64,000 nt of DNA from Planctomycetota bacterium (GTDB lineage: Bacteria; Planctomycetota; Phycisphaerae; Phycisphaerales; SM1A02): assembly GCA_022568135.1 (NCBI GenBank), contig JADFFQ010000004.1:1-64000 (forward strand). Direction: 5' to 3'. Positions 1 through 64,000 of this stretch are shown here, piece after piece. Positions within the stretch are counted from its first letter, which is position 1; every line of letters begins with the position of its first letter. The notes beneath the pieces were generated by a model. That model saw only the letters and a program-made list of their open reading frames with translations. It had not been told where the DNA came from and searched no databases. The translations under genes and the position numbers were made by a program.

Positions 1-381
<381 letters not shown>

Positions 382-552
382 TCAAGTGCCACCTGCCTCA
401 AGCCGATGATGCAAGGGGCCAACCATGTCACGCGACCAAAGGGATCTCGCCATGTTTGTGGCCCAAACGCGCCCACGGCTGGGCCGTGACAGGTCGAGAC
501 AACCGTCAATCCATCCGGCAAACGCAGCTGTTGTTCGATCCACAGGAGTGGC

Positions 553-2916
553 GTGATAGGCAACCAGCCCAGCCAGCAGACAAGATCGCACACCCGCACC
601 GGCCTGGCCCTGGCGTTCAGCATGGTGCTGGGCGTTTGCGTTGTCCTCGCGGCACTCCTGGCTCTCTCGGCGTGGTGGGTCCGCAGGGACCTGAAGCAGA
701 TCACCCAAGTCGAGTTGCCGCGCGTGGACGCGGCCATGGAGATGGAGATCAACACCCTGGGCACCGGGCTGGCCGTGGCCCAATTCCTTTATGACCAGGA
801 CAACCAGCACCTGGAGCGCATCGCCAAGGATCGGGCGGACTTCAATCGGGCCTGGGAGGCTTATCACCGGCTTGCGGGGCCCGGCACAGTGGAGTCGGAG
901 TTGGCCGATCAAGCCCAGGAGTTGTATGAGCAGTTTTGCCAGGTCGGGGACGAGTTGATCGCGACCGATCGCCGAATCCTCGCTGAGCTGAAAACCGTGG
1001 GCGACCTCCTGACGGCGATCGACAATCTGCTGGATGAGAAGTTGCAACCGACGGCGGACTCAGATGAACTCAGACTGCTCATGGATCTGGAGATCGACGT
1101 CAACGAGATGTCCCGCCGGTTCAACGCCTACCTCACGACCGCAGACGAAGCGGCGCTGTCCGAATCCTTGACCGGAGATGAACAGGAGTTCCGCCAAGAC
1201 CTGGCCGCGCTCCAGTCAATGCCGCTTTCACAGGAGGAACAGGGATGGGCCCAGGAGTTGGAGCGGCTCTTTGAAGAAGTGGTCGCAGGGCACGCGACCG
1301 TCCACCAGGACAAACAGCTCTTGGATGGCGGCGTGGAGGAATTCGGTCGCCTCCGCATCGCGCTGGATGACCTGCTGGATGATTCGATCCAGCAGCGGGC
1401 GGTCGAGGATATCCGCAGCGCCTCGTCCTTGGCCGCGAGCCGGATGAAAGTGTTCACCCTGACCGCCGTGGTCCTTACCGTGGCAGCGTTGCTGCTGCTG
1501 GCTCCGATTCTGCGAGTCGCACGCAAGATGTCCGACACGGAGCGGCGACTGCGTGAGAGAGAGCACCAGCTTCGGCATGATGCGCTGCACGATTCTCTGA
1601 CCGGCTTATCCAATCGAGCCCTGCTCAACGACCGCATCGAGCAATGCATCGAGCGCGCGAAGCGCCACCGCGACTACAGATTCGCCTTGCTCTTCCTGGA
1701 CCTCGACCGCTTCAAGGTGATCAACGACAGCCTGGGGCACACGGTGGGGGATCAACTCCTGGTGGCCATCGCCAAGCGATTCGACGCGTGCCTGCGATCA
1801 ACGGACACCCTGGCTCGCCCGGATCGAGAGGTCCTTGCCCGCCTTGGTGGAGACGAATTCGTCATTCTGCTGGAGGATCTTCGAGACGACACGGACGCCA
1901 GCCGTGTCGCGGAGCGAATCCTGGCCGAACTGTCACCGGCCTTTCAGCTGGCAGGGCACGAGATCACCGCCAGCGCCAGCATCGGCATCGCGCTGAGTGG
2001 CACCGATTACGACCGGGCTGACTACATGCTGCGCGACGCCGACACCGCGATGTATCATGCCAAGGCCGCGGGTAGGAGCCGGTATCAGGTGTTTGACAAG
2101 CCCATGCATGAGCGGGCCGTGAAGCACCTGCAATTGGAAAGCGACCTTCGCCGGGCACTCGAGCGGCAGCAGTTCGAGCTGCATTACCAGCCCATCGTGT
2201 CGCTCAAGACCGCCAGGATCACGGGCTTCGAGGCCCTGATCCGCTGGAACCACCCGAAGCGCGGCCTCGTTTCCCCCGCGGACTTCATTCCCCTGGCCGA
2301 GGAGACCGGACTGATCGTGCCCATCGGCCGGTGGGTGCTCCACGAGGCGTGCCGGCAGTTGCGCGCCTGGCAGGAGCACTGCCCGCCCGACCAGTCGCTT
2401 TCGATCAACATCAACATCTCAAAGAGGCAGGTCTCGGAGGGCAATCTGGCTCGAGACGTCACCAAGGTGCTCAGAAGGACCGGGATTGACAGCCGGTGCT
2501 TGAAGCTGGAGATCACCGAAACCGTGATCATGGAGAATCCTGATTCCATCATGGCGGTGCTTGGGGAACTCAAGGAGCTTGGCGTCGAGTTACACATGGA
2601 CGACTTCGGCACGGGCTCTTCATCGCTCACCCACCTGCACCACTTCCCGCTGGATGTGCTCAAGATCGACCGCGCGTTCCTGGAGAACCTGCAGGGCAAC
2701 TTGCAGTATGCCGCCGTCGTCCATGCGGTCGTGACCCTGGCACACAACCTCAACATGGAAGTCACCGCCGAGGGCATCGAGACGTCTGAGCAACTGGCGC
2801 AGATCCTCGCCCTGGATTGCGACTACGGCCAGGGATTCCTGTTCTCCAAGCCGCTGGGCGCCGCGGAGGCGGAGGCGGTCATCGGCAAGCAGTTCCTCCT
2901 TCACCAGGCCGCGTGA
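553..2916 (+). CDS. Membrane-anchored GGDEF-EAL cyclic-di-GMP protein
   Basis: A bifunctional-type signalling protein of 787 residues. TM1 is at about 17-44, followed by a mostly helical extracytoplasmic region (about 45-298) and TM2 at about 300-320. The GGDEF domain has an intact signature at residues 432-436, and the EAL domain has EALIRWNHP starting at residue 560. The canonical inhibitory RxxD site before GGDEF is absent (RPDREVLA stands there), so product inhibition of any cyclase activity may be missing. The EAL domain keeps the expected acidic motifs (ENP, DDFGTG, KIDR, EGIE), so phosphodiesterase activity is plausible. The start is GTG at 553 behind AGGAG with four bases spacing. No HAMP or PAS domain is obvious between TM2 and GGDEF. 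Which activity dominates cannot be told from sequence. Confidence 0.92.
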   Translation: MIGNQPSQQTRSHTRTGLALAFSMVLGVCVVLAALLALSAWWVRRDLKQITQVELPRVDAAMEMEINTLGTGLAVAQFLYDQDNQHLERIAKDRADFNRAWEAYHRLAGPGTVESELADQAQELYEQFCQVGDELIATDRRILAELKTVGDLLTAIDNLLDEKLQPTADSDELRLLMDLEIDVNEMSRRFNAYLTTADEAALSESLTGDEQEFRQDLAALQSMPLSQEEQGWAQELERLFEEVVAGHATVHQDKQLLDGGVEEFGRLRIALDDLLDDSIQQRAVEDIRSASSLAASRMKVFTLTAVVLTVAALLLLAPILRVARKMSDTERRLREREHQLRHDALHDSLTGLSNRALLNDRIEQCIERAKRHRDYRFALLFLDLDRFKVINDSLGHTVGDQLLVAIAKRFDACLRSTDTLARPDREVLARLGGDEFVILLEDLRDDTDASRVAERILAELSPAFQLAGHEITASASIGIALSGTDYDRADYMLRDADTAMYHAKAAGRSRYQVFDKPMHERAVKHLQLESDLRRALERQQFELHYQPIVSLKTARITGFEALIRWNHPKRGLVSPADFIPLAEETGLIVPIGRWVLHEACRQLRAWQEHCPPDQSLSININISKRQVSEGNLARDVTKVLRRTGIDSRCLKLEITETVIMENPDSIMAVLGELKELGVELHMDDFGTGSSSLTHLHHFPLDVLKIDRAFLENLQGNLQYAAVVHAVVTLAHNLNMEVTAEGIETSEQLAQILALDCDYGQGFLFSKPLGAAEAEAVIGKQFLLHQAA

Positions 2917-3028
2917 TCGCCTCACCGTTCGGTCCAAAGCCGGGGCACCGCAGCACCATTGCTCCGGACGTTGACGGCCGTACCATGCGCATCTAGCATC
3001 CGCCTCCCGTTCGATGTTGGAGCGCATT

Positions 3029-3784
3029 GTGCCGACCGCCGTTATCAGCGACATCCACGCCAACCTCGAGGCGCTCCAGGCGGTGCTCGATCACATCGAC
3101 ACCCAGAACATCGATCGCATCATCTGTCTGGGCGATATTCTCGGCTACGGCCCCAGCCCGGTGGAGTGCGTCGATCTGGTGGCCGAGCGCTGTGAATGGT
3201 CGTTGATGGGCAACCATGACTTCGGCGTGGTCTACGAGCCGACCAACTTCAACCTCGCCGCGGAGCAGGCCGCGTACTGGTCCAGAGAGCAGTTCGAAGC
3301 TCAACCGGGCAGCGACAAAAGCGCCAAACGTTGGGAGTTCCTCAGTCGGCTCCGCGTGCGCGTGAGCTTCGACAGCTTCTTGTGCGTTCACGGCACGCCC
3401 CGCCGGCCGATCAACGAGTATCTCTTCCCGGAGGACGCCCTGAACTCTCCCGTGAAGATGCAGCAGATCTTCGAGCTGATCGACCGGTACTGCCTGGTCG
3501 GCCACACCCATGTCCCCGGGGTGTTTACCGACGAGCCGGATTTTTATCCGCCGGACGATCTTGACGGGGAATACAAGCTTCGCGAGGATGAAAAAGCGAT
3601 CATCAACCCCGGCTCGGTGGGCCAACCGCGCGACCTCGACCCGCGAGCCAGCTACGCCGTCATTGACGACGATCGCGTCAGATTCATCCGCCTGGAGTAC
3701 GATATCGATGCGGTCGTGGCCAAGATCCGCAGCGTCCCGGAGCTTCTGGATTGGCTGGGTGAACGGCTCTACGAAGGCAGATAA
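3029..3784 (+). CDS. Calcineurin-like metallophosphoesterase (YfcE/MJ0936 type)
   Basis: A small cytoplasmic metal-dependent phosphoesterase. The metal-binding motifs appear in order: SDIHAN near the N-terminus, then LGDILGYGP, MGNHD, and near the C-terminus GHTHVPG followed by a NPGSVGQPRD segment typical of the single-domain phosphodiesterase subfamily. There is no signal peptide or membrane segment. An ATG exists at 3014. I prefer GTG at 3029 because GGAG lies six bases upstream and the protein then begins immediately before the first beta strand, as is usual in the family. The substrate (cyclic nucleotide, small phosphodiester) is unknown. It lies 50-60 bases upstream of yidC on the same strand, so cotranscription is possible. 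Confidence 0.88.
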   Translation: MPTAVISDIHANLEALQAVLDHIDTQNIDRIICLGDILGYGPSPVECVDLVAERCEWSLMGNHDFGVVYEPTNFNLAAEQAAYWSREQFEAQPGSDKSAKRWEFLSRLRVRVSFDSFLCVHGTPRRPINEYLFPEDALNSPVKMQQIFELIDRYCLVGHTHVPGVFTDEPDFYPPDDLDGEYKLREDEKAIINPGSVGQPRDLDPRASYAVIDDDRVRFIRLEYDIDAVVAKIRSVPELLDWLGERLYEGR

Positions 3785-3845
3785 CTCGCGGCCTGCCGAG
3801 TGGCGCGACCGCCCGGTGAGCCGATGATCCTCGGTGTCTTCCCGC

Positions 3846-6149
3846 ATGGATCCTCGCGTACGACGCATTGCCATCACCGTTTTCGTGCTCGCCCTGGCCG
3901 GCGGCGTCGTGGTGTCGATGCTGCTGCCAAAGCGGTCCCCCCCGGCCAGCCCGCCTCCGACCGCTCAACAGACCCAGGCCGTCACGCAACCACCCGAGCC
4001 CGAACGATCCAGTGAGACAGCCGCAACCCAGGATTCCGACCCGGCCGGCGACACCTCCGCCGACGTTCCACTTGCCGGCGAGGCCGCCAAACCGTTGGGT
4101 GCTCTGCGGGCCATCGCCCCGCCGGGGGAGATCTCCGCGCCCGGTGTCGCGCCGCATCCGCTGGGCTCGCTCGAACCACGCGATCACCGCATGCAGTTGC
4201 AGCTCTCCCGCCGTGGCGCGGGCATCAAGTCGATCGCCTACAGCAACATCTGGGAGACCGCGTTCGCGAAGCGCCAGGCGGACGCCTATTACCAAGCCGT
4301 GGCCGTCGGCCGAACCCACGGCGATCCATTACCCGACGAGCGGTGGCGCTACATCCTGCAAACCGAGCAGCCGTACAAGTGGTACGACGGCACGGCAAAC
4401 TCTTGGCTATCCCTCACCGTGCCCCTTCTTGCTGTGTATCGAGTTGAGATCAACGGCGAGCGGGTCCCTCTGCTGAAAGAATCAGTCTGGTCGCAGACGG
4501 CTCCCGGCCGCTTCGAGACCCGAGTGGTGGACGACGATGACACACCCATCCTGCACATCACTCGACAGCTCATCCTTGGCAGCAACTATGACATCACCTT
4601 CGAGCAGCGCCTCACCAACCTGACCGAGAGGTCGTTGGAGGTCAGATGGGTGCAATACGGCCCCCCGGAACTGCGAATGGATCGAGCGCGGTACATCGAT
4701 CGCCGGCGGGATCGCATCGCCTTCCTCCAATATCCCGACACCTTTCCCGAGATCATCAACACCCACGACAACGACTATCTCTTCGAGCACGGCCCTCTCT
4801 TGAAACGAACTGACAAGGCGCGCGAGCTGGTCGATCGCGCCAAGAAGGCCAATGTCGCCGTCGATTCGCAAAAGCTCAACGAACTGCTGACTCTCTGGCC
4901 GACGCAGGAAAGCCTCAACGAGAACTACGAGCTTGCATGGTTCGCCGCGACCAACCGGTACTTTGCGCTCGCGGTGCATCCGATCGTTGATGCGCAGGGC
5001 GGCGGAAATCGCTCGCTTGAGGACGTCGTATCAGAAATCCGCACGGAAGCTCCCGGCAACAAAGGCGACAACAACCGGATCGCCTTCACCACCTTGTACA
5101 GCCCCAAGCGTGCAATCGCCCCGGGCGGAGAAGTCGCCTTCGATCTCGGCGTCTACGCAGGCCCGCTGGATCGCGAAATCCTCGGCAAAGAGGAACCGTT
5201 CAAGTCGCTGCACATGCAGGGGCTGATCCTCTACCAGATGTCCAGCTTCTGCGCGATCTGCACCTTCCAATGGCTGGCCAAAGGCCTGCTGTGGTTTCTC
5301 TCGGGTGTGCACTTCGTCATTCTCGACTGGGGCCTGGCCATCATCCTCCTTGTCGTCGTGGTCCGCACGTTGCTGCACCCGCTGACCAAGAAAGCCCAGG
5401 TCAACATGCAGCGCTTCGGGAAGGTGATGGGCGATCTGAAACCCGAGATCGAGAAGCTCCAGAAGAAGTACAAGGACGAACCAAAGAAGCTCCAGCAGGA
5501 GCAGATGCGGATGATGCGCGAGCGGGGCGTCAATCCGTTTCAGATGCTGGGGTGCCTGCCGATGTTCCTCCAGATGCCGATCTGGGTGGCGCTGTATGCC
5601 ATGCTGTACTTCGCGTTTGAGCTGCGGCACGAGCCGGCGTTCTGGGGGTTCTTCCAGTTCTTTTGGAACTGGCCGTTTCTCGCCGACCTCTCCAGTGCCG
5701 ACCACTTCTTCTGGGAGTTCGACGAACCCTTTACATTCCTGAAGTTCTTCAACGTCACCGGCATCAACTTCCTGCCCATCCTCATGGGACTGGTGTTCTT
5801 CTTTCAACAGAAGTACATGGCCCCGCCGCCCAGCCCCTCGATGACCAAGGAGCAGATTCAGCAGCAAAAGATCATGAAGGTGATGATGGTCGTGCTGTTC
5901 CCGATCATGCTCTATAGCGCTCCTTCAGGGCTGACGTTGTACATCTTCACCTCCAGCCTCTTCGGCATCATCGAGAGCCGCCACATCCGCAAGCACATCA
6001 AGGACGTCGATCTCACCCCGCCCAAACCCAAACCCCAGGCGAAGCGCAAGCCCAAGGACCCGCAGGCCAGAGCCTTCGCCGACGCGATCGATCGCGCCAA
6101 GGCCAAGCGCCGCCCCCCGGCGAAGCACTTCAAGAAACGCAAGAGCTAA
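3846..6149 (+). CDS. yidC: Membrane protein insertase YidC
   Basis: YidC/Oxa1 insertase of about 767 residues, which inserts and folds inner-membrane proteins alone or with SecYEG. The N-terminal TM helix (RIAITVFVLALAGGVVVSML) is followed by a Pro/Thr-rich linker, a large periplasmic beta-rich domain, then the Oxa1 core. The core includes the hairpin HPLTKKAQVNMQRFGKVM, the conserved stretch NPFQMLGCLPMFLQMPIW, and the last TM SGLTLYIFTSSLFGIIES. The C-terminus is a Lys/Arg-rich tail, common where YidC contacts ribosomes. GTG at 3834 is an alternative start, but neither start has a clear Shine-Dalgarno. It sits just upstream of mnmE, the classical origin-region order (yidC-mnmE), although rnpA/rpmH are not in the window. 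Confidence 0.95.
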   Translation: MDPRVRRIAITVFVLALAGGVVVSMLLPKRSPPASPPPTAQQTQAVTQPPEPERSSETAATQDSDPAGDTSADVPLAGEAAKPLGALRAIAPPGEISAPGVAPHPLGSLEPRDHRMQLQLSRRGAGIKSIAYSNIWETAFAKRQADAYYQAVAVGRTHGDPLPDERWRYILQTEQPYKWYDGTANSWLSLTVPLLAVYRVEINGERVPLLKESVWSQTAPGRFETRVVDDDDTPILHITRQLILGSNYDITFEQRLTNLTERSLEVRWVQYGPPELRMDRARYIDRRRDRIAFLQYPDTFPEIINTHDNDYLFEHGPLLKRTDKARELVDRAKKANVAVDSQKLNELLTLWPTQESLNENYELAWFAATNRYFALAVHPIVDAQGGGNRSLEDVVSEIRTEAPGNKGDNNRIAFTTLYSPKRAIAPGGEVAFDLGVYAGPLDREILGKEEPFKSLHMQGLILYQMSSFCAICTFQWLAKGLLWFLSGVHFVILDWGLAIILLVVVVRTLLHPLTKKAQVNMQRFGKVMGDLKPEIEKLQKKYKDEPKKLQQEQMRMMRERGVNPFQMLGCLPMFLQMPIWVALYAMLYFAFELRHEPAFWGFFQFFWNWPFLADLSSADHFFWEFDEPFTFLKFFNVTGINFLPILMGLVFFFQQKYMAPPPSPSMTKEQIQQQKIMKVMMVVLFPIMLYSAPSGLTLYIFTSSLFGIIESRHIRKHIKDVDLTPPKPKPQAKRKPKDPQARAFADAIDRAKAKRRPPAKHFKKRKS

Positions 6150-6214
6150 CTTGTTTAGCCGCCGCCTCCCGGCGGCGGATCTCCAGCCGGCGGACCTCCA
6201 AGCGGCGCATCACC

Positions 6215-7609
6215 GTGGACACCTCAGCCGTCATTCTTGCCGTTGCTTCGCCGCCCGGCCGATCGCCGCGCGGCATCATTCGCATCAGCGGCCCCGCCGC
6301 GTTTGATCTGCTGCGCCCACATCTGCACGCCGCTGCGTTGGGTAAGCGCCAGATGCAAGCCGGCCGCTTGCGGCTTCGCGCGCTCGATCTACCGGTGATG
6401 CTACTGGCGTTCCCCGCGCCGCATTCGTACACGGGCGAGAACTCGGCCGAACTGCAAATGCCCGGCAATCCGGATCTCCTGCATCGCGTCATCGACAACT
6501 TGATCGACTCCGCTGGGGCCATCGGCATCGAAGCCCGCCGAGCCGAGGCCGGTGAGTTCACCGCCCGAGCGTTCTTCAACGGCAAGCTAACCCTCACCCA
6601 GGCGGAAGGCGTGGCCGCGATCATCGCCGCCCAATCCGACGCCCAGTTGCGAGCCGCTGGGTTCCTGTGCAGTGGCAGACTCGGATCCTTTGCCCACAAA
6701 CTGGCCGATGACCTTGCCAATGCCCTGGCCCTGGTCGAAGCCGGCATCGACTTCACCGACGCTGAAGATGTCGTCGCCATCAGCCCGCACGATCTTCACG
6801 CACGACTCGTTGCCCTCTATAACGACGTCGAAGCGCAGCTGAACCGCTCCATCGGCATGGAACAGCTTGACGCGATCCCCTGGGTGGTGCTCACCGGCCG
6901 ACCCAACGCGGGCAAGTCAACGCTCTTCAACGCATTGCTCACCCGGCCGCGAGCCGTCGTCTCCCAAGTGCCCGGCACCACCCGCGATGTGCTCACCGAA
7001 CCGTTGACCCTTGACACCCCCCACGGATCGGCTGAGGTGATGCTCGTTGATCTCGCCGGCGCCGACGCGGGCGAATCGCTGCTCAACCAGCAGATGCAAT
7101 CAGCGGCACACCAAGCCATCGACCGCGCTGAGCTGATCCTCGACTGCGTCCCCGTCGATCATCCGCTTGCGGCTTCGCGCGACAACAACGAACTGCTCAT
7201 TCGTACGAAAAGCGATCTCGACCCACAAACCGCCGCTTGCGGCTTCGCGGTCAGCGCCGTCACCGGAACGGGTCTCCGTGAGTTGCGGGCGATGATCGCC
7301 GAGCGCCTCGCCGATCGCGCAGTCAACCTCGCCGCCGATGTTCTGGCCCTACACCCCCGTCATGAAGCAGCGATGCGCGCCGCAGGGCAAAGCCTCGTCG
7401 AAGCCATCGACCTTACCGAACCGTCGCTCCGGGCGAAGGAAAACGGGAAGGAAAACGGGGTCGGGAGTCATTTCGGCCACTTGCCGCACCCGGAGCTGAT
7501 CGCCGCGGCCATGCGCCTCGCCCTGGACAACCTCTCGGAGCTCGCCGGCGACATCACCCCCGACGACGTCCTCGGGCGAATCTTCTCCACCTTCTGCATC
7601 GGCAAGTAA
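6215..7609 (+). CDS. mnmE: tRNA uridine-5-carboxymethylaminomethyl modification GTPase MnmE
   Basis: MnmE works with MnmG to modify U34 of tRNAs reading NNA/NNG codons. The N-terminal tetrahydrofolate-binding domain reads SPPGRSPRGIIRISGP and YTGENSAE. The G domain has G1 GRPNAGKST at about 228-236, G2 PGTTRD, G3 DLAG, G4 TKSD and G5 SAVTG. The C-terminus is FCIGK, the catalytic-Cys motif of true MnmE. At 464 residues it has family length. Start GTG at 6215. Oddly, the gene carries three identical copies of a 17-bp word in three different reading frames (see findings). The G4-G5 interval is short, and a KENGKENG stretch at about 410 looks like inserted low complexity. Confidence 0.95.
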   Translation: MDTSAVILAVASPPGRSPRGIIRISGPAAFDLLRPHLHAAALGKRQMQAGRLRLRALDLPVMLLAFPAPHSYTGENSAELQMPGNPDLLHRVIDNLIDSAGAIGIEARRAEAGEFTARAFFNGKLTLTQAEGVAAIIAAQSDAQLRAAGFLCSGRLGSFAHKLADDLANALALVEAGIDFTDAEDVVAISPHDLHARLVALYNDVEAQLNRSIGMEQLDAIPWVVLTGRPNAGKSTLFNALLTRPRAVVSQVPGTTRDVLTEPLTLDTPHGSAEVMLVDLAGADAGESLLNQQMQSAAHQAIDRAELILDCVPVDHPLAASRDNNELLIRTKSDLDPQTAACGFAVSAVTGTGLRELRAMIAERLADRAVNLAADVLALHPRHEAAMRAAGQSLVEAIDLTEPSLRAKENGKENGVGSHFGHLPHPELIAAAMRLALDNLSELAGDITPDDVLGRIFSTFCIGK

Positions 7610-7621
7610 CGCCAACCCGAA

Positions 7622-7642
7622 AAACCGGACCAGGTCCGGTTT
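7622..7642. repeat. 21-bp perfect palindrome, copy 1 of 2 (possible bidirectional terminator)
   Basis: Arms AAACCGGACC and GGTCCGGTTT surround a single A. It lies 12 bases after the mnmE stop and 34 bases from the stop of the converging aceA. An identical 21-mer is found at 58752-58772, again between convergent genes. There is no long T tract, so it is either a Rho-assisted terminator or a repeated extragenic palindrome. Confidence 0.8.
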
Positions 7643-7675
7643 CGGGGCACGTCGCGCCCCCTTCCTCGCCCCAGC

Positions 7676-8998
7676 TCATCGCCTCGGATTCGACGGCGGT
7701 CGGAACTGCCTTGTCTCTGTCGAGTCGGTGAGGGCCAGCGTCGAAGCGGCGCCGTTTGAGAGCACCTTGGCCACCTCATCGAAGTAGCCCGTGCCCACCT
7801 CCCGCTGGTGCCGAACTGCGCTATAGCCTACGCGCGCGTCGGCGAATTCCTCCTGCTGCAGCCGGGCATAGGCGGCCATACCGCTCTTCTTGTATTCACG
7901 GGCCAGCCGGAACATCGAATGATTCAGCGAATGGAACCCGGCCAGCGTCACGAATTGGAACTTGTACCCCATCGCACCCAGCTCACGTTGAAAGTGGGCG
8001 ATCGTGTCATCGTCTAGGTACTGTTTCCAATTGAACGATGGCGAGCAGTTGTAGGCCAGCAGCTTGTCCGGGAACTGGGCGTGGATGGCTTCGGCGAAGC
8101 GCCTGGCCTCAGCAAGATCGGGCGTCACCGTCTCGCACCACAGCAGATCAGCATACGGGGCACTGGCCAGGCTCCGGGCGATGGCAAAGTCCAGCCCGCC
8201 TCGAACATGAACATACCCCTCGACAGTGTGCGGCTCGTCGGTCACGAACGGGGCATCGGCGGCGTCTACGGCGCATGTGAGCAGCTTTGCGCTGTTGGCG
8301 TCGGTCCTGGCTATGAGCACCGTAGGCACTCCCAGCACATCGGCTGCGAGACGGGCTGCGACCAGTGTGCGGATGAATTGACTCGTCGGGATCAGGACCT
8401 TACCGCCGAGGTGTCCGCATTTCTTTGCCGATGACAGTTGGTCCTCAAAGTGCACCCCGGCCGCCCCGGCTTCGATCATCGCCTTGGTCAGTTCAAACGC
8501 ATTCAGCGGTCCGCCGAAGCCCGCCTCAGCGTCGGCGACGATGGGCGCGTACCAGTGGCGAGTCAGATGGCCCTCCGCCCGCTCGATCTGGTCTGCTCGC
8601 TGCAAAGCTTGGCTGATTCCCCTCACCGCTGTCGGCACGCTGTTCACCGGGTAGAGGCTCTGATCCGGATACATCTGCCCCGACAGGTTCTGATCGGCCG
8701 CGACTTGCCAGCCGCTCACGTAGATCGCCTGCAAGCCGGCTCGCACCTGCTGCATAGCCTGGTTGCCTGTCACCGCGCCCAGCGCAGCAATGTACGGTTC
8801 AGTCCGCAGCAGCTCCCAGAGCCGCCGGGCCCCCAGATCGGCCACCGTGTACTGGATCCGCACCGAACCCCGCAGACGCTCGACATCCTGTTCACCGTAC
8901 GGCCGAGCGATCCCCCGCCAGCGGTCCCAGTCGGCGCCGGGCTCGACGATTGAGCCGCGGTGATGATCGTTCGTGATCGAGCTGCGAATGAAGTTCAT
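7676..8998 (-). CDS. aceA: Isocitrate lyase
   Basis: Cleaves isocitrate to succinate and glyoxylate, the first glyoxylate-shunt reaction, in the cytoplasm. At 440 residues it has the length of bacterial isocitrate lyases. The signature KKCGHLGGK is at about 192-200, with the catalytic base Cys194. Other landmarks are YPDQSLYP, the metal-binding stretch [13 protein letters not shown], and the NCSPSFNW substrate motif. It lies 24 bases downstream of aceB on the same strand, so the two form an aceBA operon. The start ATG at 8998 follows a run of seven G then AAAAAGATC, an unusual poly-G ribosome-binding region. Presence of the pair implies growth on acetate or fatty acids, or a gluconeogenic need. 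Confidence 0.96.
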
Positions 8999-9022
8999 GA
9001 TCTTTTTCCCCCCCGCAATCCC

Positions 9023-10654
9023 TTATTCCTTGCTTGGTCCGGCGAGCCGATCCAGCTGCTCGTAGGCAGCGAGGGTCAAGAAGTTCTCACACGTCCGGGC
9101 CGTGCAAAGACGCACGAAGAGATCGCGGGCTCGAGTGGTGCGAGCTGCGTCGAGGCGAGCAGGCTCCCGCCCGTCCCGCAGCCGGGCCATTTCTTCGTCG
9201 AGCACATTGCCAAAGAGCGTTTCGGTAATCGTCCTGCCATCGTCCAAGGTCGATCCATGGCGAATCCACTGCCAGACCTGGGTGCGACATATCTCGGCGG
9301 TGGCCGCGTCCTCCATCAGGTGGTAAAGCGGCACACAGCCTTGCCCGCCCAGCCATGCCTCCAAGTACTGCACCCCGACCCGGACGTTGTGGCGAAGGCC
9401 CGCTTCGGTCCGGGTGCCCGTGGGCAGCCGACAGAGATCCTCCGCAGTCACCTGAACCTCCGCACGCGTACGCTGGATCTGATTGGGCTGGGGCATATGA
9501 GCGTCAAAGACCGCTCGGGCCAGCGGCACCAGCCCGGGATGCGCGACCCACGTCCCGTCGTGGCCATCGGCAACTTCCCGCAGCTTGTCGGTGCGAACCT
9601 TCTCCAGCGCTTCCTCGTTGGCGACCGGGTCATCCTTGATCGGCACCTGGGCCGCCATCCCCCCCATCGCATGAACCTGACGGCGGTGACAGATGCGAAT
9701 CAGCAGCTGCGCATACGCCCGCAGGAACGGCTGCTGCATCGTCACCTGCGACCGGTCCGGCAGCACGCGGTCGGGGTGATTCCGAAACGTCTTGATAAAG
9801 CTGAAGATGTAGTCCCAACGACCGCAGTTGAGCCCCGCTGAATGCTCACGCAGCTCCCAAAGAATCTCGTCCATCTCAAAGGCCGCGGGAAGCGTCTCGA
9901 TGAGCACCGTGGCCTTGATGGTCCGGCGAGGAATCCCCAGGGCCTCCTGGGCGTGCACGAAGATGTCATTCCACAGCCGCGCCTCGAGATGGCTCTCCAT
10001 CTTGGGCAGATAGAAATACGGGCCGCTGCCGCCGTCGATCAGTGCCCGGGCGTTATGAAAGAAGAACAGGCCGAAATCAAATATCCCCGCCGGTATGGGC
10101 TTCTCATCGACTCGGAAGTGTTTCTCGACCAGGTGCCAACCGCGCGGGCGAACCATCAACGTCGCCGTCTCGCCGTTGAGCTGGTAGTGCTTGCCAGCGT
10201 CGTTCACGAAGCGGATGGTCCCGGCCACGGCATCTCGCAGGTTGACTTGACCGGCCACAAGGTTGTCCCAGGTCGGGGACGTGGAGTCCTCGAAGTCGGC
10301 CATGAAGACATTTGCCCCGCTGTTCAGCGCGTTGATGATCATCTTGCGATCGACCGGGCCGGTAATCTCTACCCGGCGGTCGAGCAGATCATCCGGCAGC
10401 GATGCGACCGTCCAGTGGCCGGCTCGAATCGACGCGCTCTCGGCCGGAAAATCGGGGCGGTCGCCGGCATCAAAGCGCCTCTGCCGTTGCCGGCGCCGGG
10501 CCATGAGCTGCCCGACGCGATCACCGAAGCGCCGCGCGAGATCCGCCACGAACTCGACGGCCGGGGCTGTAAGTACCTCCTCGTAGCCGGGGCGCATCGG
10601 TCCGAGGATCTGCACGTCGGCCCAGGGCAGGGTGCTGCTTGGGGTTGGATTCAT
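9023..10654 (-). CDS. aceB: Malate synthase A
   Basis: Condenses glyoxylate with acetyl-CoA to malate, completing the glyoxylate shunt with the adjacent isocitrate lyase. At 543 residues it is the short A-type isoform (the G-type is near 720). The conserved metal/catalytic region reads MADFEDSTSPTWDN at about 118-131, followed by a TLMVRPRGWHLVEKH segment. Further on there are ATVLIETLPAAFEMDEIL, GLNCGRWDYIFSF, and near the end AWLGGQGCVPLYHLMEDAATAE with WIRH. The first gene of the aceBA operon; ATG start at 10654. An imperfect dyad lies about 60-80 bases upstream (10713-10731), a possible operator. Confidence 0.96.
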   Translation of the reverse strand: MNPTPSSTLPWADVQILGPMRPGYEEVLTAPAVEFVADLARRFGDRVGQLMARRRQRQRRFDAGDRPDFPAESASIRAGHWTVASLPDDLLDRRVEITGPVDRKMIINALNSGANVFMADFEDSTSPTWDNLVAGQVNLRDAVAGTIRFVNDAGKHYQLNGETATLMVRPRGWHLVEKHFRVDEKPIPAGIFDFGLFFFHNARALIDGGSGPYFYLPKMESHLEARLWNDIFVHAQEALGIPRRTIKATVLIETLPAAFEMDEILWELREHSAGLNCGRWDYIFSFIKTFRNHPDRVLPDRSQVTMQQPFLRAYAQLLIRICHRRQVHAMGGMAAQVPIKDDPVANEEALEKVRTDKLREVADGHDGTWVAHPGLVPLARAVFDAHMPQPNQIQRTRAEVQVTAEDLCRLPTGTRTEAGLRHNVRVGVQYLEAWLGGQGCVPLYHLMEDAATAEICRTQVWQWIRHGSTLDDGRTITETLFGNVLDEEMARLRDGREPARLDAARTTRARDLFVRLCTARTCENFLTLAAYEQLDRLAGPSKE

Positions 10655-10712
10655 TGGAATGTGCTCCGTCGCGGTCTGGTCATTGTGCCCGCAATTCGGA
10701 AGCTATCAATAT

Positions 10713-10731
10713 CTACTTGTGAGACAAGCAG
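10713..10731. promoter_or_regulatory. Imperfect dyad upstream of aceBA, candidate operator
   Basis: CTACTTGT-GAG-ACAAGCAG: arms of eight bases with one mismatch and a three-base spacer, 59-77 bases upstream of the aceB start in an AT-richer patch (ATCAATAT beside it). Position and symmetry suit a repressor or activator site for glyoxylate genes; no regulator gene is adjacent. Confidence 0.35.
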
Positions 10732-10920
10732 TTAGAGGATTCCGATAACGCCGCTCAGGCCGTGCAACCCCCCCATCCGCCACCGGCGCCGGTCGCAGCA
10801 GCGATTCGTCACTTGTCCTGGTCAATGCATGCCCAGCCGAATCTTGTCAACGTTCTGCGTCGGCAAGTGAAGGGGGCCCGTGTTCACGCAACAAACGCCG
10901 TTGCGTCCAACCTTCTTCAT

Positions 10921-10947
10921 AAAGCCGCGACCGCTGGTCGCGGTCTT
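10921..10947. repeat. Extragenic palindrome CCGCGACC-N3-GGTCGCGG, copy 1
   Basis: The stem CCGCGACC / GGTCGCGG with loop GCT is flanked by AAAG and TCTT, so the hairpin is longer with G:T pairs. The same element recurs at 37921-37943 (opposite orientation) and 50351-50377 with different loops, all in intergenic DNA. Confidence 0.75.
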
Positions 10948-11023
10948 CGTCCATGGGCAAGCAGTCCTGGTGGTTTCCTTACACGCGCAACCACCAACCA
11001 CCGTGGTGCGCGCATCTCTGCGG

Positions 11024-11416
11024 TTACTTCGCTTGGGGCCGATCAGTGCGTTCCGGCTGGAGTTGCCAGTCATATCGTTCGCCGATGCTGATCCGGATTC
11101 GCATGAGCGTGCCGCGAAAGCGCCGCCGCAACTGCTGCTCCAGCCCTCCGCGCAGCATTCGATCGAGCTCGTACGCCGTCGAGGCGGAATCCACGACGAC
11201 GCGAGCGACGCCGCCGCGCAAACTCGTCAGTCGAGTGCGCGCGACGATCTCGGCGGGCACTAGAGACTCCCAAACGTCGGTCAGAGCCCCGAGGCGGCGC
11301 TGCGTTCGCGCGGCGCGTTCGGCCACGCCCGACACCAGCCCGCCGATCGACGCATCCGCGTCCAATCGAGCACGTCGCTGCCGCAATCGCTCCAGGCGCT
11401 GGACGGCCTCAGCCAT
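11024..11416 (-). CDS. dciA: DUF721/DciA-family protein, probable replicative helicase loader or operator
   Basis: A 130-residue protein. The first 45 residues are Arg-rich and helical. From the Trp of VWESLVPAEIVARTR onward it matches the DUF721 fold: a WE..V...I..RTR start, then a beta strand GVARVVVDSASTAYELDR, helix LRGGLEQQLRR, and a final strand TLMRIRISIG. DciA is the ancestral DnaB-interacting helicase operator in bacteria lacking DnaC/DnaI. Finding it close to parB, yidC and mnmE agrees with an origin-proximal neighbourhood. The C-terminal tail (about 20 residues) is polar. Start ATG at 11416. Assignment rests on the recognisable pattern and length; sequence conservation in this family is low. 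Confidence 0.62.
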   Translation of the reverse strand: MAEAVQRLERLRQRRARLDADASIGGLVSGVAERAARTQRRLGALTDVWESLVPAEIVARTRLTSLRGGVARVVVDSASTAYELDRMLRGGLEQQLRRRFRGTLMRIRISIGERYDWQLQPERTDRPQAK

Positions 11417-11747
11417 GGCTACGATCGTACCGACTCCCCCGATCGCACCGTGGCCAGCCGCCCGACCCCGGCCACGAGCCCCCGCTTCCTACTCATCACC
11501 GTGCATGAAATTCCACCCCTGAGCTGATTCCCTATCTCCGCCAAGCTTCCATTGGCCATCCAACCAAAGCTGCCCCACCTGGCCTCGATAGCCAGCCGGC
11601 ACTACCAGTCACGATCGCGACAGGTCGCGCGCGTAGCTCAATATATCGCAACGAGCCGCCACATGTTCTTCTAAGTACTGGCATACGAGGCGACTTCTCT
11701 CGCGATAGTGCTGCTATCACGCACGATCGTGATATCCAGGCGAGCTC
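11417..11747. other. Noncoding gap between dciA and the histidine kinase gene
   Basis: About 330 bases between two minus-strand genes. Only short overlapping shadow frames are present, with no Shine-Dalgarno-led start. The right half is AT-richer (ATATATCGCAACG) and should hold the dciA promoter, but I cannot pick a convincing -35/-10 pair. Confidence 0.4.
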
Positions 11748-12560
11748 TTATGTTTTGGGGTTGGGCCGGTCGAATGTTGGCAGCGTAATTGTGAACGCTG
11801 CCCCCTGGCCCGGATTCGAGCGGACCTCGATGCTGCCGCCGACGTTTTCAACCAGGCGCTTGCACACGGCCAAGCCAAGGCCTGATCCGGATGTTGCCTC
11901 TGCCGCTCGGGAATGGTCCGGCTGGGCAGGACTTGTGACGAACGGCTCGAAGAGGATTGGCAAGAGATGACGTGGGATGCCTGGCCCGGTGTCAGCGAGG
12001 GTTATCCGGGTGGTGCGATCAGCGTGCTGGGCAACGGAAATCCGAAGTGAGCCACGCTTGGGGCGCATGGCTGTCACCGCGTTGAGGATCAGGTTCAACA
12101 GCACTTGCTGCAACGCAAGAGGTGCGATGCGGACGTCAGCGTCTCGGTCAACCGAGATGTCCAGCTGCGTCCCATCTTTGCTCGGGTCCCTTGCCAGACA
12201 GGCGAGCGCAGCGTCGATTGCCTCGCGGACGTTGGCGTGGTCGAGGTCATCATCGGTTCGAGTGAAGCCGAGGACGGCCTGGGCGATCCGTGACGCGGAT
12301 TCGGCGCCTGCAATGGCTCGGTCCAGGGCTTTGACTTGCAGGGCAGCGTCGTGGGGGTCCGCCTTGGCCAGCTGGGCGTAGACGAGAACGGGGGTCATGA
12401 TGTTGTTTATCTCGTGGGCGATTCCTGCCGCGAGTGTGCCCACCGTGGCCAACCGGTGCGAATGCTGGAGCTGCTGTTGGAGCGAATCCAGGTCGCGCTC
12501 GGCCTGAGCAATTCGACCGACGAGGTGCTGCTCGACTGGTAGTGCTGCGAGCTCGGTCAT
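11748..12560 (-). CDS. Soluble sensor histidine kinase, orphan
   Basis: A cytoplasmic kinase of 270 residues with no membrane segment. The N-terminus is a short coiled coil (about 10-35), followed by the H-box GTLAAGIAHEINNIMTP with phospho-acceptor His49. The ATP-binding part has N-box VLLNLILNAVTAM, G1 DTGPGIP and G2 GSGLGLAV, ending in GAAFTITLP. The open frame runs upstream to 12740, but that extension begins inside a parS palindrome (MFHVER) and is surely not translated. The ATG at 12560 has GGGGAGGG eight bases upstream and fits the domain start. No response regulator is adjacent. Its location beside parS/parB is suggestive of a chromosome- or pole-linked role, which is inference only. 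Confidence 0.85.
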   Translation of the reverse strand: MTELAALPVEQHLVGRIAQAERDLDSLQQQLQHSHRLATVGTLAAGIAHEINNIMTPVLVYAQLAKADPHDAALQVKALDRAIAGAESASRIAQAVLGFTRTDDDLDHANVREAIDAALACLARDPSKDGTQLDISVDRDADVRIAPLALQQVLLNLILNAVTAMRPKRGSLRISVAQHADRTTRITLADTGPGIPRHLLPILFEPFVTSPAQPDHSRAAEATSGSGLGLAVCKRLVENVGGSIEVRSNPGQGAAFTITLPTFDRPNPKT

Positions 12561-12724
12561 CGGCAGGGCCCTCCCCAGCCCCCCGTGGCGGCGAGACGAC
12601 GGGGTATCGGCCAGGAAGGCTTGCGACTCAAGGCGAACGCTTGGTGGACATCCCGCCCCAGGTCCGGTAGCAACGGCTCGGATCCGGGCCGATGACGCAG
12701 GCGATGGCGCCCGGCGTGTTTGAC

Positions 12725-12738
12725 GTTCCACGTGGAAC
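12725..12738. promoter_or_regulatory. parS: parS site 1 (ParB-binding palindrome)
   Basis: Perfect 14-bp palindrome GTTCCACGTGGAAC, followed by A. It matches the broadly conserved parS core (TGTTNCACGTGNAACA pattern) and lies about 190 bases upstream of parB. On the minus strand it creates the spurious peptide start MFHVER. Confidence 0.85.
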
Positions 12739-12837
12739 ATGGCATAACACCTGCGGAGCCGATGATGCCCTCATCCACCCTGCTTGCGGGAAGTGCCCAG
12801 CGACCACATCGAAGGGGTGCTCTTCGATGGCACGGTG

Positions 12838-12851
12838 GTTCCACGTGGAAC
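12838..12851. promoter_or_regulatory. parS: parS site 2 (ParB-binding palindrome)
   Basis: A second perfect GTTCCACGTGGAAC, 113 bases from the first and 75 bases before parB. A run of eleven C follows at 12860-12870. Two sites so close together fit a ParB loading centre next to its own gene. Confidence 0.85.
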
Positions 12852-12925
12852 ATCACACACCCCCCCCCCCAAGGCAAGACCCCCAACCCCAGCCGCCAGT
12901 GGCACATCCCTAAGGAGAGCCAACG

Positions 12926-13903
12926 ATGCAAACACGCAAGGACCCGTCCCAGCCGGCGACGGCCCGGCGACGTCTCGGTCGAGGTCTTCAGAGCCTCATC
13001 TCATCCCCCGTCCGAATCGACCCGCCCACCGAACCAAGCCCCCCGCTGGCGGCGCATCACCCGTCCGGCTCATCGGATCGCCCAGTACCCGGGATCGCGG
13101 AGCCCGACCCAATCCGCATGATCGCCACCGACCAGATCCGCCCAAATCCCGGCCAGCCTCGGCAGCAGTTCGACGAAGAGGCGCTGCGGTCGCTGGCCGA
13201 ATCCATCAAATCGGCGGGGCTCATCCAGCCTATCGTCGTCAGGCAGGCACCGGCAGGGGGGTTCCAGCTGATTGTCGGCGAGCGCCGCTGGCGCGCCGCC
13301 CAACGCATCGGCCTGTCACAGCTGCCTGCCATCGTACGCCGCATCGATGATCAAACCGCCGCGGAGATCGCGCTCATCGAGAACCTCCAACGTGAAGATC
13401 TCAACCCGATCGAGCGGGCGGAAGCATTTTGGCAACTCACGCATGACCACGGCATGACTCATCAGGAACTTGCCGATCGTGTCGGCCTGAACCGCTCCAG
13501 CGTGACCAACCTGCTACGACTGCTCGAGCTTGACGAGTTCACCAGGGATGCGGTGCGCACCGCCCGGCTGGGCCCAGGGCACGCCAAGGCGTTATTAGCG
13601 ATCACTAACATCGAAGCCCGCAAGCGTCTTGCCGATCTCGCGATCCGCAGGCACTTCACGGTGCGAGCCTTGGAACGTCGGATCGCTGCGCTCACCGCGG
13701 AGCCGGCCCCACGACCGGGGCGCGCCGATCATCCTCACCATCCGCACCGCCAAGCGATGCAACGGCGGCTCAGTGAGCACCTGGGCACCAAGGTGGTCAT
13801 CCAGCAAGGCAAGACGAAGGAATCCGGGCGCATCCTGATCGAGTTCTACACATTCGACCAGTTTGAGGGGCTGATGCAGCAGCTGGGCGTCAGGGTGACG
13901 TAG
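12926..13903 (+). CDS. parB: Chromosome-partitioning protein ParB
   Basis: A CTP-dependent parS-binding clamp that loads SMC and partitions the chromosome with ParA. It has 325 residues. The basic N-terminal segment RRRLGRGLQSLI is the ParA-contact peptide. Next comes a Pro-rich linker, then the CTPase domain with NPGQPRQQFDEEALRSLAES, GERRWRAAQR at about 118-127 and the ENLQREDLNP box. The HTH (MTHQELADRVGLNRSSVTNL) is at about 182-201, with a C-terminal dimerisation segment at about 270-325. ATG at 12926 has AAGGAGAG upstream. Unusually, no parA/soj lies upstream; a divergent histidine kinase is there instead. Confidence 0.95.
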   Translation: MQTRKDPSQPATARRRLGRGLQSLISSPVRIDPPTEPSPPLAAHHPSGSSDRPVPGIAEPDPIRMIATDQIRPNPGQPRQQFDEEALRSLAESIKSAGLIQPIVVRQAPAGGFQLIVGERRWRAAQRIGLSQLPAIVRRIDDQTAAEIALIENLQREDLNPIERAEAFWQLTHDHGMTHQELADRVGLNRSSVTNLLRLLELDEFTRDAVRTARLGPGHAKALLAITNIEARKRLADLAIRRHFTVRALERRIAALTAEPAPRPGRADHPHHPHRQAMQRRLSEHLGTKVVIQQGKTKESGRILIEFYTFDQFEGLMQQLGVRVT

Positions 13904-13935
13904 CGGTCCATTACATCCAGCGTCACGAAGAATGA

Positions 13936-14133
13936 GAAGAAAACGGGAAGCACGCCCGGAACACACTGATCCGCCTCGGTGCGCTGAAACGGGTGTTTCG
14001 CCACAAGACGCTGTCATTTCCGGATTTGGCGGAGACGGTCACGGGAGCCCGTGATCGCCCCGGCACCGCCGATTTCACGACCATTGACAGCGAGACGCTC
14101 CAGGCAAACTACAGCACTGCCATGAGGGCCTGA
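13936..14133 (+). pseudogene. Possible decayed gene remnant (65-codon open frame without start)
   Basis: A stop-bounded frame of 65 codons after parB has a protein-like composition (LIRLGALKRVFRHKTLSFPD, then AETVTGARDRPGTADF). It lacks an early ATG and a ribosome-binding site. I do not recognise the family. It may be the C-terminal scrap of a lost gene, or chance. The surrounding 13904-14385 stretch otherwise contains only short shadow frames. Confidence 0.25.
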
Positions 14134-14385
14134 CGGGGGGCGATGGCGCCGAAGAAGTAGGGGGCTGGGGCGGCGCATCAGCCCTTGTGAGCCTCCGGGC
14201 GGCGAGGCGGCGTTGCTGCGCGCCATGCGCGCGGAGGAATCATGTCACATTTTGCGCCATGTCGCGCAAGGTGCAGCAAAGTCACACGCATGGCCCGCCG
14301 ATCAATGAGGTTGAGTGTTACGGCCTTCACATGGCGCAGAGGTCGGTGGAGCGTTCGACAGACGATCGCACCGGGCGGGCGTCTG

Positions 14386-14625
14386 ATGGATCGTGTTTTG
14401 CAGCAAAGAGTGGACGCTTGGATGAATGAGACAGGCCATCCCGTGCCGATGATGGATACCCCCACTGATGCGGAGTCTCAGCGGGCTGTGGATGATTCGC
14501 GTCGGCTCTTCCACCGAACGCTTGCGAATTGGGTATGTGACGTGCTGGCTCTCAAACGAGCGGGTCTTGACCGTCCGAGGTGGCGGCCGGGGATCGCCGA
14601 ATCCCAGTGGACGCTGGCGGCGTAG
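14386..14625 (+). CDS. Small hypothetical protein upstream of fliD
   Basis: A 79-residue frame beginning MDRVLQQRVDAWMNETGHP and ending 24 bases before fliD. It is mostly helical and hydrophilic with two central Arg/Lys/Trp patches, and has no signal or TM. The frame is open further upstream, but codon usage there is poor. There is no strong Shine-Dalgarno at 14386, and a sigma-54-like element overlaps the start. Either this is a small flagellar accessory protein read from an upstream promoter, or the region is just the fliD leader. I do not recognise a family. Confidence 0.35.
   Translation: MDRVLQQRVDAWMNETGHPVPMMDTPTDAESQRAVDDSRRLFHRTLANWVCDVLALKRAGLDRPRWRPGIAESQWTLAA
14387..14402 (+). 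promoter_or_regulatory. Sigma-54-like -24/-12 element upstream of fliD
   Basis: TGGATCG-TGTT-TTGCA keeps GG and GC at the required ten-base separation and the TTGCA -12 box. The -24 box deviates at two positions. It is about 245 bases before fliD. Flagellar genes are often sigma-54 dependent, but a single imperfect match is weak evidence. Confidence 0.25.
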
Positions 14626-14649
14626 CGATCAGCACGGTGGAGCGTATCG

Positions 14650-17600
14650 ATGGGGACAATCACCACCGGCATCGGGCTGATCAGCGGCATTGACACCGCG
14701 ACCCTGATCGACAGTCTGATCGCTCTCGAAGCGCGCGGCAAGCTCGGGCTTCAGGCGCGGCTGGTGTCGTTGCAAGCGCAAAAGACCGCGCTGTTGGACA
14801 TCAACGCTCGCCTGCTCAATTTCAAGAACATCGCCCGGTCCTTCCGGCTGGATTCGATCTTCAAGTCCGCCCTGGCCAGCAGCAGCAACAGCGACATCCT
14901 CACCGCGACCGCGTCGGCGAGGTCGCTGCCGGGCACGTTCACGTTCATCGTCAAGCAACTGGTGGCCACCAGCCAGAAGCTCTCGGCAGGCTTTGCTGAC
15001 ACGGACACCACGCCGTTGGGCCTGACGTCGCTGAGCTTCGAGTTCGGCAAAGGAACGCTGTCAACCGACACCGATCTTGAGAACCTCAACGGCGGCGCCG
15101 GCGTCGCGCGAGGCAAAATCATCATCATCGACGGCATCGGTACGACCACCGTCGATCTGACCGATGTGACCTCGCTCAACGAAGTTCTCGACCGCATCAA
15201 CAGCTCCGGGGCCAACGTCACTGCCACCGTGGATGGTGATCATGTCGTGGTGACGGAGAACGACCTGGGTGCGTTGGAGATCAAAAACGCTATCGGCTAT
15301 ACGACGGCCACCGACCTTGGCATCGCAGCCACCGATGGTGGCGATGGGATAATCACCGGCACCGATATCAACACCATCAGCGGCTCGACCGCACTGCGGT
15401 CGCTCAACGACGGCAATGGGGTCATCATCCGCAACAACGTGCCGGACCTGCACATCAAGGCCCGCGACACCACCTCGGTCTTCGACATCGATCTCGGTCG
15501 AGTGGACGCGGCAATCGACGACACCACGCTGCTGGCGGATCTGAACAACGGCAGCGGGATCAAGATCAGTAACGATGCGCCGGACTTTACGATCGTCACC
15601 TCCGAGGGCGTCTCGGTGGACATCAACATCGGCCAGATCGTCGATTCCAACGACGATGTGACCGACGAAGCGGTGACGACCGTCGGCGAACTCAAGACCC
15701 GCATCACGTCGCAGCTGGCCGCGGCGGGTGTCACCGACATCGCCCTGGCAGTCACCACCGACAATCGGTTCACCTTGACGGAGACGACCCTGGGCGGTGG
15801 GGCCCTGCAGGTGATCGGTGCCGGCCCCAGCAACGACCAGACGGCCCAAGACCTCGGCATACTCGGGACCGACGGGGGCACGGGAGACACCGACGGCACG
15901 CAGGACGGCGTCATCACCGGCACCATCATCCCCAACACCGTTCAGACCACCGCCGCGCTAACCCTTCAGGACGTCATCGACCGGATCAACAACGCCTTGG
16001 ACACCGGCGGCGGCGCCAACGCCGGACGCATCGTCGCGTCCATTGCCACCGACGGCGTGAGCCTGTTGATCACCGATACCATCGGCGGAGGCGGCAATCT
16101 CATCATCGAGGGCTTCTCCACCGATCCCAACGAGCCCAACGCCGCCGCGGACCTTGGCATCTTCACCGGCTTGGCGGGCGTGGCTGCGTCCACCGTGGAC
16201 GGCAACCGGCTCATCGCCGGGTTGAACTCGGTGCTCGTGGGCAATCTCAACGGCGGCGCGGGCCTCAGCGGCAACACCACGCTGACCATTACGGATAAGG
16301 CCGCGGGAAACGACACCTTCACGATCGACGAGTTGGGGTCGCTGAACGACATCATCGATCAGATCAACAGCTCGCCCAACATCCAGGTCACCGCCAGCCT
16401 CAACTCCAAAGGCACGGGACTGCTCATCACCGACACCTCGGCGGGAGGTGGCAGTCTCACGATCGGCGGCAGCGCCGCCACTGAGCTGAAGATCAACGGC
16501 ACCACGACGCAGAACACCATCGAGGGCGCCAACCTCCAGCTTCGCTACGTCTCCGAAGCGAGCCTGCTGAGCGATCTGAACTACGGCCGAGGCGTAGGCA
16601 CCGGCGTGTTTCGGATCACCGACGGGTACGGAAACGTCGCCGACGTCAACATCGGCTCCGATTCGCTGACGCTCTTCGACATCATCCAGGAGATCAACTC
16701 ACGTGGGTTGGCCGTCAAGGCTCGGGTCAACGACAACGGCGACGGCCTTTTGCTCGAACACGATCCGACCAACGCTTCACCCGTGGAGACCGGCGAGCCG
16801 TTCGTGGCCATCAAGGTTGAGACGCTCAGCGGCACGACCGCGGCGGACCTCAATATCCTCGGCGAAGCGGACGCGGTGGGTGAGGATATCGAGGGGTCCT
16901 ACGAGCGGGTCGTGACACTCGACGTCTCTGATTCCTTGAGCGACGTGGTGGGGAAGATCAATGATGCAGGCATCCCCGTCAGCGCCTCGATTATCAACAT
17001 CGGCTCAGGCGCGACGCCGTTCCGCCTGAACTTCAGCTCGAAAATCACCGGTCGTCTCGGCGAGTTGATCATCGACAGTGGGGGCGTCGATTTGGGGCTG
17101 ACCACGCTCTCGGACGGGCGCGACGCCAAGGTCTTCTTCGGCTCCGACGACCCGTCCCAGGGCTTTCTGATCACCAGCTCATCGAACAGTATCAGCGACG
17201 TGGTGCCGGGGGTGACCATTGACCTCGTCTCGGCCAGCGATGATCCCGTGACCGTGACCGTCACCCGGGATACTCAGAAGATCGAGGACGCGGTCTTCCA
17301 GCTCGTGACCACGTTCAATGACGCGATCGGGCGGATCAACGAATACGACTTCTTCGATGTCGACTCCGAGCAGCGCGGCCCGTTGCTGGGCAACTCGACC
17401 ACGGCCCGTGTGCGCGGTGCGCTGTACCGTGTCGTGCAGGGGCCGGCCAGGGGCGTGGAAACGCAGTATCAGCGTCTCAGCCAGGTGGGGATCCGCGTTG
17501 GGGCCGAGGGTGTGCTGACCTTCGACAAAGACAAGTTCCGCGAGGCGTACGAGAACGACCCCGAGGCGGTCGAGAACCTCTTCGCCGCCTTCAAGGGGTC

Positions 17601-17946
17601 AACGACCACCGAGAAGGAGATCGCGGACGGCGTGACGGTCAACGTCATCGAGCAGGAGTTCACAGTTCTGGGCCTCGGTGATCTGTTCGATCAACTGCTC
17701 GACGGACTGACCAACTCCATTGACGGCACGGTGACGCTCGCCGATCAGGTTTTCCAAGACCAGATCGATCTCACGAACAAGCGCATCGAGGCCTTTGATG
17801 TGCGCCTGGAGGCGCGACGGGAGCGGCTTGAGCGGCAGTTTCTGGCCATGGAGAAGGCCCTGGCCCAGCTTCAGGCCCAGAACAACGCCCTGCTGTCGCT
17901 GGCCGGCAATCTGGCCCTCGCCCAAAACCTCTCCATCCGCCGATAG
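14650..17946 (+). CDS. fliD: Flagellar hook-associated protein 2 (filament cap) FliD, enlarged
   Basis: Caps the growing flagellar filament and assists flagellin folding outside the cell. The FliD_N domain is recognisable at about 5-110 (GIGLISGIDTATLIDSLI onward). FliD_C is at about 880-1095, with RDTQKIEDAVFQLVTTFNDA, a LFAAF segment, and a terminal coiled coil ending RRERLERQFLAMEKALAQLQ. Typical FliD is 450-700 residues; this one is 1098. The excess (about 135-800) consists of roughly five divergent modules of the flagellin hook-IN type, with the pattern 'LNGGxGv...I.D..G...sLnDvIDrINss..v.a.v...g..l.iTDt.GGg.L', often ending 'AADLGI'. These should form extra surface domains on the cap. 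fliS follows 65 bases downstream. Confidence 0.92.
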   Translation: MGTITTGIGLISGIDTATLIDSLIALEARGKLGLQARLVSLQAQKTALLDINARLLNFKNIARSFRLDSIFKSALASSSNSDILTATASARSLPGTFTFIVKQLVATSQKLSAGFADTDTTPLGLTSLSFEFGKGTLSTDTDLENLNGGAGVARGKIIIIDGIGTTTVDLTDVTSLNEVLDRINSSGANVTATVDGDHVVVTENDLGALEIKNAIGYTTATDLGIAATDGGDGIITGTDINTISGSTALRSLNDGNGVIIRNNVPDLHIKARDTTSVFDIDLGRVDAAIDDTTLLADLNNGSGIKISNDAPDFTIVTSEGVSVDINIGQIVDSNDDVTDEAVTTVGELKTRITSQLAAAGVTDIALAVTTDNRFTLTETTLGGGALQVIGAGPSNDQTAQDLGILGTDGGTGDTDGTQDGVITGTIIPNTVQTTAALTLQDVIDRINNALDTGGGANAGRIVASIATDGVSLLITDTIGGGGNLIIEGFSTDPNEPNAAADLGIFTGLAGVAASTVDGNRLIAGLNSVLVGNLNGGAGLSGNTTLTITDKAAGNDTFTIDELGSLNDIIDQINSSPNIQVTASLNSKGTGLLITDTSAGGGSLTIGGSAATELKINGTTTQNTIEGANLQLRYVSEASLLSDLNYGRGVGTGVFRITDGYGNVADVNIGSDSLTLFDIIQEINSRGLAVKARVNDNGDGLLLEHDPTNASPVETGEPFVAIKVETLSGTTAADLNILGEADAVGEDIEGSYERVVTLDVSDSLSDVVGKINDAGIPVSASIINIGSGATPFRLNFSSKITGRLGELIIDSGGVDLGLTTLSDGRDAKVFFGSDDPSQGFLITSSSNSISDVVPGVTIDLVSASDDPVTVTVTRDTQKIEDAVFQLVTTFNDAIGRINEYDFFDVDSEQRGPLLGNSTTARVRGALYRVVQGPARGVETQYQRLSQVGIRVGAEGVLTFDKDKFREAYENDPEAVENLFAAFKGSTTTEKEIADGVTVNVIEQEFTVLGLGDLFDQLLDGLTNSIDGTVTLADQVFQDQIDLTNKRIEAFDVRLEARRERLERQFLAMEKALAQLQAQNNALLSLAGNLALAQNLSIRR

Positions 17947-18011
17947 TTGTCTCCACGAAATCGCCGGGCAGACGCATCTGATGCAGCAACCGAGCCGATA
18001 CATCATGGACG

Positions 18012-18497
18012 ATGAGCTCATCGCAACCTAACCCCTACCTGCACACAAAGGTGATGACCGCCAGCACAGCTGAGCTTCGGCTGCTGCTGTTCGACGGCGC
18101 CCTGAAGTTCGCCGAGCAGGGCAAGGCCGCATTGGAGGCTGGCGACCACGAGGCGGCGTACGAGGGCATCAGCCGTTGCCAGGACATTCTCATCGAGCTA
18201 ATCAACAGCCTCGAGCCTCAGCATTCCCCGGAGCTTTGCCAGCAGCTTTCGTCCTTGTACACGTTCATGTATACGCGGTTGATTGCGGCGGTCGGCGAGC
18301 GCAGCCCGGCCATTGTCGAGGAGGTGCTCGGACTACTAAGGTACGAGCGAGAGACGTGGTCGATGCTGATTGAACGGTTGGCTGAGGAGAACGTCGCGGC
18401 CGGGGGTCTTGTGGACACCCCCCGAGCCCAGCCGCCACAGCCGGCCCATGCCAGCGGATCGTCTCTGATCGGCGGCTCGATCAGTGTGAAGGGGTGA
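18012..18497 (+). CDS. fliS: Flagellin export chaperone FliS
   Basis: A cytoplasmic helical-bundle chaperone that holds flagellin unfolded before export. It has 161 residues. The N-terminus has the family pattern NPYLHTKVMTASTAELRLLL followed by FDGALKFAEQG. Four helices run to about residue 128, and the last 30 residues are a Pro/Ala/Ser tail not seen in minimal FliS. The ATG at 18012 (ATGAGCTCATCG) is chosen because the upstream in-frame sequence is not protein-like. It directly follows fliD, the usual order. Confidence 0.88.
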   Translation: MSSSQPNPYLHTKVMTASTAELRLLLFDGALKFAEQGKAALEAGDHEAAYEGISRCQDILIELINSLEPQHSPELCQQLSSLYTFMYTRLIAAVGERSPAIVEEVLGLLRYERETWSMLIERLAEENVAAGGLVDTPRAQPPQPAHASGSSLIGGSISVKG

Positions 18498-18642
18498 TCT
18501 CGGCCTCAACTGATGGGGGCCGGGCCCCGTCGGGATCATGCGAGCAACGCTGGAGCCGGCGGCGGCGAACCGCTACAGACTGTCCAGCCGTCAGAGATGC
18601 TCACAGATTGTCTAATGACAAGGGCCGGCTCAGATATCCCGG

Positions 18643-18670
18643 TTGAATCCGAACCCCGGTGGGCTATTGT
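18643..18670 (+). promoter_or_regulatory. Sigma-70-type promoter candidate before the polysaccharide cluster
   Basis: TTGAAT, a 16-base spacer, then TATTGT, about 160 bases upstream of the first cluster gene, in the 330-base fliS-epimerase gap. A GC-rich inverted repeat (CGGTGGGC / GCCCACCG) flanks the -10 region. Nothing else is recognisable in this gap. Confidence 0.35.
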
Positions 18671-18827
18671 TATGTTGGCATTGTTTGGCCCACCGAGCCG
18701 GGGTGGACCGGCGATGCTGAGAGGGGGAGGAACTCTGAGCCTGCGGGTGAGGTGGGATGTCTAGTCGCCCGAACCTGGCGCGGCAGCCGGGCCGTTCGAG
18801 GAATCAACCGGCGGGAAGGAATGGGAA

Positions 18828-19829
18828 ATGGCCAAAGATCAAATGATCGTCGTGGCCGGTGGAGGGGGGTTCATCGGAGGGCATCTCGTCGCCGACCTGC
18901 TTCGCCAAGGCTACACCAGCATCCGCTCGGTTGATATCAAGCCGTTCGCCCAGTGGCATCAGCGATTCGATGTGGTCGAGAACCTCCAGCTCGATCTCAA
19001 GGACAAGAGCAACTGCCTGGAGGCATGCGACGGTGCGGCCGAGGTGTATCAGCTCGCCGCCGACATGGGCGGGATGGGGTTCATCGAGGCCAACAAGGCC
19101 CTGTGCATGCTTTCGGTTCTGATCAACACGCACATGCTCATCGCGGCCAAAGACACGGGCGTGCAGCGCTTTTTCTATTCCTCGTCCGCCTGCGTCTACA
19201 ACCAGGAGAAGCAGACGAGCGAAGATGTCGTCGCCCTGAAAGAAGAGGACGCCTATCCCGCCGACGCGGAGGACGGCTACGGCTGGGAGAAAATCTTCTC
19301 CGAGCGGATGTGCCGGCATTTCCGAGAAGACTTCGGAATCGTTACCCGTATGGCTCGCTACCACAACGTCTACGGCCCGCACGGCACCTGGGAGGGCGGG
19401 CGCGAAAAGGCTCCGGCCGCCATTTGCCGCAAGGTGATCCAGGCCAAGGTCGCCGGCCGCGATGAGATCGAGATCTGGGGCGACGGCCGGCAGACCCGCA
19501 GCTTCATGTACATCGACGACTGCCTCAAAGGCACGGACATGATCATGCGCAGCGACGTCACCGAGCCGCTGAATCTGGGTTCCAACGAGTTGGTCACGAT
19601 CAATCAGCTTGTGGACATCGTCCAGGAGATCGCCGACATCAAGCTCAAGCGTCAATACAACCTCAGCGCCCCCAAGGGCGTCAACGGGCGTAATAGCGAT
19701 AACACGCAGATCAAGAAGTGCCTCGGCTGGGAGCCGAGCATTCGGTTGCGCGAGGGCATGGCCAAGACGTATGCCTGGATCTACGACGAATACATGGCCA
19801 AGTACGGCGCCAAGGCCCGGGCGGTGTGA
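18828..19829 (+). CDS. GDP-mannose 3,5-epimerase-like SDR
   Basis: An extended short-chain dehydrogenase/epimerase of 333 residues. It shows the Rossmann motif GGGGFIGGHL at 11-20, the ADMGGMGFI loop, catalytic SSSACVY and YxxxK (YGWEK). The stretch HNVYGPHGTWEGGREKAPAA and WGDGRQTRSFMYIDDC are diagnostic of the GDP-mannose 3,5-epimerase group rather than UDP-glucose 4-epimerases. The expected product is GDP-L-galactose or a related GDP-hexose feeding the downstream glycosyltransferase. ATG at 18828 follows GGAAGGAATGGGAA. First gene of a co-directional run to 26623. Confidence 0.88.
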   Translation: MAKDQMIVVAGGGGFIGGHLVADLLRQGYTSIRSVDIKPFAQWHQRFDVVENLQLDLKDKSNCLEACDGAAEVYQLAADMGGMGFIEANKALCMLSVLINTHMLIAAKDTGVQRFFYSSSACVYNQEKQTSEDVVALKEEDAYPADAEDGYGWEKIFSERMCRHFREDFGIVTRMARYHNVYGPHGTWEGGREKAPAAICRKVIQAKVAGRDEIEIWGDGRQTRSFMYIDDCLKGTDMIMRSDVTEPLNLGSNELVTINQLVDIVQEIADIKLKRQYNLSAPKGVNGRNSDNTQIKKCLGWEPSIRLREGMAKTYAWIYDEYMAKYGAKARAV

Positions 19830-19899
19830 GGTTGCCGGCGGCTGTTGCGGCCTCCATGACCAGCGACCGTGCATGCTGCGATAGAAGTGTCATCCGCCC

Positions 19900-21141
19900 G
19901 TGCCCAGCAACTCGACAGCCAAGACGATCTTGATTCTTAGCCAGGTCTACGTGCCGGACCCTGCCAGCGTAGGGCAGCACATGGCCGACGTAGCAACCGA
20001 GATGGCGCGGCGCGGGTATCGCGTCGTGGTGCTCGCCGCCAACCGCGGCTACAACGACCCGTCAATAAAATATCCGCCGAGCGAGGTTCTCGACGGCGTA
20101 GAGGTTCGCCGGATTCCGCTTTCGTCGTTCGGGAAGAGGTCGATTCCCATGCGACTGCTGGCGTCGGCGAGCTTCCTCATTCAATGCGTCCTGCGCGGCG
20201 TGTTCACGCGACGCCTGGCTTGCGTGCTGGTCAGCACCTCGCCGCCGATGTGCTCCGCCGCGGCGCTGATCATCGCGGCGATACGAGGCGCTCGCGTCAA
20301 GTACTGGGTGATGGACCTCAACCCAGATCAGATGATCGCGCTGGGGTGGATCAAGGCGTCATCACCCATTGTCAAACTGTTCGATTGGTTCAACCGAATA
20401 GTCCTGCGCCGCGCCTCGGACATCATCACCCTCGATCGCTTCATGGCCGAGCGCCTCCTGCGCAAACTCGATGTCAGCGAGAAGCTGCATGTCATGCCGC
20501 CGTGGCCTCACGATGATCACCTCGAGGTTGTCCACCACGAAGACAACCCATTCCGCAAGGAGCACAACCTTCAAGACAAGTTCGTCATCATGTACAGCGG
20601 CAACCACGGCTTGACGACACCGGTCACGACAGTGCTCCAGGCGGCATTACGTTTGCAGGACGACGAGCGACTGCTGTTCATGTTCATCGGCGGCGGGCAC
20701 GGGAAGAAGGAGGTCGAGCAGGTGATCGCCCAGCATGAGCCACGTAACATCGTCTCGCTGCCCTACCAGCCGTTGTCGCAGCTCAGATACTCGCTGTCAG
20801 CGGCCGACGTGCACGTGGTGACCATGGTGCAGGAGGCGGTCGGCATCGTTCACCCATGCAAGATATACGGAGCGATGGCCGTGGCCCGGCCGATCCTGCT
20901 GGTCGGGCCCGATCCGTCGCATGTGGCCGACCTCCTCCGCGAAGATCAGATCGGTTGGCGTGTCGACCACGGTGATGTAGAGTCGGCCGTCCGGACCATC
21001 CGCCTGATCACCCAGGCCGATCCTGACCAGCTGGCGGCGATGGGGCAGCGTGCACAGCGGATCGTCCAGCACCGATTGAGCAAGCGGAAGCTCTGCGCAG
21101 CGTTCGGCGAGGTCATGGAGCGCGGTCTTGACTCGGCCTGA
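19900..21141 (+). CDS. GT4-family glycosyltransferase (WcaI-like)
   Basis: A GT-B fold glycosyltransferase of 413 residues. The N-terminal Rossmann half starts KTILILSQVYVPDPASVGQH. A central acceptor region has SPPMCSAAALIIA and the YWVMDLNPDQ stretch typical of WcaI-like enzymes. The C-terminal donor half has YSGNHGLTTPV, FIGGGHGKKEVE and the E-x7-E-like motif EAVGIVHPCKIYGAMA. It is cytoplasmic or peripheral; an amphipathic patch at about 85-125 may bind membrane. Probably transfers a hexose to a lipid-linked glycan. The start is GTG at 19900. Confidence 0.85.
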   Translation: MPSNSTAKTILILSQVYVPDPASVGQHMADVATEMARRGYRVVVLAANRGYNDPSIKYPPSEVLDGVEVRRIPLSSFGKRSIPMRLLASASFLIQCVLRGVFTRRLACVLVSTSPPMCSAAALIIAAIRGARVKYWVMDLNPDQMIALGWIKASSPIVKLFDWFNRIVLRRASDIITLDRFMAERLLRKLDVSEKLHVMPPWPHDDHLEVVHHEDNPFRKEHNLQDKFVIMYSGNHGLTTPVTTVLQAALRLQDDERLLFMFIGGGHGKKEVEQVIAQHEPRNIVSLPYQPLSQLRYSLSAADVHVVTMVQEAVGIVHPCKIYGAMAVARPILLVGPDPSHVADLLREDQIGWRVDHGDVESAVRTIRLITQADPDQLAAMGQRAQRIVQHRLSKRKLCAAFGEVMERGLDSA

Positions 21142-21308
21142 ACGGGCCGGCGTCCAGCGTCGTATACAGAGTTACCCTCTGTGGACAAGGAGCCGGCGTG
21201 ACGCCTTGATCGGGCGCATCGCCTCGGCGCCACTAAGCGCGATAGGAGATCGGGTCGATCAGTTGGAGCAGGATCAGTCCTTGCGGGCAAGTGACGACCT
21301 CTGAAGTG

Positions 21309-21722
21309 ATGGCTGCATTTCGATTCAACCACCTCGGCGTGGCCGTGCCAGGCATCGACGATGCCGTCAGTTTCTACACTGAACTGTTCGGGTACAAGCT
21401 GCTGGCGGGTCCATTCGAAGATGCATCCCAGCAGGCAAAGGTCGCCTTCATCGGCAGCAATAGGGAAGGGGATGTCGTCATTGAATTGATCGAGCCGCTG
21501 AGTGAAAAGTCGCACGTTGCCGGGATCCTTGCCAAGGGCATCGGCGCGTATCACGTCTGCTACGAGGTGGACGACATCGAGCACACGCTTGACGAGGTGC
21601 GTGCGCGGGGCTGCGTGATCGTTCAAGAGCCGGTGCCGGCCGTAGCGTACCAAGGCCGGCGCATTGCCTGGTTCTACACGCCGGCCAGGCAGTTGATGGA
21701 GCTGGTTGAACGTGAGCGTTGA
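21309..21722 (+). CDS. VOC-family protein (methylmalonyl-CoA epimerase/glyoxalase-like)
   Basis: A vicinal-oxygen-chelate fold protein of about 137 residues with two paired beta-alpha-beta-beta-beta modules. Candidate metal ligands are His in FNHLGVAV, Glu in IELIEP, His in AYHVCYEV and Glu in MELVERER, the pattern of methylmalonyl-CoA epimerase. GTG at 21291 is an alternative start. The 3' end overlaps the fkbH gene by about 11 bases. In this context it may act on an acyl-ACP or acyl-CoA intermediate. The gene is thus better read as part of the FkbH-ACP module than as a general metabolic enzyme, which is inference. Confidence 0.8.
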   Translation: MAAFRFNHLGVAVPGIDDAVSFYTELFGYKLLAGPFEDASQQAKVAFIGSNREGDVVIELIEPLSEKSHVAGILAKGIGAYHVCYEVDDIEHTLDEVRARGCVIVQEPVPAVAYQGRRIAWFYTPARQLMELVERER

Positions 21723-23616
21723 AGCAGAGAATCACCGTCAGCAGATCGATGCGCTGATCGCCTCGGGCGACGCGTCAGGTGCGCACGCCTTGCTCGCGGA
21801 CCTGTGGCAAGCCGAGTCGAGCCCGGCGCTGGCCGGCTTCATCGTCTCGCGCTGGGAGAAGATGCGTGATCAACTTTCATGCTTGAAATGCAAGACCGCG
21901 ATCTTGCGCTCGTTCACCCTGGAGCCGCTCGTACCGATGGTGCGGGCCGGTGCGGCAGCCGCGGGAATCGATCTGGACGTACAGCTCGGCGATTTCAACG
22001 CCTACGCTCAGGAGATCATCGACCCGGGAAGCCGGCTGTACCGGTTCGACGCGAACCTCGTGATCCTGGCGGTGCAGACCCGGGATATCGCGCCCCGACT
22101 GTGGCAGGACTTCACCGACCTGACTCCCGCCGACGTTGACGACGCCGTGCAGCGCGTGACCAACAGCTTCGCGACATGGATCGAGACGCTACGCTCGCAC
22201 AGCCAGGCGCATCTGGTCATCCACTCCCTGGACCTGCCGCCGCGCTTCAATCAAGGCGTGCTTGATACTCAAGTTGAATCGAGTCAGGCTTGGGCAATCC
22301 AGCAGATCAACCAACAGCTTGCCACCCTCGCCCGGCAGCACACCGGCGTGTACGTGCTCGACTACGACGCGCTCATCGCACGGCACGGCCGGCTGAACTG
22401 GTATGATCCGCAGAAGTGGCTGACGGTGCGCCTGCCCATCGCCGCTGACAAGCTCATCCATCTGGCCGAGGAATGGCTGCGGTTTGTGTGCCCGCTGACC
22501 GGCAAGGCGGCCAAGTGCCTCGTGTGCGACCTCGACAACACGCTGTGGGGCGGCATTATCGGCGAAGATGGCATCGACGGCATACAGCTTGGCGCCGAAT
22601 ACCCCGGGGCCGCCTATCTCGAACTGCAGCGGGCCATCCTCGACCTGTATCAGCGCGGGATCATCCTCGCCATCTGCTCCAAGAACAACAATGACGATGC
22701 GATGGAGGTGCTCGAGAATCACCCGCACATGCTGCTGCGGCCACATCACTTCGCCGCGAAGCGGATTGATTGGAACGATAAGGTCCGGAACCTGCGTGCC
22801 ATCGCCGCCCAACTGAACGTCGGTATCGATGCGCTGGCGTTCATTGACGACAATCCGGTCGAGTGCAGGCTTGTTCGCTCACAGCTGCCTGAGATCACGG
22901 TGATTCAGCTTCCCGAGGATCCGATGTTGTCTGCGGACCTCCTTCGTCGGAGCCCGGTGTTCGAGCGTCTGAGCCGGTCGGATGAGGACAGGACTCGCGG
23001 GCAAATGTACGCCGAGCAGCGCCGGCGCGGCGAGCTGAAGCAGACGGTGGCCTCGCTGGAGGATTTCTACGAGTCGCTGGGGATGCAAGCCCACATCGCG
23101 CTGGTGACGCCGGCCACGCTGCCCCGGGTCGCGCAGCTCACTCAGAAGACCAACCAGTTCAACCTGACCACGCGGCGATACAGCGAGCAGCAGATCGCCG
23201 CCCTGGCTGCTGATCCCGACTGGAGGGTCTATTCGGTGCAAGTCGTCGATCGGTTCGGCGACAACGGCATCGTGGGTGTAGCCATCACACATCGCCGTGA
23301 CGACATCGTGGAGCTGGACACGTTCCTGCTCAGTTGCCGGGTGATCGGGCGCACGGTGGAGACGGCCATGCTAGCCACGATCGCCGAACACGCCAAAGAG
23401 GCCGGCGCCGCGCGGCTGGTCGGCTCGTTCATCCCCACGAGGAAGAACGCCCCGGCGGCGGACTTCTTCAAGATGCACGGGTTCGACTGTACATCTGAAG
23501 ATGTCCATGAATCAACATGGGGGCTCGACCTGACACGGAGCGCCGTGGAGCCGCCGCCCTGGATCGATCGAAAGGTTTCAGTCGAGGGAATGCCGCATGA
23601 CCGCGTCCGTGCTTGA
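21712..23616 (+). CDS. FkbH-like HAD-family protein (glyceryl-ACP loading type)
   Basis: A FkbH-family enzyme of about 634 residues. It has an N-terminal SGNH-like region (about 40-250), a HAD IIIC phosphatase core with DLDNTLWGGIIGEDG at about 273-287 and FIDDNPVECRLV, then a C-terminal GNAT-like domain (about 440-600) with TQKTNQFNLTTRRYSEQQI. Characterised FkbH proteins take 1,3-bisphosphoglycerate, remove phosphate and load a glyceryl unit onto an acyl carrier protein. The next gene is an ACP, overlapping by 20 bases, which supports this. GTG at 21712 has GGAG ten bases upstream; TTG at 21706 is possible. Confidence 0.88.
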   Translation: MSVEAENHRQQIDALIASGDASGAHALLADLWQAESSPALAGFIVSRWEKMRDQLSCLKCKTAILRSFTLEPLVPMVRAGAAAAGIDLDVQLGDFNAYAQEIIDPGSRLYRFDANLVILAVQTRDIAPRLWQDFTDLTPADVDDAVQRVTNSFATWIETLRSHSQAHLVIHSLDLPPRFNQGVLDTQVESSQAWAIQQINQQLATLARQHTGVYVLDYDALIARHGRLNWYDPQKWLTVRLPIAADKLIHLAEEWLRFVCPLTGKAAKCLVCDLDNTLWGGIIGEDGIDGIQLGAEYPGAAYLELQRAILDLYQRGIILAICSKNNNDDAMEVLENHPHMLLRPHHFAAKRIDWNDKVRNLRAIAAQLNVGIDALAFIDDNPVECRLVRSQLPEITVIQLPEDPMLSADLLRRSPVFERLSRSDEDRTRGQMYAEQRRRGELKQTVASLEDFYESLGMQAHIALVTPATLPRVAQLTQKTNQFNLTTRRYSEQQIAALAADPDWRVYSVQVVDRFGDNGIVGVAITHRRDDIVELDTFLLSCRVIGRTVETAMLATIAEHAKEAGAARLVGSFIPTRKNAPAADFFKMHGFDCTSEDVHESTWGLDLTRSAVEPPPWIDRKVSVEGMPHDRVRA

Positions 23617-23845
23617 CCGGGTGCGCCAGATCGTCGCCGACGTCTTCGGCCTTGCCCTGGATCAGATTGACGCTCGATCGTCGCCCGAATTGATTGAGGC
23701 GTGGGAATCGATAGCGCACCTCAACCTCGTGCTGAGTCTTGAGCAGGCGTTCGGCGTCTCGTTTACGCCTGATGAAATCGCGGAGCTTGTCAGCGTCGAG
23801 GCGATCGTGAACAAGGTGCACATGAAATTATCGCAGGCGGCGTGA
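23597..23845 (+). CDS. Acyl carrier protein
   Basis: An 82-residue four-helix carrier protein. The phosphopantetheine attachment Ser38 lies in WESIAHLNLVLSLEQAFGV, where the usual D-S is E-S. The helix I pattern VRQIVADVFGL and the helix III region FTPDEIAELVSVEAIVN fit the family. The start overlaps the end of fkbH by 20 bases, indicating translational coupling. It is not the fatty-acid ACP (no DSLD motif, acidic charge lower). It most likely carries the glyceryl or similar hydroxyacyl unit made by the preceding enzyme. Confidence 0.88.
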   Translation: MTASVLDRVRQIVADVFGLALDQIDARSSPELIEAWESIAHLNLVLSLEQAFGVSFTPDEIAELVSVEAIVNKVHMKLSQAA

Positions 23846-23889
23846 CCCTACCGGCCGACCGGCGTTGCAATTGAGCCAAGATAGTCCCA

Positions 23890-24972
23890 ATGCCGCAGCC
23901 CCAGATCACCATCCAAGAAGCGGGCCCGTCTGATCTCTCAGTCGTCGCGGACCTGCTGCGGCATCGCGACCAACGCGACCATGACATTCAATCGGTGCGA
24001 AGGTACCTCTTGGACCTCGACCCGGACAGGCTGCGGGCGTGGATTGCCATCGTTGACGGCCAGCCGGGGGGACTCACCGCCCTGTATATCCGCAATCTGT
24101 TATGGAATGACGGCGAGACAATCAAGGCCGGCTACTGGGCACACCTCTACGTGCAGCCGCAATACCGCAAGCTGATGCTGTACCCGCAACTGGTGTTCGC
24201 GATGCTCAATGGCGCCAAGTCCGCCGGTCTTGACCTGATCTATACCGGCACGCGGCGCCGAAAGGTCGCGGAAGCGCACGTCAAGCTGGGGTTTCATCGC
24301 GTTGGCAGGCTGCCGGTACTGATCAAGCCATTGAGTCCTGCACGCTTGATCAGCAAACATAAGGATTGGCCGGGTGCCACGAGACTCTTGGCGGCGCCTA
24401 TTGACTCTCTGTACCGTGGATACCTGGCGGCGCGTCGGCCGGGTTGTCCTGCAAATCTGTCGGCCGAAGAGCTGAAGCTGTCATCCGGGGACGTTGAGAC
24501 GCTCGTCCAGATGGCGAACGCTCGCGGGAAGGATCGAATCAGCCAGCGCTGGACGGCCGATGACCTTCGCCGACGATTTGCAGGCACCATCGAGGGCGGA
24601 CCGTACTCGGTGCTCGTCGCGTGGTCCGCCGGGGCGCTGACCGCGGCCCTCATCTTCCGCCTCGCCGAGCGCGGCAACGGCATCCGGGTGAGTGTGATCA
24701 TGGACGTGGTATGCTCGCCATCTGCGGCATCGGCAGCGCGTTGTCTTCTCGGTGAGGCCGAGCGGCGAGCTGACCATGATCACTGTGAGGCGATGCTCTA
24801 CTTGGAAGGGGCAGGCCCAACGATGGGCGAACTCGTTGCCAAACTCGGCTACCGAAACTCGCCCGAGGCCTACGACATTCTAGTCTGGCCTAAGGAGAAA
24901 GTGCCGACAGGATCAGCGGCGGCGGAGATATCGCGTTGGCGCTTCGCCTTTGCCGATCACGACGCGTTCTAG
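23890..24972 (+). CDS. Tandem GNAT-family acyltransferase
   Basis: A 360-residue protein with an N-terminal GNAT domain (about 5-150; acyl-donor-loop-like region YVQPQYRKLMLYPQLV, then TGTRRRKVAEAHVKLGFHRVG) and a more divergent C-terminal GNAT-like half (about 190-340; LVAWSAGALTAALIFRL, MGELVAKLGYRN). No signal or TM. Following fkbH and the ACP gene by 44 bases, it is a candidate to transfer the ACP-bound acyl group to a sugar or amino-sugar precursor. The substrate is not shown by sequence. Confidence 0.75.
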   Translation: MPQPQITIQEAGPSDLSVVADLLRHRDQRDHDIQSVRRYLLDLDPDRLRAWIAIVDGQPGGLTALYIRNLLWNDGETIKAGYWAHLYVQPQYRKLMLYPQLVFAMLNGAKSAGLDLIYTGTRRRKVAEAHVKLGFHRVGRLPVLIKPLSPARLISKHKDWPGATRLLAAPIDSLYRGYLAARRPGCPANLSAEELKLSSGDVETLVQMANARGKDRISQRWTADDLRRRFAGTIEGGPYSVLVAWSAGALTAALIFRLAERGNGIRVSVIMDVVCSPSAASAARCLLGEAERRADHDHCEAMLYLEGAGPTMGELVAKLGYRNSPEAYDILVWPKEKVPTGSAAAEISRWRFAFADHDAF

Positions 24973-25018
24973 CCCAGCAGCCCGTGGGAAGCATAGTTGA
25001 CGGACCGCCGGCCTGATC

Positions 25019-25900
25019 ATGACCCGTGCGATGAACACAACCCAGCCGATCATCAATGCTCTTTCATTTGATATCGAGGATTGGTTTCACATGGTGGGCA
25101 TCGATGCTGTTGGTGATCCCAAGATTTGGCCAACGCTGGAATCCATCGTGGAGCGCCACACTGAGTGGATCGTGCAAACCGTGACCGAGGCCGATGTCAA
25201 AGCCACGTTCTTCGTCTTGGGCTGGATCGCCGAACGCTATCCGCAGCTCGTGAGAATGATCGCTGAGCACGGGCACGAGCTGGGCACACACTCCTACTGG
25301 CATCGCAAGGTCTACGATCTCACACCCCAGCAGTTCCACCAGGACACGAAGCGGTCGATCGACATGATTGAATCGGCCGGCGGGCGGAAGGTTCTGGGCT
25401 ATCGCGCGCCGTCGTTCTCCATCACGCCCGGCACGGAATGGGCATTCGACGAGCTGCATGAGCTTGGCCTGCGCTATGATGCGAGCCTGTTTCCCACCCG
25501 CCGTGGCCATGGCGGGTACCCTTGCCCCGCCCAAGCCCATCTGTTCACCGCGACGCCTTCCGGGCGACCCCTGCCCGAGCTGCCAATGAGTGTGATGCGA
25601 ATCGGCCCCTTCCGCCTGCCCTTTTCCGGCGGCGGATACTTGCGCCTCCTACCACAATGGCTTATTCGCAGGGGCTTTGACCAGCTCAACGGCAACGGGA
25701 TCCCGGCGGTCGTCTACCTGCATCCGCGTGACTTTGACCCGAACTCTCCTCGCGTGCCCATGCCCCCGCATCGGCGGTTCACGTCGTACGTGGGACTCCG
25801 ATCCACAAAGATCAAGCTCAAGATGCTCTTGCAACGATACCGCTTCGACACCTGCGCCAGAGTATTGGGCATCGACTCTAGCCGGACGGCCCAGGAATGA
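25019..25900 (+). CDS. Polysaccharide deacetylase (NodB fold, DUF3473 type)
   Basis: A carbohydrate esterase family 4-like enzyme of 293 residues. Catalytic/metal motifs are SFDIEDWFH near residue 16, THSYWHR (His-x3-His metal pair), and YRAPSFSITP. A C-terminal extension with YLHPRDFDP and a Pro-Arg segment RVPMPPHRRFTSY matches the subgroup found in exopolysaccharide/exosortase clusters. No signal peptide is seen, so it may act on a lipid-linked intermediate on the cytoplasmic side or be exported otherwise. An alternative start is ATG at 25034. Confidence 0.88.
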   Translation: MTRAMNTTQPIINALSFDIEDWFHMVGIDAVGDPKIWPTLESIVERHTEWIVQTVTEADVKATFFVLGWIAERYPQLVRMIAEHGHELGTHSYWHRKVYDLTPQQFHQDTKRSIDMIESAGGRKVLGYRAPSFSITPGTEWAFDELHELGLRYDASLFPTRRGHGGYPCPAQAHLFTATPSGRPLPELPMSVMRIGPFRLPFSGGGYLRLLPQWLIRRGFDQLNGNGIPAVVYLHPRDFDPNSPRVPMPPHRRFTSYVGLRSTKIKLKMLLQRYRFDTCARVLGIDSSRTAQE

Positions 25901-26032
25901 CGCACGCACCACATTCGCCACATGCCTTCGGCCGACGCCCGTTTCCCCTGCGATATCAAATAGCCGGCGACCGATCTCCAGTCGATGGCGCGACGGCCGG
26001 CCCAACACTTCCCCCTCAAAGGGAACGACTCG

Positions 26033-26623
26033 ATGCGCCCTGAAGATTCGCGATCGCCCGACACAGCCCCCGGCCCTGAACCTCCAATGCAAATGCGGCC
26101 CCAGCCGAGCACCTGGTCATTCCAGGAGAAGCTCGGACGCGCGATCTGGATGCTACTGGGCAGACCCATCTTCCGCATCAGCTTCCACAATTGGCATCGC
26201 CTCCGCAGCGCGTTGCTGCGGCTCTTCGGCGCCAGGATCGGCAAGGGTGTGTCGATTCGACCGACGGTCAAGATCGAGATCCCATGGCTGCTCGACATCG
26301 ACGACGGGGCGACCATCGGCGATTACGCGATTCTCTACAATCTCGGCAAGATCAAGATCGGCAAGCGGTCGATCATCAGCCAGTACGCCCACTTGTGTGC
26401 GGGCACGCATGACTACACGGTGTCCTCCTTCCCGCTGATCCGTGCTCCAATCACCATCGGCGACGATGTGTGGATCGGAGCCGACGCCTTCGTCGGGCCG
26501 GGCGTGCATGTCGGATCGCTCAGCGTGTTGGGCGCTCGATCCAGCGCGTACAAGGATCTGCCCCAAAAGCGGGTCTTCGTCGGCAACCCCGCCAGACCCA
26601 TCAAGGACCGCGTGCTTCGATGA
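26033..26623 (+). CDS. WcaF-like left-handed beta-helix acetyltransferase
   Basis: An acyltransferase of about 196 residues with hexapeptide repeats: IGKGVSIRPTVKIEIPWLLD, IGDYAILYNLGKIKIGKRSI and ITIGDDVWIGADAFVGPGVHVG. The His pair context LCAGTHDYT is the catalytic loop of the colanic-acid acetyltransferase WcaF group. The C-terminus VFVGNPARPIKDR is typical. ATG at 26033 has AAAGGGAA eight bases upstream; an in-frame ATG at 25985 is less likely. Last gene of the polysaccharide run; it would O-acetylate the glycan. Confidence 0.85.
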   Translation: MRPEDSRSPDTAPGPEPPMQMRPQPSTWSFQEKLGRAIWMLLGRPIFRISFHNWHRLRSALLRLFGARIGKGVSIRPTVKIEIPWLLDIDDGATIGDYAILYNLGKIKIGKRSIISQYAHLCAGTHDYTVSSFPLIRAPITIGDDVWIGADAFVGPGVHVGSLSVLGARSSAYKDLPQKRVFVGNPARPIKDRVLR

Positions 26624-26695
26624 CCCGCGACGCTGCCCACTCGCGGCACGCCACCTGCTTGCCCGTGCGGTGGGAGGCCCATACCGTTTGCGCCG

Positions 26696-28264
26696 ATGAC
26701 GCTTCGAATCTATAACACGCTCACGAAGCGCCTGGAGGAGTTTGTGCCTCAGGACCCCCCGGGCAGGCGGGTGACGTTCTACAGCTGCGGCCCGACGGTC
26801 TACGACTACGCCCACATCGGGAACTTCCGTTCGTTCCTCACCGCCGACCTTCTTCGCCGCACGCTCGAGTTGCTCGACTACGACGTGGTTCACGTGATGA
26901 ACATGACCGATGTCGGCCACATGACTGAGGACTCGGCCACGGACGGTGCGGGCGAAGACCGGATGCAGGTGGCGCGCAGGCGCCTGCTGGACGCGCAGAA
27001 GGCCGGCACATTGCCGCCCGACGCCAAGGACATCGACCCCAACGATCCCTATCGAATAGCCGACTTCTACGTCGAGGCGTTTCTCAAAGACGCCCGCTTG
27101 CTCGGTCTGACCGTCGCTGCGGAGGCCCGGCAACGCCCCGAGCTGATGCCCCGACCCACTCAATACATCCCGCCGATGATCGAACTGGTGCAGACGCTGT
27201 TGGACAAGGCCCACGCCTACGTCGCCGACGACGGGACAGTGTATTTTGATGTGCGGTCGTTCGCCGACTATGGCCGTCTGAGCGGCAACACCCTCGAATC
27301 GCTACGAGAGGCCGCCGGCGGCCGAATCAACCAAGCCCACCAGGCCGCCAAGCGGCACCCGGCCGACTTCCTTCTCTGGAAGCCTGATCCGCACCATCTG
27401 ATGCGCTGGCCGAGCCCATGGGGCGAAGGATATCCGGGCTGGCACCTGGAGTGCTCGGTCATGGCCATGAGCTTACTGGGGCAGGGCACGGACGGCGTCA
27501 TCGACATCCACTCCGGCGGCGAAGACAACATCTTCCCCCATCACGAATGTGAGCTCGCCCAGACCCGCGGCGCCACCGGCCAGCCCTACTTCGCGCGCTA
27601 TTGGTTTCACACTCGCCACCTCGTCGTGGAAGGTGAGAAGATGTCCAAGAGCAAAGGCAACTTCTTCACCGTCGGCGAACTCCTGGCCAAGGGAGCCTCG
27701 CCGGCGGCGATCCGCCTGGAGCTGACGAAGACGCACTATCGCTCCAATGCGAACTTCACCATGCAGGGGCTTCGCGACTCCCAACGCCTCATCGACCGTT
27801 GGGCCCGACTCCAAGCGTGGCTGAAGGTCAACCAAGACGTGGGAATCGACGGCCGGACGCTGCTGTGCGACGCGCTGGATGAGTTCACGGAATCACTATG
27901 CGATGACCTCAACGTCGCTGGGGCCATTGGCATACTCAACGAAGCCATCGGGCAGTACTCGATCGGCCCCGACGGGCCCGGGTCGCCAGCCGCCAAGGGC
28001 AGTCGACCGCCCGATGCCCGCGAGCTGCAAGCGCTGCGGACCATGTTGCGCGTGCTGGGGGTGCTCGATCTGGAGCGCGAAAGTTCCACCGCCGGCGGGG
28101 CTGTTGATGAGCGCTTGATCGTGTCGAAGATCGCCGAGCGAAATGCGGCCCGGGCCGCGAAGGACTGGTCCACCTCCGATGACATTCGAGACGAGCTGGC
28201 CGAAATGGGCATCGCCGTGAAGGACGGCCCTGACGGCACGACTTGGTCGCGCATTGTGCGGTAA
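26696..28264 (+). CDS. cysS: Cysteinyl-tRNA synthetase
   Basis: A class I aminoacyl-tRNA synthetase of 522 residues. The zinc/adenylate site has Cys31 in YSCGPTVYDYAHIGN (HIGN at 40-43). Further zinc ligands are in WHLECSVMAM and HHECELAQT, and KMSKS is at 315-319. The catalytic insertion AEDRMQ-like region is longer than in E. coli (GEDRMQVARRRLLDAQKAG). The DALR-type anticodon-binding helical domain follows at about 360-460, with the C-terminal SKIAERNAARAAKDWSTSDD helix pair. It begins 72 bases after the acetyltransferase stop, so some readthrough is possible. Confidence 0.96.
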   Translation: MTLRIYNTLTKRLEEFVPQDPPGRRVTFYSCGPTVYDYAHIGNFRSFLTADLLRRTLELLDYDVVHVMNMTDVGHMTEDSATDGAGEDRMQVARRRLLDAQKAGTLPPDAKDIDPNDPYRIADFYVEAFLKDARLLGLTVAAEARQRPELMPRPTQYIPPMIELVQTLLDKAHAYVADDGTVYFDVRSFADYGRLSGNTLESLREAAGGRINQAHQAAKRHPADFLLWKPDPHHLMRWPSPWGEGYPGWHLECSVMAMSLLGQGTDGVIDIHSGGEDNIFPHHECELAQTRGATGQPYFARYWFHTRHLVVEGEKMSKSKGNFFTVGELLAKGASPAAIRLELTKTHYRSNANFTMQGLRDSQRLIDRWARLQAWLKVNQDVGIDGRTLLCDALDEFTESLCDDLNVAGAIGILNEAIGQYSIGPDGPGSPAAKGSRPPDARELQALRTMLRVLGVLDLERESSTAGGAVDERLIVSKIAERNAARAAKDWSTSDDIRDELAEMGIAVKDGPDGTTWSRIVR

Positions 28265-28265
28265 A

Positions 28266-28314
28266 CAGAGCCGCGGTGTGTCGCCGCGGACCGCTCCGTC
28301 ACGGGGCGGCTCTG
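28266..28314 (+). terminator. Stem-loop between cysS and coaE
   Basis: A perfect nine-base stem CAGAGCCGC / GCGGCTCTG enclosing a GC-rich, self-complementary 31-base loop, two bases after the cysS stop. There is no T tract, so termination may be partial or Rho-linked; it could also protect the 3' end. Confidence 0.45.
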
Positions 28315-28344
28315 ATCCCTTGAAGTCTCACGACGGATTCCCAT

Positions 28345-28959
28345 ATGCCCGGCGGACGCAAACCCGTCATCGGCCTGGCCGGCGGCATTGGAGCAGGAAA
28401 GAGCACCGTCGCCCGGATGCTCGCCGACCTCGGTTGCGTGGTGGCCGACTCCGATGTTCTGGCTAAGCAGGCTCTGGGGGACCCAGCGGTCCGCGATGCG
28501 CTGCTGCGCTGGTGGGGACCGCAGGTGCTCGGTGATTCCGGGCAGATCGACCGTGCCGCCGTGGCACGAATCGTCTTTGCTCGTCCCGGGGAGCGACGAC
28601 GCCTAGAATCGGTCGTTCATCCGTGGGTCGAATCGCGACGCCGAGCAATTTTCCAGCGGGCGCCCCGGGACGCGCCGGCCTTAGTGATCGATGCCCCGTT
28701 GCTCTTCGAAGCCGGGGTGGACAGGGCATGCGATGCGGTGGTCTTCGTCGAGGCGGACCGAGACACGCGTGTCGGGCGGCTTGCCGAGTCGCGGGGGTGG
28801 GACGAGCAGGAGCTGTCCAAGAGAGAAGATTTGCAACGACCGCTTGACGAGAAGCAGGCAAGAGCCGATTATGTGATTAGCAACACCGGCGACCTGGATG
28901 CACTGACCGAGCAGGTCCGCCGTACCTTGAGCGAAATTGTTCAACCCCACCGGAGCTGA
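28345..28959 (+). CDS. coaE: Dephospho-CoA kinase
   Basis: Last step of coenzyme A synthesis. It has 204 residues. P-loop GLAGGIGAGKSTVARML at about 8-24, VADSDVLAKQAL, VVHPWVESRR, and the DAPLLFEAGVD motif, then the RXQXX-type KREDLQRPLDEKQARADYV helix with ISNTGD. All are canonical. Start ATG at 28345. It sits between cysS and rho on the same strand. Confidence 0.95.
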   Translation: MPGGRKPVIGLAGGIGAGKSTVARMLADLGCVVADSDVLAKQALGDPAVRDALLRWWGPQVLGDSGQIDRAAVARIVFARPGERRRLESVVHPWVESRRRAIFQRAPRDAPALVIDAPLLFEAGVDRACDAVVFVEADRDTRVGRLAESRGWDEQELSKREDLQRPLDEKQARADYVISNTGDLDALTEQVRRTLSEIVQPHRS

Positions 28960-29208
28960 TGCGTTCGTTTCGCGGTGGGTGAGCGGGCGAACGGGTTGAT
29001 TGACGGCTCGAAGGGCCGATCGCAGGCGCGATCTGGTTGTCGCCAAGAGTTCAAGCACCGTCGCCGCATTCGTGCACTGAAATCCCTCCCCGAACGACCC
29101 GAACCACGCACCTTCGTCTTGGCCTGGACGATTCCCACACCAGCCATGCGCGCAGACCAACAGCCCTCGATGCGGCGCGCCGTTGATACCGAGGAGTAGA
29201 CCGCAACT

Positions 29209-30636
29209 ATGGCCACCAGAAAGTACCGCAAACGACGCAAGAGGAACCCCGAGACCAGTTCTACGCTCACCGTCACCCTTCAACCCGGCGAAGTGCCCTC
29301 CGACGAGCAGCTCGAAGCGGAAGCGGTGGCGCTGGAGGCGGAGACCCAGGGCAAGTACGAACTGGCCAAGAAGGACGATCTCAGCCTCGTCGTGCTGCAG
29401 CGGATGGCAACCGACCAGCTCAACGAGCTCGCTGAAGCCGAAGAGATCGAGGAGTTCGCATCGCTGCCGAAGCAGAGGCTGGTCTTCGAAATACTCAGGA
29501 CCCGGGCTCGCAGACAGGGATTGATGATGGGTGAAGGCACCCTTGCGATCTTGCCCGACGGCTTCGGTTTCCTTCGCAGCCCCGAGTACTCCTACCTGCC
29601 GTCGCCCGACGACGTCTATGTCAGTCCGTCGCAGATTCGGCGGTTCGGGCTTCGCAAAGGCCATATCGTGCGCGGTCTGATCCGTCCACCCAAGGAGACG
29701 GAGACGTATTTCGCTTTGCTTCGGGTGGAGCAGGTCAACGGCCGCGACCCCGCACTGGTGCACGACCTGCCGACGTTTGAGAACCTCACACCGTTACATC
29801 CGAACAAACGACTCATCCTCGAAACCGAGGCGGACATCATCGAGACACGCATCATCGACCTGGTCACACCGTTCGGGTTCGGCCAGCGGGCGCTGATCGT
29901 TTCCCCGCCACGAGCCGGCAAGACCATCATTCTCCAGCAGATCACCAATGCGGTCGCGAAAAACCACCCGGAGGTGTACGTCATCGTGCTGTTGATCGAT
30001 GAGCGGCCCGAAGAAGTGACCGATTTCCGCCGCAACACCCCCGATACCGTTGAAGTCGTCGCCAGCACGTTCGACGAGCAGGCCACACGGCACATCCAAG
30101 TGACCGAAATGGTCATGGAGAAGGCCCGCCGAATAGTCGAGCACGGCGACCACGTGGTAATTCTGCTCGACTCGATTACCCGGGTCGCCCGCGGCTACAA
30201 CAACGCCATGCCCACCACAGGAAAGATCGGCACCGGCGGCGTGGATACCCAGGCGCTGATCAAGCCCAAGAAGTTCTTCGGCTCAGCCCGCAACATCGAG
30301 GACGGCGGGTCGCTCACGATCTTCGGGACCGCGCTTGTGGATACCGGCTCCAAGGCCGACGAGGTCATCTTCGAGGAGTTCAAGGGCACCGGCAACGCTG
30401 AACTGCACCTCACCAGAAAGCTGGTGGAGAAACGAATCTGGCCGGCCATCGACATTTCCGCCTCCGGCACCCGACGTGAAGAGCTGCTGCTGGACCCCAA
30501 GGAGCTCGAGCTGGTCAGTCGCCTGCGAAAGGTCGTGGCGGACATGTCCGTCGTCGAGGCGATGGAGCTGCTGAGGGGGCGCATGGCCAAGACCAAGTCC
30601 AACGCCGAGTTCCTCATGACCATGAACCTCGGCTGA
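29209..30636 (+). CDS. rho: Transcription termination factor Rho
   Basis: A hexameric RNA-dependent ATPase/translocase, 475 residues. A basic N-terminal tail ([13 protein letters not shown]) and an acidic/Ala-Glu stretch of about 50 residues precede the Rho-N SAP-like helices ([17 protein letters not shown]). The RNA-binding domain has [20 protein letters not shown]. The ATPase core has Walker [41 protein letters not shown] with the Q-loop region, and R-loop [20 protein letters not shown]. The N-terminal extension is longer than in E. coli Rho (419 residues). About 250 noncoding bases upstream contain no other gene and probably the promoter. Confidence 0.97.
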
Positions 30637-30798
30637 ACGGCGATGGAATGGGGGCCTTCGCACGTCTAGCAGTCACCGCACCCCTTGTGGGCACTTCTGC
30701 GTATTCTCTTGAGACGCTGGACCGTCCGCGCTCGCGGCCTATGCTGTGGCAGAGCCCTTGCAAGGCTGATCTATCGGATGCTGACAAGGAGCATCGCC

Positions 30799-31734
30799 AT
30801 GAACGCTCGCCGTGGATTCACCCTTACCGAACTCATGGTCGTCATCGGGATCATCGTTGTCCTGCTCGGCCTGCTGCTCCCGGCGCTCGCCGGCGTCTTC
30901 AGCCACGGCCTGATGACCAAGTCCATGTCCAACATGCGACAGATCGGCACGTGGATGAGGATGTATTCCTCGGACAATCGCGAGTTCATTGTGCCCAGCC
31001 AGTTCAATTATTCGTATCCAGATTGTCCGACCTGCTATCGAGGCAAGGTCCGCTCGGCCGCCAGCCCACCGCTGGGCGACCAGCACAAGGGAACGTGGAC
31101 CGACATCCTCTGGACGGTCTTCGCGGGCGGCGTGTTTCCCGCGGCCGGGGCTCCCGTAGCGAATGGCGGGCTCGATTACGACTACCGATTCGACTCACCG
31201 GACAAGAAGCTGTACGACCTCGTGGGTGGCGACCTGGAGAATCCCTTCCGCTCCGCCGCGCTCAACAAACGCAACGCCCCCGGCGGCAGTGGCACCGGCC
31301 ACGCGCCGTCCGGAGGCATCGGGCCCACGCCGTTCGGCTCGGGCGCCCAGGAGATCGGCCAGCCCGGATACTTCGCGGCTAACAACTTCTTCGATTCCCG
31401 TGATCCCGCCGATGGTGGCAACGGTTGGTTCGTGACCGGGCAGATCAAGTCCCCGGAACGGTCGATGTACCTGGTGGATTCGGTGGCCGGCGAGACCATC
31501 GAGGACGAACCTGAGCCGTTCCAGGCGGCGAGCCCGACGCTTAGTCCCTCGGGCTCGACACCGCCGCTTGAGGTGGATTTCCGCTACTCGGGCGTTTGCC
31601 TGATGCTGTTCCTGGACGGGCACGTGGAGCCAGTGGGGCAGTGGCAGGATATCTGCGAGCTGGAGGGCCCCGACGGCCGGAGCATCCGAATCAGGAACCT
31701 GACCAGCAACGTCTCGCCCTGCCAGGCCCCATAG
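30799..31734 (+). CDS. Type II secretion pseudopilin-like protein of planctomycete type
   Basis: The prepilin leader MNARRGFTLTELMVVIGI has the GF/TLTE cleavage site, followed by a hydrophobic helix LLGLLLPALAGVF. The 311-residue protein has a long globular part ending with FLDGHVEPVG, the 'DGH' signature common to the many pseudopilin-like proteins of Planctomycetota. The frame is open from 30685, but ATG at 30799 has AAGGAG seven bases upstream and gives the correct leader. Two Cys in the PDCPTCYRG loop could form a disulfide. The role is probably surface or periplasmic display; the specific function is unknown. Confidence 0.85.
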   Translation: MNARRGFTLTELMVVIGIIVVLLGLLLPALAGVFSHGLMTKSMSNMRQIGTWMRMYSSDNREFIVPSQFNYSYPDCPTCYRGKVRSAASPPLGDQHKGTWTDILWTVFAGGVFPAAGAPVANGGLDYDYRFDSPDKKLYDLVGGDLENPFRSAALNKRNAPGGSGTGHAPSGGIGPTPFGSGAQEIGQPGYFAANNFFDSRDPADGGNGWFVTGQIKSPERSMYLVDSVAGETIEDEPEPFQAASPTLSPSGSTPPLEVDFRYSGVCLMLFLDGHVEPVGQWQDICELEGPDGRSIRIRNLTSNVSPCQAP

Positions 31735-31833
31735 CCATATCTGCCCGGGCTCTATCCAGAAGCTGAAGGCCTCGAGGCAACATTCTGCCGATCAGCCCTT
31801 GCCAGGGCCGCCGAAGCGGCTAGACTTGGACTT

Positions 31834-31858
31834 CCGTCCCGGCTTCGGGACGGTTTTT
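31834..31858 (+). terminator. Rho-independent terminator after the pseudopilin gene
   Basis: An eight-base stem CCGTCCCG / CGGGACGG with loop GCTT, followed immediately by five T. It lies about 100 bases past the pseudopilin stop and upstream of tRNA-Thr, so it isolates the following translation-gene block. Confidence 0.88.
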
Positions 31859-31904
31859 CGTCGCAGGGGGGCTGGATCGTGCCTGGGCTCCAGGCCGCCG
31901 ACAG

Positions 31905-31976
31905 GCCACCGTAGCTCAGTGGTAGAGCACACCCTTGGTAAGGGTGAGGTCATGGGTTCAAGTCCCATCGGTGGCT
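31905..31976 (+). tRNA. tRNA-Thr (anticodon GGT)
   Basis: Acceptor stem GCCACCG / CGGTGGC, D arm GCTC-AGTGGTA-GAGC, anticodon stem CACCC / GGGTG with loop TTGGTAA (anticodon GGT), T arm ATGGG-TTCAAGT-CCCAT. 72 bases, with no encoded CCA. It lies 144 bases upstream of tuf. Confidence 0.96.
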
Positions 31977-32120
31977 TGACGCGGGGCGCCTGATGGGAGA
32001 CCCCGCCTGCTTTCCGCACGCCGGGTCGAGCGTGGAAGATCCACGCGCGACCGATTTCCAATACCATGGCGGGAAATGTCGCAACGACTCCGCCCAACGA
32101 CTTGATGGAGACCGCCGAAA

Positions 32121-33320
<1,200 letters not shown>

Positions 33321-33409
33321 CGGTTAGCTTTCAGCGACCAGCTTCTGTCCTCGTCGCTGATGGCGAGCGTCTTGTGAGACGAACTACTCAACGCTGAAGG
33401 GTCAATACC

Positions 33410-33595
33410 ATGGCCAAGGGCAAGAGATCCACAGACCGCGAATACGTCTGGCTCCAGTGCACCGAGACGAAAGACCTGAACTACCGCACGAGCCTCCGCG
33501 TCAAAGGGGGCATCCCCGAAAAGATGAAAGCCGGGCTGCAGAAATACAGCCCACGGCTACGCAAGCATACATTGCATAAGATCAAGCGTAAGTAG
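33410..33595 (+). CDS. rpmG: Large ribosomal subunit protein bL33
   Basis: A 61-residue basic protein of the 50S subunit: MAKGKRSTDREYVWLQCTET, then a DLNYRTSLRVKGGIPEKMK segment, ending KYSPRLRKHTLHKIKRK. It has a single Cys, so it is the non-zinc (C-minus) form. It is slightly longer than the usual 50-55 residues because of an RVKGGIPEKMKAG insertion. It is located between tuf and tRNA-Trp as expected. Confidence 0.93.
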   Translation: MAKGKRSTDREYVWLQCTETKDLNYRTSLRVKGGIPEKMKAGLQKYSPRLRKHTLHKIKRK

Positions 33596-33675
33596 ATTCA
33601 GGTCACCGAGGAGTAGAAGTCGGGGCACGTTCCCGCAGACCGAGCAACGCACTTACGCAAAGGATATTCGCGCAT

Positions 33676-33750
<75 letters not shown>

Positions 33751-33808
33751 TTGCCTGGGTTTGCCCGCCGCCGCAACGACGCCTGAAGGAAGCTTCCACA
33801 GAAGTGCC

Positions 33809-34219
33809 ATGGTCATTTACAAGAAGGGACAAGGCTACTGGACCAGGATGATGTCGGCGATCGCGCTGGGCATGCTCGCGCTGATGGGCGCGGCTTGGCT
33901 TTGGGACAATCTGAAGAACGCCCGCATCGGCGGTTTCGAGCCGATCTACACGCAGACGGTGGCCTTCGTGCTCGTGTGCGCCGGCGCGGCCTGGTTGGGA
34001 TACTACCTCATTGGTCGCAAGCCGAAGGTCGTGGACTTTCTCATCGCCACCGAAGGCGAAATGAAAAAAGTCAATTGGTCCACTCGCCGGGAAATCAGAG
34101 GATCGACGATCGTGGTGATCGGCCTCACATTCGTCATCGCGTTGATCATCTCCTTCCTGGATTACCTGGTCTACGCCCCATTGTTCACGTGGGCCAAGGT
34201 GCTCGAGGCGGCCGGATGA
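33809..34219 (+). CDS. secE: Preprotein translocase subunit SecE
   Basis: Clamp subunit of the SecYEG channel, 136 residues, with three predicted membrane helices (MSAIALGMLALMGAAWLW, VAFVLVCAGAAWLGYYLIG, STIVVIGLTFVIALIISFLD). The conserved cytoplasmic amphipathic stretch is ATEGEMKKVNWSTRREI, directly before the last helix. The three-helix form is found in several phyla, unlike single-helix Gram-positive SecE. The open frame extends back into tRNA-Trp; ATG at 33809 is the first start outside the tRNA. Confidence 0.93.
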   Translation: MVIYKKGQGYWTRMMSAIALGMLALMGAAWLWDNLKNARIGGFEPIYTQTVAFVLVCAGAAWLGYYLIGRKPKVVDFLIATEGEMKKVNWSTRREIRGSTIVVIGLTFVIALIISFLDYLVYAPLFTWAKVLEAAG

Positions 34220-34240
34220 CCACCGTGCTGCCGCGCCATC

Positions 34241-35146
34241 ATGAGCGATTCATCATCATCCAGCGCCCCCGACACCGACCCGCAGGAGCCGGGCATGTCT
34301 GATGCCGCCGGGGCCACCAAGCCCGAACTCACCCGTGAGGAGTCCGGCGATCCAGCCGGTAGCGTGAAGCACCACACCGCCCCCGCCGCGGAGGCTGCCT
34401 CCTCGACGCGAGCTGAATCGAAGACAACGTTACTCAAAGGCGCCGGCGTCGCCACCTCCAAACCGGCTCCGCCCTCCTCAAAGAAGGGCCGCCGCCAAGA
34501 CTCCTCGTCCCAACCGGCGAGCGACACCGCAACCACCGCCCAAGGCGAGGAGGAAGCACCATTCGATCCCGCCGCAGACCTACCCATGTACCGCGAGGGC
34601 ATGGACTGGTTTGTCCTTCGCGTGGCGTCGAACAAGGAGAATTACGTCCGCGAGACGCTGTTGCGCAAAGTGCAGATTGAGGGGCTGGAGCAGCGCGTGG
34701 GGCGAATCATGGTCCCCACCGAGAAGACCAAGACCCTCAAGGGCGGCAAGACCCGCATCACCGAAACCAAGCTCTATCCCGGCTACATCTTCGTCGAGAT
34801 GCAGTTGGAATCCGATGGGCGGATTCCCCAGGACGTGTTCTTCCTCATCAAAGAGACCACCGGGGTGGGCGATTTCGTGGGTACCGCCGGCCGGCCGACA
34901 CCCATGAAGAAACACGAAGTCGAGAAGATGCTCTTTGATTCACGCCGCCCGGAGGAAACTCCCACGGTCAAGATGGAGTTCGTCCCCGGCGACTACGTCA
35001 TCATCAAGGAAGGGCCGTTCCAGAACTACGAGGGCAGCGTGGACGAGGTGCTGCCTGACAAGGGCCTGGTCCGTGTGCTGGTGAGCATCTTCGGCCGGCA
35101 AGCCCCCATCGAGCTGGAGTACTGGCAAATCCAAAAGGTGGAATGA
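34241..35146 (+). CDS. nusG: Transcription termination/antitermination factor NusG with long N-terminal extension
   Basis: NusG contacts RNA polymerase and Rho or ribosomal S10. The conserved part starts at about residue 121 (MDWFVLRVASNKENYVRETL) with NGN motifs KLYPGYIFVEMQL and GVGDFVGT, and ends in a KOW domain (VPGDYVIIKEGPFQNYEGSV to the C-terminus). The first 115 residues are low-complexity Ser/Pro/Ala/Glu/Lys and probably disordered. Classical NusG is about 180 residues; this one is 301. An in-frame ATG at about 34574 (MYREGMDW) would give the standard length, but codon usage upstream looks coding. Lies 21 bases after secE; rplK does not follow. Confidence 0.93.
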   Translation: MSDSSSSSAPDTDPQEPGMSDAAGATKPELTREESGDPAGSVKHHTAPAAEAASSTRAESKTTLLKGAGVATSKPAPPSSKKGRRQDSSSQPASDTATTAQGEEEAPFDPAADLPMYREGMDWFVLRVASNKENYVRETLLRKVQIEGLEQRVGRIMVPTEKTKTLKGGKTRITETKLYPGYIFVEMQLESDGRIPQDVFFLIKETTGVGDFVGTAGRPTPMKKHEVEKMLFDSRRPEETPTVKMEFVPGDYVIIKEGPFQNYEGSVDEVLPDKGLVRVLVSIFGRQAPIELEYWQIQKVE

Positions 35147-35230
35147 GCGGCGCTGGCCCGGCGTTCGCACTCGCGCGCAAGCCGCTATGCGGCTCTGCGA
35201 CGACCTCCAAGCGCCGCCGGCCGCGCCCGC

Positions 35231-35971
35231 CTACGGCTGCCACACCAACGAATCAATCGCCTCCGGGATCACGTTCTCAACGTGACCATCCACGAACACA
35301 ATCACATAGCCGTGGTGGTGGCGAGGCTGGGCCGGCAACAGCTCAGACCCTCCGGCAAGCGGGCTGCCGAACTGGGCTTCATAGAACAGCACCGTTCGTG
35401 CCGGATCGCTCACGTCGGCGTAGCGCAGCCCGTCGAGGAGGCGGTTCATCGCGTAGGCCCGCCCTTGCTCGGGCGATCTCGACAATGAAACGACTGCGTC
35501 GGCGTCCTGTACATACCCGTCGAGCAGATCAACCCAATCACCGCTGCGCGGCAGATAGTCGTTGTAGTCCATTGCATACGACTCTGCGGCGAGCCCGACC
35601 TGGCGCAGTGAGTTCATCGACACGATGTTCTGCGCAGCCTGGCGGCCGGCACTGAGTGAAGGCATCAACAACAGGGGCCCGATCGCCAGGAACCCGACGA
35701 GCAGACCGGCGATCAGACCGGCCGAGGAGACCACAATCCCGGCGATGGCCACGCCTTGGCCGCCCAGTCGCCCGGCGCTCTTGTTGACGGAGACGAGGGC
35801 CACGATGCCCAGGATCACGCCGATCAGCCCGCCCAGCCCAAGGGTGCAGAACCCCAGAACCCCCAGCACCAGACTGAGGATCGCCATCACCGACGTTTTC
35901 GTCGGCCCTGAGGCGGGAATCTCGCCGGGTGTGATCGGCGGCGCTTCCGGAGGCGGCGGTTGATCCATCAT
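35231..35971 (-). CDS. DUF4190-type membrane protein with pseudopilin-like 'DGH' C-terminus
   Basis: 246 residues: a Pro-rich cytoplasmic N-terminus, then two Gly/Val-rich TM helices (about 28-60 and 75-105) of the DUF4190 kind (SVMAILSLVLGVLGFCTLGL; GGQGVAIAGIVVSSAGLIAG). A soluble domain then contains NSLRQVGLAAESYAMDYNDY and ends HHHGYVIVFVDGHVENV. That second half matches planctomycete pseudopilin-like proteins without a prepilin cleavage site, so this looks like a fusion. ATG at 35971 has GAGAGGGA seven bases upstream. Function unknown. It converges on nusG. Confidence 0.75.
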   Translation of the reverse strand: MMDQPPPPEAPPITPGEIPASGPTKTSVMAILSLVLGVLGFCTLGLGGLIGVILGIVALVSVNKSAGRLGGQGVAIAGIVVSSAGLIAGLLVGFLAIGPLLLMPSLSAGRQAAQNIVSMNSLRQVGLAAESYAMDYNDYLPRSGDWVDLLDGYVQDADAVVSLSRSPEQGRAYAMNRLLDGLRYADVSDPARTVLFYEAQFGSPLAGGSELLPAQPRHHHGYVIVFVDGHVENVIPEAIDSLVWQP

Positions 35972-36026
35972 GGCAGTGTCCCTCTCAAGTCGTCCATACG
36001 TACCCAACCCGGCGGGACACCCCGCC

Positions 36027-36059
36027 CGCGCCGCATCATACCTCGGCGTCGCCGGGCGG
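36027..36059 (-). repeat. 33-bp repeat copy 1, containing a -10-like TATGAT
   Basis: Identical over 33 bases to 36810-36842. On the minus strand it contains TATGAT (36040-36035), 64 bases before the DUF4190 gene, so this copy may serve as its promoter; no good -35 is visible. The rest of the 360-base gap to the next gene holds an 'ACAGAGG...ACACCGAGG'-type dispersed repeat fragment (about 36245-36275). Confidence 0.6.
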
Positions 36060-36330
36060 CTGCGGCCGAGTGGTGTGATTGCCCCGCCGGAGATCCCCGT
36101 CCCGACTTCCCCCAACTTTGCTTACCGGAGCGTTCGCGCGGGCTAAACTCGCCCAATTCCGACCATCCCTGCGCGCACCGGGGGGTTTGCGCGCGCCCAA
36201 CTGACCGTGCATTGGACTGATTTTGCCAAGGGCAAACGTTCGCCGCAGAGGTATAGAGGACACCGAGGGAAGGAAACGTCGGAACATCGAAATATCCAAG
36301 TGCTCAGCGCGGAAAGCTGATCGCTGACCG

Positions 36331-36552
36331 CTACCCCTTCTTGCTGCGGCGGGGCAGTCGGGGCGCACCGCCGGTGGCGGCGCTGCGGCCGACGCTGTCC
36401 ACGCCGAAGGGTCTGCTCGCCAAGGCCGTTCCCAGGTCACGCGTCGGTGCGGTCGAATCGCCGCTCTGTTTGGCCTTCGCCTGGGCGGCCTTGGCCTTCT
36501 TGTGTTTGCGGGCCTTGGCCTTCCTCAGTTTCTCGCGGTCGCGCTTGCTCAT
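36331..36552 (-). CDS. Small Lys/Arg/Ala-rich basic protein
   Basis: 73 residues beginning MSKRDREKLRKAKARKHKKA, then AKAAQAKAKQSGDS and a Gly/Arg tail ending PRRSKKG. The highly basic N-terminal half should be helical and could bind nucleic acid or ribosomes. ATG at 36552 has GGAAGGA four bases upstream, good evidence that it is real. No domain recognised. Such short basic proteins are widespread in Planctomycetota, but I cannot name a function. Confidence 0.6.
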   Translation of the reverse strand: MSKRDREKLRKAKARKHKKAKAAQAKAKQSGDSTAPTRDLGTALASRPFGVDSVGRSAATGGAPRLPRRSKKG

Positions 36553-36990
36553 GACGTCCTTCCGTGCTTGCGTTGTACCGTCATTATGATGCCCCGACGG
36601 CCCAAGGCGAGCGGATTCGAGTCAATTTGGGTGATCGCCAGCCAAGATGTTTCAGCACAAAGGTACCCAGATCGCAGAGAAGAGGAAGGAACCACAGATA
36701 CACGCGGATGGACAGGAATGGTTTGTAGGGGATTGAAACACGGAGAGCCACAGAGGACCACGGAGATAAGGGAAGGATCCTGAATCCTCTAGCCCCAAGC
36801 CTCAGGACTCGCGCCGCATCATACCTCGGCGTCGCCGGGCGGATATGGCTCCGACCGGACTGCCGATCACGCCGAGAGGACGGATGACAGGCATCAACTG
36901 CTGATTGCGACAACAAAAATGCAGGTGACTGTCCGAGGTTTCCCTGCGGGCGGCGATCGGCGCAGGTCTCTCCTCGCGCCCAGAGCCAGA
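36553..36990. other. Noncoding repeat-mosaic gap
   Basis: About 440 bases with no convincing gene. It contains fragments of the widespread 'ACCACAGATACACGCGGATG...' and 'CACAGAGGACCACGGAGATAA' type bacterial dispersed repeats (about 36680-36775), a 'GGCTTGGGGCTAGAGG'-type word (minus strand, about 36789-36805) also seen at about 39486, and the second 33-bp repeat copy (36810-36842). Confidence 0.6.
36810..36842 (-). repeat. 33-bp repeat copy 2
   Basis: Perfect duplicate of 36027-36059 in the same orientation. The minus-strand TATGAT (36823-36818) lies about 266 bases upstream of the small basic gene, with other repeat fragments between. Confidence 0.7.
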
Positions 36991-37815
36991 CTACTCGGCT
37001 GGGATGACCGTCAACAGCATACTTACGGTTTCTTCATCTACGATCATGAAGCACTCTATTGATCGCGTTCCAAACACGCTCGAAGTGCGACGAGGAGTCT
37101 GAGGATTCCGTGCCCACGCCCGCATTTGATCGGCCATCCATTGCAGTAATCCTTCGGGATCGTCCATCATCTGGTTCACCCTGAGACAGATCAGTTCGAC
37201 GAGAAGCGCTGCATCGTCGATCGAAACATGTTCCTCCATCAAAACAGGCACGTCGATTTCAAACTTGTGAAGATCGCTGGGTGCACCAACCACTCGGACC
37301 AACGTTCGAGGATAATTCATGCTGTTAGCAAAGTACTCAACTTCTCCGGTTGCGATCGATAATTGTGCTCCACTCCAATACCACCCATCGGTGATGGAAA
37401 ACCGCTGCTCCATATATTCGAGCGACCATCCGAGCCCCTTTGGGAGTTTCGCCGCGGTGGAGTGTGTTGGAAGCTCTCTACTCGGCGCGTCTGCCCGTCG
37501 ATGCGGGGACCGTTCCATGCTCGTCGCCAACCACAGCGCTCCAAAGAGAAGCCCCACGATCACTGTCGCGAAGAACCACCGAGGCTTGCCCTCGATTGAG
37601 ATCAGTGTTGTGCGTTTCGTCTGAGGCCCGTCTGTGCCGGGCTCAGTTTTCTTGACGACCGTTAACAACTCGGTGATGGTGGTGATGCGTGTGGCGAGGA
37701 CACCCCGGATCTTCGCCAGCGTGGCCGCATCGCGCTCATCTGGCGCGTCGACTTCGATTGGTGGCGCCGGTTTGCCTGTGTTCGCATCGACGCCTTCTAT
37801 TCGATATCGCAACAC
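36991..37815 (-). CDS. Hypothetical membrane-anchored protein
   Basis: About 274 residues. The N-terminal segment VLRYRIEGVDANTGKPAPP followed by EVDAPDERDAATLAKIRGVL resembles the small 'xGxxxxxxIxAxDxxxAxxxxxxxG' module at the start of some secretion GspF-like and planctomycete proteins. One TM follows (WFFATVIVGLLFGALWLATS), then an extracytoplasmic domain of about 170 residues with no known motif. The frame is open to 37920, but the extra part looks non-coding. GTG at 37815 has GGGAGA just upstream. Codon usage is less GC-biased than in its neighbours. Function unknown. Confidence 0.65.
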   Translation of the reverse strand: MLRYRIEGVDANTGKPAPPIEVDAPDERDAATLAKIRGVLATRITTITELLTVVKKTEPGTDGPQTKRTTLISIEGKPRWFFATVIVGLLFGALWLATSMERSPHRRADAPSRELPTHSTAAKLPKGLGWSLEYMEQRFSITDGWYWSGAQLSIATGEVEYFANSMNYPRTLVRVVGAPSDLHKFEIDVPVLMEEHVSIDDAALLVELICLRVNQMMDDPEGLLQWMADQMRAWARNPQTPRRTSSVFGTRSIECFMIVDEETVSMLLTVIPAE

Positions 37816-37920
37816 CGATCTCCCGCGCCCATCCGTGGCGCTGTTCACCGTCTGTGTGAGGGTATTCGTGAATTCCCCGCCTCGCCTCTTCCTGGCGGGC
37901 CGAGGGGGGAAAAGCCCCAA

Positions 37921-37943
37921 CCGCGACCGGCGGTCGCGGCTTT
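37921..37943. repeat. Extragenic palindrome CCGCGACC-N3-GGTCGCGG, copy 2
   Basis: Stem CCGCGACC / GGTCGCGG with loop GGC, followed by CTTT, in reverse orientation relative to the copies at 10921 and 50351. It lies between two minus-strand genes, 16 bases downstream of the 37959-38303 stop. Flanked by a second GC stem (AAAAGCCCC). Confidence 0.75.
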
Positions 37944-37958
37944 ACAGCCGGTGCTGTG

Positions 37959-38303
37959 TCAATCGTCGTCAAAGTCCATTCCTTGCCAGAGGGCGGCGCG
38001 GAGGCCGGGTTTGGGAAGTGGTCCGTCGCGAGCCATGATGCGCTCCAGGGCTTTGAAGGCTTCGTCGCCGTGTATGCCGGGGCGGTGCGGGCCGATGCAC
38101 CTGTTGCGGGATTCGTAGGTCCTGTCCAGCGTATTCAAGCTCACCTCAAAGCCGGCCTGGTCGATACCGCGGGGATCGGACAGTTTGGGCCAGGACGCGG
38201 GCGTGGCGGGGAGGCTCAGTTTGCGGGCGACGGCCACCGCATCCTGGAGGCGCAGCGCCTCGATCCTCCTCAGGGCATTTCGTCTATTCCGCTCGGCGGG
38301 CAT
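37959..38303 (-). CDS. Small hypothetical protein
   Basis: 114 residues, Arg-rich N-terminus (MPAERNRRNALRRIEAL), central LSLPATPASWPKLSDPRGID, and C-terminal helix DEAFKALERIMARDGPLPKP, ending in the acidic tail GMDFDDD. No TM or signal. ATG at 38303 has GGAGG four bases upstream, the main reason to accept it. I do not recognise a family. It is divergent from the moxR gene. Confidence 0.5.
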   Translation of the reverse strand: MPAERNRRNALRRIEALRLQDAVAVARKLSLPATPASWPKLSDPRGIDQAGFEVSLNTLDRTYESRNRCIGPHRPGIHGDEAFKALERIMARDGPLPKPGLRAALWQGMDFDDD

Positions 38304-38456
38304 GGCGCCTCCATAGATGGGCCAACGGTCGCGGCGGCGCGCGGGGTCGTGACCGCGCGGCGCGGATCGTGCTGGCCACGTACTCGTTGGACGTGTCGTG
38401 GGCCCATTGCGTTTGGATCGTTGCTATGCTGATTCGCCCGAATCCAGGAGCCCGCC

Positions 38457-39473
<1,017 letters not shown>

Positions 39474-39524
39474 AGGAAACGCTTGAGGCTTGGGGCTCGA
39501 GAGCTGAGGCTTGAGATTGCGCTC

Positions 39525-40187
39525 ATGTTGACAGAAAAATCGCTTGCGGAGCTACCTAAGCGGGGCGTAGGCGTTTTCGAATCGACTGATCGCCATTATT
39601 CAGGCGAGCTCGATGAGGGGCAGCTGACAGTACTCTTGACTGCAGTTGCGGCGTCGCATGATCTGGAGGGCGACGGCAGATCGTGCATTCTCCTGGGCCT
39701 CGGAGGTCAACCCAAGTCAGTGTACGAGCGGGTGAAGTCGACCGACGGCGTTCGCATCGTGTGGGACGGCCCATTCATGCCGATTCCGTTCTATCCACTC
39801 CTCTTGATCGCAGCCGCGCACGGAGGGCTGGTTCTTGTAGAAGATCGAGCAGCGCTTGTCGATGCAGTCATCGCCCTTTCCGAGCAAGCAATGCTTGAAC
39901 TGTACTCGGCACCGTTACCTCCGTTGGCCAAGATCAAGAGGTGCTTCAAGTGGGACGGTCGGCTTGGCCGATCCCGCACTGGTAGGCTCATCGCCGCTGA
40001 TCCGGCGTACTTCTGTCTCGGTGCGGAATACGGAAGTCATGATGCGCCGGAGGGGTATTGTGTGTGGTGCTCCTTCGGGCCTGATTGCCCGGACAGCCTT
40101 CGAGATGTGATCCAGCCGTTCCTGGCTACGGGTGGGCTGGGCGAAACCGGTGGCGAAGACACCGCAGCTGGCGATAATCCGGTGTGA
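39525..40187 (+). CDS. Hypothetical protein between MoxR and BatA genes
   Basis: About 220 residues, soluble. Features are a FMPIPFYPLLLIAAAHGGL hydrophobic patch, AKIKRCFKWDGRLGRSRTGR, and a Cys-containing C-terminal part (PEGYCVWCSFGPDCPDS). I do not recognise it; it is not DUF58. The open frame starts at 39483, but 39483-39518 is a copy of a dispersed 'GAGGCTTGGGGCT' repeat, so ATG at 39525 is preferred. Its last codons overlap the GTG of the next gene (ATCCGGTGTGA), indicating translational coupling. The base composition is less GC-rich than moxR, so insertion into a moxR-bat operon is possible. Confidence 0.65.
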   Translation: MLTEKSLAELPKRGVGVFESTDRHYSGELDEGQLTVLLTAVAASHDLEGDGRSCILLGLGGQPKSVYERVKSTDGVRIVWDGPFMPIPFYPLLLIAAAHGGLVLVEDRAALVDAVIALSEQAMLELYSAPLPPLAKIKRCFKWDGRLGRSRTGRLIAADPAYFCLGAEYGSHDAPEGYCVWCSFGPDCPDSLRDVIQPFLATGGLGETGGEDTAAGDNPV

Positions 40188-42130
40188 GCTTTCTGAGTCC
40201 CTGGCCGGCGTTGGTTGCGGCGGCGGTGGCCGTGCCGCTGTTGCTGTTGCTGTATTTCCTGAAGCTTCGCCGACGGTCAATGCGCATCGCCAGCACGATG
40301 CTGTGGCCCAGATCGGCCGAGGACCTTCAAGCGAACGTGCCGTTTCAGCGGCTGCGGTGGTCACTGCTCATGCTGCTGCAACTGCTGGTGGTGGCGACGC
40401 TGCTGGCGGCGCTGGCCCGGCCGGTCGTGCAAACCGGCCGATCGCCTTGGGCACGGGTGATCCTGCTGATCGACCGCAGCGCGTCGATGAACGCCCGCGA
40501 TGCTGCGGGGCACAGCCGTCTGGATGCCGCCAAGGCCGCAGCCGAACAACTCGTGCAGCGGCTCGGCCGGCGCCGCGAACCGGGTGAGTTGATGGTGGTC
40601 GCGTTCGGATCATCACCGCAGGTGTACAGCGGGTTTGAATCGAATCGCCAAATCCTTCTGGACGCGATCGACTCGATCGGCCCGACGGATGAGCAGGCGA
40701 ACCTGGACGCCGCATTGGCCCTGGCCGGCGCATTCGCCAGCCGCGACGAGACGGTCGATCAACCGCCTCCGGAGGTCGTGCTGATTTCCGACGGGGGGGT
40801 CGGGGAACCGATCCAGGCGAGCGGATTCTCGCTGCAAGCCGGCGATCTGCGCTTCATCGGCGTCGGGCCGGAGCCGAACGAGGCGGTGGACAACGTGGGC
40901 ATCGCCACGTTCAGCGCCCGGCGGGACTACCAGGACCCGGGCAAGGTGCTCGTGTTCGCGCGACTGGTCAACGCGGGACCGCAGCCGATCGACACGACCT
41001 TCACGCTGCGGCTGGACGGGCAGCCGGTGGGGGTCAAGTCGGTGCGGGTTCCGGCGGCGAGTGATCGCGGCCTGGGAGAGACTTCCATCACATACACGCT
41101 GGATCTGAGCGGCCCAGCGGTGCTGATGCTATCGGGCAACCGCCGCGATGACTTGCCCGGCGACGACACGGCAGCGCTGGTGCTCAGACCGCCGGCCGCG
41201 CCGAGGATCGCACTTGTGCATCCCGGTGACGATCCTGATCCATTCTTGCACGGCCTGGTCGAGGCGCTGCAGCCGCAACGGCTGGTCGTGCTGCCATCTC
41301 AACCGTCCAATGGGGACGACGAAGCGCTGCGGTGGTCGTCGGACGAATTCGATCTGGTGATCTTCGATCGGGTGTCGCCGCGTCGCTGGCCGAGCATTGC
41401 CACCTTGAGCTTCGGCGCCGCACCGGTGGGAATCGGCCGGAGCCCGCCCAGCGACCCAGGCGGCCGGCGCATCCTCAGTTGGGACCGCCAACACCCGGTC
41501 ATGCGGCACGTGTCACTCGACAGGCTGGTCTATGCGGACTTTGGCGGCTACGACCTGCCCCAGGACGCGACGCCGCTCGCCTGGGGGCCTGACGAACCCG
41601 TGATCGCCGTCGTGCGCCGGCGCGGGGCGCGGCACGTGCTCGTGGGCTTCGCCTTGCAGCAGAGTAACTGGCCGATGCACGTGAGCATCACCGTGTTCAT
41701 GCAAAACGTGCTGGACTATCTGACTCTAGGCGGCGAGGGCCTCGACTCCGTTGGCCTGGCAGCGCAGCCGGGCCGGCCGATCACCGTTCGCCGCCTGCCT
41801 GAGGCGAGGCAACTGTCAATCGAAGGCCCGATCAACGCGACGGTCGAGGTCGATGCGGAACCTGAGGTGACGCTGCCGAATTTTCGACGGGTCGGCTTGT
41901 ATCGAGTGCGGGGTGCTGCGCCGCCAATGGATCGAATCGCCGTGAACATGTCCAGCGACATCGAATCGGACATACGCCCCCGACGGTCGCTGGTCGTGAA
42001 CGCCCAGGTGACGCAAGCCTCCACGGCCGGTGCCGTCGCGCCGTTGGAGCTCTGGCCGTGGCTGGTGGCTGCAGCGATCGGCCTGCTCGTCATCGAGTGG
42101 ATCGTCTACTGTAGGCGGATACGAGGCTGA
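40184..42130 (+). CDS. BatA-like membrane protein with von Willebrand A domain
   Basis: 648 residues. The N-terminal BatA domain has two TM helices (PALVAAAVAVPLLLLLYFLK; LLMLLQLLVVATLLAALARP). The VWA domain has the MIDAS motif LIDRSASMNARD, followed by a long extracytoplasmic beta-rich region and a C-terminal TM (LWPWLVAAAIGLLVIEWIVY). This matches planctomycete 'VWA/BatA N-terminal' proteins, which work with MoxR ATPases, probably in envelope stress or metal/cofactor insertion. GTG start at 40184 overlaps the preceding stop by four bases. Confidence 0.85.
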   Translation: MSFLSPWPALVAAAVAVPLLLLLYFLKLRRRSMRIASTMLWPRSAEDLQANVPFQRLRWSLLMLLQLLVVATLLAALARPVVQTGRSPWARVILLIDRSASMNARDAAGHSRLDAAKAAAEQLVQRLGRRREPGELMVVAFGSSPQVYSGFESNRQILLDAIDSIGPTDEQANLDAALALAGAFASRDETVDQPPPEVVLISDGGVGEPIQASGFSLQAGDLRFIGVGPEPNEAVDNVGIATFSARRDYQDPGKVLVFARLVNAGPQPIDTTFTLRLDGQPVGVKSVRVPAASDRGLGETSITYTLDLSGPAVLMLSGNRRDDLPGDDTAALVLRPPAAPRIALVHPGDDPDPFLHGLVEALQPQRLVVLPSQPSNGDDEALRWSSDEFDLVIFDRVSPRRWPSIATLSFGAAPVGIGRSPPSDPGGRRILSWDRQHPVMRHVSLDRLVYADFGGYDLPQDATPLAWGPDEPVIAVVRRRGARHVLVGFALQQSNWPMHVSITVFMQNVLDYLTLGGEGLDSVGLAAQPGRPITVRRLPEARQLSIEGPINATVEVDAEPEVTLPNFRRVGLYRVRGAAPPMDRIAVNMSSDIESDIRPRRSLVVNAQVTQASTAGAVAPLELWPWLVAAAIGLLVIEWIVYCRRIRG

Positions 42131-42216
42131 TGCGCCGACGCGGGGCGCCGACGCAGGCCAGCGGGCAAAAGTGATTGCCTCCCGCGGGCCCAACCGATGA
42201 CACCAGGAATCCCGTC

Positions 42217-43167
42217 GTGAGCACGACCCACCGAATCAACGCACTGGCTCTCGCCGCAGCGCTGGCGGCGGCCTTGGTCACTGCCGACGCCGGCCTGGCC
42301 GAATCTCGCGCCCAAGAACAGGACGCCACGCAGCCCCAACGCGAAATAACATTCTCGCTGCCCAGCGGCTATGAACTCCGGTTCGATACCAACATTGACG
42401 GCGGCGGAACGATCGGCGTGTCAAGGTTTCACTTCGGCCTCGACGCCGAGACCGAGCTTGATCAGGACTTGAATCTGACGTTGAGCTTCCGATACGCGCT
42501 CGACCAATACGACTTCACCGGGGCGACGCGATTGGGCGGCGTGAGGCCGTGGGAGGATATCCACACGTTGGGATTCGCAGCCATGTTTCGATGGACCGTC
42601 AGAAGCGATTGGTTCATCTCCAGCGGGCCCGTCGTTCAGTTCTCGCGCGAAGCAGGCGCCGACTGGGACGATTCGCTCATCGGCGGCGCGGTGGTCAGCG
42701 CGACCCATGTGGTCAACGATCGCCTCATGGTCGGCGGCGGCTTCGGCATCGTCAGCCAGATCGAGGACGATGCCAGGGTGGTTCCGATCATCGTGCTCAA
42801 CTGGCAGCTCAAGGAGAAGCTGCGCCTCAGCACGCAGGGCGGCGCGGGGGCAAGCGGCGGTACCAGCCTGGAGCTCATCTACGACCTCGGCCACGGATGG
42901 GAGGCCGCGCTGGGCGGGCGGTATGACTTCCGCCGGTTTCGTCTTGACAACACCGGCGTCGCGCCCGGCGGAGTCGGCGAAGAAACGAGCCTGCCGTTCT
43001 GGGTCCGCCTATCGCATCGGATCAATGACAACTTCAGCGTCGATATGTACGGCGGGCTAACGGCCGGGGGAAGCCTGGAGCTCCAAGACCGCAACGGCAC
43101 CGGCATCGGCAGCGAGAACTTCGACCCCGCCGGCTTCCTCGGCCTGACGGTGAAGATTCGGTTCTGA
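42217..43167 (+). CDS. Outer-membrane beta-barrel-like protein (DUF6268-like)
   Basis: 316 residues. The signal peptide ends near AALVTADAGLAESRA. The mature part shows alternating hydrophobic/polar strands with aromatic girdles and ends LGLTVKIRF, with the terminal Phe typical of BAM substrates. The strand pattern (GSEYRF-like turns, FHFGLDAETELD, WTVRSDWFISSGPVVQF) fits a barrel of about 12 strands. The frame opens at 42175, but GTG at 42217 has AGGAA seven bases upstream. It could be a porin-like or structural protein; a specific role is not shown. Confidence 0.72.
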   Translation: MSTTHRINALALAAALAAALVTADAGLAESRAQEQDATQPQREITFSLPSGYELRFDTNIDGGGTIGVSRFHFGLDAETELDQDLNLTLSFRYALDQYDFTGATRLGGVRPWEDIHTLGFAAMFRWTVRSDWFISSGPVVQFSREAGADWDDSLIGGAVVSATHVVNDRLMVGGGFGIVSQIEDDARVVPIIVLNWQLKEKLRLSTQGGAGASGGTSLELIYDLGHGWEAALGGRYDFRRFRLDNTGVAPGGVGEETSLPFWVRLSHRINDNFSVDMYGGLTAGGSLELQDRNGTGIGSENFDPAGFLGLTVKIRF

Positions 43168-43415
43168 CATTGAAGGTTCATCAAGTCGGGGCCCGCCCTC
43201 CAAGCAGAGCGGTGAGGTGTCATATTCCATGACGGTTTCAGCGATGGCCGAGCGAGTCAAGCAGACTCCGGCCAATTGAGGTTCTGTACGCCATGTATAA
43301 CCTGTGAAGTAAGAGACAGTGGCCGGAGTAGTCTGACACCAGTTTCGGACCAATGTGACGGCAGGAGTGTGATCGTCCAAACATGATGTCAACCAGACTT
43401 TCCGAGGCTGATTCG

Positions 43416-44078
43416 ATGCAAACGGTGTACGTCTTCATTGACGAATCAGGCAATTTCGACTTCAGCCCGAAGGGGTCACGCTATCTCCTTTTCACGGCGG
43501 TTTCTGCGCAGCGTCCGTTCCTGCTCGACGCAGCCCTGACGGAACTCAGATTCGATCTGCTTGAACAGGGGCATGACATTGAATGCTTCCATGCCTCTGA
43601 AGATCTCCAGCTGATCCGTGATGCCGTGTTCGGCGTAATCCAAAAGGGCTTGAAGCACTTTCGAGTTGACTCGGTGATTGTCGAAAAGGCGAAAGCCAAT
43701 CCGGTCATTCGGCCACCTGAGAAGTTCTACCCGATGATGCTCGGATACTTGCTGAAATATGTGATCGGTGGATTTGACCTCTCCAAGGTCAAAGAGGTGA
43801 TCGCCATAACCGATACGCTTCCCGTTCAGCGAAAGCGACAGATCATCAGAGGCGCAATCAAACCGAAGCTGGCCGCGATGCTTCCAGAGACCGCCAAGTA
43901 TCGCGTGCTACACCATGCGTCCAAGTCGTGTTGCGGTCTCCAGATCGTAGACTACGTGAACTGGGCAATTCAACGGAAGTGGGGCACTCAACAGGATCAC
44001 CGGAGCTACAATCTGATTCGAGAATCGATCGTCAGCGAGTTCGACATCTTCCGTTTTGGCGATACGGTCCACTACTAA
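43416..44078 (+). CDS. DUF3800 domain protein
   Basis: 220 residues with the DUF3800 hallmark MQTVYVFIDESGNFDFSPKG, followed by YLLFTAVSAQRP. Conserved later parts are the DSVIVEKAKA strand and SCCGLQIVDYVNWAIQRKW. The fold is RNase H-like, with catalytic-type Asp9/Glu10 and Asp in LQIVDYV, so nuclease activity is plausible but undemonstrated. DUF3800 genes are often in accessory islands, sometimes in phage-defence loci. GC is visibly lower than its neighbours, and a transposase remnant lies downstream, both suggesting acquisition. Upstream ATGs at 43383/43386 are possible starts. Confidence 0.85.
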   Translation: MQTVYVFIDESGNFDFSPKGSRYLLFTAVSAQRPFLLDAALTELRFDLLEQGHDIECFHASEDLQLIRDAVFGVIQKGLKHFRVDSVIVEKAKANPVIRPPEKFYPMMLGYLLKYVIGGFDLSKVKEVIAITDTLPVQRKRQIIRGAIKPKLAAMLPETAKYRVLHHASKSCCGLQIVDYVNWAIQRKWGTQQDHRSYNLIRESIVSEFDIFRFGDTVHY

Positions 44079-44119
44079 AAAGCGACCGCCCCACCTATCC
44101 GATCTCGGGGAGAGAGGGG

Positions 44120-44137
44120 AAGAACCCGAGGGTTCTT
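44120..44137. terminator. Hairpin after the DUF3800 gene
   Basis: AAGAACCC-GA-GGGTTCTT: a perfect eight-base stem with minimal loop, 42 bases after the stop. No T run on the plus strand. Probably a terminator or mRNA 3' end. Confidence 0.45.
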
Positions 44138-44316
44138 GTTGGCAGGGCGGGACGTTTCGGAAGGGGATTGACTAACCGTTTGTAGCAGCACGCCACCCTT
44201 CCATCAGACGTGCCGCTGTACTTCAGTATCGGTCATGGCCGCGGGGAAGTCAAGGTCTACCCTATCAAAATCCTAATTTTCTGCCCACACGTGCGTCGTA
44301 TGGCCCATGGCAAGCG

Positions 44317-44461
44317 ATGGCTTCCTTCATCAGCGTCACAAAGCTGCTTGTAGATACGGGCGCCGTCTGCCATGACTACCACGATGAGCACGTCCGCGGC
44401 CTTCAAGCCGAGCGGATTCAGTGTGACGAGATGTGGGGCTTCTGCTTCGTCACGAATAGTC
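44317..44461 (+). pseudogene. Remnant of an IS1-like transposase
   Basis: The frame reads MASFISVTKLLVDTGAVCHD, then YHDEHVRGLQAERIQCDEMW and GFCFVTNSH. This matches the segment of IS1/InsB-like transposases where the HTH ('GVS..TVtKLLvD.G') is followed by 'YHd..VR.l...riQcDEiWsF', including the first catalytic Asp. Everything before and after is missing; downstream it abuts the end of the 44460-46379 gene. Inactive. I see no terminal inverted repeats. Confidence 0.75.
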
Positions 44462-46379
44462 ACGGTGGCGGCAGCGCGTCCCAGGCGGTGAGGTCGATGG
44501 CTGCCCGGCCGGGGTCAAGCGGCCGCCAGGGGACCGCCGCGTTGCGTACGGTCTCCGCGGCGTCGCCGTCGCCATGCGTCCGCACCAAGCCGATGAGCGT
44601 GGGCCCACCCTGCGACATTCCCGCCAGCCAGCGATCCGGCAGCACGATTCGGCAGAACCAGCGGTCCGGCAACGATCGACGATGAATCTCCAGCGTACCG
44701 TCATCGCTGCCTCGGAAGAGACGGTGCCGGCTGCTCTCGGGCACGGTCAGGGCGATGGACGGTCCGCCGGCCGAGGATTCCGGTCCAACCAGCAGCGTCA
44801 CCGCCTCGATGCCCCGGGTGTCTCGAAAGCTCCCACGGGCAAACAGATCGCCCTGCTGGGCTGCGTGGGCGGAATGGGCGGGGCGCAAGCATTCCAGGAA
44901 GACCTCCCATCGCCCATTGAGCTTGCGGAGATGCGACATCGTGGAGCGGGCGGCCGCGACCGGCTGACGCCGGCGGGACTGCACCTCCCAAAGCGTCAGG
45001 GGCGGTCGCAGCGGGGCCAGGAACACCCCGGGAGGAACGGCGCGGAGCACATCACGATCAAAGGTCACCCCTTGGCGTTGACCTGCCCACTCCACCAGCA
45101 GGATCGGCCGTGCGGTGCCCGCGTGCTCCAGTCGTTCCCCCGCTGCGGGCCCGAGAGAGTTGGTGGGACGATCGACCGACACGCGCGTAAGCACGCCCGG
45201 CTCCAACTGCACGGCCACAGGGATGTCGTGGGCATCGAGCCATCTGAACTTGGCGACGATCTGCCGGTATGTCGGGTTCGCGATCGCCAACGTGACCTGG
45301 TCATGGGTTGCGGGCTCCGGCCAGAGCAACAGCAATGGTCTCGCATCGGCCCAGGCCAGTGCAGCCTCCATAACTGCCCGATCCGGCCGATTGAAATCCA
45401 GCAGAAGGGCCAGCAGCGAGCCGACGACGACCGGGTCGGCCACCCATGCGGCGAACGACTGCTGCTGATCAAGGCAGGTCTGGGTGAGCAGGTCGCTGCA
45501 CTGTGCCGCCACGCCGGGACTCAAGGCCGCCAACCTTGCGAAACCGACGCGCCACAGGCCGGCGTAGTGCTCCGCCACCAGAGAGGCCACATCACCGTAG
45601 GCTTGCGGCGACGGGGGATTCATGCTCAGGCGTTCCGCAATCAACACCCACCGCCAATACTCAAACGGCGAGCGCGGATCGGGACGATCGGGCTCCTGGA
45701 GCAGCTGCAGCGGTGCCGCGCTGGGCGCCTGGCCCGCTGGAGGCCTGGAACGACGCGGATGATCATGCCACTGTGGGCGCAAGGTCTGCCGGCCCAGGTG
45801 CAGCCGCCCGTCACCATCCGGCGGCAGCCTTGCCAGGAGATACGGGGCCCCCACGCCGTCAGCGGAAGTATCATCGGTCAGCTCAATCCGCCGCACGGCG
45901 AGCCCGCGCGGATCATCTGTCCAGTGACGGTTGATCGTCGGCGGCGCTGGGTGGATCCACGCCACGACGGCGTCGATCCGCCGGCCGTGCGCCGGCCGAA
46001 GCGTCAAACTTTTCGGCCAGCTGTCGCCGGCGCGGTCAGCCCCAAGCGGAACCATCAGCACCCCGCCCCGGACCGCGATCGGCGCGGTCACGAGTGAATG
46101 CACTCCTTGTACGGCCTCCGCCCCAGCAACAGCCGGGGCAAAGACCATGAGCAACGAAGTAACCCCAACGGCGAAGGTCCCGAGCGGGGATGATGCGCTG
46201 TAGCGAGCCGCCGCGTCCACGCGCTGCGGCGAGCCGCCGCGTCCACGCGAGCGGCCTTCTTCCGAACGGCGACCGACGTACGGCTCACCGTACCGATCGC
46301 CCTCGCATTTCGTGGGCGACCGCTGGCGAGGACGCCGCGGCTCGCCGGCTGCGCGAGCGCTGAGCACGTGCCCGCTCAT
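44460..46379 (-). CDS. Large hypothetical secreted protein
   Basis: 639 residues from ATG at 46379, which overlaps the gmk stop (ATGA). The first about 65 residues are Arg/Gly/Ser-rich and encoded by repetitive DNA. A signal-peptide-like segment follows (FAVGVTSLLMVFAPAVAGAEA). GTG at about 46222 (VDAAARYSAS) is therefore an alternative start that would give a normal signal peptide. The mature part has no domain I recognise; it is Trp/Pro/Arg-rich with strands such as GRIALTVPES-like and RWFCRIVLPDRW repeated sub-patterns near the end. Probably envelope-associated. The 3' end touches the transposase remnant. Confidence 0.65.
   Translation of the reverse strand: MSGHVLSARAAGEPRRPRQRSPTKCEGDRYGEPYVGRRSEEGRSRGRGGSPQRVDAAARYSASSPLGTFAVGVTSLLMVFAPAVAGAEAVQGVHSLVTAPIAVRGGVLMVPLGADRAGDSWPKSLTLRPAHGRRIDAVVAWIHPAPPTINRHWTDDPRGLAVRRIELTDDTSADGVGAPYLLARLPPDGDGRLHLGRQTLRPQWHDHPRRSRPPAGQAPSAAPLQLLQEPDRPDPRSPFEYWRWVLIAERLSMNPPSPQAYGDVASLVAEHYAGLWRVGFARLAALSPGVAAQCSDLLTQTCLDQQQSFAAWVADPVVVGSLLALLLDFNRPDRAVMEAALAWADARPLLLLWPEPATHDQVTLAIANPTYRQIVAKFRWLDAHDIPVAVQLEPGVLTRVSVDRPTNSLGPAAGERLEHAGTARPILLVEWAGQRQGVTFDRDVLRAVPPGVFLAPLRPPLTLWEVQSRRRQPVAAARSTMSHLRKLNGRWEVFLECLRPAHSAHAAQQGDLFARGSFRDTRGIEAVTLLVGPESSAGGPSIALTVPESSRHRLFRGSDDGTLEIHRRSLPDRWFCRIVLPDRWLAGMSQGGPTLIGLVRTHGDGDAAETVRNAAVPWRPLDPGRAAIDLTAWDALPPP
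46203..46249. repeat. Tandem pair of a 21-bp word (period 26)
   Basis: GCGAGCCGCCGCGTCCACGC plus G occurs at 46203-46223 and again at 46229-46249; a near-perfect inverted copy of its first 16 bases lies near 46337-46352. The period of 26 is not a multiple of three, so the repeat is at the DNA level, in the 5' part of the secreted-protein frame. Confidence 0.75.
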
Positions 46380-46975
46380 GATTTCTCCGTTGCGCGCCGC
46401 TGCTGAACCAATCGACACACCTCGTCGATGGCTTGCGGAAGGTCATCGTTGACAATCTGCGCGTCATATACACCGCTACGCATGCCCAGTTCTATCTCAT
46501 GTTTCGCTTCATCAAACCGGCGGCGGATGGCGGCCTCCGACTCGCGGCCGCGCTGGCGAAGCCGCAGCAGCAGCTCCTCATCATTCGGCGGAAGGATGAA
46601 GCACATCAACGCCTCGGACATAGTCTGTCTGACCAATATCGCGCCTTGCACGTCGATATCCAGCAGCACGAGCCGGCCCTGGGCCAGATGACGCTCCACA
46701 GGCTCTCGCGGGGTGCCGTAACGATGCTTGCTGTACACCTGAGCGTGTTCCAGGAATGCGCCGCGATCAACCATATCCTCGAACTGGCGCTCGGTCAGGA
46801 AGTGGTAGTCTCGTCCGTCAACCTCGCCGGGCGCCCTGGGCCTGGTGGTGGCCGAGACGCTGAATACACCGTCCAGACGGCGCTCGAGCTCGCGGGTGAT
46901 GGTTGTCTTTCCCACGCCCGACGGCCCGGAGATGGCCAGCAGCAGTCCGCGCGGCTTGTTGGATTTGCAGGCCAT
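46376..46975 (-). CDS. gmk: Guanylate kinase
   Basis: Phosphorylates GMP to GDP. 199 residues from ATG at 46975 (MACKSNKPRGLLLAISG). P-loop SGPSGVGKTTI, GMP-binding TTRPRAPGEVDGRDYHFL with the following region AQVYSKHRYGTPREPV, VLLDIDVQGA, FILPPNDEELLLRLRQRG lid and IVNDDLPQAIDEV. All are family-typical. The frame extends upstream to 47155, but that part is not protein-like. It is followed by a coupled downstream gene. Confidence 0.95.
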   Translation of the reverse strand: MACKSNKPRGLLLAISGPSGVGKTTITRELERRLDGVFSVSATTRPRAPGEVDGRDYHFLTERQFEDMVDRGAFLEHAQVYSKHRYGTPREPVERHLAQGRLVLLDIDVQGAILVRQTMSEALMCFILPPNDEELLLRLRQRGRESEAAIRRRFDEAKHEIELGMRSGVYDAQIVNDDLPQAIDEVCRLVQQRRATEKS

Positions 46976-47045
46976 TGTGGGAAGTGTATGAGATTGGCCG
47001 CAGGGCACTGGATCGCTAGCCCGGGCCCGCCACGGCTCGGAGGAA

Positions 47046-47984
47046 TCACGACGCGCCGACGGACCTGGCCAGGACGGCCATGCGCAGCGCCACTCCGTTA
47101 GCGACCTGTCGGAGGATGACGCTGCGCTGCGGATCGTCGGCGACCTCCGAATCAATCTCGACGCCGCGGTTCATGGGGCCTGGATGCAACACCGGCACAT
47201 CGGGACGCAGGCGCTCGGCCCGCTGGGCGGTCAGGCCGTAGAGCGCGCGGTAGTCATCGGCGATCGCGCCGCCGACAAGGCGCTCAAACTGAACACGCAG
47301 CATCATGATGGCATCGACACGAGGCAACACCGCGTCGAGGTCGTGGCTGACCGAGACACGTCCGGGCCCCAAAGCGATCCGCTCAAGCGATCGCGGCACG
47401 AGCGCCGGCGGGCCAACAAGCAGCACCTCAGTCCCCAGAGTCGTCAGCCCATGAATGTTGGATCGAGCGACGCGGCTGTTGGCGATGTCGCCCACGATGG
47501 CGATGGTTCGGCCGGCGAAATCACCCCAACATTCACGGAGCGTGTAGAGGTCGAGCAAACCTTGGGTGGGATGTTCATGCCGCCCATCGCCGGCGTTGAT
47601 CACGGCGCATCGGACCGCGTCGGCGATCATGGCAGGCGTTCCGCAGGCCCGGCTGCGGATGACCATCACGTCGATCCCCATCGCCTCGATGGTGCGGGCG
47701 GTGTCCAGGAGCGACTCCCCTTTGCTGAGGCTCGAGCCGGCGCCGGTCAGATCAATCGTCAAAGCGCCCAGGCGCTTCGCAGCAATGGTGAAGCTGCAGC
47801 GGGTTCGCGTGGAATCCTCAAAGAATAGGTTGGCCACGGCTCGGCCGGCAAGGAGACTCGTCGGCGGGTCGCTGCCCGCGGCAGTGTGAAATCGCCTGGC
47901 TTGATCGAGCAACGAGACCAGTTCATCGCCGGCCAGACCCTCCAGCGCAAGCAGGTGGTGCCGATGATCGGCCGTCTCAGGCAT
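47046..47984 (-). CDS. pyrB: Aspartate carbamoyltransferase catalytic subunit
   Basis: Pyrimidine biosynthesis: carbamoyl-phosphate plus aspartate to N-carbamoyl-aspartate. About 312 residues. Carbamoyl-phosphate site FFEDSTRTRCSF, SSLSKGESLLDT, the HPTQGLLDLYTL motif, and the aspartate loop VLHPGPMNRGVEI. ATG at 47984 is preferred to 48047 because the extra N-terminus is not conserved. No pyrI is adjacent, and pyrC does not follow in this window. It lies 70 bases upstream of gmk on the same strand. Confidence 0.95.
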   Translation of the reverse strand: MPETADHRHHLLALEGLAGDELVSLLDQARRFHTAAGSDPPTSLLAGRAVANLFFEDSTRTRCSFTIAAKRLGALTIDLTGAGSSLSKGESLLDTARTIEAMGIDVMVIRSRACGTPAMIADAVRCAVINAGDGRHEHPTQGLLDLYTLRECWGDFAGRTIAIVGDIANSRVARSNIHGLTTLGTEVLLVGPPALVPRSLERIALGPGRVSVSHDLDAVLPRVDAIMMLRVQFERLVGGAIADDYRALYGLTAQRAERLRPDVPVLHPGPMNRGVEIDSEVADDPQRSVILRQVANGVALRMAVLARSVGAS

Positions 47985-48053
47985 GGCCGGGCATCCTAGC
48001 GCACAACGACCGCGAGCGGTGGCGGACTCCCAGACGGCTCTCGCCAATGCAGT

Positions 48054-49196
48054 TTAGGTCCCGACTAACCGTGGATCGGCAACCATCTCGAAGTCGATCG
48101 CAGTCTCCGCTTCAGCACCGGACATCTCGTCGCGAATGTGGATCTTGAGCTGGTACCGGCCGAGTGACAGATCCTTGGGAAGCGTGATCACCTGTACGAT
48201 CCAGAAATCGTCTCTGCGGTTCCTGCTCATGTCCACGCCGACCTGCCAATCTTCCCGCCACACGGGAATGCCGTCGCGGTCGCTGTACACAACCCACTGC
48301 TGCGACAGCTGGGTCAGCCACTGTCCATTGTCGTTGAGCTCGCTGGTGAAGTCTTCGATCTCGACGTAGATGACCACCTGTTGACGGCTGTGAGCAAGGA
48401 ACGCGTAGCGCCCAGCCTGGTTGAGCGGGAACTGATCGTAGTCGCCGAAGCCACGGACCTCGGTGCACAGCGCGACATGAGGGAGTCGAAGCTGGGGCTC
48501 GTCGGCGAGACCGCTGTACAGCGCGTTGACCGCAGCGACAATCGCCTCGGGATCTTGGGTCTTCACCAGGTCTTGACCAAGCTGAGCGAAGAAGGTCTGC
48601 ATCTTCACGATCAACTCGCGCTCCCGGTCGGTCAAGCCGGGGATAGCGTCGGGCACCAAAGCCCGGTCGGGGCTCACCATCGTGGTGGCTGCGATGAGCA
48701 GCAACTCAGGCAGCGGCATGTCGCGGTAGGCTGCCTGGCGATAGAGCTCGGCGGATAGCTCCACGACCAGTTGCCGCAGCCGGTCGTCTCCAGCAGTATC
48801 CGCAGGTTCAACCACAGGCACAACCACAGGGTCTGGTTGTTCTGGCGCTTGGGGCGGGGGCTCGCGGGGCGGCCGAGAACGCGCCTCACCGCGAACCGCG
48901 ATGCCCGCCGAAGCACGCGCCGGGGCTGGAGGGGGACTCGGCTCGATCCACTGAATGACCGGCCGAGAAGAGGCAAGCGCCTTTGCGACGTTTGGATCTA
49001 TCCCCTCCCCAAGTTGCTGGAGCTGTTGGACGTCCCTTTGGGTCTGCTCGGCAATCCGAGTTACATCGGGCCCGGCGGCCCCACGGTCGATCGCCGTGTC
49101 GGCCGACTCGGCCTCGTGCAGCGTGGCACAGCCTACCGCGGAGGCCGTGACACCGAGGATCATCCCTGTGCGAACCGCTCGACCAAGCGTGCTCAC
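48054..49196 (-). CDS. Hypothetical lipoprotein
   Basis: 380 residues. Signal peptide with lipobox: MILGVTASAVGC, Cys23. A coiled-coil-prone stretch (TQRDVQQLQQLGEGI) follows, then a Pro-rich linker with PPREPPPQAPEQ and a C-terminal beta-rich domain (about 230-380) with paired strands such as QQVVIYVEIEDFTSEL and YQLKIHIRDEMSGAEAETAI, Ig-like in appearance. GTG at 49196 has AGGAGG eight bases upstream; the longer ATG frame (49226) would put the lipobox too far in. Function unknown; probably exposed to the periplasm. Confidence 0.72.
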   Translation of the reverse strand: MSTLGRAVRTGMILGVTASAVGCATLHEAESADTAIDRGAAGPDVTRIAEQTQRDVQQLQQLGEGIDPNVAKALASSRPVIQWIEPSPPPAPARASAGIAVRGEARSRPPREPPPQAPEQPDPVVVPVVEPADTAGDDRLRQLVVELSAELYRQAAYRDMPLPELLLIAATTMVSPDRALVPDAIPGLTDRERELIVKMQTFFAQLGQDLVKTQDPEAIVAAVNALYSGLADEPQLRLPHVALCTEVRGFGDYDQFPLNQAGRYAFLAHSRQQVVIYVEIEDFTSELNDNGQWLTQLSQQWVVYSDRDGIPVWREDWQVGVDMSRNRRDDFWIVQVITLPKDLSLGRYQLKIHIRDEMSGAEAETAIDFEMVADPRLVGT

Positions 49197-49253
49197 CGTC
49201 GCTGCCTCCTGCAGACCATGGGCCATCCTAGCCGTAATCGCACCCGCCTCAGG

Positions 49254-50261
49254 TCAACGGCAACTAATGGTATCGGTCACGAGCAGGGTCAATGCTTCAA
49301 GGTTCCGGTCAGCTCGTCCAAGTCCGGTCTTGCTGCGCATGTCGGTGCGGACGGCAAACTGCAAGAGTTGCGCGATTCGGTTGAGATCACACCGTCGAGC
49401 GATATCGATCATGCGGTTTCCGGTCGGGCCGAACAGGCGAAGCTGCGTGGCCACGGCTTGAGAGCCGACGCCTTCTCGAAGAAGCTGAGCCGCGGTGTGA
49501 ATACGCCGAAGCAGATCGCCGATCGCCCAGATAACCAGTTGCTCAGACAGCCGGGAGACCTCCAACAGCTCGCGCACCTTGGCGACGGCCTCCCCCGGCA
49601 CCCCGCCGACGACCGCTGACTGAAGCTGCCATGCCTTCTCCTGGCGGCTGTATCCGACCATTTCCACCACGTCGCCGCGGCGGATCACCTGCCGTTGCCC
49701 GATGAACGCGGCGAGTTTAGCCAGCTCACTATCCAGCCGGGCGAGGCCCGACCCGAGCTGCTCAACGAGCAGGGCCGCCGCGGGACGCTCGATCTTTCGG
49801 CTGTGCCGGCGGGGACATTGGGCCACACACCATCTGACCGCCTCACCGTCGGGAAGCGGATCGCACTTGATCTTGACCCCGACCTTCGCCACCAGCTTGT
49901 CGAATGTGCCTGGACGCCAGGCTTCGGCCCGCATGAGCAGTGAAGCCTCTGGTGTCGGATTCCCGGCGTAGGCTTCCAAGGCTCGCCGCCGCCCCTCGCC
50001 GGCAAGAAACTTGTCGGCATGGTCCAGGATCACCAGCTTGTGACGCCCCATCAGCGCGTAGGTGCGAAGCTCATCGAGCACATCGGATAATTCAGCGGTC
50101 ACCCCGTCGAAAGAGAATTGGTCGATCTCTCCGTGCGCGTCTCGCAGCACCTCCGTCAGGAGTCTTGTGCCCTCACTGATGAAGAACGACTCCTTGCCGC
50201 AAAGCACGACAATGCGCATCGAAGTGCTGAGGTTCGCAAGCTGATCGAATGTCTTGGTCAT
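49254..50261 (-). CDS. holA: DNA polymerase III delta subunit (clamp loader)
   Basis: 335 residues from ATG at 50261. N-terminal AAA+-like domain without Walker A: IVVLCGKESFFISEGTRLL, then DQFSFDGVTAELSDVLDELR, TYALMGRHKLVILDHADKFL. Middle PAAALLVEQLGSGLARLDSELAKLAAF is the family's most recognisable stretch. The C-terminal collar domain has QLVIWAIGDLLRRI. The family is divergent, but order and length (about 340) fit. It opens the clamp for loading. First gene of the minus-strand group; its promoter should lie in the repeat-rich 50262-50400 region. Confidence 0.85.
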   Translation of the reverse strand: MTKTFDQLANLSTSMRIVVLCGKESFFISEGTRLLTEVLRDAHGEIDQFSFDGVTAELSDVLDELRTYALMGRHKLVILDHADKFLAGEGRRRALEAYAGNPTPEASLLMRAEAWRPGTFDKLVAKVGVKIKCDPLPDGEAVRWCVAQCPRRHSRKIERPAAALLVEQLGSGLARLDSELAKLAAFIGQRQVIRRGDVVEMVGYSRQEKAWQLQSAVVGGVPGEAVAKVRELLEVSRLSEQLVIWAIGDLLRRIHTAAQLLREGVGSQAVATQLRLFGPTGNRMIDIARRCDLNRIAQLLQFAVRTDMRSKTGLGRADRNLEALTLLVTDTISCR

Positions 50262-50839
50262 GGGCGCGTCGTCGTACTGTAGTGTAGCCGACGATGGTTC
50301 TCCGCACCCACCGACCCGCCCCATAAAGCCGTCGCATCCTCGCTCCTTGTAAAGCCGCGACCATCGGTCGCGGTCTTCGGACAGAACCCTCTCCCGGCCA
50401 AGGGGAGAGGCCACGGTGAGGGGTGAAACACTTGGTCGCGGTCTTCTCTTCCGCGCCATCGATGCTCGACGCCGAACAACCCCCGTCACGGACCGCCCTC
50501 ATCCCACCGAGCCGCGCCATAAAGCGGTCCCGACTCCATCGGGAGTGGTCGCGCAAGGATCGCGGATGGGCCATCATGAGGGATCAGGCGAGACGCGGGC
50601 TGACCGCTGATGGCTGAAAGCTGCTCTCTCTCCCCCTCCTTCCAGCGGGGGACGCACGCGGAGCTAGGGGAAACCCTGGTAGCGGAAACGTACCTGTTGC
50701 GTGTTGTAGCCCGTTCTCTTGCCCACGGCATTCATCAGATTGCATCGGATGGAAATGAATAACCCACCGAAACAGCGGGAATCGGCCAAAAACCGCCTTG
50801 AGACGCTTCCAACCGTGACCGAATGCACAGCCATTAGAC
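50262..50839. other. Intergenic repeat mosaic
   Basis: About 580 bases without a gene, built of repeat fragments. These are: the REP palindrome copy 3 (50351-50377); an 'ACCCTCTCCCGGCCAAGGGG' word with 'AGAGGCCACGGTGAGGGGTG' (about 50389-50427), a dispersed element of many bacterial genomes; a half REP (50434-50445); an inverted pair CCGACTCC / GGAGTGG near 50530; and 'GCTGACCGCTGATGGCTGAAAGC' cut here at twenty (GCTGACCGCTGATGGCTGAA, about 50598), related to the fragment near 36309. Both holA and the HEPN module must be transcribed from its edges. Confidence 0.65.
50351..50377. repeat. Extragenic palindrome CCGCGACC-N3-GGTCGCGG, copy 3
   Basis: AAAG-CCGCGACC-ATC-GGTCGCGG-TCTT; identical to copy 1 except for the loop (ATC instead of GCT), i.e. 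stem conserved, loop varied. Confidence 0.8.
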
Positions 50840-50854
50840 GTCACTTGTAGTGAC
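50840..50854. promoter_or_regulatory. Perfect dyad upstream of the HEPN module, candidate operator
   Basis: GTCACT-TGT-AGTGAC, overlapping a second dyad CTTGT-AGTG-ACAAG, 107 bases before the first gene in AT-rich DNA. An autoregulatory site is plausible because both gene products seem to carry winged-helix-like segments. The CTTGT...ACAAG half resembles the dyad upstream of aceB. Confidence 0.4.
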
Positions 50855-50960
50855 AAGGTAATCAATATCAAAAGTAGTTTCTTGGACCCCTTGCCTTTGT
50901 CTTCCATTAGTAGTACCCTAACATCATCGAAATTAGGCATAAAAGAAAGGAATTCCAACG

Positions 50961-51542
50961 ATGGCCGCCACCGCTTCTCTTTCCGTGACTCTCGGACAAG
51001 TCTTTGAACTCATTGAGCCATTGGACTCTGAGGATCGCCACAAGGTAATTGCGAGCGTCATGGCACTCCTTGGCGAGCAACCGATTGATTCCCGCATCGG
51101 CGGACGTGGCTTTGGCCCGAACGGGGGGGGAGGCGACGTCAGGTTCGGGGATCGCGAAATAGGGCGAACCGCACGCCGCTGGATAAGTCAGCATCAACTG
51201 GACGCTGACATCATCGAGCAGGTCTTCCACTTCGACCAAGCCTGCGTGGAGATCATCGCCGCTTCTGTTCCCGGGTCGACAATGAAGCAACAGACTGGCA
51301 ACGCGTATCTACTTACGGGTCTCCGGGCGTTGCTTGAGAAAGACGATAGCAGATTCACGGACAAAGAGGCGCTAGCGCTGTGCAAGCACCTTGGCTGTTA
51401 TGACAAGAATAACCATACGGCGAACAGGAACGCGATCGGTAACAAGGTCGCCGGTAACAGGCAGTCCGGGTTTACTCTACCTGCACCTGGCCTGAACGCT
51501 GCGGCTGAGGTTGTGCGCCAGATCGCAAAGACCACGCAGTGA
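50961..51542 (+). CDS. Hypothetical protein, first gene of a two-gene HEPN module
   Basis: 193 residues, soluble. The N-terminus is helical (LGQVFELIEPLDSEDRHKVI), followed by a Gly-rich linker coded by a run of eight G (51123-51130). The C-terminal part, FTDKEALALCKHLGCYDKNN then ANRNAIGNKVAGN and SGFTLPAPGLNAAAEVVRQI, has the look of a winged helix-turn-helix. ATG at 50961 has AAGGAA eight bases upstream. The stop is one base before the next start, so the pair is an operon. GC is lower than in the flanking housekeeping genes. Family not recognised; a regulator, sensor or antitoxin-like role is inference from context. Confidence 0.7.
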   Translation: MAATASLSVTLGQVFELIEPLDSEDRHKVIASVMALLGEQPIDSRIGGRGFGPNGGGGDVRFGDREIGRTARRWISQHQLDADIIEQVFHFDQACVEIIAASVPGSTMKQQTGNAYLLTGLRALLEKDDSRFTDKEALALCKHLGCYDKNNHTANRNAIGNKVAGNRQSGFTLPAPGLNAAAEVVRQIAKTTQ

Positions 51543-51543
51543 G

Positions 51544-52278
51544 ATGCTAACAGCGGACCAACTCAAGCACGTCATACACTTCGACAGTCGGTCTCAGCGT
51601 GACTGCGTGCTACTTATTCTGGGTGTTGAGGTGAGGGCCCCAAAGGACATTGCCGCGATCCGCGAGGTCGGGGCGCGCGCTGGCGTGCGCAAGATCACCT
51701 GTTGGAATATCTCCGATGTCCTCGCAAAGGCCGTGGGTCTGGCGATCAAAACCACTGATGGATGGGAGTTGACTAGCCAAGGACAGCAGCACGTTCAAAC
51801 GCTCATTGCCGTAACGGATTTGAATATCGTTGTTGCAAACGCTTCTCAGTCGCTCCGTCAACATCTCACATTAGTGACAAAACCGGAATCAGCGGCATTC
51901 ATCGAGGAAGCCATTGTCTGCTTTGAAGCGCGGCAATATCGAGCAGCCGTGATTCTCTCCTGGGTCGGTGCCATTTCCATTCTTCACCATAAAGTATTCA
52001 ACGGTCACTTGGCGGCGTTCAATGCAGAGATCATGCGTCGCGATGCGAAGGCTCGTCCTCTCAAGAACGTCGATGGTTTCTGTCGAATCGGTGAACATGA
52101 TTTTCTGGATGTTATTGAGTACATCGGGGTCATTGGAAAGAATGTCAAACAGACACTCCAGAATCAATGCTTGCAACTTAGAAACGCGTGTGGCCATCCC
52201 AACACACTGCGCATTGCGGAAAACGCCGTTGCGGCGCATATCGAGATACTCATTCTCAATGTGTTCTCGAAGTTCTGA
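51544..52278 (+). CDS. HEPN-domain protein with N-terminal winged-helix-like region
   Basis: 244 residues. The N-terminal about 90 residues (APKDIAAIREVGARAGVRKI, WNISDVLAKAVGLAIKT, GWELTSQGQQHV) look like a winged helix-turn-helix. The C-terminal about 130 residues form a helical bundle: EEAIVCFEARQYRAAVILSW, then a DFLDVIEYIGVIGKN helix, and the HEPN signature R213-NACG-H218 in LRNACGHPNTL (Rx4H), followed by NAVAAHIEILILNVFSKF. HEPN proteins with this motif are usually metal-independent RNases in toxin-antitoxin, abortive-infection or RNA-defence systems. It starts one base after the preceding stop. Confidence 0.75.
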   Translation: MLTADQLKHVIHFDSRSQRDCVLLILGVEVRAPKDIAAIREVGARAGVRKITCWNISDVLAKAVGLAIKTTDGWELTSQGQQHVQTLIAVTDLNIVVANASQSLRQHLTLVTKPESAAFIEEAIVCFEARQYRAAVILSWVGAISILHHKVFNGHLAAFNAEIMRRDAKARPLKNVDGFCRIGEHDFLDVIEYIGVIGKNVKQTLQNQCLQLRNACGHPNTLRIAENAVAAHIEILILNVFSKF

Positions 52279-52286
52279 CTGTATTC

Positions 52287-52334
52287 GGGAACGGAAGAGG
52301 GAACGGAAGAGGGAACGGAAGAGGGGACGGGAGT
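52287..52334. repeat. 12-bp tandem repeat, four units
   Basis: GGGAACGGAAGA three times perfectly, then GGGGACGGGAGT (imperfect), followed by C and seven T. It starts eight bases after the HEPN gene stop. It could double as a weak terminator (T7) or mark a recombination junction. Confidence 0.85.
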
Positions 52335-52343
52335 CTTTTTTTC

Positions 52344-52475
52344 TTGTTGACTGATCCCTTCAACGAATGTCCCGGCGGCTTCAACGCCGACTGCACCGTC
52401 GATGCGTTCGACCTGTCAACCCTGCTGGCGTGCTGGAGCGGACCCGAGAACGCCGGTCTTTGGGCGGAGCTATGA
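52344..52475 (+). pseudogene. Remnant of a dockerin-type / EF-hand-like C-terminus
   Basis: Reads TDPFNECPGGFNADCTVDAF then DLSTLLACWSG before a stop. It matches the 'D.NGDCTVDVFDLL.LLA.WG' dockerin-like calcium loop repeats common at C-termini of planctomycete secreted proteins. No upstream coding part survives; the 12-bp repeat precedes it directly. A scrap of a lost gene. The rest of the 52279-52586 gap holds nothing else. Confidence 0.6.
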
Positions 52476-52586
52476 TCTGGAGCTTCGGCTCCGGTGGAAG
52501 ATACGGGGTGCGGGGCGCGTGTGCGTAGCCATCGGGAGATGCTCGCACGGTGAAGAGCCAATTTGCGTAGGAGCAAGGATCGAGCG

Positions 52587-54272
52587 GTGTTGGTATTACA
52601 CGTACTGCAAGGCCCCGATCGCGGCATGAGGTTCGATCTTCCGGCCGACGAGCCGCAGCTCATCGGTCGCTCGTCCGAATCGTTGCCGCTGACGGACTCC
52701 ACGGTCAGCCGCCGGCATGCTGAGCTGACGCCCGACGACGGCAAGTGGTTTCTGCGGGACCTGGACTCATCAAACGGCACGTTCGTCAACGGTGTGCGGA
52801 TTACCAAAGATCGCGTTGAGCTCTCGCCGGGTGATCAGGTTCGCTGCGGCTCGACACTGCTGATCTTCGCCGTCACTGCCCAGGAGGAAAAATCCGATCG
52901 GGTGCGCGTGGTGGGGCCGGCGGACATGGATGTCACGGTCGAACGGCGGGTCGATCCGAATGAAGACTCGATGATCCTCGCCGAACCTGATCCGGTGAAG
53001 GCCGCAATCAACCATCTGCGGGTGATCTATGAGCTCACGGCGTTGACCTGCTCCACCATCGACCGCGACGGGCTGCTGAGCAGTGTGATGGACCTGATCT
53101 TTGAAGAGTTTCAGCCGGACCGCGGATTCATTCTTTTGGAGAAGGATCATGAGAATCCGCAGAGTCTGCTGGAGCCGGTCGTGGTCCGGTACAAGACCCG
53201 GCCAAAGACCGTCGACGAGGGGCGGATTCCCGTCAGCCAGACCATCATCCAGCACACGCTGAAGCAGGGTGAAGGGATTCTGTCCACCAACGCGATGAAC
53301 GACACGCGGTTCCGCTCGGGCGACTCGGTCCGGGAGTACGGCATCCGGTCGGCGATCTGCGTCCCGATCCGAGCCGGTCAGCGGATCTTTGGGGTCATCC
53401 ACATCGATTCGTCGATGGTTCAGTTCACCTTCACGGAATCACAACTGAGGCTGATGGACGCGATCGGGCAGCACGCCGGGCTGGCCTTGACCAATACCCA
53501 ACTGGTCAGCTCGAAGATGCAGACGGAGCGGCTCGCCGCCATCGGTCAGACTGTGGCCAGCGTAAGCCACTCGATCAAGAATATTCTTCAAGGTCTGCGA
53601 GGCGGGGCCGATGCCGTGGAGCTGGCGCTGAACCGGGGGGATCTGAAACTTGCCAGGGAGGGCTGGCCGATCCTCGCCCGCAATCTCGATCGCATCTACG
53701 GCCTGACGTTGAATATGCTGACGTATTCCAAGCATCGCGAGCTCGAACCGGAACTGACCCCCCTTGGCCCATTGATCGAAGAGGCCGCACAACTCATTGG
53801 GCCGCAGTGTGACCACAGACGGGTGGGATTGCTGCTGGATCTCGCTGAGGACCTGCCGCCGATCCCACTGGACGCCAATGCCATTCACCAAGCGGTGATG
53901 AACCTGCTGACCAATGCGCTGGATGCGGCGCCGCCGAAGACCGGCATCATCACGATCACCACGCGATTCCTGCCCGACAGGCACGAGGCCCGGATCACCG
54001 TCTCCGACAACGGCCCGGGTATCGCCCCTCAACGGCACGAAGAAGTGTTCGAGGCGTTCCACTCGACAAAGGGTCAGCGCGGGACGGGACTCGGCCTGGC
54101 GGTGACCCGCAAAATCGTCCAGGAGCACGGCGGCAGCATTGAACTGCAATCAGATGTCGGCCGGGGCACCACCATCGTCATCACCCTGCCCACCGACCGA
54201 ACGGATCTCGATTCCGCGGACACCAAGCTTCCCCGCCCGATCTCGCCGGCCGAACTTGAGCAGGATTTCTGA
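52587..54272 (+). CDS. Soluble FHA-GAF sensor histidine kinase
   Basis: About 561 residues, no TM. N-terminal FHA domain (about 1-90) with IGRSSESLPLTDSTVSRRHA and SSNGTFVNGVRI, i.e. the phosphothreonine-binding Arg, Ser-Arg-Arg-His and Asn residues. GAF domain at about 150-310 (FQPDRGFILLEKD; AICVPIRAGQRIFGVIHIDS). Histidine-kinase core: VASVSHSIKNILQGLRGGAD, N-box AVMNLLTNALDAAP, DNGPGIAP, GTGLGLAVTRKIV. FHA input suggests coupling to Ser/Thr kinase signalling; a soluble kinase gene lies 3.5 kb downstream. GTG at 52587 has AAGGA six bases upstream. TTG at 52563 is an alternative. Confidence 0.9.
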   Translation: MLVLHVLQGPDRGMRFDLPADEPQLIGRSSESLPLTDSTVSRRHAELTPDDGKWFLRDLDSSNGTFVNGVRITKDRVELSPGDQVRCGSTLLIFAVTAQEEKSDRVRVVGPADMDVTVERRVDPNEDSMILAEPDPVKAAINHLRVIYELTALTCSTIDRDGLLSSVMDLIFEEFQPDRGFILLEKDHENPQSLLEPVVVRYKTRPKTVDEGRIPVSQTIIQHTLKQGEGILSTNAMNDTRFRSGDSVREYGIRSAICVPIRAGQRIFGVIHIDSSMVQFTFTESQLRLMDAIGQHAGLALTNTQLVSSKMQTERLAAIGQTVASVSHSIKNILQGLRGGADAVELALNRGDLKLAREGWPILARNLDRIYGLTLNMLTYSKHRELEPELTPLGPLIEEAAQLIGPQCDHRRVGLLLDLAEDLPPIPLDANAIHQAVMNLLTNALDAAPPKTGIITITTRFLPDRHEARITVSDNGPGIAPQRHEEVFEAFHSTKGQRGTGLGLAVTRKIVQEHGGSIELQSDVGRGTTIVITLPTDRTDLDSADTKLPRPISPAELEQDF

Positions 54273-54305
54273 AGTCCCATCGTCGCACGGCCGGGGGTGT
54301 GGAGC

Positions 54306-54333
54306 TTGCCGATATCCGCCGCCGGGATATGAT
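54306..54333 (+). promoter_or_regulatory. Sigma-70-type promoter of clpP1
   Basis: TTGCCG, 16-base spacer, TATGAT; the predicted transcription start is about 35 bases before the clpP1 ATG. The downstream context TATGATGCCGC resembles the TATGATGCGGC in the 33-bp repeat at 36 kb. Confidence 0.6.
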
Positions 54334-54375
54334 GCCGCCCAACCCGTCCCCAACTCTCAGCGGCCCCACAGGATC

Positions 54376-55035
54376 ATGAACAACTCGAACCTCTTCGATT
54401 CCGCGTCGCGCCGGGGCGATGCCTTGTATCCCGATCCGCGTGATGCGGTCCATTATCAGCGCACCCGGGAGATGACCATTGACGATCTGATGCTGGAGAA
54501 CCGGGTGGTGTTCCTCGTGGGTGAGATCTCGCATATCTCTTCAGCTCGAGTGATGATGCAGATGCTGTACCTGGAGGATCAGCGACGTGGCCAGGACATC
54601 AACCTCTACATCAACTCCCCCGGGGGATCGCTTGACGACACCTTGGCGGTCTACGACACGATGCAGTTCATCAGCTCCGACGTGGCCACGTTCTGCATCG
54701 GCCGGGCGTATTCCGGCGGGGCCGTTCTGCTGTGCGCCGGGGCATCGGGCAAGCGCCACATCCTTCCCCATGCCAAAGTCATGATCCACCAGCCCTATGG
54801 CGGGCTGACCGGCCACACCACGGACATCCAGATCCAGGCGGAGCAGATTATTAAAGCCAAGCAGACCCTCAACGAGATCATCGCCCAACACACCGGCCAG
54901 TCCGTGGAGCGGGTGGCCAAAGATGGCGAGCGCGACCACTATTTCACCGCCAAGGAAGCGAAGGAATACGGCCTCGTTGATGAAGTGTTCACACCCGAAA
55001 AGAAAAAGGGCAAGGACGAAAAGAAGCCCAGCTGA
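54376..55035 (+). CDS. clpP: ATP-dependent Clp protease proteolytic subunit, paralogue 1
   Basis: 219 residues. ClpP core: [40 protein letters not shown]. The nucleophile Ser is in GRAYSGGAVLLCAG, where most ClpPs have AASMGA. Catalytic His is in KVMIHQPYGGLTGHTTD, and an acidic residue lies in the DGERDHYFTAKEAKEYGLVD stretch. The C-terminus has a Lys-rich tail. ATG at 54376; the frame upstream to 54139 overlaps the kinase gene out of frame and is not coding. It forms an operon with clpP2; hetero-oligomers of two ClpPs are known in other bacteria. Confidence 0.93.
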   Translation: MNNSNLFDSASRRGDALYPDPRDAVHYQRTREMTIDDLMLENRVVFLVGEISHISSARVMMQMLYLEDQRRGQDINLYINSPGGSLDDTLAVYDTMQFISSDVATFCIGRAYSGGAVLLCAGASGKRHILPHAKVMIHQPYGGLTGHTTDIQIQAEQIIKAKQTLNEIIAQHTGQSVERVAKDGERDHYFTAKEAKEYGLVDEVFTPEKKKGKDEKKPS

Positions 55036-55118
55036 TCCATAGGCAACGTGCTCGGGTCACGGCCCCCGCGTTCCACCAGCCCCGGCGACGTTGAGTGTTC
55101 GCATCCTGGAAGGAGATT

Positions 55119-55745
55119 ATGTCCACGCTCATTCCGATTGTCATCGAGAAAACCGGGCGAGGTGAACGGGCCTACGACATCTATTCCCGGCTGCTGAGCG
55201 ACCGCATCATTTTCCTGGGAGGAGGCCTGTCTGATGAGGTCGCCAACGTGGTCGTCGCCCAGATGCTGTATCTCGCCAACGAAGATCCCAAGGCGGACAT
55301 CAACCTCTACATCAACTCTCCCGGCGGCGGGGTGACGGCCGGTCTGGGTGTCATCGACACCATGCGATACGTGCCCTGCGACGTGGCGACCTACATCATC
55401 GGCCAGGCTGCCTCGATGGGGTCCCTGGTTGGCTGCTCCGGCACCAAGAACAAGCGGTACACACTTGGTCACGCCAAGAATCTCATGCACCAGCCAATGC
55501 TGGCGGGGGTCCTGGAAGGCCAGGCGACCGATCTGGAAATCGAAGCCCGCGAAATGCTGCGGCTTCGCGACATCATCTACAACATCTACGTTGAAACCAC
55601 CGGCCAGTCATTGGAGACGATCGCCCAGGATTGTGAGCGGAACAAGTGGCTCGATGCCCAGGAGATGGTCGCCTACGGCCTGACCGACAGGGTCCTTGAG
55701 CGTCCCCCGAAACCGATGGGCCGCAAGACGCAAAGAGATGATTGA
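55119..55745 (+). CDS. clpP: ATP-dependent Clp protease proteolytic subunit, paralogue 2
   Basis: 208 residues. It begins [20 protein letters not shown], the canonical ClpP N-terminus ([22 protein letters not shown]). Catalytic Ser in [14 protein letters not shown], His in [16 protein letters not shown]. The usual 'AAGAKGKR' is replaced by GTKNKRY. Asp region [21 protein letters not shown] at 55119 has GGAAGGAG immediately upstream. It is closer to standard ClpP at the Ser loop, whereas paralogue 1 keeps the standard His loop; together they may form mixed rings. Neither clpX nor trigger factor is adjacent. Confidence 0.94.
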
Positions 55746-55834
55746 AGCGCTGCGGTGACGTATCCCGGCTGAACTCCCCAGAAGACAACCGGTGCGGATT
55801 CGGCTGCTGCAGCCAGGCGGTGTACACTGCCCAG

Positions 55835-56464
55835 GTGCCTCCTCGCCACCACCTGCGTCGAACGCTGGTCGTATCGATGGCCGCGATCTCGCTGTTGGGA
55901 TGTGCCGGCGGCAAGAGGGTGGCCAGGGAAAACGACCGGTTGCGATCTGAGGTGCTTGAGCTGAAGGATCAGCTCAGGCAGCTATCCCGCGAGAATGCTG
56001 AGGCCCGAGCCCAGCTGCGCCGGGTCGGTGATTCGCCTGATTTACTAGCCGCGGAGATTCTGGCCGGCACCCCGTATGTCACCCAGATAGCCATCGGTCG
56101 GCTCAGCCACGCCCGAGACGAGGATGGCGACGGGCGTGCCGATGTGCTGATCTTGTATGTGAAGCCCGTTGATGAGCTTGAACGATTCGTGCAAATGGTG
56201 GGGCACGTCTCCGCCCACACGGCGGTGCTGCCATCCGAAGCTGACGCCATCACCGTTGGGCGGATCTCGCTGGGTCCACAAGAGGTGCGTCAGGCGTACC
56301 GCAGCTCATTTGCGGGCACACACTACACCTTGACCGTGCCGATCACGCTGGCCGGCGTGCCCGACGAGCCCAGTTGCATTGCTCAGGTGGAGTATATCGA
56401 CGCTCGAACGGGCCTTCGTCACTCCGCCCAGCGCGTGATCGACCTACGCCTTGGGCCCCCGTGA
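55835..56464 (+). CDS. Hypothetical lipoprotein with coiled coil
   Basis: About 209 residues from GTG at 55835. Signal peptide TLVVSMAAISLLGCAGG with lipobox LLGC. A heptad-repeat helix follows (ENDRLRSEVLELKDQLRQLS to about residue 60), then a beta-rich domain of about 140 residues with AARDEDGDGRAD-like acidic loop (DEDGDGRADVLILYVKP) and repeated strands (HYTLTVPITLAGVP). The frame opens at 55742 but lacks coding character before 55835. It resembles short planctomycete envelope lipoproteins; specific function unknown. Confidence 0.7.
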   Translation: MPPRHHLRRTLVVSMAAISLLGCAGGKRVARENDRLRSEVLELKDQLRQLSRENAEARAQLRRVGDSPDLLAAEILAGTPYVTQIAIGRLSHARDEDGDGRADVLILYVKPVDELERFVQMVGHVSAHTAVLPSEADAITVGRISLGPQEVRQAYRSSFAGTHYTLTVPITLAGVPDEPSCIAQVEYIDARTGLRHSAQRVIDLRLGPP

Positions 56465-56563
56465 ACGCTTCCGGAGCCGTTATGAAGCGGGGAGAATGAA
56501 ACGTGACGCGAACGCCGGGCATGAGAGTCCGGCAGTTGCACCCGTGCGACTATACTGAAACCC

Positions 56564-56764
56564 ATGCGACGGGTCGCGGTGACCGGCACTTTGCTATCGA
56601 TGCTGTTCATGCTGGGTTGCCAGCGGGCGCTGTTCCCCAAGAACGCGCCAAGGACGCAGTTTGAAATGCATCAGCGGACGCGCAGCCGGTACGTCCCACT
56701 GGAAGAGCCGGATGTCTTCGGCCGGCCACAGCCGGCGCTGCGGGCTCGTCTTTCCCCGCACTAA
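56564..56764 (+). CDS. Very small lipoprotein
   Basis: 66 residues: MRRVAVTGTLLSMLFMLGCQ, with lipobox MLGC at Cys19. The mature part is 48 residues, Arg/Pro-rich: TQFEMHQRTRSRYVPLEEPD, then VFGRPQPALRARLSPH. Short lipoproteins with a 'YVP..E.DxFGRxxPALRxRL' end are a recurring type in Planctomycetota as I recall; unknown function. A TATACT hexamer lies 11 bases before the ATG. Confidence 0.65.
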   Translation: MRRVAVTGTLLSMLFMLGCQRALFPKNAPRTQFEMHQRTRSRYVPLEEPDVFGRPQPALRARLSPH

Positions 56765-56889
56765 TCGCTGCGGGGTCCGATAGCGGGTATCGCATATACC
56801 GGGCGCACGAAAGTGCCGCTTTGCCCAATGTTCAGCCCTCGGCGCACCCGATAGGGTCTGTAACCGAGGCAGGCAAGGCGCGCATCGGA

Positions 56890-57552
56890 ATGTCACGGAC
56901 AGGCTCATCCCAATTCCCTCAGCCGTCACTACGGGCGAAGATCGTCTGGAGCAGCTTCTTGGCGTCGATGACGCTCATGGCCGGCCTGTTGGCCCTGGGC
57001 GACCATCGTGCCCGGCCGGGCTTCCCTGCGACGCATACGGGCCTGATCGGCGTCTCGCCGGCTCGTGATCCCATCTTCCGGATCGACGCTCCCCTGGATC
57101 GATCGCGGTGGAAGGGCATCATCATCCATCACTCCGGCGAACCGGCGGGCGACGCGGAATCGATGCGCCGCCTCTATCTCGCCTACGGCTTTGAGGGTAT
57201 GGGATATCACTTCCTCATCGGCAACGGCAACGGGATGGGCGACGGCGTCATTCATGTGGGTGAGCGATGGGTCAAGCAGCTTCCAGGCGCCCACGCACGG
57301 GGTGCCCAGGCCCAATACCACAACCAGCACTCCATCGGGCTCTGCCTCATCGGCAATGGCAATCGCCGGCCGTTGACTGACCGCCAGATGACCCAATTGA
57401 TCAGTCTCGTACGGCGGCTTCAGCGGGAATTGAACATCCCCGCCAGCGCCGTCCGATTGCACCGCGACGTGGCGCCGGGATCCACCGACAGCCCAGGCGA
57501 GTTCTTCCCTGCCGCCCAGCTTGAACAGCAACTGCTGAACCCGTTGCGTTGA
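56890..57552 (+). CDS. Amidase_2/PGRP-fold protein with a substituted zinc ligand
   Basis: 220 residues. One N-terminal TM or uncleaved signal (KIVWSSFLASMTLMAGLLAL), then an N-acetylmuramoyl-L-alanine amidase fold. Zinc ligand His80 is in GIIIHHSGEPAGDAE, Tyr106 in GMGYHFLIGNG, second His191 in VRLHRDVAPGSTDSPGEFFP. The third ligand position, normally Cys (CPG) or Asp (DPG) right before PG, is Ser201. In animal recognition proteins the same Cys-to-Ser change abolishes amidase activity, so this protein may bind rather than cut peptidoglycan, unless Asp200 substitutes. ATG at 56890 is the first start with signal-like sequence. Confidence 0.85.
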   Translation: MSRTGSSQFPQPSLRAKIVWSSFLASMTLMAGLLALGDHRARPGFPATHTGLIGVSPARDPIFRIDAPLDRSRWKGIIIHHSGEPAGDAESMRRLYLAYGFEGMGYHFLIGNGNGMGDGVIHVGERWVKQLPGAHARGAQAQYHNQHSIGLCLIGNGNRRPLTDRQMTQLISLVRRLQRELNIPASAVRLHRDVAPGSTDSPGEFFPAAQLEQQLLNPLR

Positions 57553-57716
57553 TGCCCCACGAGTACGCCCCTAGGCTATCTGGTTCACACCCCCATCTCC
57601 GCCCCAACGGCGACCAAGTCTCGCGCAGTGCACTGTCAACGCGAGGGGATGCCATCTGATATCGATACACCCTGATGGGGCTCCTGTGAGCGAACCGACC
57701 GCCCCACGATCGCCTC

Positions 57717-58634
57717 ATGACGCAGGCACCCGACGCCGCCATGTCGCATGTAACACAGATCGCAGGCTATCGCGTGCTCGCAAGGATCGGCAAGGGGGCC
57801 GCATCAGATCTGTACGCGGTGCAGGACCCAAAGACCAAGCAGGTCTGGGCGCTCAAGCATGTCATCAAGGCGTCTGAGCGGGATCAGCGCTTTGTTGAAC
57901 AGGTAAAGCAGGAATACCTGGTTGCATCGAAACTGGATCACGAAAACATTCGGTCGGTGCACCGGCTGATCAAACACCGCAGACGGTTCAAGGTTTGCGC
58001 GGTGACGCTGTTGATGGAGCTGGTGGACGCCACCACGCTCGATCAGCGCCTGCCCCAGCACCACTCCCAGGCTGTGGATATCTTCCACCAGGTGGCACTA
58101 GGACTGGCCCACGCACATCTCCGTGGATTCGTCCACGCTGATATCAAGCCGAACAACCTTCTGGTGACCGAGGATAATCAGGTGAAGATCATCGATCTTG
58201 GGCAGGGGTGTTCGATCGGAACGGTGAAGAAGCGCATCCAGGGTACGCCCGGGTACATGGCCCCGGAGCAGGCCCACCGCCAGACCATCACGCCCAAGAC
58301 CGACATCTACAACTTAGGCGCGACCATGTATTGGGTGCTCGTGGGTACGGTCATCCCTACCGCACTTCCGCCCAAGGAGGCCACCGACAGCCTCTTCACG
58401 GGGACGCTTGATGCCAGCATGCTCAGGCCGCCAATTCCCCCGCACGAGAAGGACCCGAGCATCCATCCCCTCCTGTCAAAGCAGATCCTCGACTGCGTGC
58501 AGATCCACCCCGACGACCGCCCTGAGTCCATGACGGTCGTCGCGAATCGCCTGGAGCTGATCAGGGAGCTGCTGGACATGTCAAGCGATCCTCCTGCCCC
58601 AATCGCCGCGAACAGGGATGCGCAGCCCAAGTGA
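57717..58634 (+). CDS. Soluble Ser/Thr protein kinase (Hanks type)
   Basis: 305 residues, no TM or extracellular domain, unlike most bacterial Hanks kinases. Glycine loop IGKGAASDLYAV at 24-35, Lys47 (WALKHVI), catalytic loop FVHADIKPNN with Asp142 and Ala in place of the Arg of HRD, DLG (160-162) replacing DFG, APE in GYMAPEQAHR. Activity is plausible since catalytic Asp, Lys and Asn are present; loss of the HRD Arg implies no activation-loop-phosphate dependence. An FHA-domain kinase 3.5 kb upstream could be a reader. A start at 57741 is also possible. Confidence 0.88.
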   Translation: MTQAPDAAMSHVTQIAGYRVLARIGKGAASDLYAVQDPKTKQVWALKHVIKASERDQRFVEQVKQEYLVASKLDHENIRSVHRLIKHRRRFKVCAVTLLMELVDATTLDQRLPQHHSQAVDIFHQVALGLAHAHLRGFVHADIKPNNLLVTEDNQVKIIDLGQGCSIGTVKKRIQGTPGYMAPEQAHRQTITPKTDIYNLGATMYWVLVGTVIPTALPPKEATDSLFTGTLDASMLRPPIPPHEKDPSIHPLLSKQILDCVQIHPDDRPESMTVVANRLELIRELLDMSSDPPAPIAANRDAQPK

Positions 58635-58751
58635 CGCGCGGTGATCGCGGACCTCACACGACGAGACCTCCAGTGTGCGGTGACTGAGCAGGCGGGGCGT
58701 CTATGACGAGCCGCGACCGGACGGTCTCCGCAGGCGATCATGCCAGGCGAG

Positions 58752-58772
58752 AAACCGGACCAGGTCCGGTTT
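58752..58772. repeat. 21-bp perfect palindrome, copy 2 of 2
   Basis: Identical to 7622-7642, again between convergent genes (kinase stop at 58634, der stop at 58896). Downstream lies a 'GACGAGCGGCGACCGTAAGG' type fragment (58788-58807). Rest of the 260-base gap is featureless. Confidence 0.8.
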
Positions 58773-58895
58773 ACTGTGCCCGACGGTGACGAGCGGCGAC
58801 CGTAAGGGAGCGGACGCACCGAGGCTGCTTCCTGACGTGCACGGCTCGCTCAACCTCTCCACTTGAGCCGCAGCCGCGCTACGCTGGGTGCGGTA

Positions 58896-60344
58896 TCACC
58901 GTTGGTCGAGCTGCGCCGCTTCCATCCTGTTGGGGTTCTTCAGCTGGGCAAGGGACGGGCGCTTCCGTTTGCGAAGCAGCAGTCGGATCGGCACCTCGCT
59001 GTAGGGAAGGGCCTCACGCAGGCGGTTGATGAGATATCGCTCGTACGCTCCACGGAATAGCTTCGGCTGGTTGACGACCAAGACAATCGTCGGCGGACTC
59101 GAGCCGATCTGGCACGCGTAAAGAATCTTTGCCTGGGTGCCAAGCTTCGATGATGGACCGCGCCGCTGAAGGATCGAACTGATCACTTCGTTCAACCGGC
59201 TGGTCGGTTCAAAGTGGCTCGCCTGCCGATGCAGGTTGAACGCCATCGCGACGACGTCGCGCACTCCTTGCCCCTCCTTGGCGCTGATGAATACGATCGG
59301 CGCGTAATCCAGTCCGCGAAGCTGCTGCGTCAGGTACTTAAGGTAGTCTTTGGGCGAGACCCCTTCGTCCACCAAATCCCATTTGTTGACCACGATCACC
59401 GTCGGCTTGAATTGATCCTGAAGCTCTTTGGAGAGCCTCTTATCCACCTGCGAGACATCACGTTGGGCATCGATCAGAAACAGCACCACATCGGCTCGAC
59501 GAATGGCGGCGAGCATGCGGTGGTATGCGTACAGCTCGATCTCGTCAGCGAAGCTTTTTCGTTTCCGAACGCCGGCCGTATCGATGGCAAGCATGGTGCG
59601 CCCCTCGATCTCGAACCGCACGTCGATTGCGTCGCGGGTGGTCCCGGCGATCTCCGAGACAATGACCCGCGGCTCCCCAGCCAGGGCATTGACGAGCGTT
59701 GACTTGCCGGCGTTGCGTTTGCTCACGATGGCTATCTTCATCTCCTGCGGCGATTCGGGCTCACGTTTGGGGTCCAGCGAAACTCGCTCATAGAGCGCAT
59801 CCAGCAATTCACGCGTGCCGTAGCCGGTCCTCGCGGAGACACACATCGGCTGGCCGAACCCCAGACCCGCCGCCTCCAGCCCGTGCGCGATCCACTTGTC
59901 GCTATCAACCTTGTTGGCGACGAGCAGGACCTTGCCGGCAACGCCCTGCTGACGGAGCATGGCGGCCATCGCGTGCTCCAGGCCGGTGATGCCGCTCTGG
60001 GCGTCAACGACCAGAAGAACCAGCTCGGCTTGATCCATGGCGACCCGAATCTGATCCTCGATCTGCGGGCTCAGAATGGTCAGATCGGCGCCGACGTCGT
60101 CAAATCGCTGGCCATCGGCGGTGTACACTCCGTATCCGCCGGTGTCCACAAGCTCGACGAACTTGCTGGGCGTGCCCTTGGAGCCCTCCAGCGGCCCATC
60201 AAGCTCAATGAGCGCCGAGACGCGATCACGGGTCACCCCGGCCGCAGGGGCCACGATCGACACCCGTTGGCGGGCCAACCGATTCAGCAGGCTCGACTTG
60301 CCCACGTTCGGCCGACCTACAATGGCAATCTGAGGCACCGTCAT
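58896..60344 (-). CDS. der: Ribosome-assembly GTPase Der (EngA)
   Basis: Tandem-GTPase factor for 50S maturation, 482 residues from ATG at 60344 (MTVPQIAIVGRPNVGKSSLL). First G domain: GRPNVGKSS, GVTRDRV, DTGGYG, NKVDSDK. Second: SKRNAGKSTLV, GTTRDAIDV, DTAGVRKRK, NKWDLVDEG, SAKEGQG. The C-terminal KH-like domain ends with YERYLINRLREALPYSEVPI and RLLLRKRK. It is about 40 residues longer in the first domain (GSKGTPSKFVELV insertion) than the compact version. The upstream frame to 60680 is not coding. Confidence 0.96.
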   Translation of the reverse strand: MTVPQIAIVGRPNVGKSSLLNRLARQRVSIVAPAAGVTRDRVSALIELDGPLEGSKGTPSKFVELVDTGGYGVYTADGQRFDDVGADLTILSPQIEDQIRVAMDQAELVLLVVDAQSGITGLEHAMAAMLRQQGVAGKVLLVANKVDSDKWIAHGLEAAGLGFGQPMCVSARTGYGTRELLDALYERVSLDPKREPESPQEMKIAIVSKRNAGKSTLVNALAGEPRVIVSEIAGTTRDAIDVRFEIEGRTMLAIDTAGVRKRKSFADEIELYAYHRMLAAIRRADVVLFLIDAQRDVSQVDKRLSKELQDQFKPTVIVVNKWDLVDEGVSPKDYLKYLTQQLRGLDYAPIVFISAKEGQGVRDVVAMAFNLHRQASHFEPTSRLNEVISSILQRRGPSSKLGTQAKILYACQIGSSPPTIVLVVNQPKLFRGAYERYLINRLREALPYSEVPIRLLLRKRKRPSLAQLKNPNRMEAAQLDQR

Positions 60345-60501
60345 GGCGTTGATTCTAGCTCGTGCTGATGTTGGAGGCGGCCACGAGGGGCATACGCTGC
60401 CGGCCTGTGACCCTGCTAGCATAGGGTTGATTTGAGGAATCAGATCTCGGCCAAGTCGTGTTTGGAAGGACATGACGCCCAAGACGCGAGAGGATCCGGC
60501 G

Positions 60502-61623
60502 ATGACCAACTCCGCGCTGCTCTGGGCCGCTTTGGGCTTGTTCTTGCTACAGAGCCCAGCCGTTGCACAGCAGCCGGCAATGGGGATCGCCGGCTCCAAA
60601 GCGCCGAATTGGGGGGTTGCGCAGTGGATCAACCTACCGCAGGACAAGCAAGCGCTCGACGTCGCCGACTTCAAGGGCAAAGTCGTCTATCTGCTGTGCT
60701 TTCAATCGTGGTGTCCGGGCTGCCATGCGCGCGGCTTCCCGACGCTACAGCAACTCATCTCAAGCTATGACGATGCGGACGACGTGGCGTTCGTGGCTGT
60801 GCAAACCACGTTTGAGGGCTTTGCTGCAAATTCGGCCCAACGGGCCTGGGAGACGGCACGCCGGTATAGACTCGAGATTCCGATCGGGCATGACGGCTCG
60901 GCCCCGAAGCGCTCGACATTGATGCAGCGGTATCGAACCGGCGGCACCCCCTGGGTAATCATCATCGACAAGCAGGGCATTGTCCGACGGAACGGTTTCC
61001 ATGTTCCCGCCCAGGAGGCTCGCAAGCTGATCGATTCGCTTCGAAAGGAGAGCCCAGCCGGGCCGGCGAACATCGAGACCTTGCCGCAACAGCGCGGCGG
61101 GCAGGATCGTGTCGGGAAGAAGTTCCCGAAACTGAACTTCGACCGGTGGATTGGCGTCGAAGAACAACCGCTTGAGCCGAAGCGGGTCAAGGCCACACTC
61201 TACCGGTGGTGGACCGATACTTGCCCTTATTGCCGGTCCAGCCTTCCCGCAATTGAAACGCTTCGGCGGGAGTACGCATCCAAAGGGCTGCGGATCGTGT
61301 GCGTGTATCATCCGAAGCCGCCTCGCAAGGTAAGCGACGAGGCCGTGATCGCGGTGGCAAAGCGATACGGATATCACGGGCCGGTGGCCGTCGATGCGGA
61401 CTGGTCGAGATTGACCAAAGCGTATCTGTCGTCCGGGCAGCGCGCAGCCACCAGCGTGACCTTCCTGGTGGACGAACGGGGTGTAACGCGGTTCCTGCAT
61501 CCCGGGCCGGTGTTCTTTGCCTCCGAGGACCCGCAGCATGCCCAGCAGAATGCGGACTATCAGCTGCTCAAACGTGCGATTGAGGCGCTGCTGGTCCAAG
61601 AGGACAAACAGTCTGACGAGTAG
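60502..61623 (+). CDS. Exported protein with two TlpA-like thioredoxin domains
   Basis: 373 residues. Signal peptide ALLWAALGLFLLQSPAVAQQ. Thioredoxin domain 1 (about 35-190) has the active site WCPGC (70-74) and the TPWVIIIDKQGIV cis-Pro segment. Domain 2 (about 205-365) has CPYC (241-244) in WWTDTCPYCRSSLP and TSVTFLVDERGV. Both disulfide motifs are intact, so a periplasmic oxidoreductase with two active sites is likely. ATG at 60502 has GAGAGGA seven bases upstream; 60472 is an alternative. It may act in cytochrome c maturation or general reduction; context gives no partner. Confidence 0.85.
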   Translation: MTNSALLWAALGLFLLQSPAVAQQPAMGIAGSKAPNWGVAQWINLPQDKQALDVADFKGKVVYLLCFQSWCPGCHARGFPTLQQLISSYDDADDVAFVAVQTTFEGFAANSAQRAWETARRYRLEIPIGHDGSAPKRSTLMQRYRTGGTPWVIIIDKQGIVRRNGFHVPAQEARKLIDSLRKESPAGPANIETLPQQRGGQDRVGKKFPKLNFDRWIGVEEQPLEPKRVKATLYRWWTDTCPYCRSSLPAIETLRREYASKGLRIVCVYHPKPPRKVSDEAVIAVAKRYGYHGPVAVDADWSRLTKAYLSSGQRAATSVTFLVDERGVTRFLHPGPVFFASEDPQHAQQNADYQLLKRAIEALLVQEDKQSDE

Positions 61624-61733
61624 GCGCCGCATTCGTGCAGTGCCTCCTTCGCCGGATAGATGCTCGCCCCCCGCTTGCCGTAAACTTGCTCCCACGCCCC
61701 ACATCAACCCCGCATAACCAACAGGAGTGCACG

Positions 61734-62339
61734 ATGAAACCTCGAACTCTCTTGCTTCTTACAGCCGGATCGCTTCTGGGCCTGAGCCTGCTTGTGGCGA
61801 TGGCTTCGGCACGCGCCGAGGCGCAGCCGGAAACCGAAACCTACAAGGTGGATCCCGTCCACTCGACGGTTGTGTTTCGGATCAAGCACCTGGGTGTCAG
61901 CTACTTCTATGGCCGGTTCAACGGACCCTCTGGCGAGTTCAGCTTCAATCCCCAAAACCCGGATGAGTGTTCGTTCGAGATCGCCATCAGAACCCAGGAC
62001 GTCGATACTAATAATCCAAGCAGAGACCGCCACCTCAAGAGCGCGGACTTCTTCAACGCCAAGCAGTTTCCGAAGATCACATTCAAGAGCAAAGAGGTCA
62101 AGAAGGTCAGCGACGATACCTTTCGCGTCACCGGTGACTTGGCGCTGCACGGCGTCACTCGGCCGGTCACAATCGATCTGAAGCACGTCGGGTCGGGCAA
62201 GGGCATGCGGGGCGAATACCGCAGCGGATTCGACGCCACGTTCACCATCAAGCGCAGCGACTTCGGGATGAAGTTCATGCTCGGTGGTCTCGGCGACGAG
62301 GTGACGCTCATGGCGGGCATCGAGGGAATCCGAGAGTGA
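61734..62339 (+). CDS. YceI-family periplasmic lipid-binding protein
   Basis: 201 residues. Signal peptide LLLLTAGSLLGLSLLVAMAS with cleavage after ARA. YceI lipocalin-like barrel: YKVDPVHSTVVFRIKHLGVS, VDTNNPSRDRHLKSADFFNA, FPKITFKSKEVKK, GDLALHGVTRPVTI, then SDFGMKFMLGGLGDEVTL. Binds isoprenoid-type lipids in characterised members. ATG at 61734 has AGGAG seven bases upstream. It lies 110 bases after the double-thioredoxin gene on the same strand. Confidence 0.93.
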   Translation: MKPRTLLLLTAGSLLGLSLLVAMASARAEAQPETETYKVDPVHSTVVFRIKHLGVSYFYGRFNGPSGEFSFNPQNPDECSFEIAIRTQDVDTNNPSRDRHLKSADFFNAKQFPKITFKSKEVKKVSDDTFRVTGDLALHGVTRPVTIDLKHVGSGKGMRGEYRSGFDATFTIKRSDFGMKFMLGGLGDEVTLMAGIEGIRE

Positions 62340-62397
62340 CCCTCCGCGCAACGGGCTGGGCCGATGGACACCCCTGACGAAGTGCGGTGGTTGCGCA

Positions 62398-63261
62398 ATG
62401 GCAGTTCCCAAGATTGAGCTCCTGGCCGTGGCGGCCCCGGCGGTGGTCTGCGGCGGGCTGCTGCTTGTCGCGTGGAGGCCGTGGCGGCGTGATGCGCCGA
62501 TCGCCGACGGCGCTTGGGGGGGGGTGATCGGGCTGGGCGCGGCCTATTGCCTCGGCCATGCGGTGCTGGAAGGCCGGCCGGCGTTCCCACCAAAGGAAGC
62601 CTGGCATTGGCTGGCGTACCTCGTCGTGGCCGCGGTGGTGATCGGTCTGCTTGATGCGATGAATCGTTGGGGCGCCCGCGCGCGTCTTGGGGCATGGGTC
62701 GTCCTGGCCGGGCTCATGGGTTGGCTTGTGGTCTTGCCGGCGGCCGGACATGCGTGGCTCTGGCGGGCCGGGTTGGCGGTCGCCGTCTTTGGGTGGCTCA
62801 GCGTCATCAATGCGTATGCCAATCGCGTTGAGGGCGCATCGTTACCGCTGTCGCTTTGCTTTGCGGCCTCCGGCGCAAGCGTGTTGCTGCTCTTGTCAGG
62901 AAACGCGAAGCTGGCGCTGCTGGCCGGTGGCATGGCAGCGTCACTCGGCGCCACGACAGTCGTCACATGGTGGCGGCCTTCGGCGTCCCTCGCGCGCGGG
63001 TCAGCGACCGTGCTCGCGGTGATCATTCCCGGATTGCTGTACAGCGGATATTCGTTGTCCTTTGGCGAAATCCCGGTCTGGGCGTACGCGCTGGCGGCAG
63101 CAGCGCCTATGGCCGCTTGGGCGCGGCAGGTTCGGCCGATCAGCAGGTTGGCCGGCTGGCAAGCCACGATCGTCGCTGTTATTGCGTCCCTTACGGCTAC
63201 GCTCATCGCCATAGCCGGTGCGGTCGCAGCGACCGCTTCCACAAACGATTTTGCGTTCTGA
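62398..63261 (+). CDS. Hypothetical polytopic membrane protein
   Basis: 287 residues with about eight hydrophobic helices (e.g. IELLAVAAPAVVCGGLLLVA, WLAYLVVAAVVIGLLDAM, LARGSATVLAVIIPGLLYSG, TIVAVIASLTATLIAIAGAV). Short charged loops; few conserved-looking polar residues. A run of nine G lies at 62516-62524, coding GAWGGVIG. No family recognised; planctomycete genomes have similar small-loop integral proteins. Starts 58 bases after the YceI gene. Confidence 0.75.
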   Translation: MAVPKIELLAVAAPAVVCGGLLLVAWRPWRRDAPIADGAWGGVIGLGAAYCLGHAVLEGRPAFPPKEAWHWLAYLVVAAVVIGLLDAMNRWGARARLGAWVVLAGLMGWLVVLPAAGHAWLWRAGLAVAVFGWLSVINAYANRVEGASLPLSLCFAASGASVLLLLSGNAKLALLAGGMAASLGATTVVTWWRPSASLARGSATVLAVIIPGLLYSGYSLSFGEIPVWAYALAAAAPMAAWARQVRPISRLAGWQATIVAVIASLTATLIAIAGAVAATASTNDFAF

Positions 63262-63335
63262 AGGACCGATTGAGATCTCGATCCTCGCTTGGCGCAGCGG
63301 CATGGTCGTCGACCGTCATCTTGCGCGTTGCATGG

Positions 63336-63851
63336 TCAGCGATATGGAACTTCGTCTTCGAAGCCGGCCTCGATGCTCTGGTCCTGCGGCTTGGGCCTGA
63401 TCTGCTCGTTGCGCTTCATGATGCGAGCGCAGGCATTCCAGCGGAGGATGGCATCATCGTTGCCGGGAGGGCTGCCGGCCTGGGCCTGCTCAAACGAGTC
63501 AAGGGCCCGGCAGAACCAGTCGTAAGCGACGTAGCCCGGAGCGCCCTGCTCCAGCTGCGCCTTGGCCCACCGCTCACAGATCACGCCGCCATAGTACGTC
63601 CGCTCATACTCGTCGCGGATTCGTGGCAGGACCTCTTGGGCGTGGTGGACCGCCACGCGCAGCTCCTTGCCGAACTGGTCAGTCAGCGCCAGCACCAGCA
63701 ACACCAGGGCCTCCTGGTTTTGCGAGTCGGCCCGCAGGACGTCGCGGCAGATGCTCTCGGCATTCTGCGGATCGTTCATCAGCCGATATCGCTGGGCCTT
63801 GGCCAGAGCGCTGGGAATGGCCTGCTTGGAGATGGCCTTGAGTTCGACGAT
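63336..63851 (-). CDS. TPR-like protein, apparently with an AUC start
   Basis: 171 residues. TPR-type helical repeats: IPSALAKAQRYRLMNDPQNA with ESICRDVLRADSQNQEALVL, and YERTYYGGVICERWAKAQLE. C-terminal part polar. No signal. The conserved-looking N-terminus 'VELKAISKQAIP' begins right after an ATC codon (63851-63849) that stands eight bases behind AGGAG. There is no ATG, GTG or CTG suited to this ribosome-binding site, so translation may start at AUC (as in pcnB-type rare starts). Alternatively TTG at 63875 or 63872 without a Shine-Dalgarno. Lies 49 bases after another minus-strand gene. Confidence 0.7.
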   Translation of the reverse strand: MVELKAISKQAIPSALAKAQRYRLMNDPQNAESICRDVLRADSQNQEALVLLVLALTDQFGKELRVAVHHAQEVLPRIRDEYERTYYGGVICERWAKAQLEQGAPGYVAYDWFCRALDSFEQAQAGSPPGNDDAILRWNACARIMKRNEQIRPKPQDQSIEAGFEDEVPYR

Positions 63852-63900
63852 GAGATGTGCTCCTGAGATCAACAAGCCGTCTCGGCGGTGAAACCGCGTC

Positions 63901-64000
63901 TTACAGTGTCCCAAGCACGAACAGTGCGGCGACGGTCCCCGCCGCCGCCCCGCTGTAACACAAGGCAGCCAGGACCGTCGAGACGGCCCGCAACCCAAGG
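63901..64000 (-). CDS. C-terminal end of a membrane protein gene, cut by window edge
   Basis: Minus-strand frame ending at TAA (63903-63901) encodes 32 residues ending LAALCYSGAAAGTVAALFVL-GTL, a typical membrane helix at a protein C-terminus. The gene continues beyond 64000. It would precede the TPR gene in an operon. Confidence 0.5.
   Translation of the reverse strand, partial: LGLRAVSTVLAALCYSGAAAGTVAALFVLGTL

Follow-up and report, generated by a model that had tools for sequence, protein, structure and literature searches.

Two described systems come closest to the locus reported here, namely HfsH/HfsK of Caulobacter and PglB/PglB2 of Neisseria. In the Caulobacter crescentus holdfast, a deacetylase (HfsH) and a two-domain, tandem GNAT protein (HfsK) act on a surface polysaccharide, as in the locus below (according to PMC5362036). 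In the Neisseria Pgl system, exchange between PglB (acetyl) and PglB2 (glyceramido) alters the N-acyl group of the lipid-linked first sugar, as PMC11130364 describes it. Furthermore, FkbH-like enzymes are described as making glyceryl-ACP in tetronate pathways (PMC7489565). The original prediction for this DNA, that such a pathway has no described equivalent, was too strong, since HfsH/HfsK and the PglB2 glyceramido sugar, as presented in the first two of these sources, are close to it in logic.

The locus lies in a stretch of 64,000 nucleotides from a bacterium of the Phycisphaerales (Planctomycetota; contig JADFFQ010000004.1), called the window hereafter, and consists of eight plus-strand genes in the order GME, GT4, VOC, FkbH, ACP, GNAT2, deacetylase and WcaF-like (Table 1). 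Coordinates and families agree with the earlier description of VOC, FkbH, ACP and tandem GNAT genes between a glycosyltransferase and a deacetylase, including the overlaps: spacing is -17 bp for VOC/FkbH, -20 bp for FkbH/ACP and +44 bp for ACP/GNAT2. The VOC start is taken as the ATG at 21309, while the open frame itself starts upstream at a GTG (21291). The flagellar genes fliD/fliS adjoin the locus. A role in flagellin glycosylation was considered from these neighbours and seems less likely: among 35 stretches, FliS matches are found only in the window and L122, so that the adjacency looks like local synteny.

Table 1. Genes of the locus, with positions in the window.
Gene product	Position	Strand	Evidence
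GDP-mannose 3,5-epimerase-like (GME)	18828..19829	+	Epimerase PF01370 136 bits; predicted GDP-L-galactose supply
WcaI-family GT4 glycosyltransferase	19900..21141	+	NF007640 163 bits, under cut-off 276
VOC, methylmalonyl-CoA epimerase/glyoxalase I type	21309..21722	+	Glyoxalase_4 PF13669 73.9 bits (cut-off 27)
FkbH	21706..23616	+	TIGR01686 317.7 bits (cut-off 146.65); FkbH_N 49.7 (27)
Stand-alone acyl carrier protein (ACP)	23597..23845	+	PP-binding PF00550 31.7 bits (cut-off 20.8)
GNAT2, tandem GNAT, predicted N-acyltransferase	23890..24972	+	Fold model; C-terminal DHDAF
XrtA-type (DUF3473) polysaccharide deacetylase	25019..25900	+	TIGR03006 268.2 bits, under cut-off 276.2
WcaF-like hexapeptide O-acetyltransferase	25985..26623	+	NF007797 198.7 bits (cut-off 192)

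Gene content, co-occurrence, exclusivity and a swap at one site, together with the predicted fold of GNAT2, indicate at the level of sequence that the FkbH-ACP-GNAT2 block belongs to an N-acyl cassette that exists in exchangeable versions. GNAT2 is found in 15 Planctomycetota loci, all with an ACP and one of two unrelated kinds of acyl loader: FkbH in 10 and an AMP-ligase with an SDR in 5, never both. The survey of FkbH-ACP-GNAT co-occurrence proposed earlier recovers the combination and adds a second loader. Lacipirellula limnantheis I41 and Aeoliella straminimaris are of the AMP-ligase type. A sugar formyltransferase is present in none of these 15 loci, while 16 other stretches carry the deacetylase without GNAT2, 11 of them with a formyltransferase (a scan of 10 of these identified each as Formyl_trans_N) and 5 with none of the three routes. 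In genus g31, five genomes share the flanks GME...GT4-[slot]-deacetylase-GT2-WcaF-GT-sulfotransferase: the slot holds FkbH-ACP-GNAT2 in G001, G012 and G062, and a formyltransferase in G007 and G017. GME (88–95% identity) and WcaF (71–80%) are conserved across the five genomes, while GT4 identity is 74–81% among the FkbH-type genomes, 76% between the two formyl-type ones and 55–59% from one type to the other. A formyltransferase in the place of GNAT2 points to N-acylation of a sugar. Order-wide, GNAT2 occurs in 8 of 201 genomes and FkbH above the cut-off in 22, and in 7 of the 8 GNAT2 genomes the two genes share a contig and are no more than about 4 kb apart (Fisher p 5e-7 for co-occurrence over the 201 genomes, kinship ignored).

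The idea that a glycan receives an acyl group by way of a carrier protein is supported by the ACP with its loader in every GNAT2 locus and by the formyltransferase swap; a glyceryl unit is partly supported, and the lactyl unit was dropped, having no specific evidence. It can also be sharpened: the acceptor is likely an amine freed by the adjoining deacetylase, and the transferase likely the tandem GNAT. Alternatively, the FkbH-VOC-ACP genes might supply a starter or extender unit to the synthesis of a small polyketide or lipid and lie beside glycan genes by chance, in line with the classical FkbH role as given in PMC7489565. This reading, already disfavoured, is very improbable, as profile searches of the eight genes turn up neither a polyketide synthase nor a dehydrogenase pair nor a FabH-like enzyme, and the same GT4 adjoins the block in 10 of 10 FkbH loci.

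As for the main reading, to which we give a probability of about 0.6, the eight genes would supply a surface glycan with an acylated amino-sugar unit, following the scheme “deacetylate, then re-acylate”; we infer each chemical step, the acceptor, the order and the identity of the sugars. The deacetylase would act in the cytoplasm on a lipid-linked precursor, stripping the acetyl group of a GlcNAc-type residue. FkbH would take a C3 unit from 1,3-bisphosphoglycerate, which is established FkbH chemistry, dephosphorylate it and load the glyceryl on the ACP, from which GNAT2 would transfer it to the free amine to give an N-glyceryl-hexosamine. VOC, where present, would invert the alpha-carbon of the glyceryl thioester. 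GT4 would then join the next sugar, perhaps L-Gal from GME, to the N-acylated residue, and the WcaF-like enzyme would O-acetylate. FkbH-ACP-GNAT2 and GT4 would together be the cassette, swapped for AMP-ligase-SDR-ACP-GNAT2 (presumably hydroxyacyl) or a formyltransferase (formyl).

The supply of the free amine is predicted to come from the deacetylase. This protein exceeds the cut-offs of Polysacc_deac_1 and DUF3473, and its FDIEDWFH, H...H and RAP motifs are invariant in 28 of 28 alignment rows; its match to NodB (TIGR04243) is weak (43.3 bits against a cut-off of 240; E 2.7e-11). The locus is not an exosortase-linked EPS locus, as the one exosortase match of the genome is on another contig (C75). 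The deacetylase is present in 12 of the 15 GNAT2 stretches; of the remaining three, two are short contigs, and the third belongs to a genome with the deacetylase elsewhere. In G069 the GNAT2-FkbH-ACP genes have no adjoining deacetylase and it lies on another contig, which counts against the main reading, as do the 5 of 16 deacetylase stretches without a recognised re-acylation gene.

Nucleotide sugars are the substrates of known sugar formyltransferases and of GNAT enzymes that N-acylate sugars, so that the level of acylation may differ from that proposed. The same cassette could then acylate a nucleotide-linked amino sugar from an aminotransferase encoded elsewhere, with the deacetylase acting later and independently on the polymer. 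Besides these precedents and the 5 stretches above, DegT-type aminotransferases encoded elsewhere in 19 of 19 genomes favour this route at the expense of the main reading. However, none is found in the fetched stretches of these 19 genomes (the nearest is about 71 kb away), yet the deacetylase accompanies most GNAT2 loci and 11 of 11 formyltransferase stretches, a set selected for its presence, and the window deacetylase has no evident signal peptide by eye. On balance, a nucleotide-sugar acceptor seems rather unlikely.

GNAT2 of the window alone exceeds no curated family cut-off in the profile search; 7 of 8 family members match Acetyltransf_1 (best E 8.2e-9). Its structure model (pLDDT 92.6) has two GNAT folds in tandem. 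The matches listed by VIA-align are all N-myristoyltransferase (NMT), and for the best solved fold among them (Z 27.2, rmsd 3.3, 311 aligned), residues 3–358 fall on NMT1 153–496 over the full length, at 10–15% identity. In the predicted model, the GNAT2 C-terminus superposes on the C-terminal residue of NMT, whose carboxylate is the catalytic base as stated in PMC7048800, and DHDAF is the C-terminal end in 14 of 14 complete copies. Unlike GNAT2 as proposed here, the eukaryotic NMT uses acyl-CoA and peptide substrates, and the Pfam NMT profile is not among the 9 families matched by the 8 members. An ACP rather than CoA as acyl donor is suggested by the neighbouring genes, while NMT itself uses CoA. 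Membership in XrtA FemAB was rejected, with no FemAB family in the NCBIfam scan of 15 members. For the 404-aa GNAT of L046, beside FkbH-VOC, hhalign gives no link to GNAT2 (probability 2). Across the phylum, the GNAT2 profile matches 27 of 392 genomes; 3 of these are known strong ones, and the remaining distant matches (E 7e-12 to 1e-3) cover mostly one half only.

GNAT2 also has a weak sequence likeness to aminoglycoside acetyltransferases, and may be an ordinary acetyl-CoA N-acetyltransferase, with FkbH-ACP serving another acceptor, for example if an enzyme encoded elsewhere than in the block O-acylates the glycan. FkbH-ACP adjoins MBOAT O-acyltransferases elsewhere in the order (L041 and L044); no MBOAT is found among the eight genes in the profile search, and two unrelated loaders with an ACP beside GNAT2 in 15 of 15 loci make this alternative improbable.

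By analogy, the window FkbH is predicted to load a glyceryl unit onto the ACP. Motifs DLDNT (the HAD DxDxT core), SKNN and SCRVIGR are kept in 10 of 10 FkbH; the Cys before SKNN is Ala in L033 and is not relied on as catalytic. The phosphopantetheine Ser column W.S..H.N is kept in 9 of 9 aligned ACP copies, with the L060 copy outside the alignment. VOC has a fold like 3hdp/1jc4, with H14, E65, H88 and E137, which we take to be ligand residues, invariant in 5 of 5 copies. The earlier view of VOC as part of the module has to be relaxed: it is present in 5 of 10 FkbH loci, its lack in the other half weighing against the main reading, no VOC is found at E 1e-10 in G157, G001 and G012, and G062 and the L060 genome have relatives only elsewhere (about 35%). 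It may be an optional acyl-ACP alpha-epimerase setting the acyl stereochemistry.

GT4 may read the acyl group. Its subclades track the cassette type in the tree, where the labels need 4 changes against a shuffled mean of 11.1 (0 of 200 shuffles as low); as a point against, the deacetylase tree is likewise not independent of the cassette (the formyl label takes 4 changes, and 1 of 500 shuffles needs no more). GME matches PDB 2c59 (E 4.8e-93), 2c54 and 8sg0 at ~1e-92, being related to plant GME with predicted activity. Our own prediction, that genomes with this GT4 clade always have GME, did not hold for 3 of 17 rows (G069, G197 and Lacipirellula limnantheis), which leaves L-Gal weak as the sugar.

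Taken together, a modular glycan N-acylation in Planctomycetota can be tentatively proposed, somewhat short of an even chance: an NMT-fold transferase with a C-terminal carboxylate base, interchangeable acyl-ACP loaders (FkbH or AMP-ligase/SDR) swapped against formyltransferases, and a glycosyltransferase reading the acyl group, as the first carrier-protein route to N-glyceryl sugars. FkbH-ACP chemistry would then extend from polyketides to surface sugars. Since the acid used at this slot differs among relatives, glycan or outer-coat chemistry of planctomycetes may be predictable from genomes. Matched relatives of the same genus and flanks should have glycans whose main difference is a single N-acyl group, making “deacetylate, then re-acylate” directly testable. 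The literature searched contained neither FkbH-ACP joined to a glycan, nor deacetylase, exosortase and FemAB jointly, nor the planctomycete combination.

In the Nod factor route (NodB/NodA/NodF), GlcNAc is deacetylated and then N-acylated from acyl-ACP; the logic is shared with the present locus, but the acyl is a fatty one and the transferase belongs to another family than GNAT2. The tetronate/methoxymalonate systems have FkbH and a stand-alone ACP in common with the window, but their unit goes to polyketides as described in PMC7489565, while here a glycan amine is predicted. HfsK is modelled on FemX, whereas the best solved fold for GNAT2 is NMT. HfsK is compared here by its published description; Acetyltransf_6 matches only 2 of 8 GNAT2 members. 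PMC8449245 leaves the acyl donor of HfsK open and places hfsK apart from the hfs locus; in the window, the loader, the carrier and the transferase form one block, and a likely donor can be named for a tandem-GNAT glycan modifier. The Neisseria case shares the one-gene swap altering an N-acyl group, glyceramido included, but PglB2 is an ATP grasp/phosphoglycosyltransferase as described in PMC11130364, and the window, whose eight proteins have neither domain in profile searches, has FkbH, ACP and GNAT instead.

The locus in the window, part of a 3.35 Mb genome in 87 contigs, consists of eight genes encoding, in order, a GDP-mannose 3,5-epimerase-like protein (GME), a WcaI-like glycosyltransferase (GT4), a VOC protein, FkbH, an ACP, a tandem-GNAT protein (GNAT2), an XrtA-type polysaccharide deacetylase and a WcaF-like acetyltransferase. 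It is flanked by fliD/fliS on one side and by cysS, coaE, rho and tuf on the other (FliS named by Pfam, the others by eye); a role in flagellin glycosylation is conceivable, but the fliD/fliS neighbourhood more probably reflects local synteny. Because VOC shares 17 bp with FkbH and FkbH 20 bp with ACP, and the gaps after these are short (44, 46, 84, and 72 bp), the genes could plausibly be transcribed together; the block's G+C (0.59–0.63) is in line with that of the window (0.626). The VOC, FkbH, ACP and tandem-GNAT genes had been called correctly in the original prediction, and they form a conserved unit in relatives.

Among 201 genomes of the order, GNAT2 is found in 8 and FkbH above its cut-off in 22, and FkbH lies within about 4 kb of GNAT2 in seven of the eight (Fisher p 5e-7, kinship uncorrected). 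A scan of contigs of 84,980 species gave 10 GNAT2 loci, every one titled planctomycete and three already found in the order; the total set is 15 distinct loci. By tblastn, FkbH and ACP accompany GNAT2 in ten (the window, L033, L034, L036–L039, L053, L058, L060). The remaining five (L035, L056, L057, L059 of Lacipirellula limnantheis, L061 of Aeoliella straminimaris) pair it with a FabG-like SDR, an AMP-binding ligase and another ACP, in which VDSLGLV is invariant (5/5). The two loaders occur together in none of the 15. In L035, ligase and SDR were named by Pfam, and the second ACP, without a match in Pfam or NCBIfam, was assigned by motif and place. The ligase-SDR-ACP triad is also found without GNAT2 (L117, L118, L119), adjoining in L118 and L119 a hexapeptide transferase (25–27% to WcaF), so this loader appears to shift from one transferase to another in its own right.

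Motifs DLDNT, SKNN, and SCRVIGR are kept in 10/10 FkbH proteins, of which a solved relative is BF1531 (3slr). The idea that an FkbH-loaded ACP donates a glyceryl or lactyl unit to the glycan is half borne out: predicted carrier-protein acyl decoration stands, with ACP and loader in 15/15 loci, while VOC as a fixed part does not, being present in 5/10 FkbH loci, 0/5 AMP-ligase loci and 0/16 stretches with the deacetylase only. In fold, VOC belongs with glyoxalase I and methylmalonyl-CoA epimerase. As the site of action of both is the alpha-carbon of either an acyl thioester or the precursor of one, a role as alpha-epimerase of glyceryl-ACP would fit, with low confidence. Elsewhere in the order, FkbH-ACP stands beside an MBOAT O-acyltransferase (L041, L044), likely an O-acyl version.

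Coordinates of the loci and of neighboring features
Stretch	Position	Feature
Window	18828-26623	Eight-gene locus, + strand
Window	14650-18497	fliD, fliS directly upstream of glycan locus
L122 (same family)	14286-17591	fliD, fliS directly upstream of glycan locus
L033	8669-10891	740-aa sulfatase-like protein between ACP and GNAT2 inside cassette; PEP-CTERM-like tail (by eye)
L035	2660-4462	NodU/carbamoyltransferase-family gene near AMP-ligase-type locus
L041	7198-11456	FkbH-ACP-MBOAT; methyltransferase and sub-threshold GDSL match nearby
L044	5539-9751	FkbH-ACP-MBOAT, with VOC
L046	8070-11800	FkbH adjoining VOC and 404-aa GNAT protein, which profile comparison did not link to GNAT2
L099	G018:C80:1549-2394	Close deacetylase copy, one in-frame TAG

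In an alignment of 15 GNAT2 rows (one cut short by a contig end), 20 residues are invariant, and all 14 complete copies terminate in DHDAF. The top solved structures for the GNAT2 AlphaFold model (pLDDT 92.6, pTM 0.89) are all eukaryotic N-myristoyltransferases (Foldseek E 2.6e-16), and VIA-align places model residues 3–358 on NMT1 153–496 (Z 27.2, rmsd 3.3, 311 residues, 15% identity). NMT1 ends at residue 496, a Gln whose carboxylate PMC7048800 describes as the base in NMT catalysis. Since it aligns to this end, the conserved C-terminus of GNAT2 may be catalytic, though a shared fold need not mean shared chemistry.

A close deacetylase (at least 54% identity, full length) is far commoner than GNAT2, occurring in 47/201 genomes. 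We compared 16 such deacetylase places without GNAT2, from 15 hand-chosen genomes of the 39 GNAT2-free ones and a second contig of G069: a formyltransferase occupies the slot beside the deacetylase in 11 (10 scanned, 10/10 Formyl_trans_N), none of the three cassettes is found in five (L120, L121, L124, L132, L134), and FkbH, GNAT2 and AMP-ligase are each at 0/16. In gene order, genus g31 is the clean case of exchange. Its genomes share GME, one uncharacterised gene, GT4, the slot, deacetylase, GT2, WcaF, GT and sulfotransferase (GT2 named by Pfam, the last two by eye), and the slot holds FkbH-ACP-GNAT2 in G001, G012, and G062, with which L060 goes, and formyltransferase in G007 and G017. In family f1, the outer flanks fliD-fliS and cysS are common to the window and G135 (L122), which between them carries a formyltransferase, a different GT4 and genes of the GMD/Fcl type. 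Judged from sequence, the cassette is real, conserved and swappable, and its acylation chemistry is predicted.

Across six g31-like loci, GT4 proteins of the FkbH type share 74–89% identity and those of the formyl type 76%, against 55–59% between types, with GME (88–98%) and WcaF (71–83%) similar throughout. On the GT4 tree (25 rows), 4 changes suffice for the cassette labels, against a mean of 11.1 after shuffling (0/200 as low). On the deacetylase tree (28 rows), the FkbH label takes 7 changes, a chance-level result (173/500 as low), the formyl label is clustered (4 changes, 1/500 as low), and all labels together need 9 vs. 14.3 shuffled (0/200 as low). We read the GT4 pattern as suggesting that GT4 has to recognise the N-acyl group. 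The deeper GT4 split tracks sugar-nucleotide genes, GME being in 14/17 stretches of one clade and 0/7 of the other (long-branch row L123 left out); the donor sugar is unsure because the three GME-less rows of the former clade lack GME in the whole genome.

As to the acceptor, DegT aminotransferases are absent from the stretches of 19 genomes tested and occur elsewhere in all 19. Deacetylase catalytic motifs are kept in 28/28 rows, the window copy having no evident signal peptide, and WecA-like initiating enzymes within L053, L059, and L061 point to a GlcNAc-primed, lipid-linked precursor. These features together suggest an order in which the deacetylase would free an amine, the ACP-borne acyl group would re-acylate it, and chain extension would follow.

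No paper joining FkbH to a glycan was found among the open-licence PMC listings. In Hirschia baltica, deletion of hfsK is without effect, whereas HfsH is required, as stated in PMC8449245. In Neisseria, PMC11130364 describes that PglB/PglB2 exchange switches acetyl vs. glyceramido on the first sugar; there exchange alters the N-acyl group, as the cassette swap is predicted to do here.

Follow-up and report, generated by a model that had tools for sequence, protein, structure and literature searches.

Two small genes, lying one base apart between a DNA pol III delta-like gene and an FHA-GAF-histidine kinase gene, raise the question of what such a pair is for. It has ordinary neighbours, outside any recognisable defence island, and could encode an immune module, a toxin-antitoxin pair, a regulator or nothing functional at all. 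The reading we favour, with a probability of roughly 0.55, is that of a horizontally mobile two-gene immune module acting by abortive infection. Coordinates below refer to the window, that is, the whole 64,000-nt stretch of DNA that was analysed. Both open reading frames described in an initial sequence-only reading were recovered intact and in place. The features used are as follows:

50829 to 52278, plus strand: whole mobile unit, comprising the promoter region and both genes, as delimited by blastn homology to the ortholog locus L042
50840 to 50854, no strand: dyad GTCACT-TGT-AGTGAC, named in the sequence-only reading and present in the sequence
50891 to 50919, plus strand: putative sigma-70-like promoter, with a -35 box TTGCCT (50891-50896), a 17-nt spacer and a -10 box TACCCT (50914-50919), read by eye
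50946 to 50952, plus strand: ribosome-binding-site-like AAAGGAA, 8 nt 5′ of the gene 1 ATG, from sequence
50961 to 51542, plus strand: gene 1 (ATG 50961 to TGA 51542, 193 aa), type-A partner protein with an N-terminal helical hairpin (residues about 8-45), a Gly-rich linker and a conserved C-terminal region (about 70-190)
51544 to 52278, plus strand: gene 2 (ATG 51544 to TGA 52278, 244 aa), effector with a winged helix (residues about 9-90) and a HEPN domain (about 93-241), from the AF2 model and comparisons
52180 to 52200, plus strand: HEPN active-site motif R213-N-A-C-G-H218-P219 of gene 2, conserved in the alignment
52287 to 52330, no strand: 12-bp tandem repeat 3′ of gene 2 and outside the conserved unit (TRF, 3.7 copies, score 81)

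Gene 2 is best read as a winged helix-HEPN fusion and a predicted RNA-cutting effector. Its AF2 model (pLDDT 84.6, pTM 0.58) displays a winged-helix pattern followed by helices only and, together with remote winged-helix matches, supports the N-terminal winged helix that had been proposed from the letters. We assign the remainder to HEPN on the strength of an invariant RxxxxH motif, the helical model and a set of profile matches. The motif had been noted correctly: R213, N214, H218 and P219 are invariant in 13/13 aligned sequences (the alignment omits the G352 copy), in agreement with the HEPN R-x(4-6)-H criterion. Residues 93-241 are all helical in the model, with pLDDT mostly 86-96, falling to 75-79 near the C-terminus. 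As for the matches, the Dandelion-HEPN profile matched the HEPN part of gene 2 marginally (E 0.0012), over the first HEPN helices. The PD-T7-3 model gave weak matches in gene 2 relatives (best E 0.0012, plasmid relative P0014) and none with the window protein. The clear match was to phrog_27609, a phage family without known function (1e-12 with one relative, 7e-6 with window gene 2). Foldseek with the gene 2 model retrieved no HEPN structure, the top matches being winged helices or unrelated folds; nothing significant was found against PDB and viral models, where weak matches were mostly winged helices. No AbiJ_NTD, HEPN or other Pfam model matched gene 2 (P0001) at E up to 10.

A winged helix had also been read at the C-terminus of gene 1. 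This was not supported: the AF2 model has a pLDDT of 40 and profile comparison of the C-terminal half gave no significant match, nor any tie to the other winged helices. For gene 1, NCBIfam and PADLOC gave no match, Pfam offered nothing beyond a DUF2482 line that was not significant, and no nucleotidyltransferase family of Pfam, NCBIfam or PADLOC was matched. More generally, no meaningful family was found for either window protein in these three collections, and the pair indeed falls outside named systems, PADLOC-DB 2.0 having no family for either gene at E up to 10. An Rfam search of 49-54 kb of the window gave no match.

To delimit the unit, we compared the locus with its closest ortholog, L042, also from Planctomycetota (68/79% identity to the window pair). 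Homology by blastn runs from 50829 to 52278, the gene 2 stop (75.8% over 1452 nt), with none outside, and L042 is flanked by a pseudouridine-synthase-like gene and a mraY-like gene (by eye), unlike the window. In G368, a genome of the same family, the orthologs of the window flanking genes are divergently oriented and separated by about 100 bp, the pair being absent; this arrangement is an empty site. The corresponding interval in the window is about 2.3 kb and contains the pair, dispersed repeats, the 12-bp array and a gene remnant. As far as sequence comparison goes, it is thus confirmed that the pair moves horizontally as one unit between unrelated flanks. G+C content, taken against the 64,000-nt window (62.6%), is 57.4% for gene 1 and 51.6% for gene 2, and third-position G+C is 65 and 57, respectively, versus 71-80 in five other window genes. 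With transfer as a unit, the empty site in G368 and the low G+C of gene 2, the pair behaves as a mobile conflict-type cassette. Gene 2 is present in one copy in the source genome. Against L042, dN/dS is about 0.16 for gene 1 (0.185/1.148, NG86) and about 0.11 for gene 2 (0.118/1.092, NG86); both genes are under purifying selection.

The DNA around the pair was then considered. A counterpart of the putative promoter exists in L042, with equal spacing and near-identical hexamers (TTGACT/TACCCT); we grade it weak because a consensus scan made no call at that site. The upstream dyad is real, but its proposed role as a conserved operator is not sustained: only about half of it survives in L042 and the stretch folds with an unremarkable energy (z 0.55), so that a function for the dyad is unsupported. 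It was rejected as operator on the ground of its lack of conservation in L042. The repeat mosaic upstream had been taken as a mark of the insertion site. It does exist, but is not specific to that site, since its pieces have 37 matches genome-wide (one being the mosaic itself) and therefore correspond to dispersed REP-like repeats; as such they do not mark this insertion, and the mosaic was rejected as the cause of insertion. Short palindromic REP-like repeats of this kind, for example CCGCGACCATCGGTCGCGG, occupy 50280-50760 and are dispersed in the source genome. On the other side, the 12-bp tandem repeat next to the pair proved genuine, and positions 52376-52475 carry a remnant resembling the end of a dockerin-type domain (CPGGFNADCTVDAFDLSTLLACWSG). 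An ORF at 43383-44078, some 7 kb away from the two genes, resembles a DUF3800 protein (FIDESGNF).

Relatives of gene 2 were collected by whole-genome searches and a GTDB scan with a four-sequence alignment, plus plasmid tblastn; the GTDB scan with gene 2 alone as query gave nothing. In Planctomycetota they were found in G238, G352, G095, G229, G244, G439, G532, G555, L037, L039 and L042. Other phyla are represented by L040 (Thermodesulfobacteriota) and L043 (Nitrospinaceae), and one relative was detected by tblastn on plasmid pLM19O1 (Ochrobactrum). Gene 2 is rare in the samples of the phylum (9/392 genomes at E<=0.01, three of them marginal) and of the class (8/397). No match was obtained by plasmid tblastn with gene 1, gene 2 or the gene 1 ortholog, or by phage tblastn with one distant gene 2 relative, and viral contigs searched with two gene 2 alignments contained no relatives.

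Absence of co-occurrence in other genomes had been set beforehand as a refutation of the sequence-only reading, and the pair withstood this test. A co-directional partner gene was found upstream in 13/13 loci with a complete or nearly complete gene 2 and available upstream sequence: the window, G238, G352, G095, G244, G439, G532, G555, L037, L039, L040, L042 and pLM19O1. This count leaves aside the copies of L020 and L043, which end at contig edges, and G229, where a type-B partner lies on a separate contig. Partner and effector are mostly within about ten bases of each other or overlapping. The partners are of two kinds. Five loci carry type A, the type of window gene 1: the window, G238, G352, L037 and L042. 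Type B, defined by a KIRI-x-G-x-IE-x-EG N-terminus followed by a winged-helix-like C-terminal part, occurs in six (G244, G439, G532, G555, L039 and L040); the class of the pLM19O1 and G095 partners is less certain. In G352 (L018 4746-7023, CP087563) three genes are found, a type-A partner, a second partner-like protein and gene 2. The latter diverges at its C-terminus beyond RNGC, and the GHPN portion of the motif is missing; this copy is probably broken or inactivated. The G244 pair has a type I MTase as well as a YhcG/PDC-S02 protein next to it, and that of pLM19O1 adjoins DUF4238-Pers. Separately, the type-B N-terminal domain is found together with a winged helix in proteins encoded at L052, L054 and L056, with no effector gene alongside; these may be a housekeeping relative.

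The relatives also show an exchange of domains. Two TIR proteins begin with a segment matched by the N-terminal 75 residues of the gene 2 group (E 5.7e-13); at their C-terminal end both carry PF10137, CAP12/PycTIR (1.6e-24 and 3.6e-19). The same winged helix is thus joined to HEPN or to a CAP12/PycTIR TIR, which indicates that the effector domain was exchanged. On the partner side, the N-terminal hairpin of gene 1 reappears at L048 and L049 (E 6e-7 and 8e-7), in the partners that precede the TIR proteins there. The L048 partner is 43.8% identical, over 105 aa covering the linker and C-terminal part, to the type-B partner of L053, whereas their N-termini differ (type-A hairpin versus type B), so that the partner N-terminal domain is exchanged too. 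These comparisons show that partner N-terminal and effector catalytic domains are exchanged independently. In a second subgroup, the partner C-terminus is homologous to the effector N-terminus, a winged helix (E 1.3e-8).

Several of these loci deserve description in their own right. L048 3241-4447 and L036 3821-5205 are pairs of a partner and a winged helix-TIR protein (PF10137), a TIR counterpart of the window module. L049 3039-4774 carries a partner with a type-A hairpin, then a different TIR-like protein (PF13676, under the curated cut-off). At L053 102-1827 there are three genes: a type-B partner is accompanied by a second adaptor-like protein, and the third product has a DUF4145 HEPN (E 2.2e-6) at its C-terminal end, with a weakly similar winged helix (E 0.008).

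How might such a module work? Gene 1 would be made just before gene 2 from one transcript. Its conserved C-terminal part would bind the effector and keep it inactive or poised, while its variable N-terminal part would report infection, the presumed trigger. Gene 2 would stay dormant, with the winged helix as the coupling piece. Upon triggering, HEPN, probably as a dimer, would be released and would cut RNA, its likely target, via R213 and H218, and translation would then stop. We base the immune-module reading on strict co-occurrence, the close or overlapping placement of partner and effector in most loci, transfer as a unit, the empty site, the low G+C of gene 2, domain exchange, the winged-helix homology of partner and effector in the second subgroup and the defence neighbours of relatives. 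Against it stand the ordinary window neighbours, the lack of relatives in the viral contigs searched, the lack of plasmid matches with the window proteins and the absence of HEPN structures from the Foldseek results.

A serious rival, even if we think it unlikely, is a type II toxin-antitoxin pair, in which gene 2 would encode a HEPN toxin and gene 1 a labile antitoxin that both neutralises it and represses the operon via the dyad, the whole stabilising mobile DNA. A small upstream gene, the one-base spacing, the HEPN toxin fold and the mobile unit would all suit it. However, the dyad is not conserved in L042, the window unit is a lone chromosomal pair and not plasmid-borne, and in relatives the effector slot is filled by CAP12/Pyc-type TIR effectors, which are normally signal-activated and not merely neutralised. 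Where abortive infection is weighed against toxin-antitoxin, domain exchange leans toward a sensor/effector module. We regard as improbable a regulatory pair whose winged helices would control host transcription or RNA processing, and whose HEPN would bind RNA or protein without killing. The presence of winged helices agrees with this, as does the occurrence of type-B N-terminal-domain proteins alone beside housekeeping genes (e.g. TldD-like, by eye), but the catalytic R and H are invariant, and patchy distribution, mobility, TIR exchange and defence neighbours better fit conflict systems. Finally, a decaying gene pair inserted inertly into a repeat-rich intergenic region, as the upstream mosaic, the downstream tandem repeat and gene remnant and the truncated motif of G352 could suggest, is very improbable, since both window genes are intact and their dN/dS values already disfavour it.

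To return to the immune module, we tentatively raise the possibility that the pair belongs to an undescribed class of two-gene immune modules, mainly of Planctomycetota and also present in other phyla, where a winged helix couples interchangeable sensor domains, carried by the upstream partner, to interchangeable killer domains (HEPN, CAP12-type TIR or DUF4145 HEPN). If true, this would add to the immunity of Planctomycetota a sensor-effector architecture that is both compact and modular; for this phylum, our literature search found no paper on HEPN defence. Partners and effectors with a common winged helix should then bind each other, a HEPN to TIR swap should alter the killing chemistry and not the trigger, and many 'hypothetical' gene pairs could be more easily annotated.

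Within a partial coverage of the literature, no description of the pair was found in PMC3710099, PMC12839542, PMC10853773, PMC7159879 and PMC8195603. Several known systems nevertheless share traits with it. Like type II toxin-antitoxin systems, it combines a toxin-like gene with a small gene upstream, the two being inherited together in 13/13 loci. It resembles MNT-HEPN toxin-antitoxin systems in that a HEPN gene lies next to a second gene, but gene 1 has no nucleotidyltransferase match. With the HEPN superfamily at large (Anantharaman et al. 2013, PMC3710099), gene 2 shares an all-helical C-terminal domain with the RxxxxH motif; its N-terminal domain is elsewhere fused to TIR and a relative adjoins R-M genes. 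No family combining a winged helix, HEPN and an obligatory upstream partner was found among those consulted in that paper.

PD-T7-3 and Dandelion (PDB 9wx2, 9wxf) are single-gene HEPN proteins with weak similarity to the gene 2 group over the first HEPN helices. They are about 430-460 aa long, with an N-terminal HEPN and a long C-terminal part, whereas gene 2 is 244 aa long, carries its HEPN C-terminally behind the winged helix and is always paired. A literature search for 'Dandelion' as a defence-system name found no relevant paper. Apart from the pair, L035 5411-7419 encodes two HEPN-like proteins within a DISARM-like island (by eye: helicase, DUF1156-like methylase), the larger resembling the PD-T7-3/Dandelion class.

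AbiJ offers a further parallel: exchangeable N-terminal domains precede its HEPN and are also found before TIR and nucleases, according to PMC3710099, and gene 2 likewise has an exchangeable N-terminal domain ahead of HEPN. AbiJ is, however, described as a single protein without obligatory partner, and AbiJ-NTD models do not match gene 2. A last comparison is with the CAP12/PycTIR effectors (PF10137; PADLOC PDC-S35). No CBASS/Pycsar cyclase was recognisable by eye among the ORFs adjoining the pair. In G698 and G677 these TIR effectors are fused to a gene 2-type winged helix with a partner upstream, an arrangement in which the window protein bears HEPN in place of TIR.
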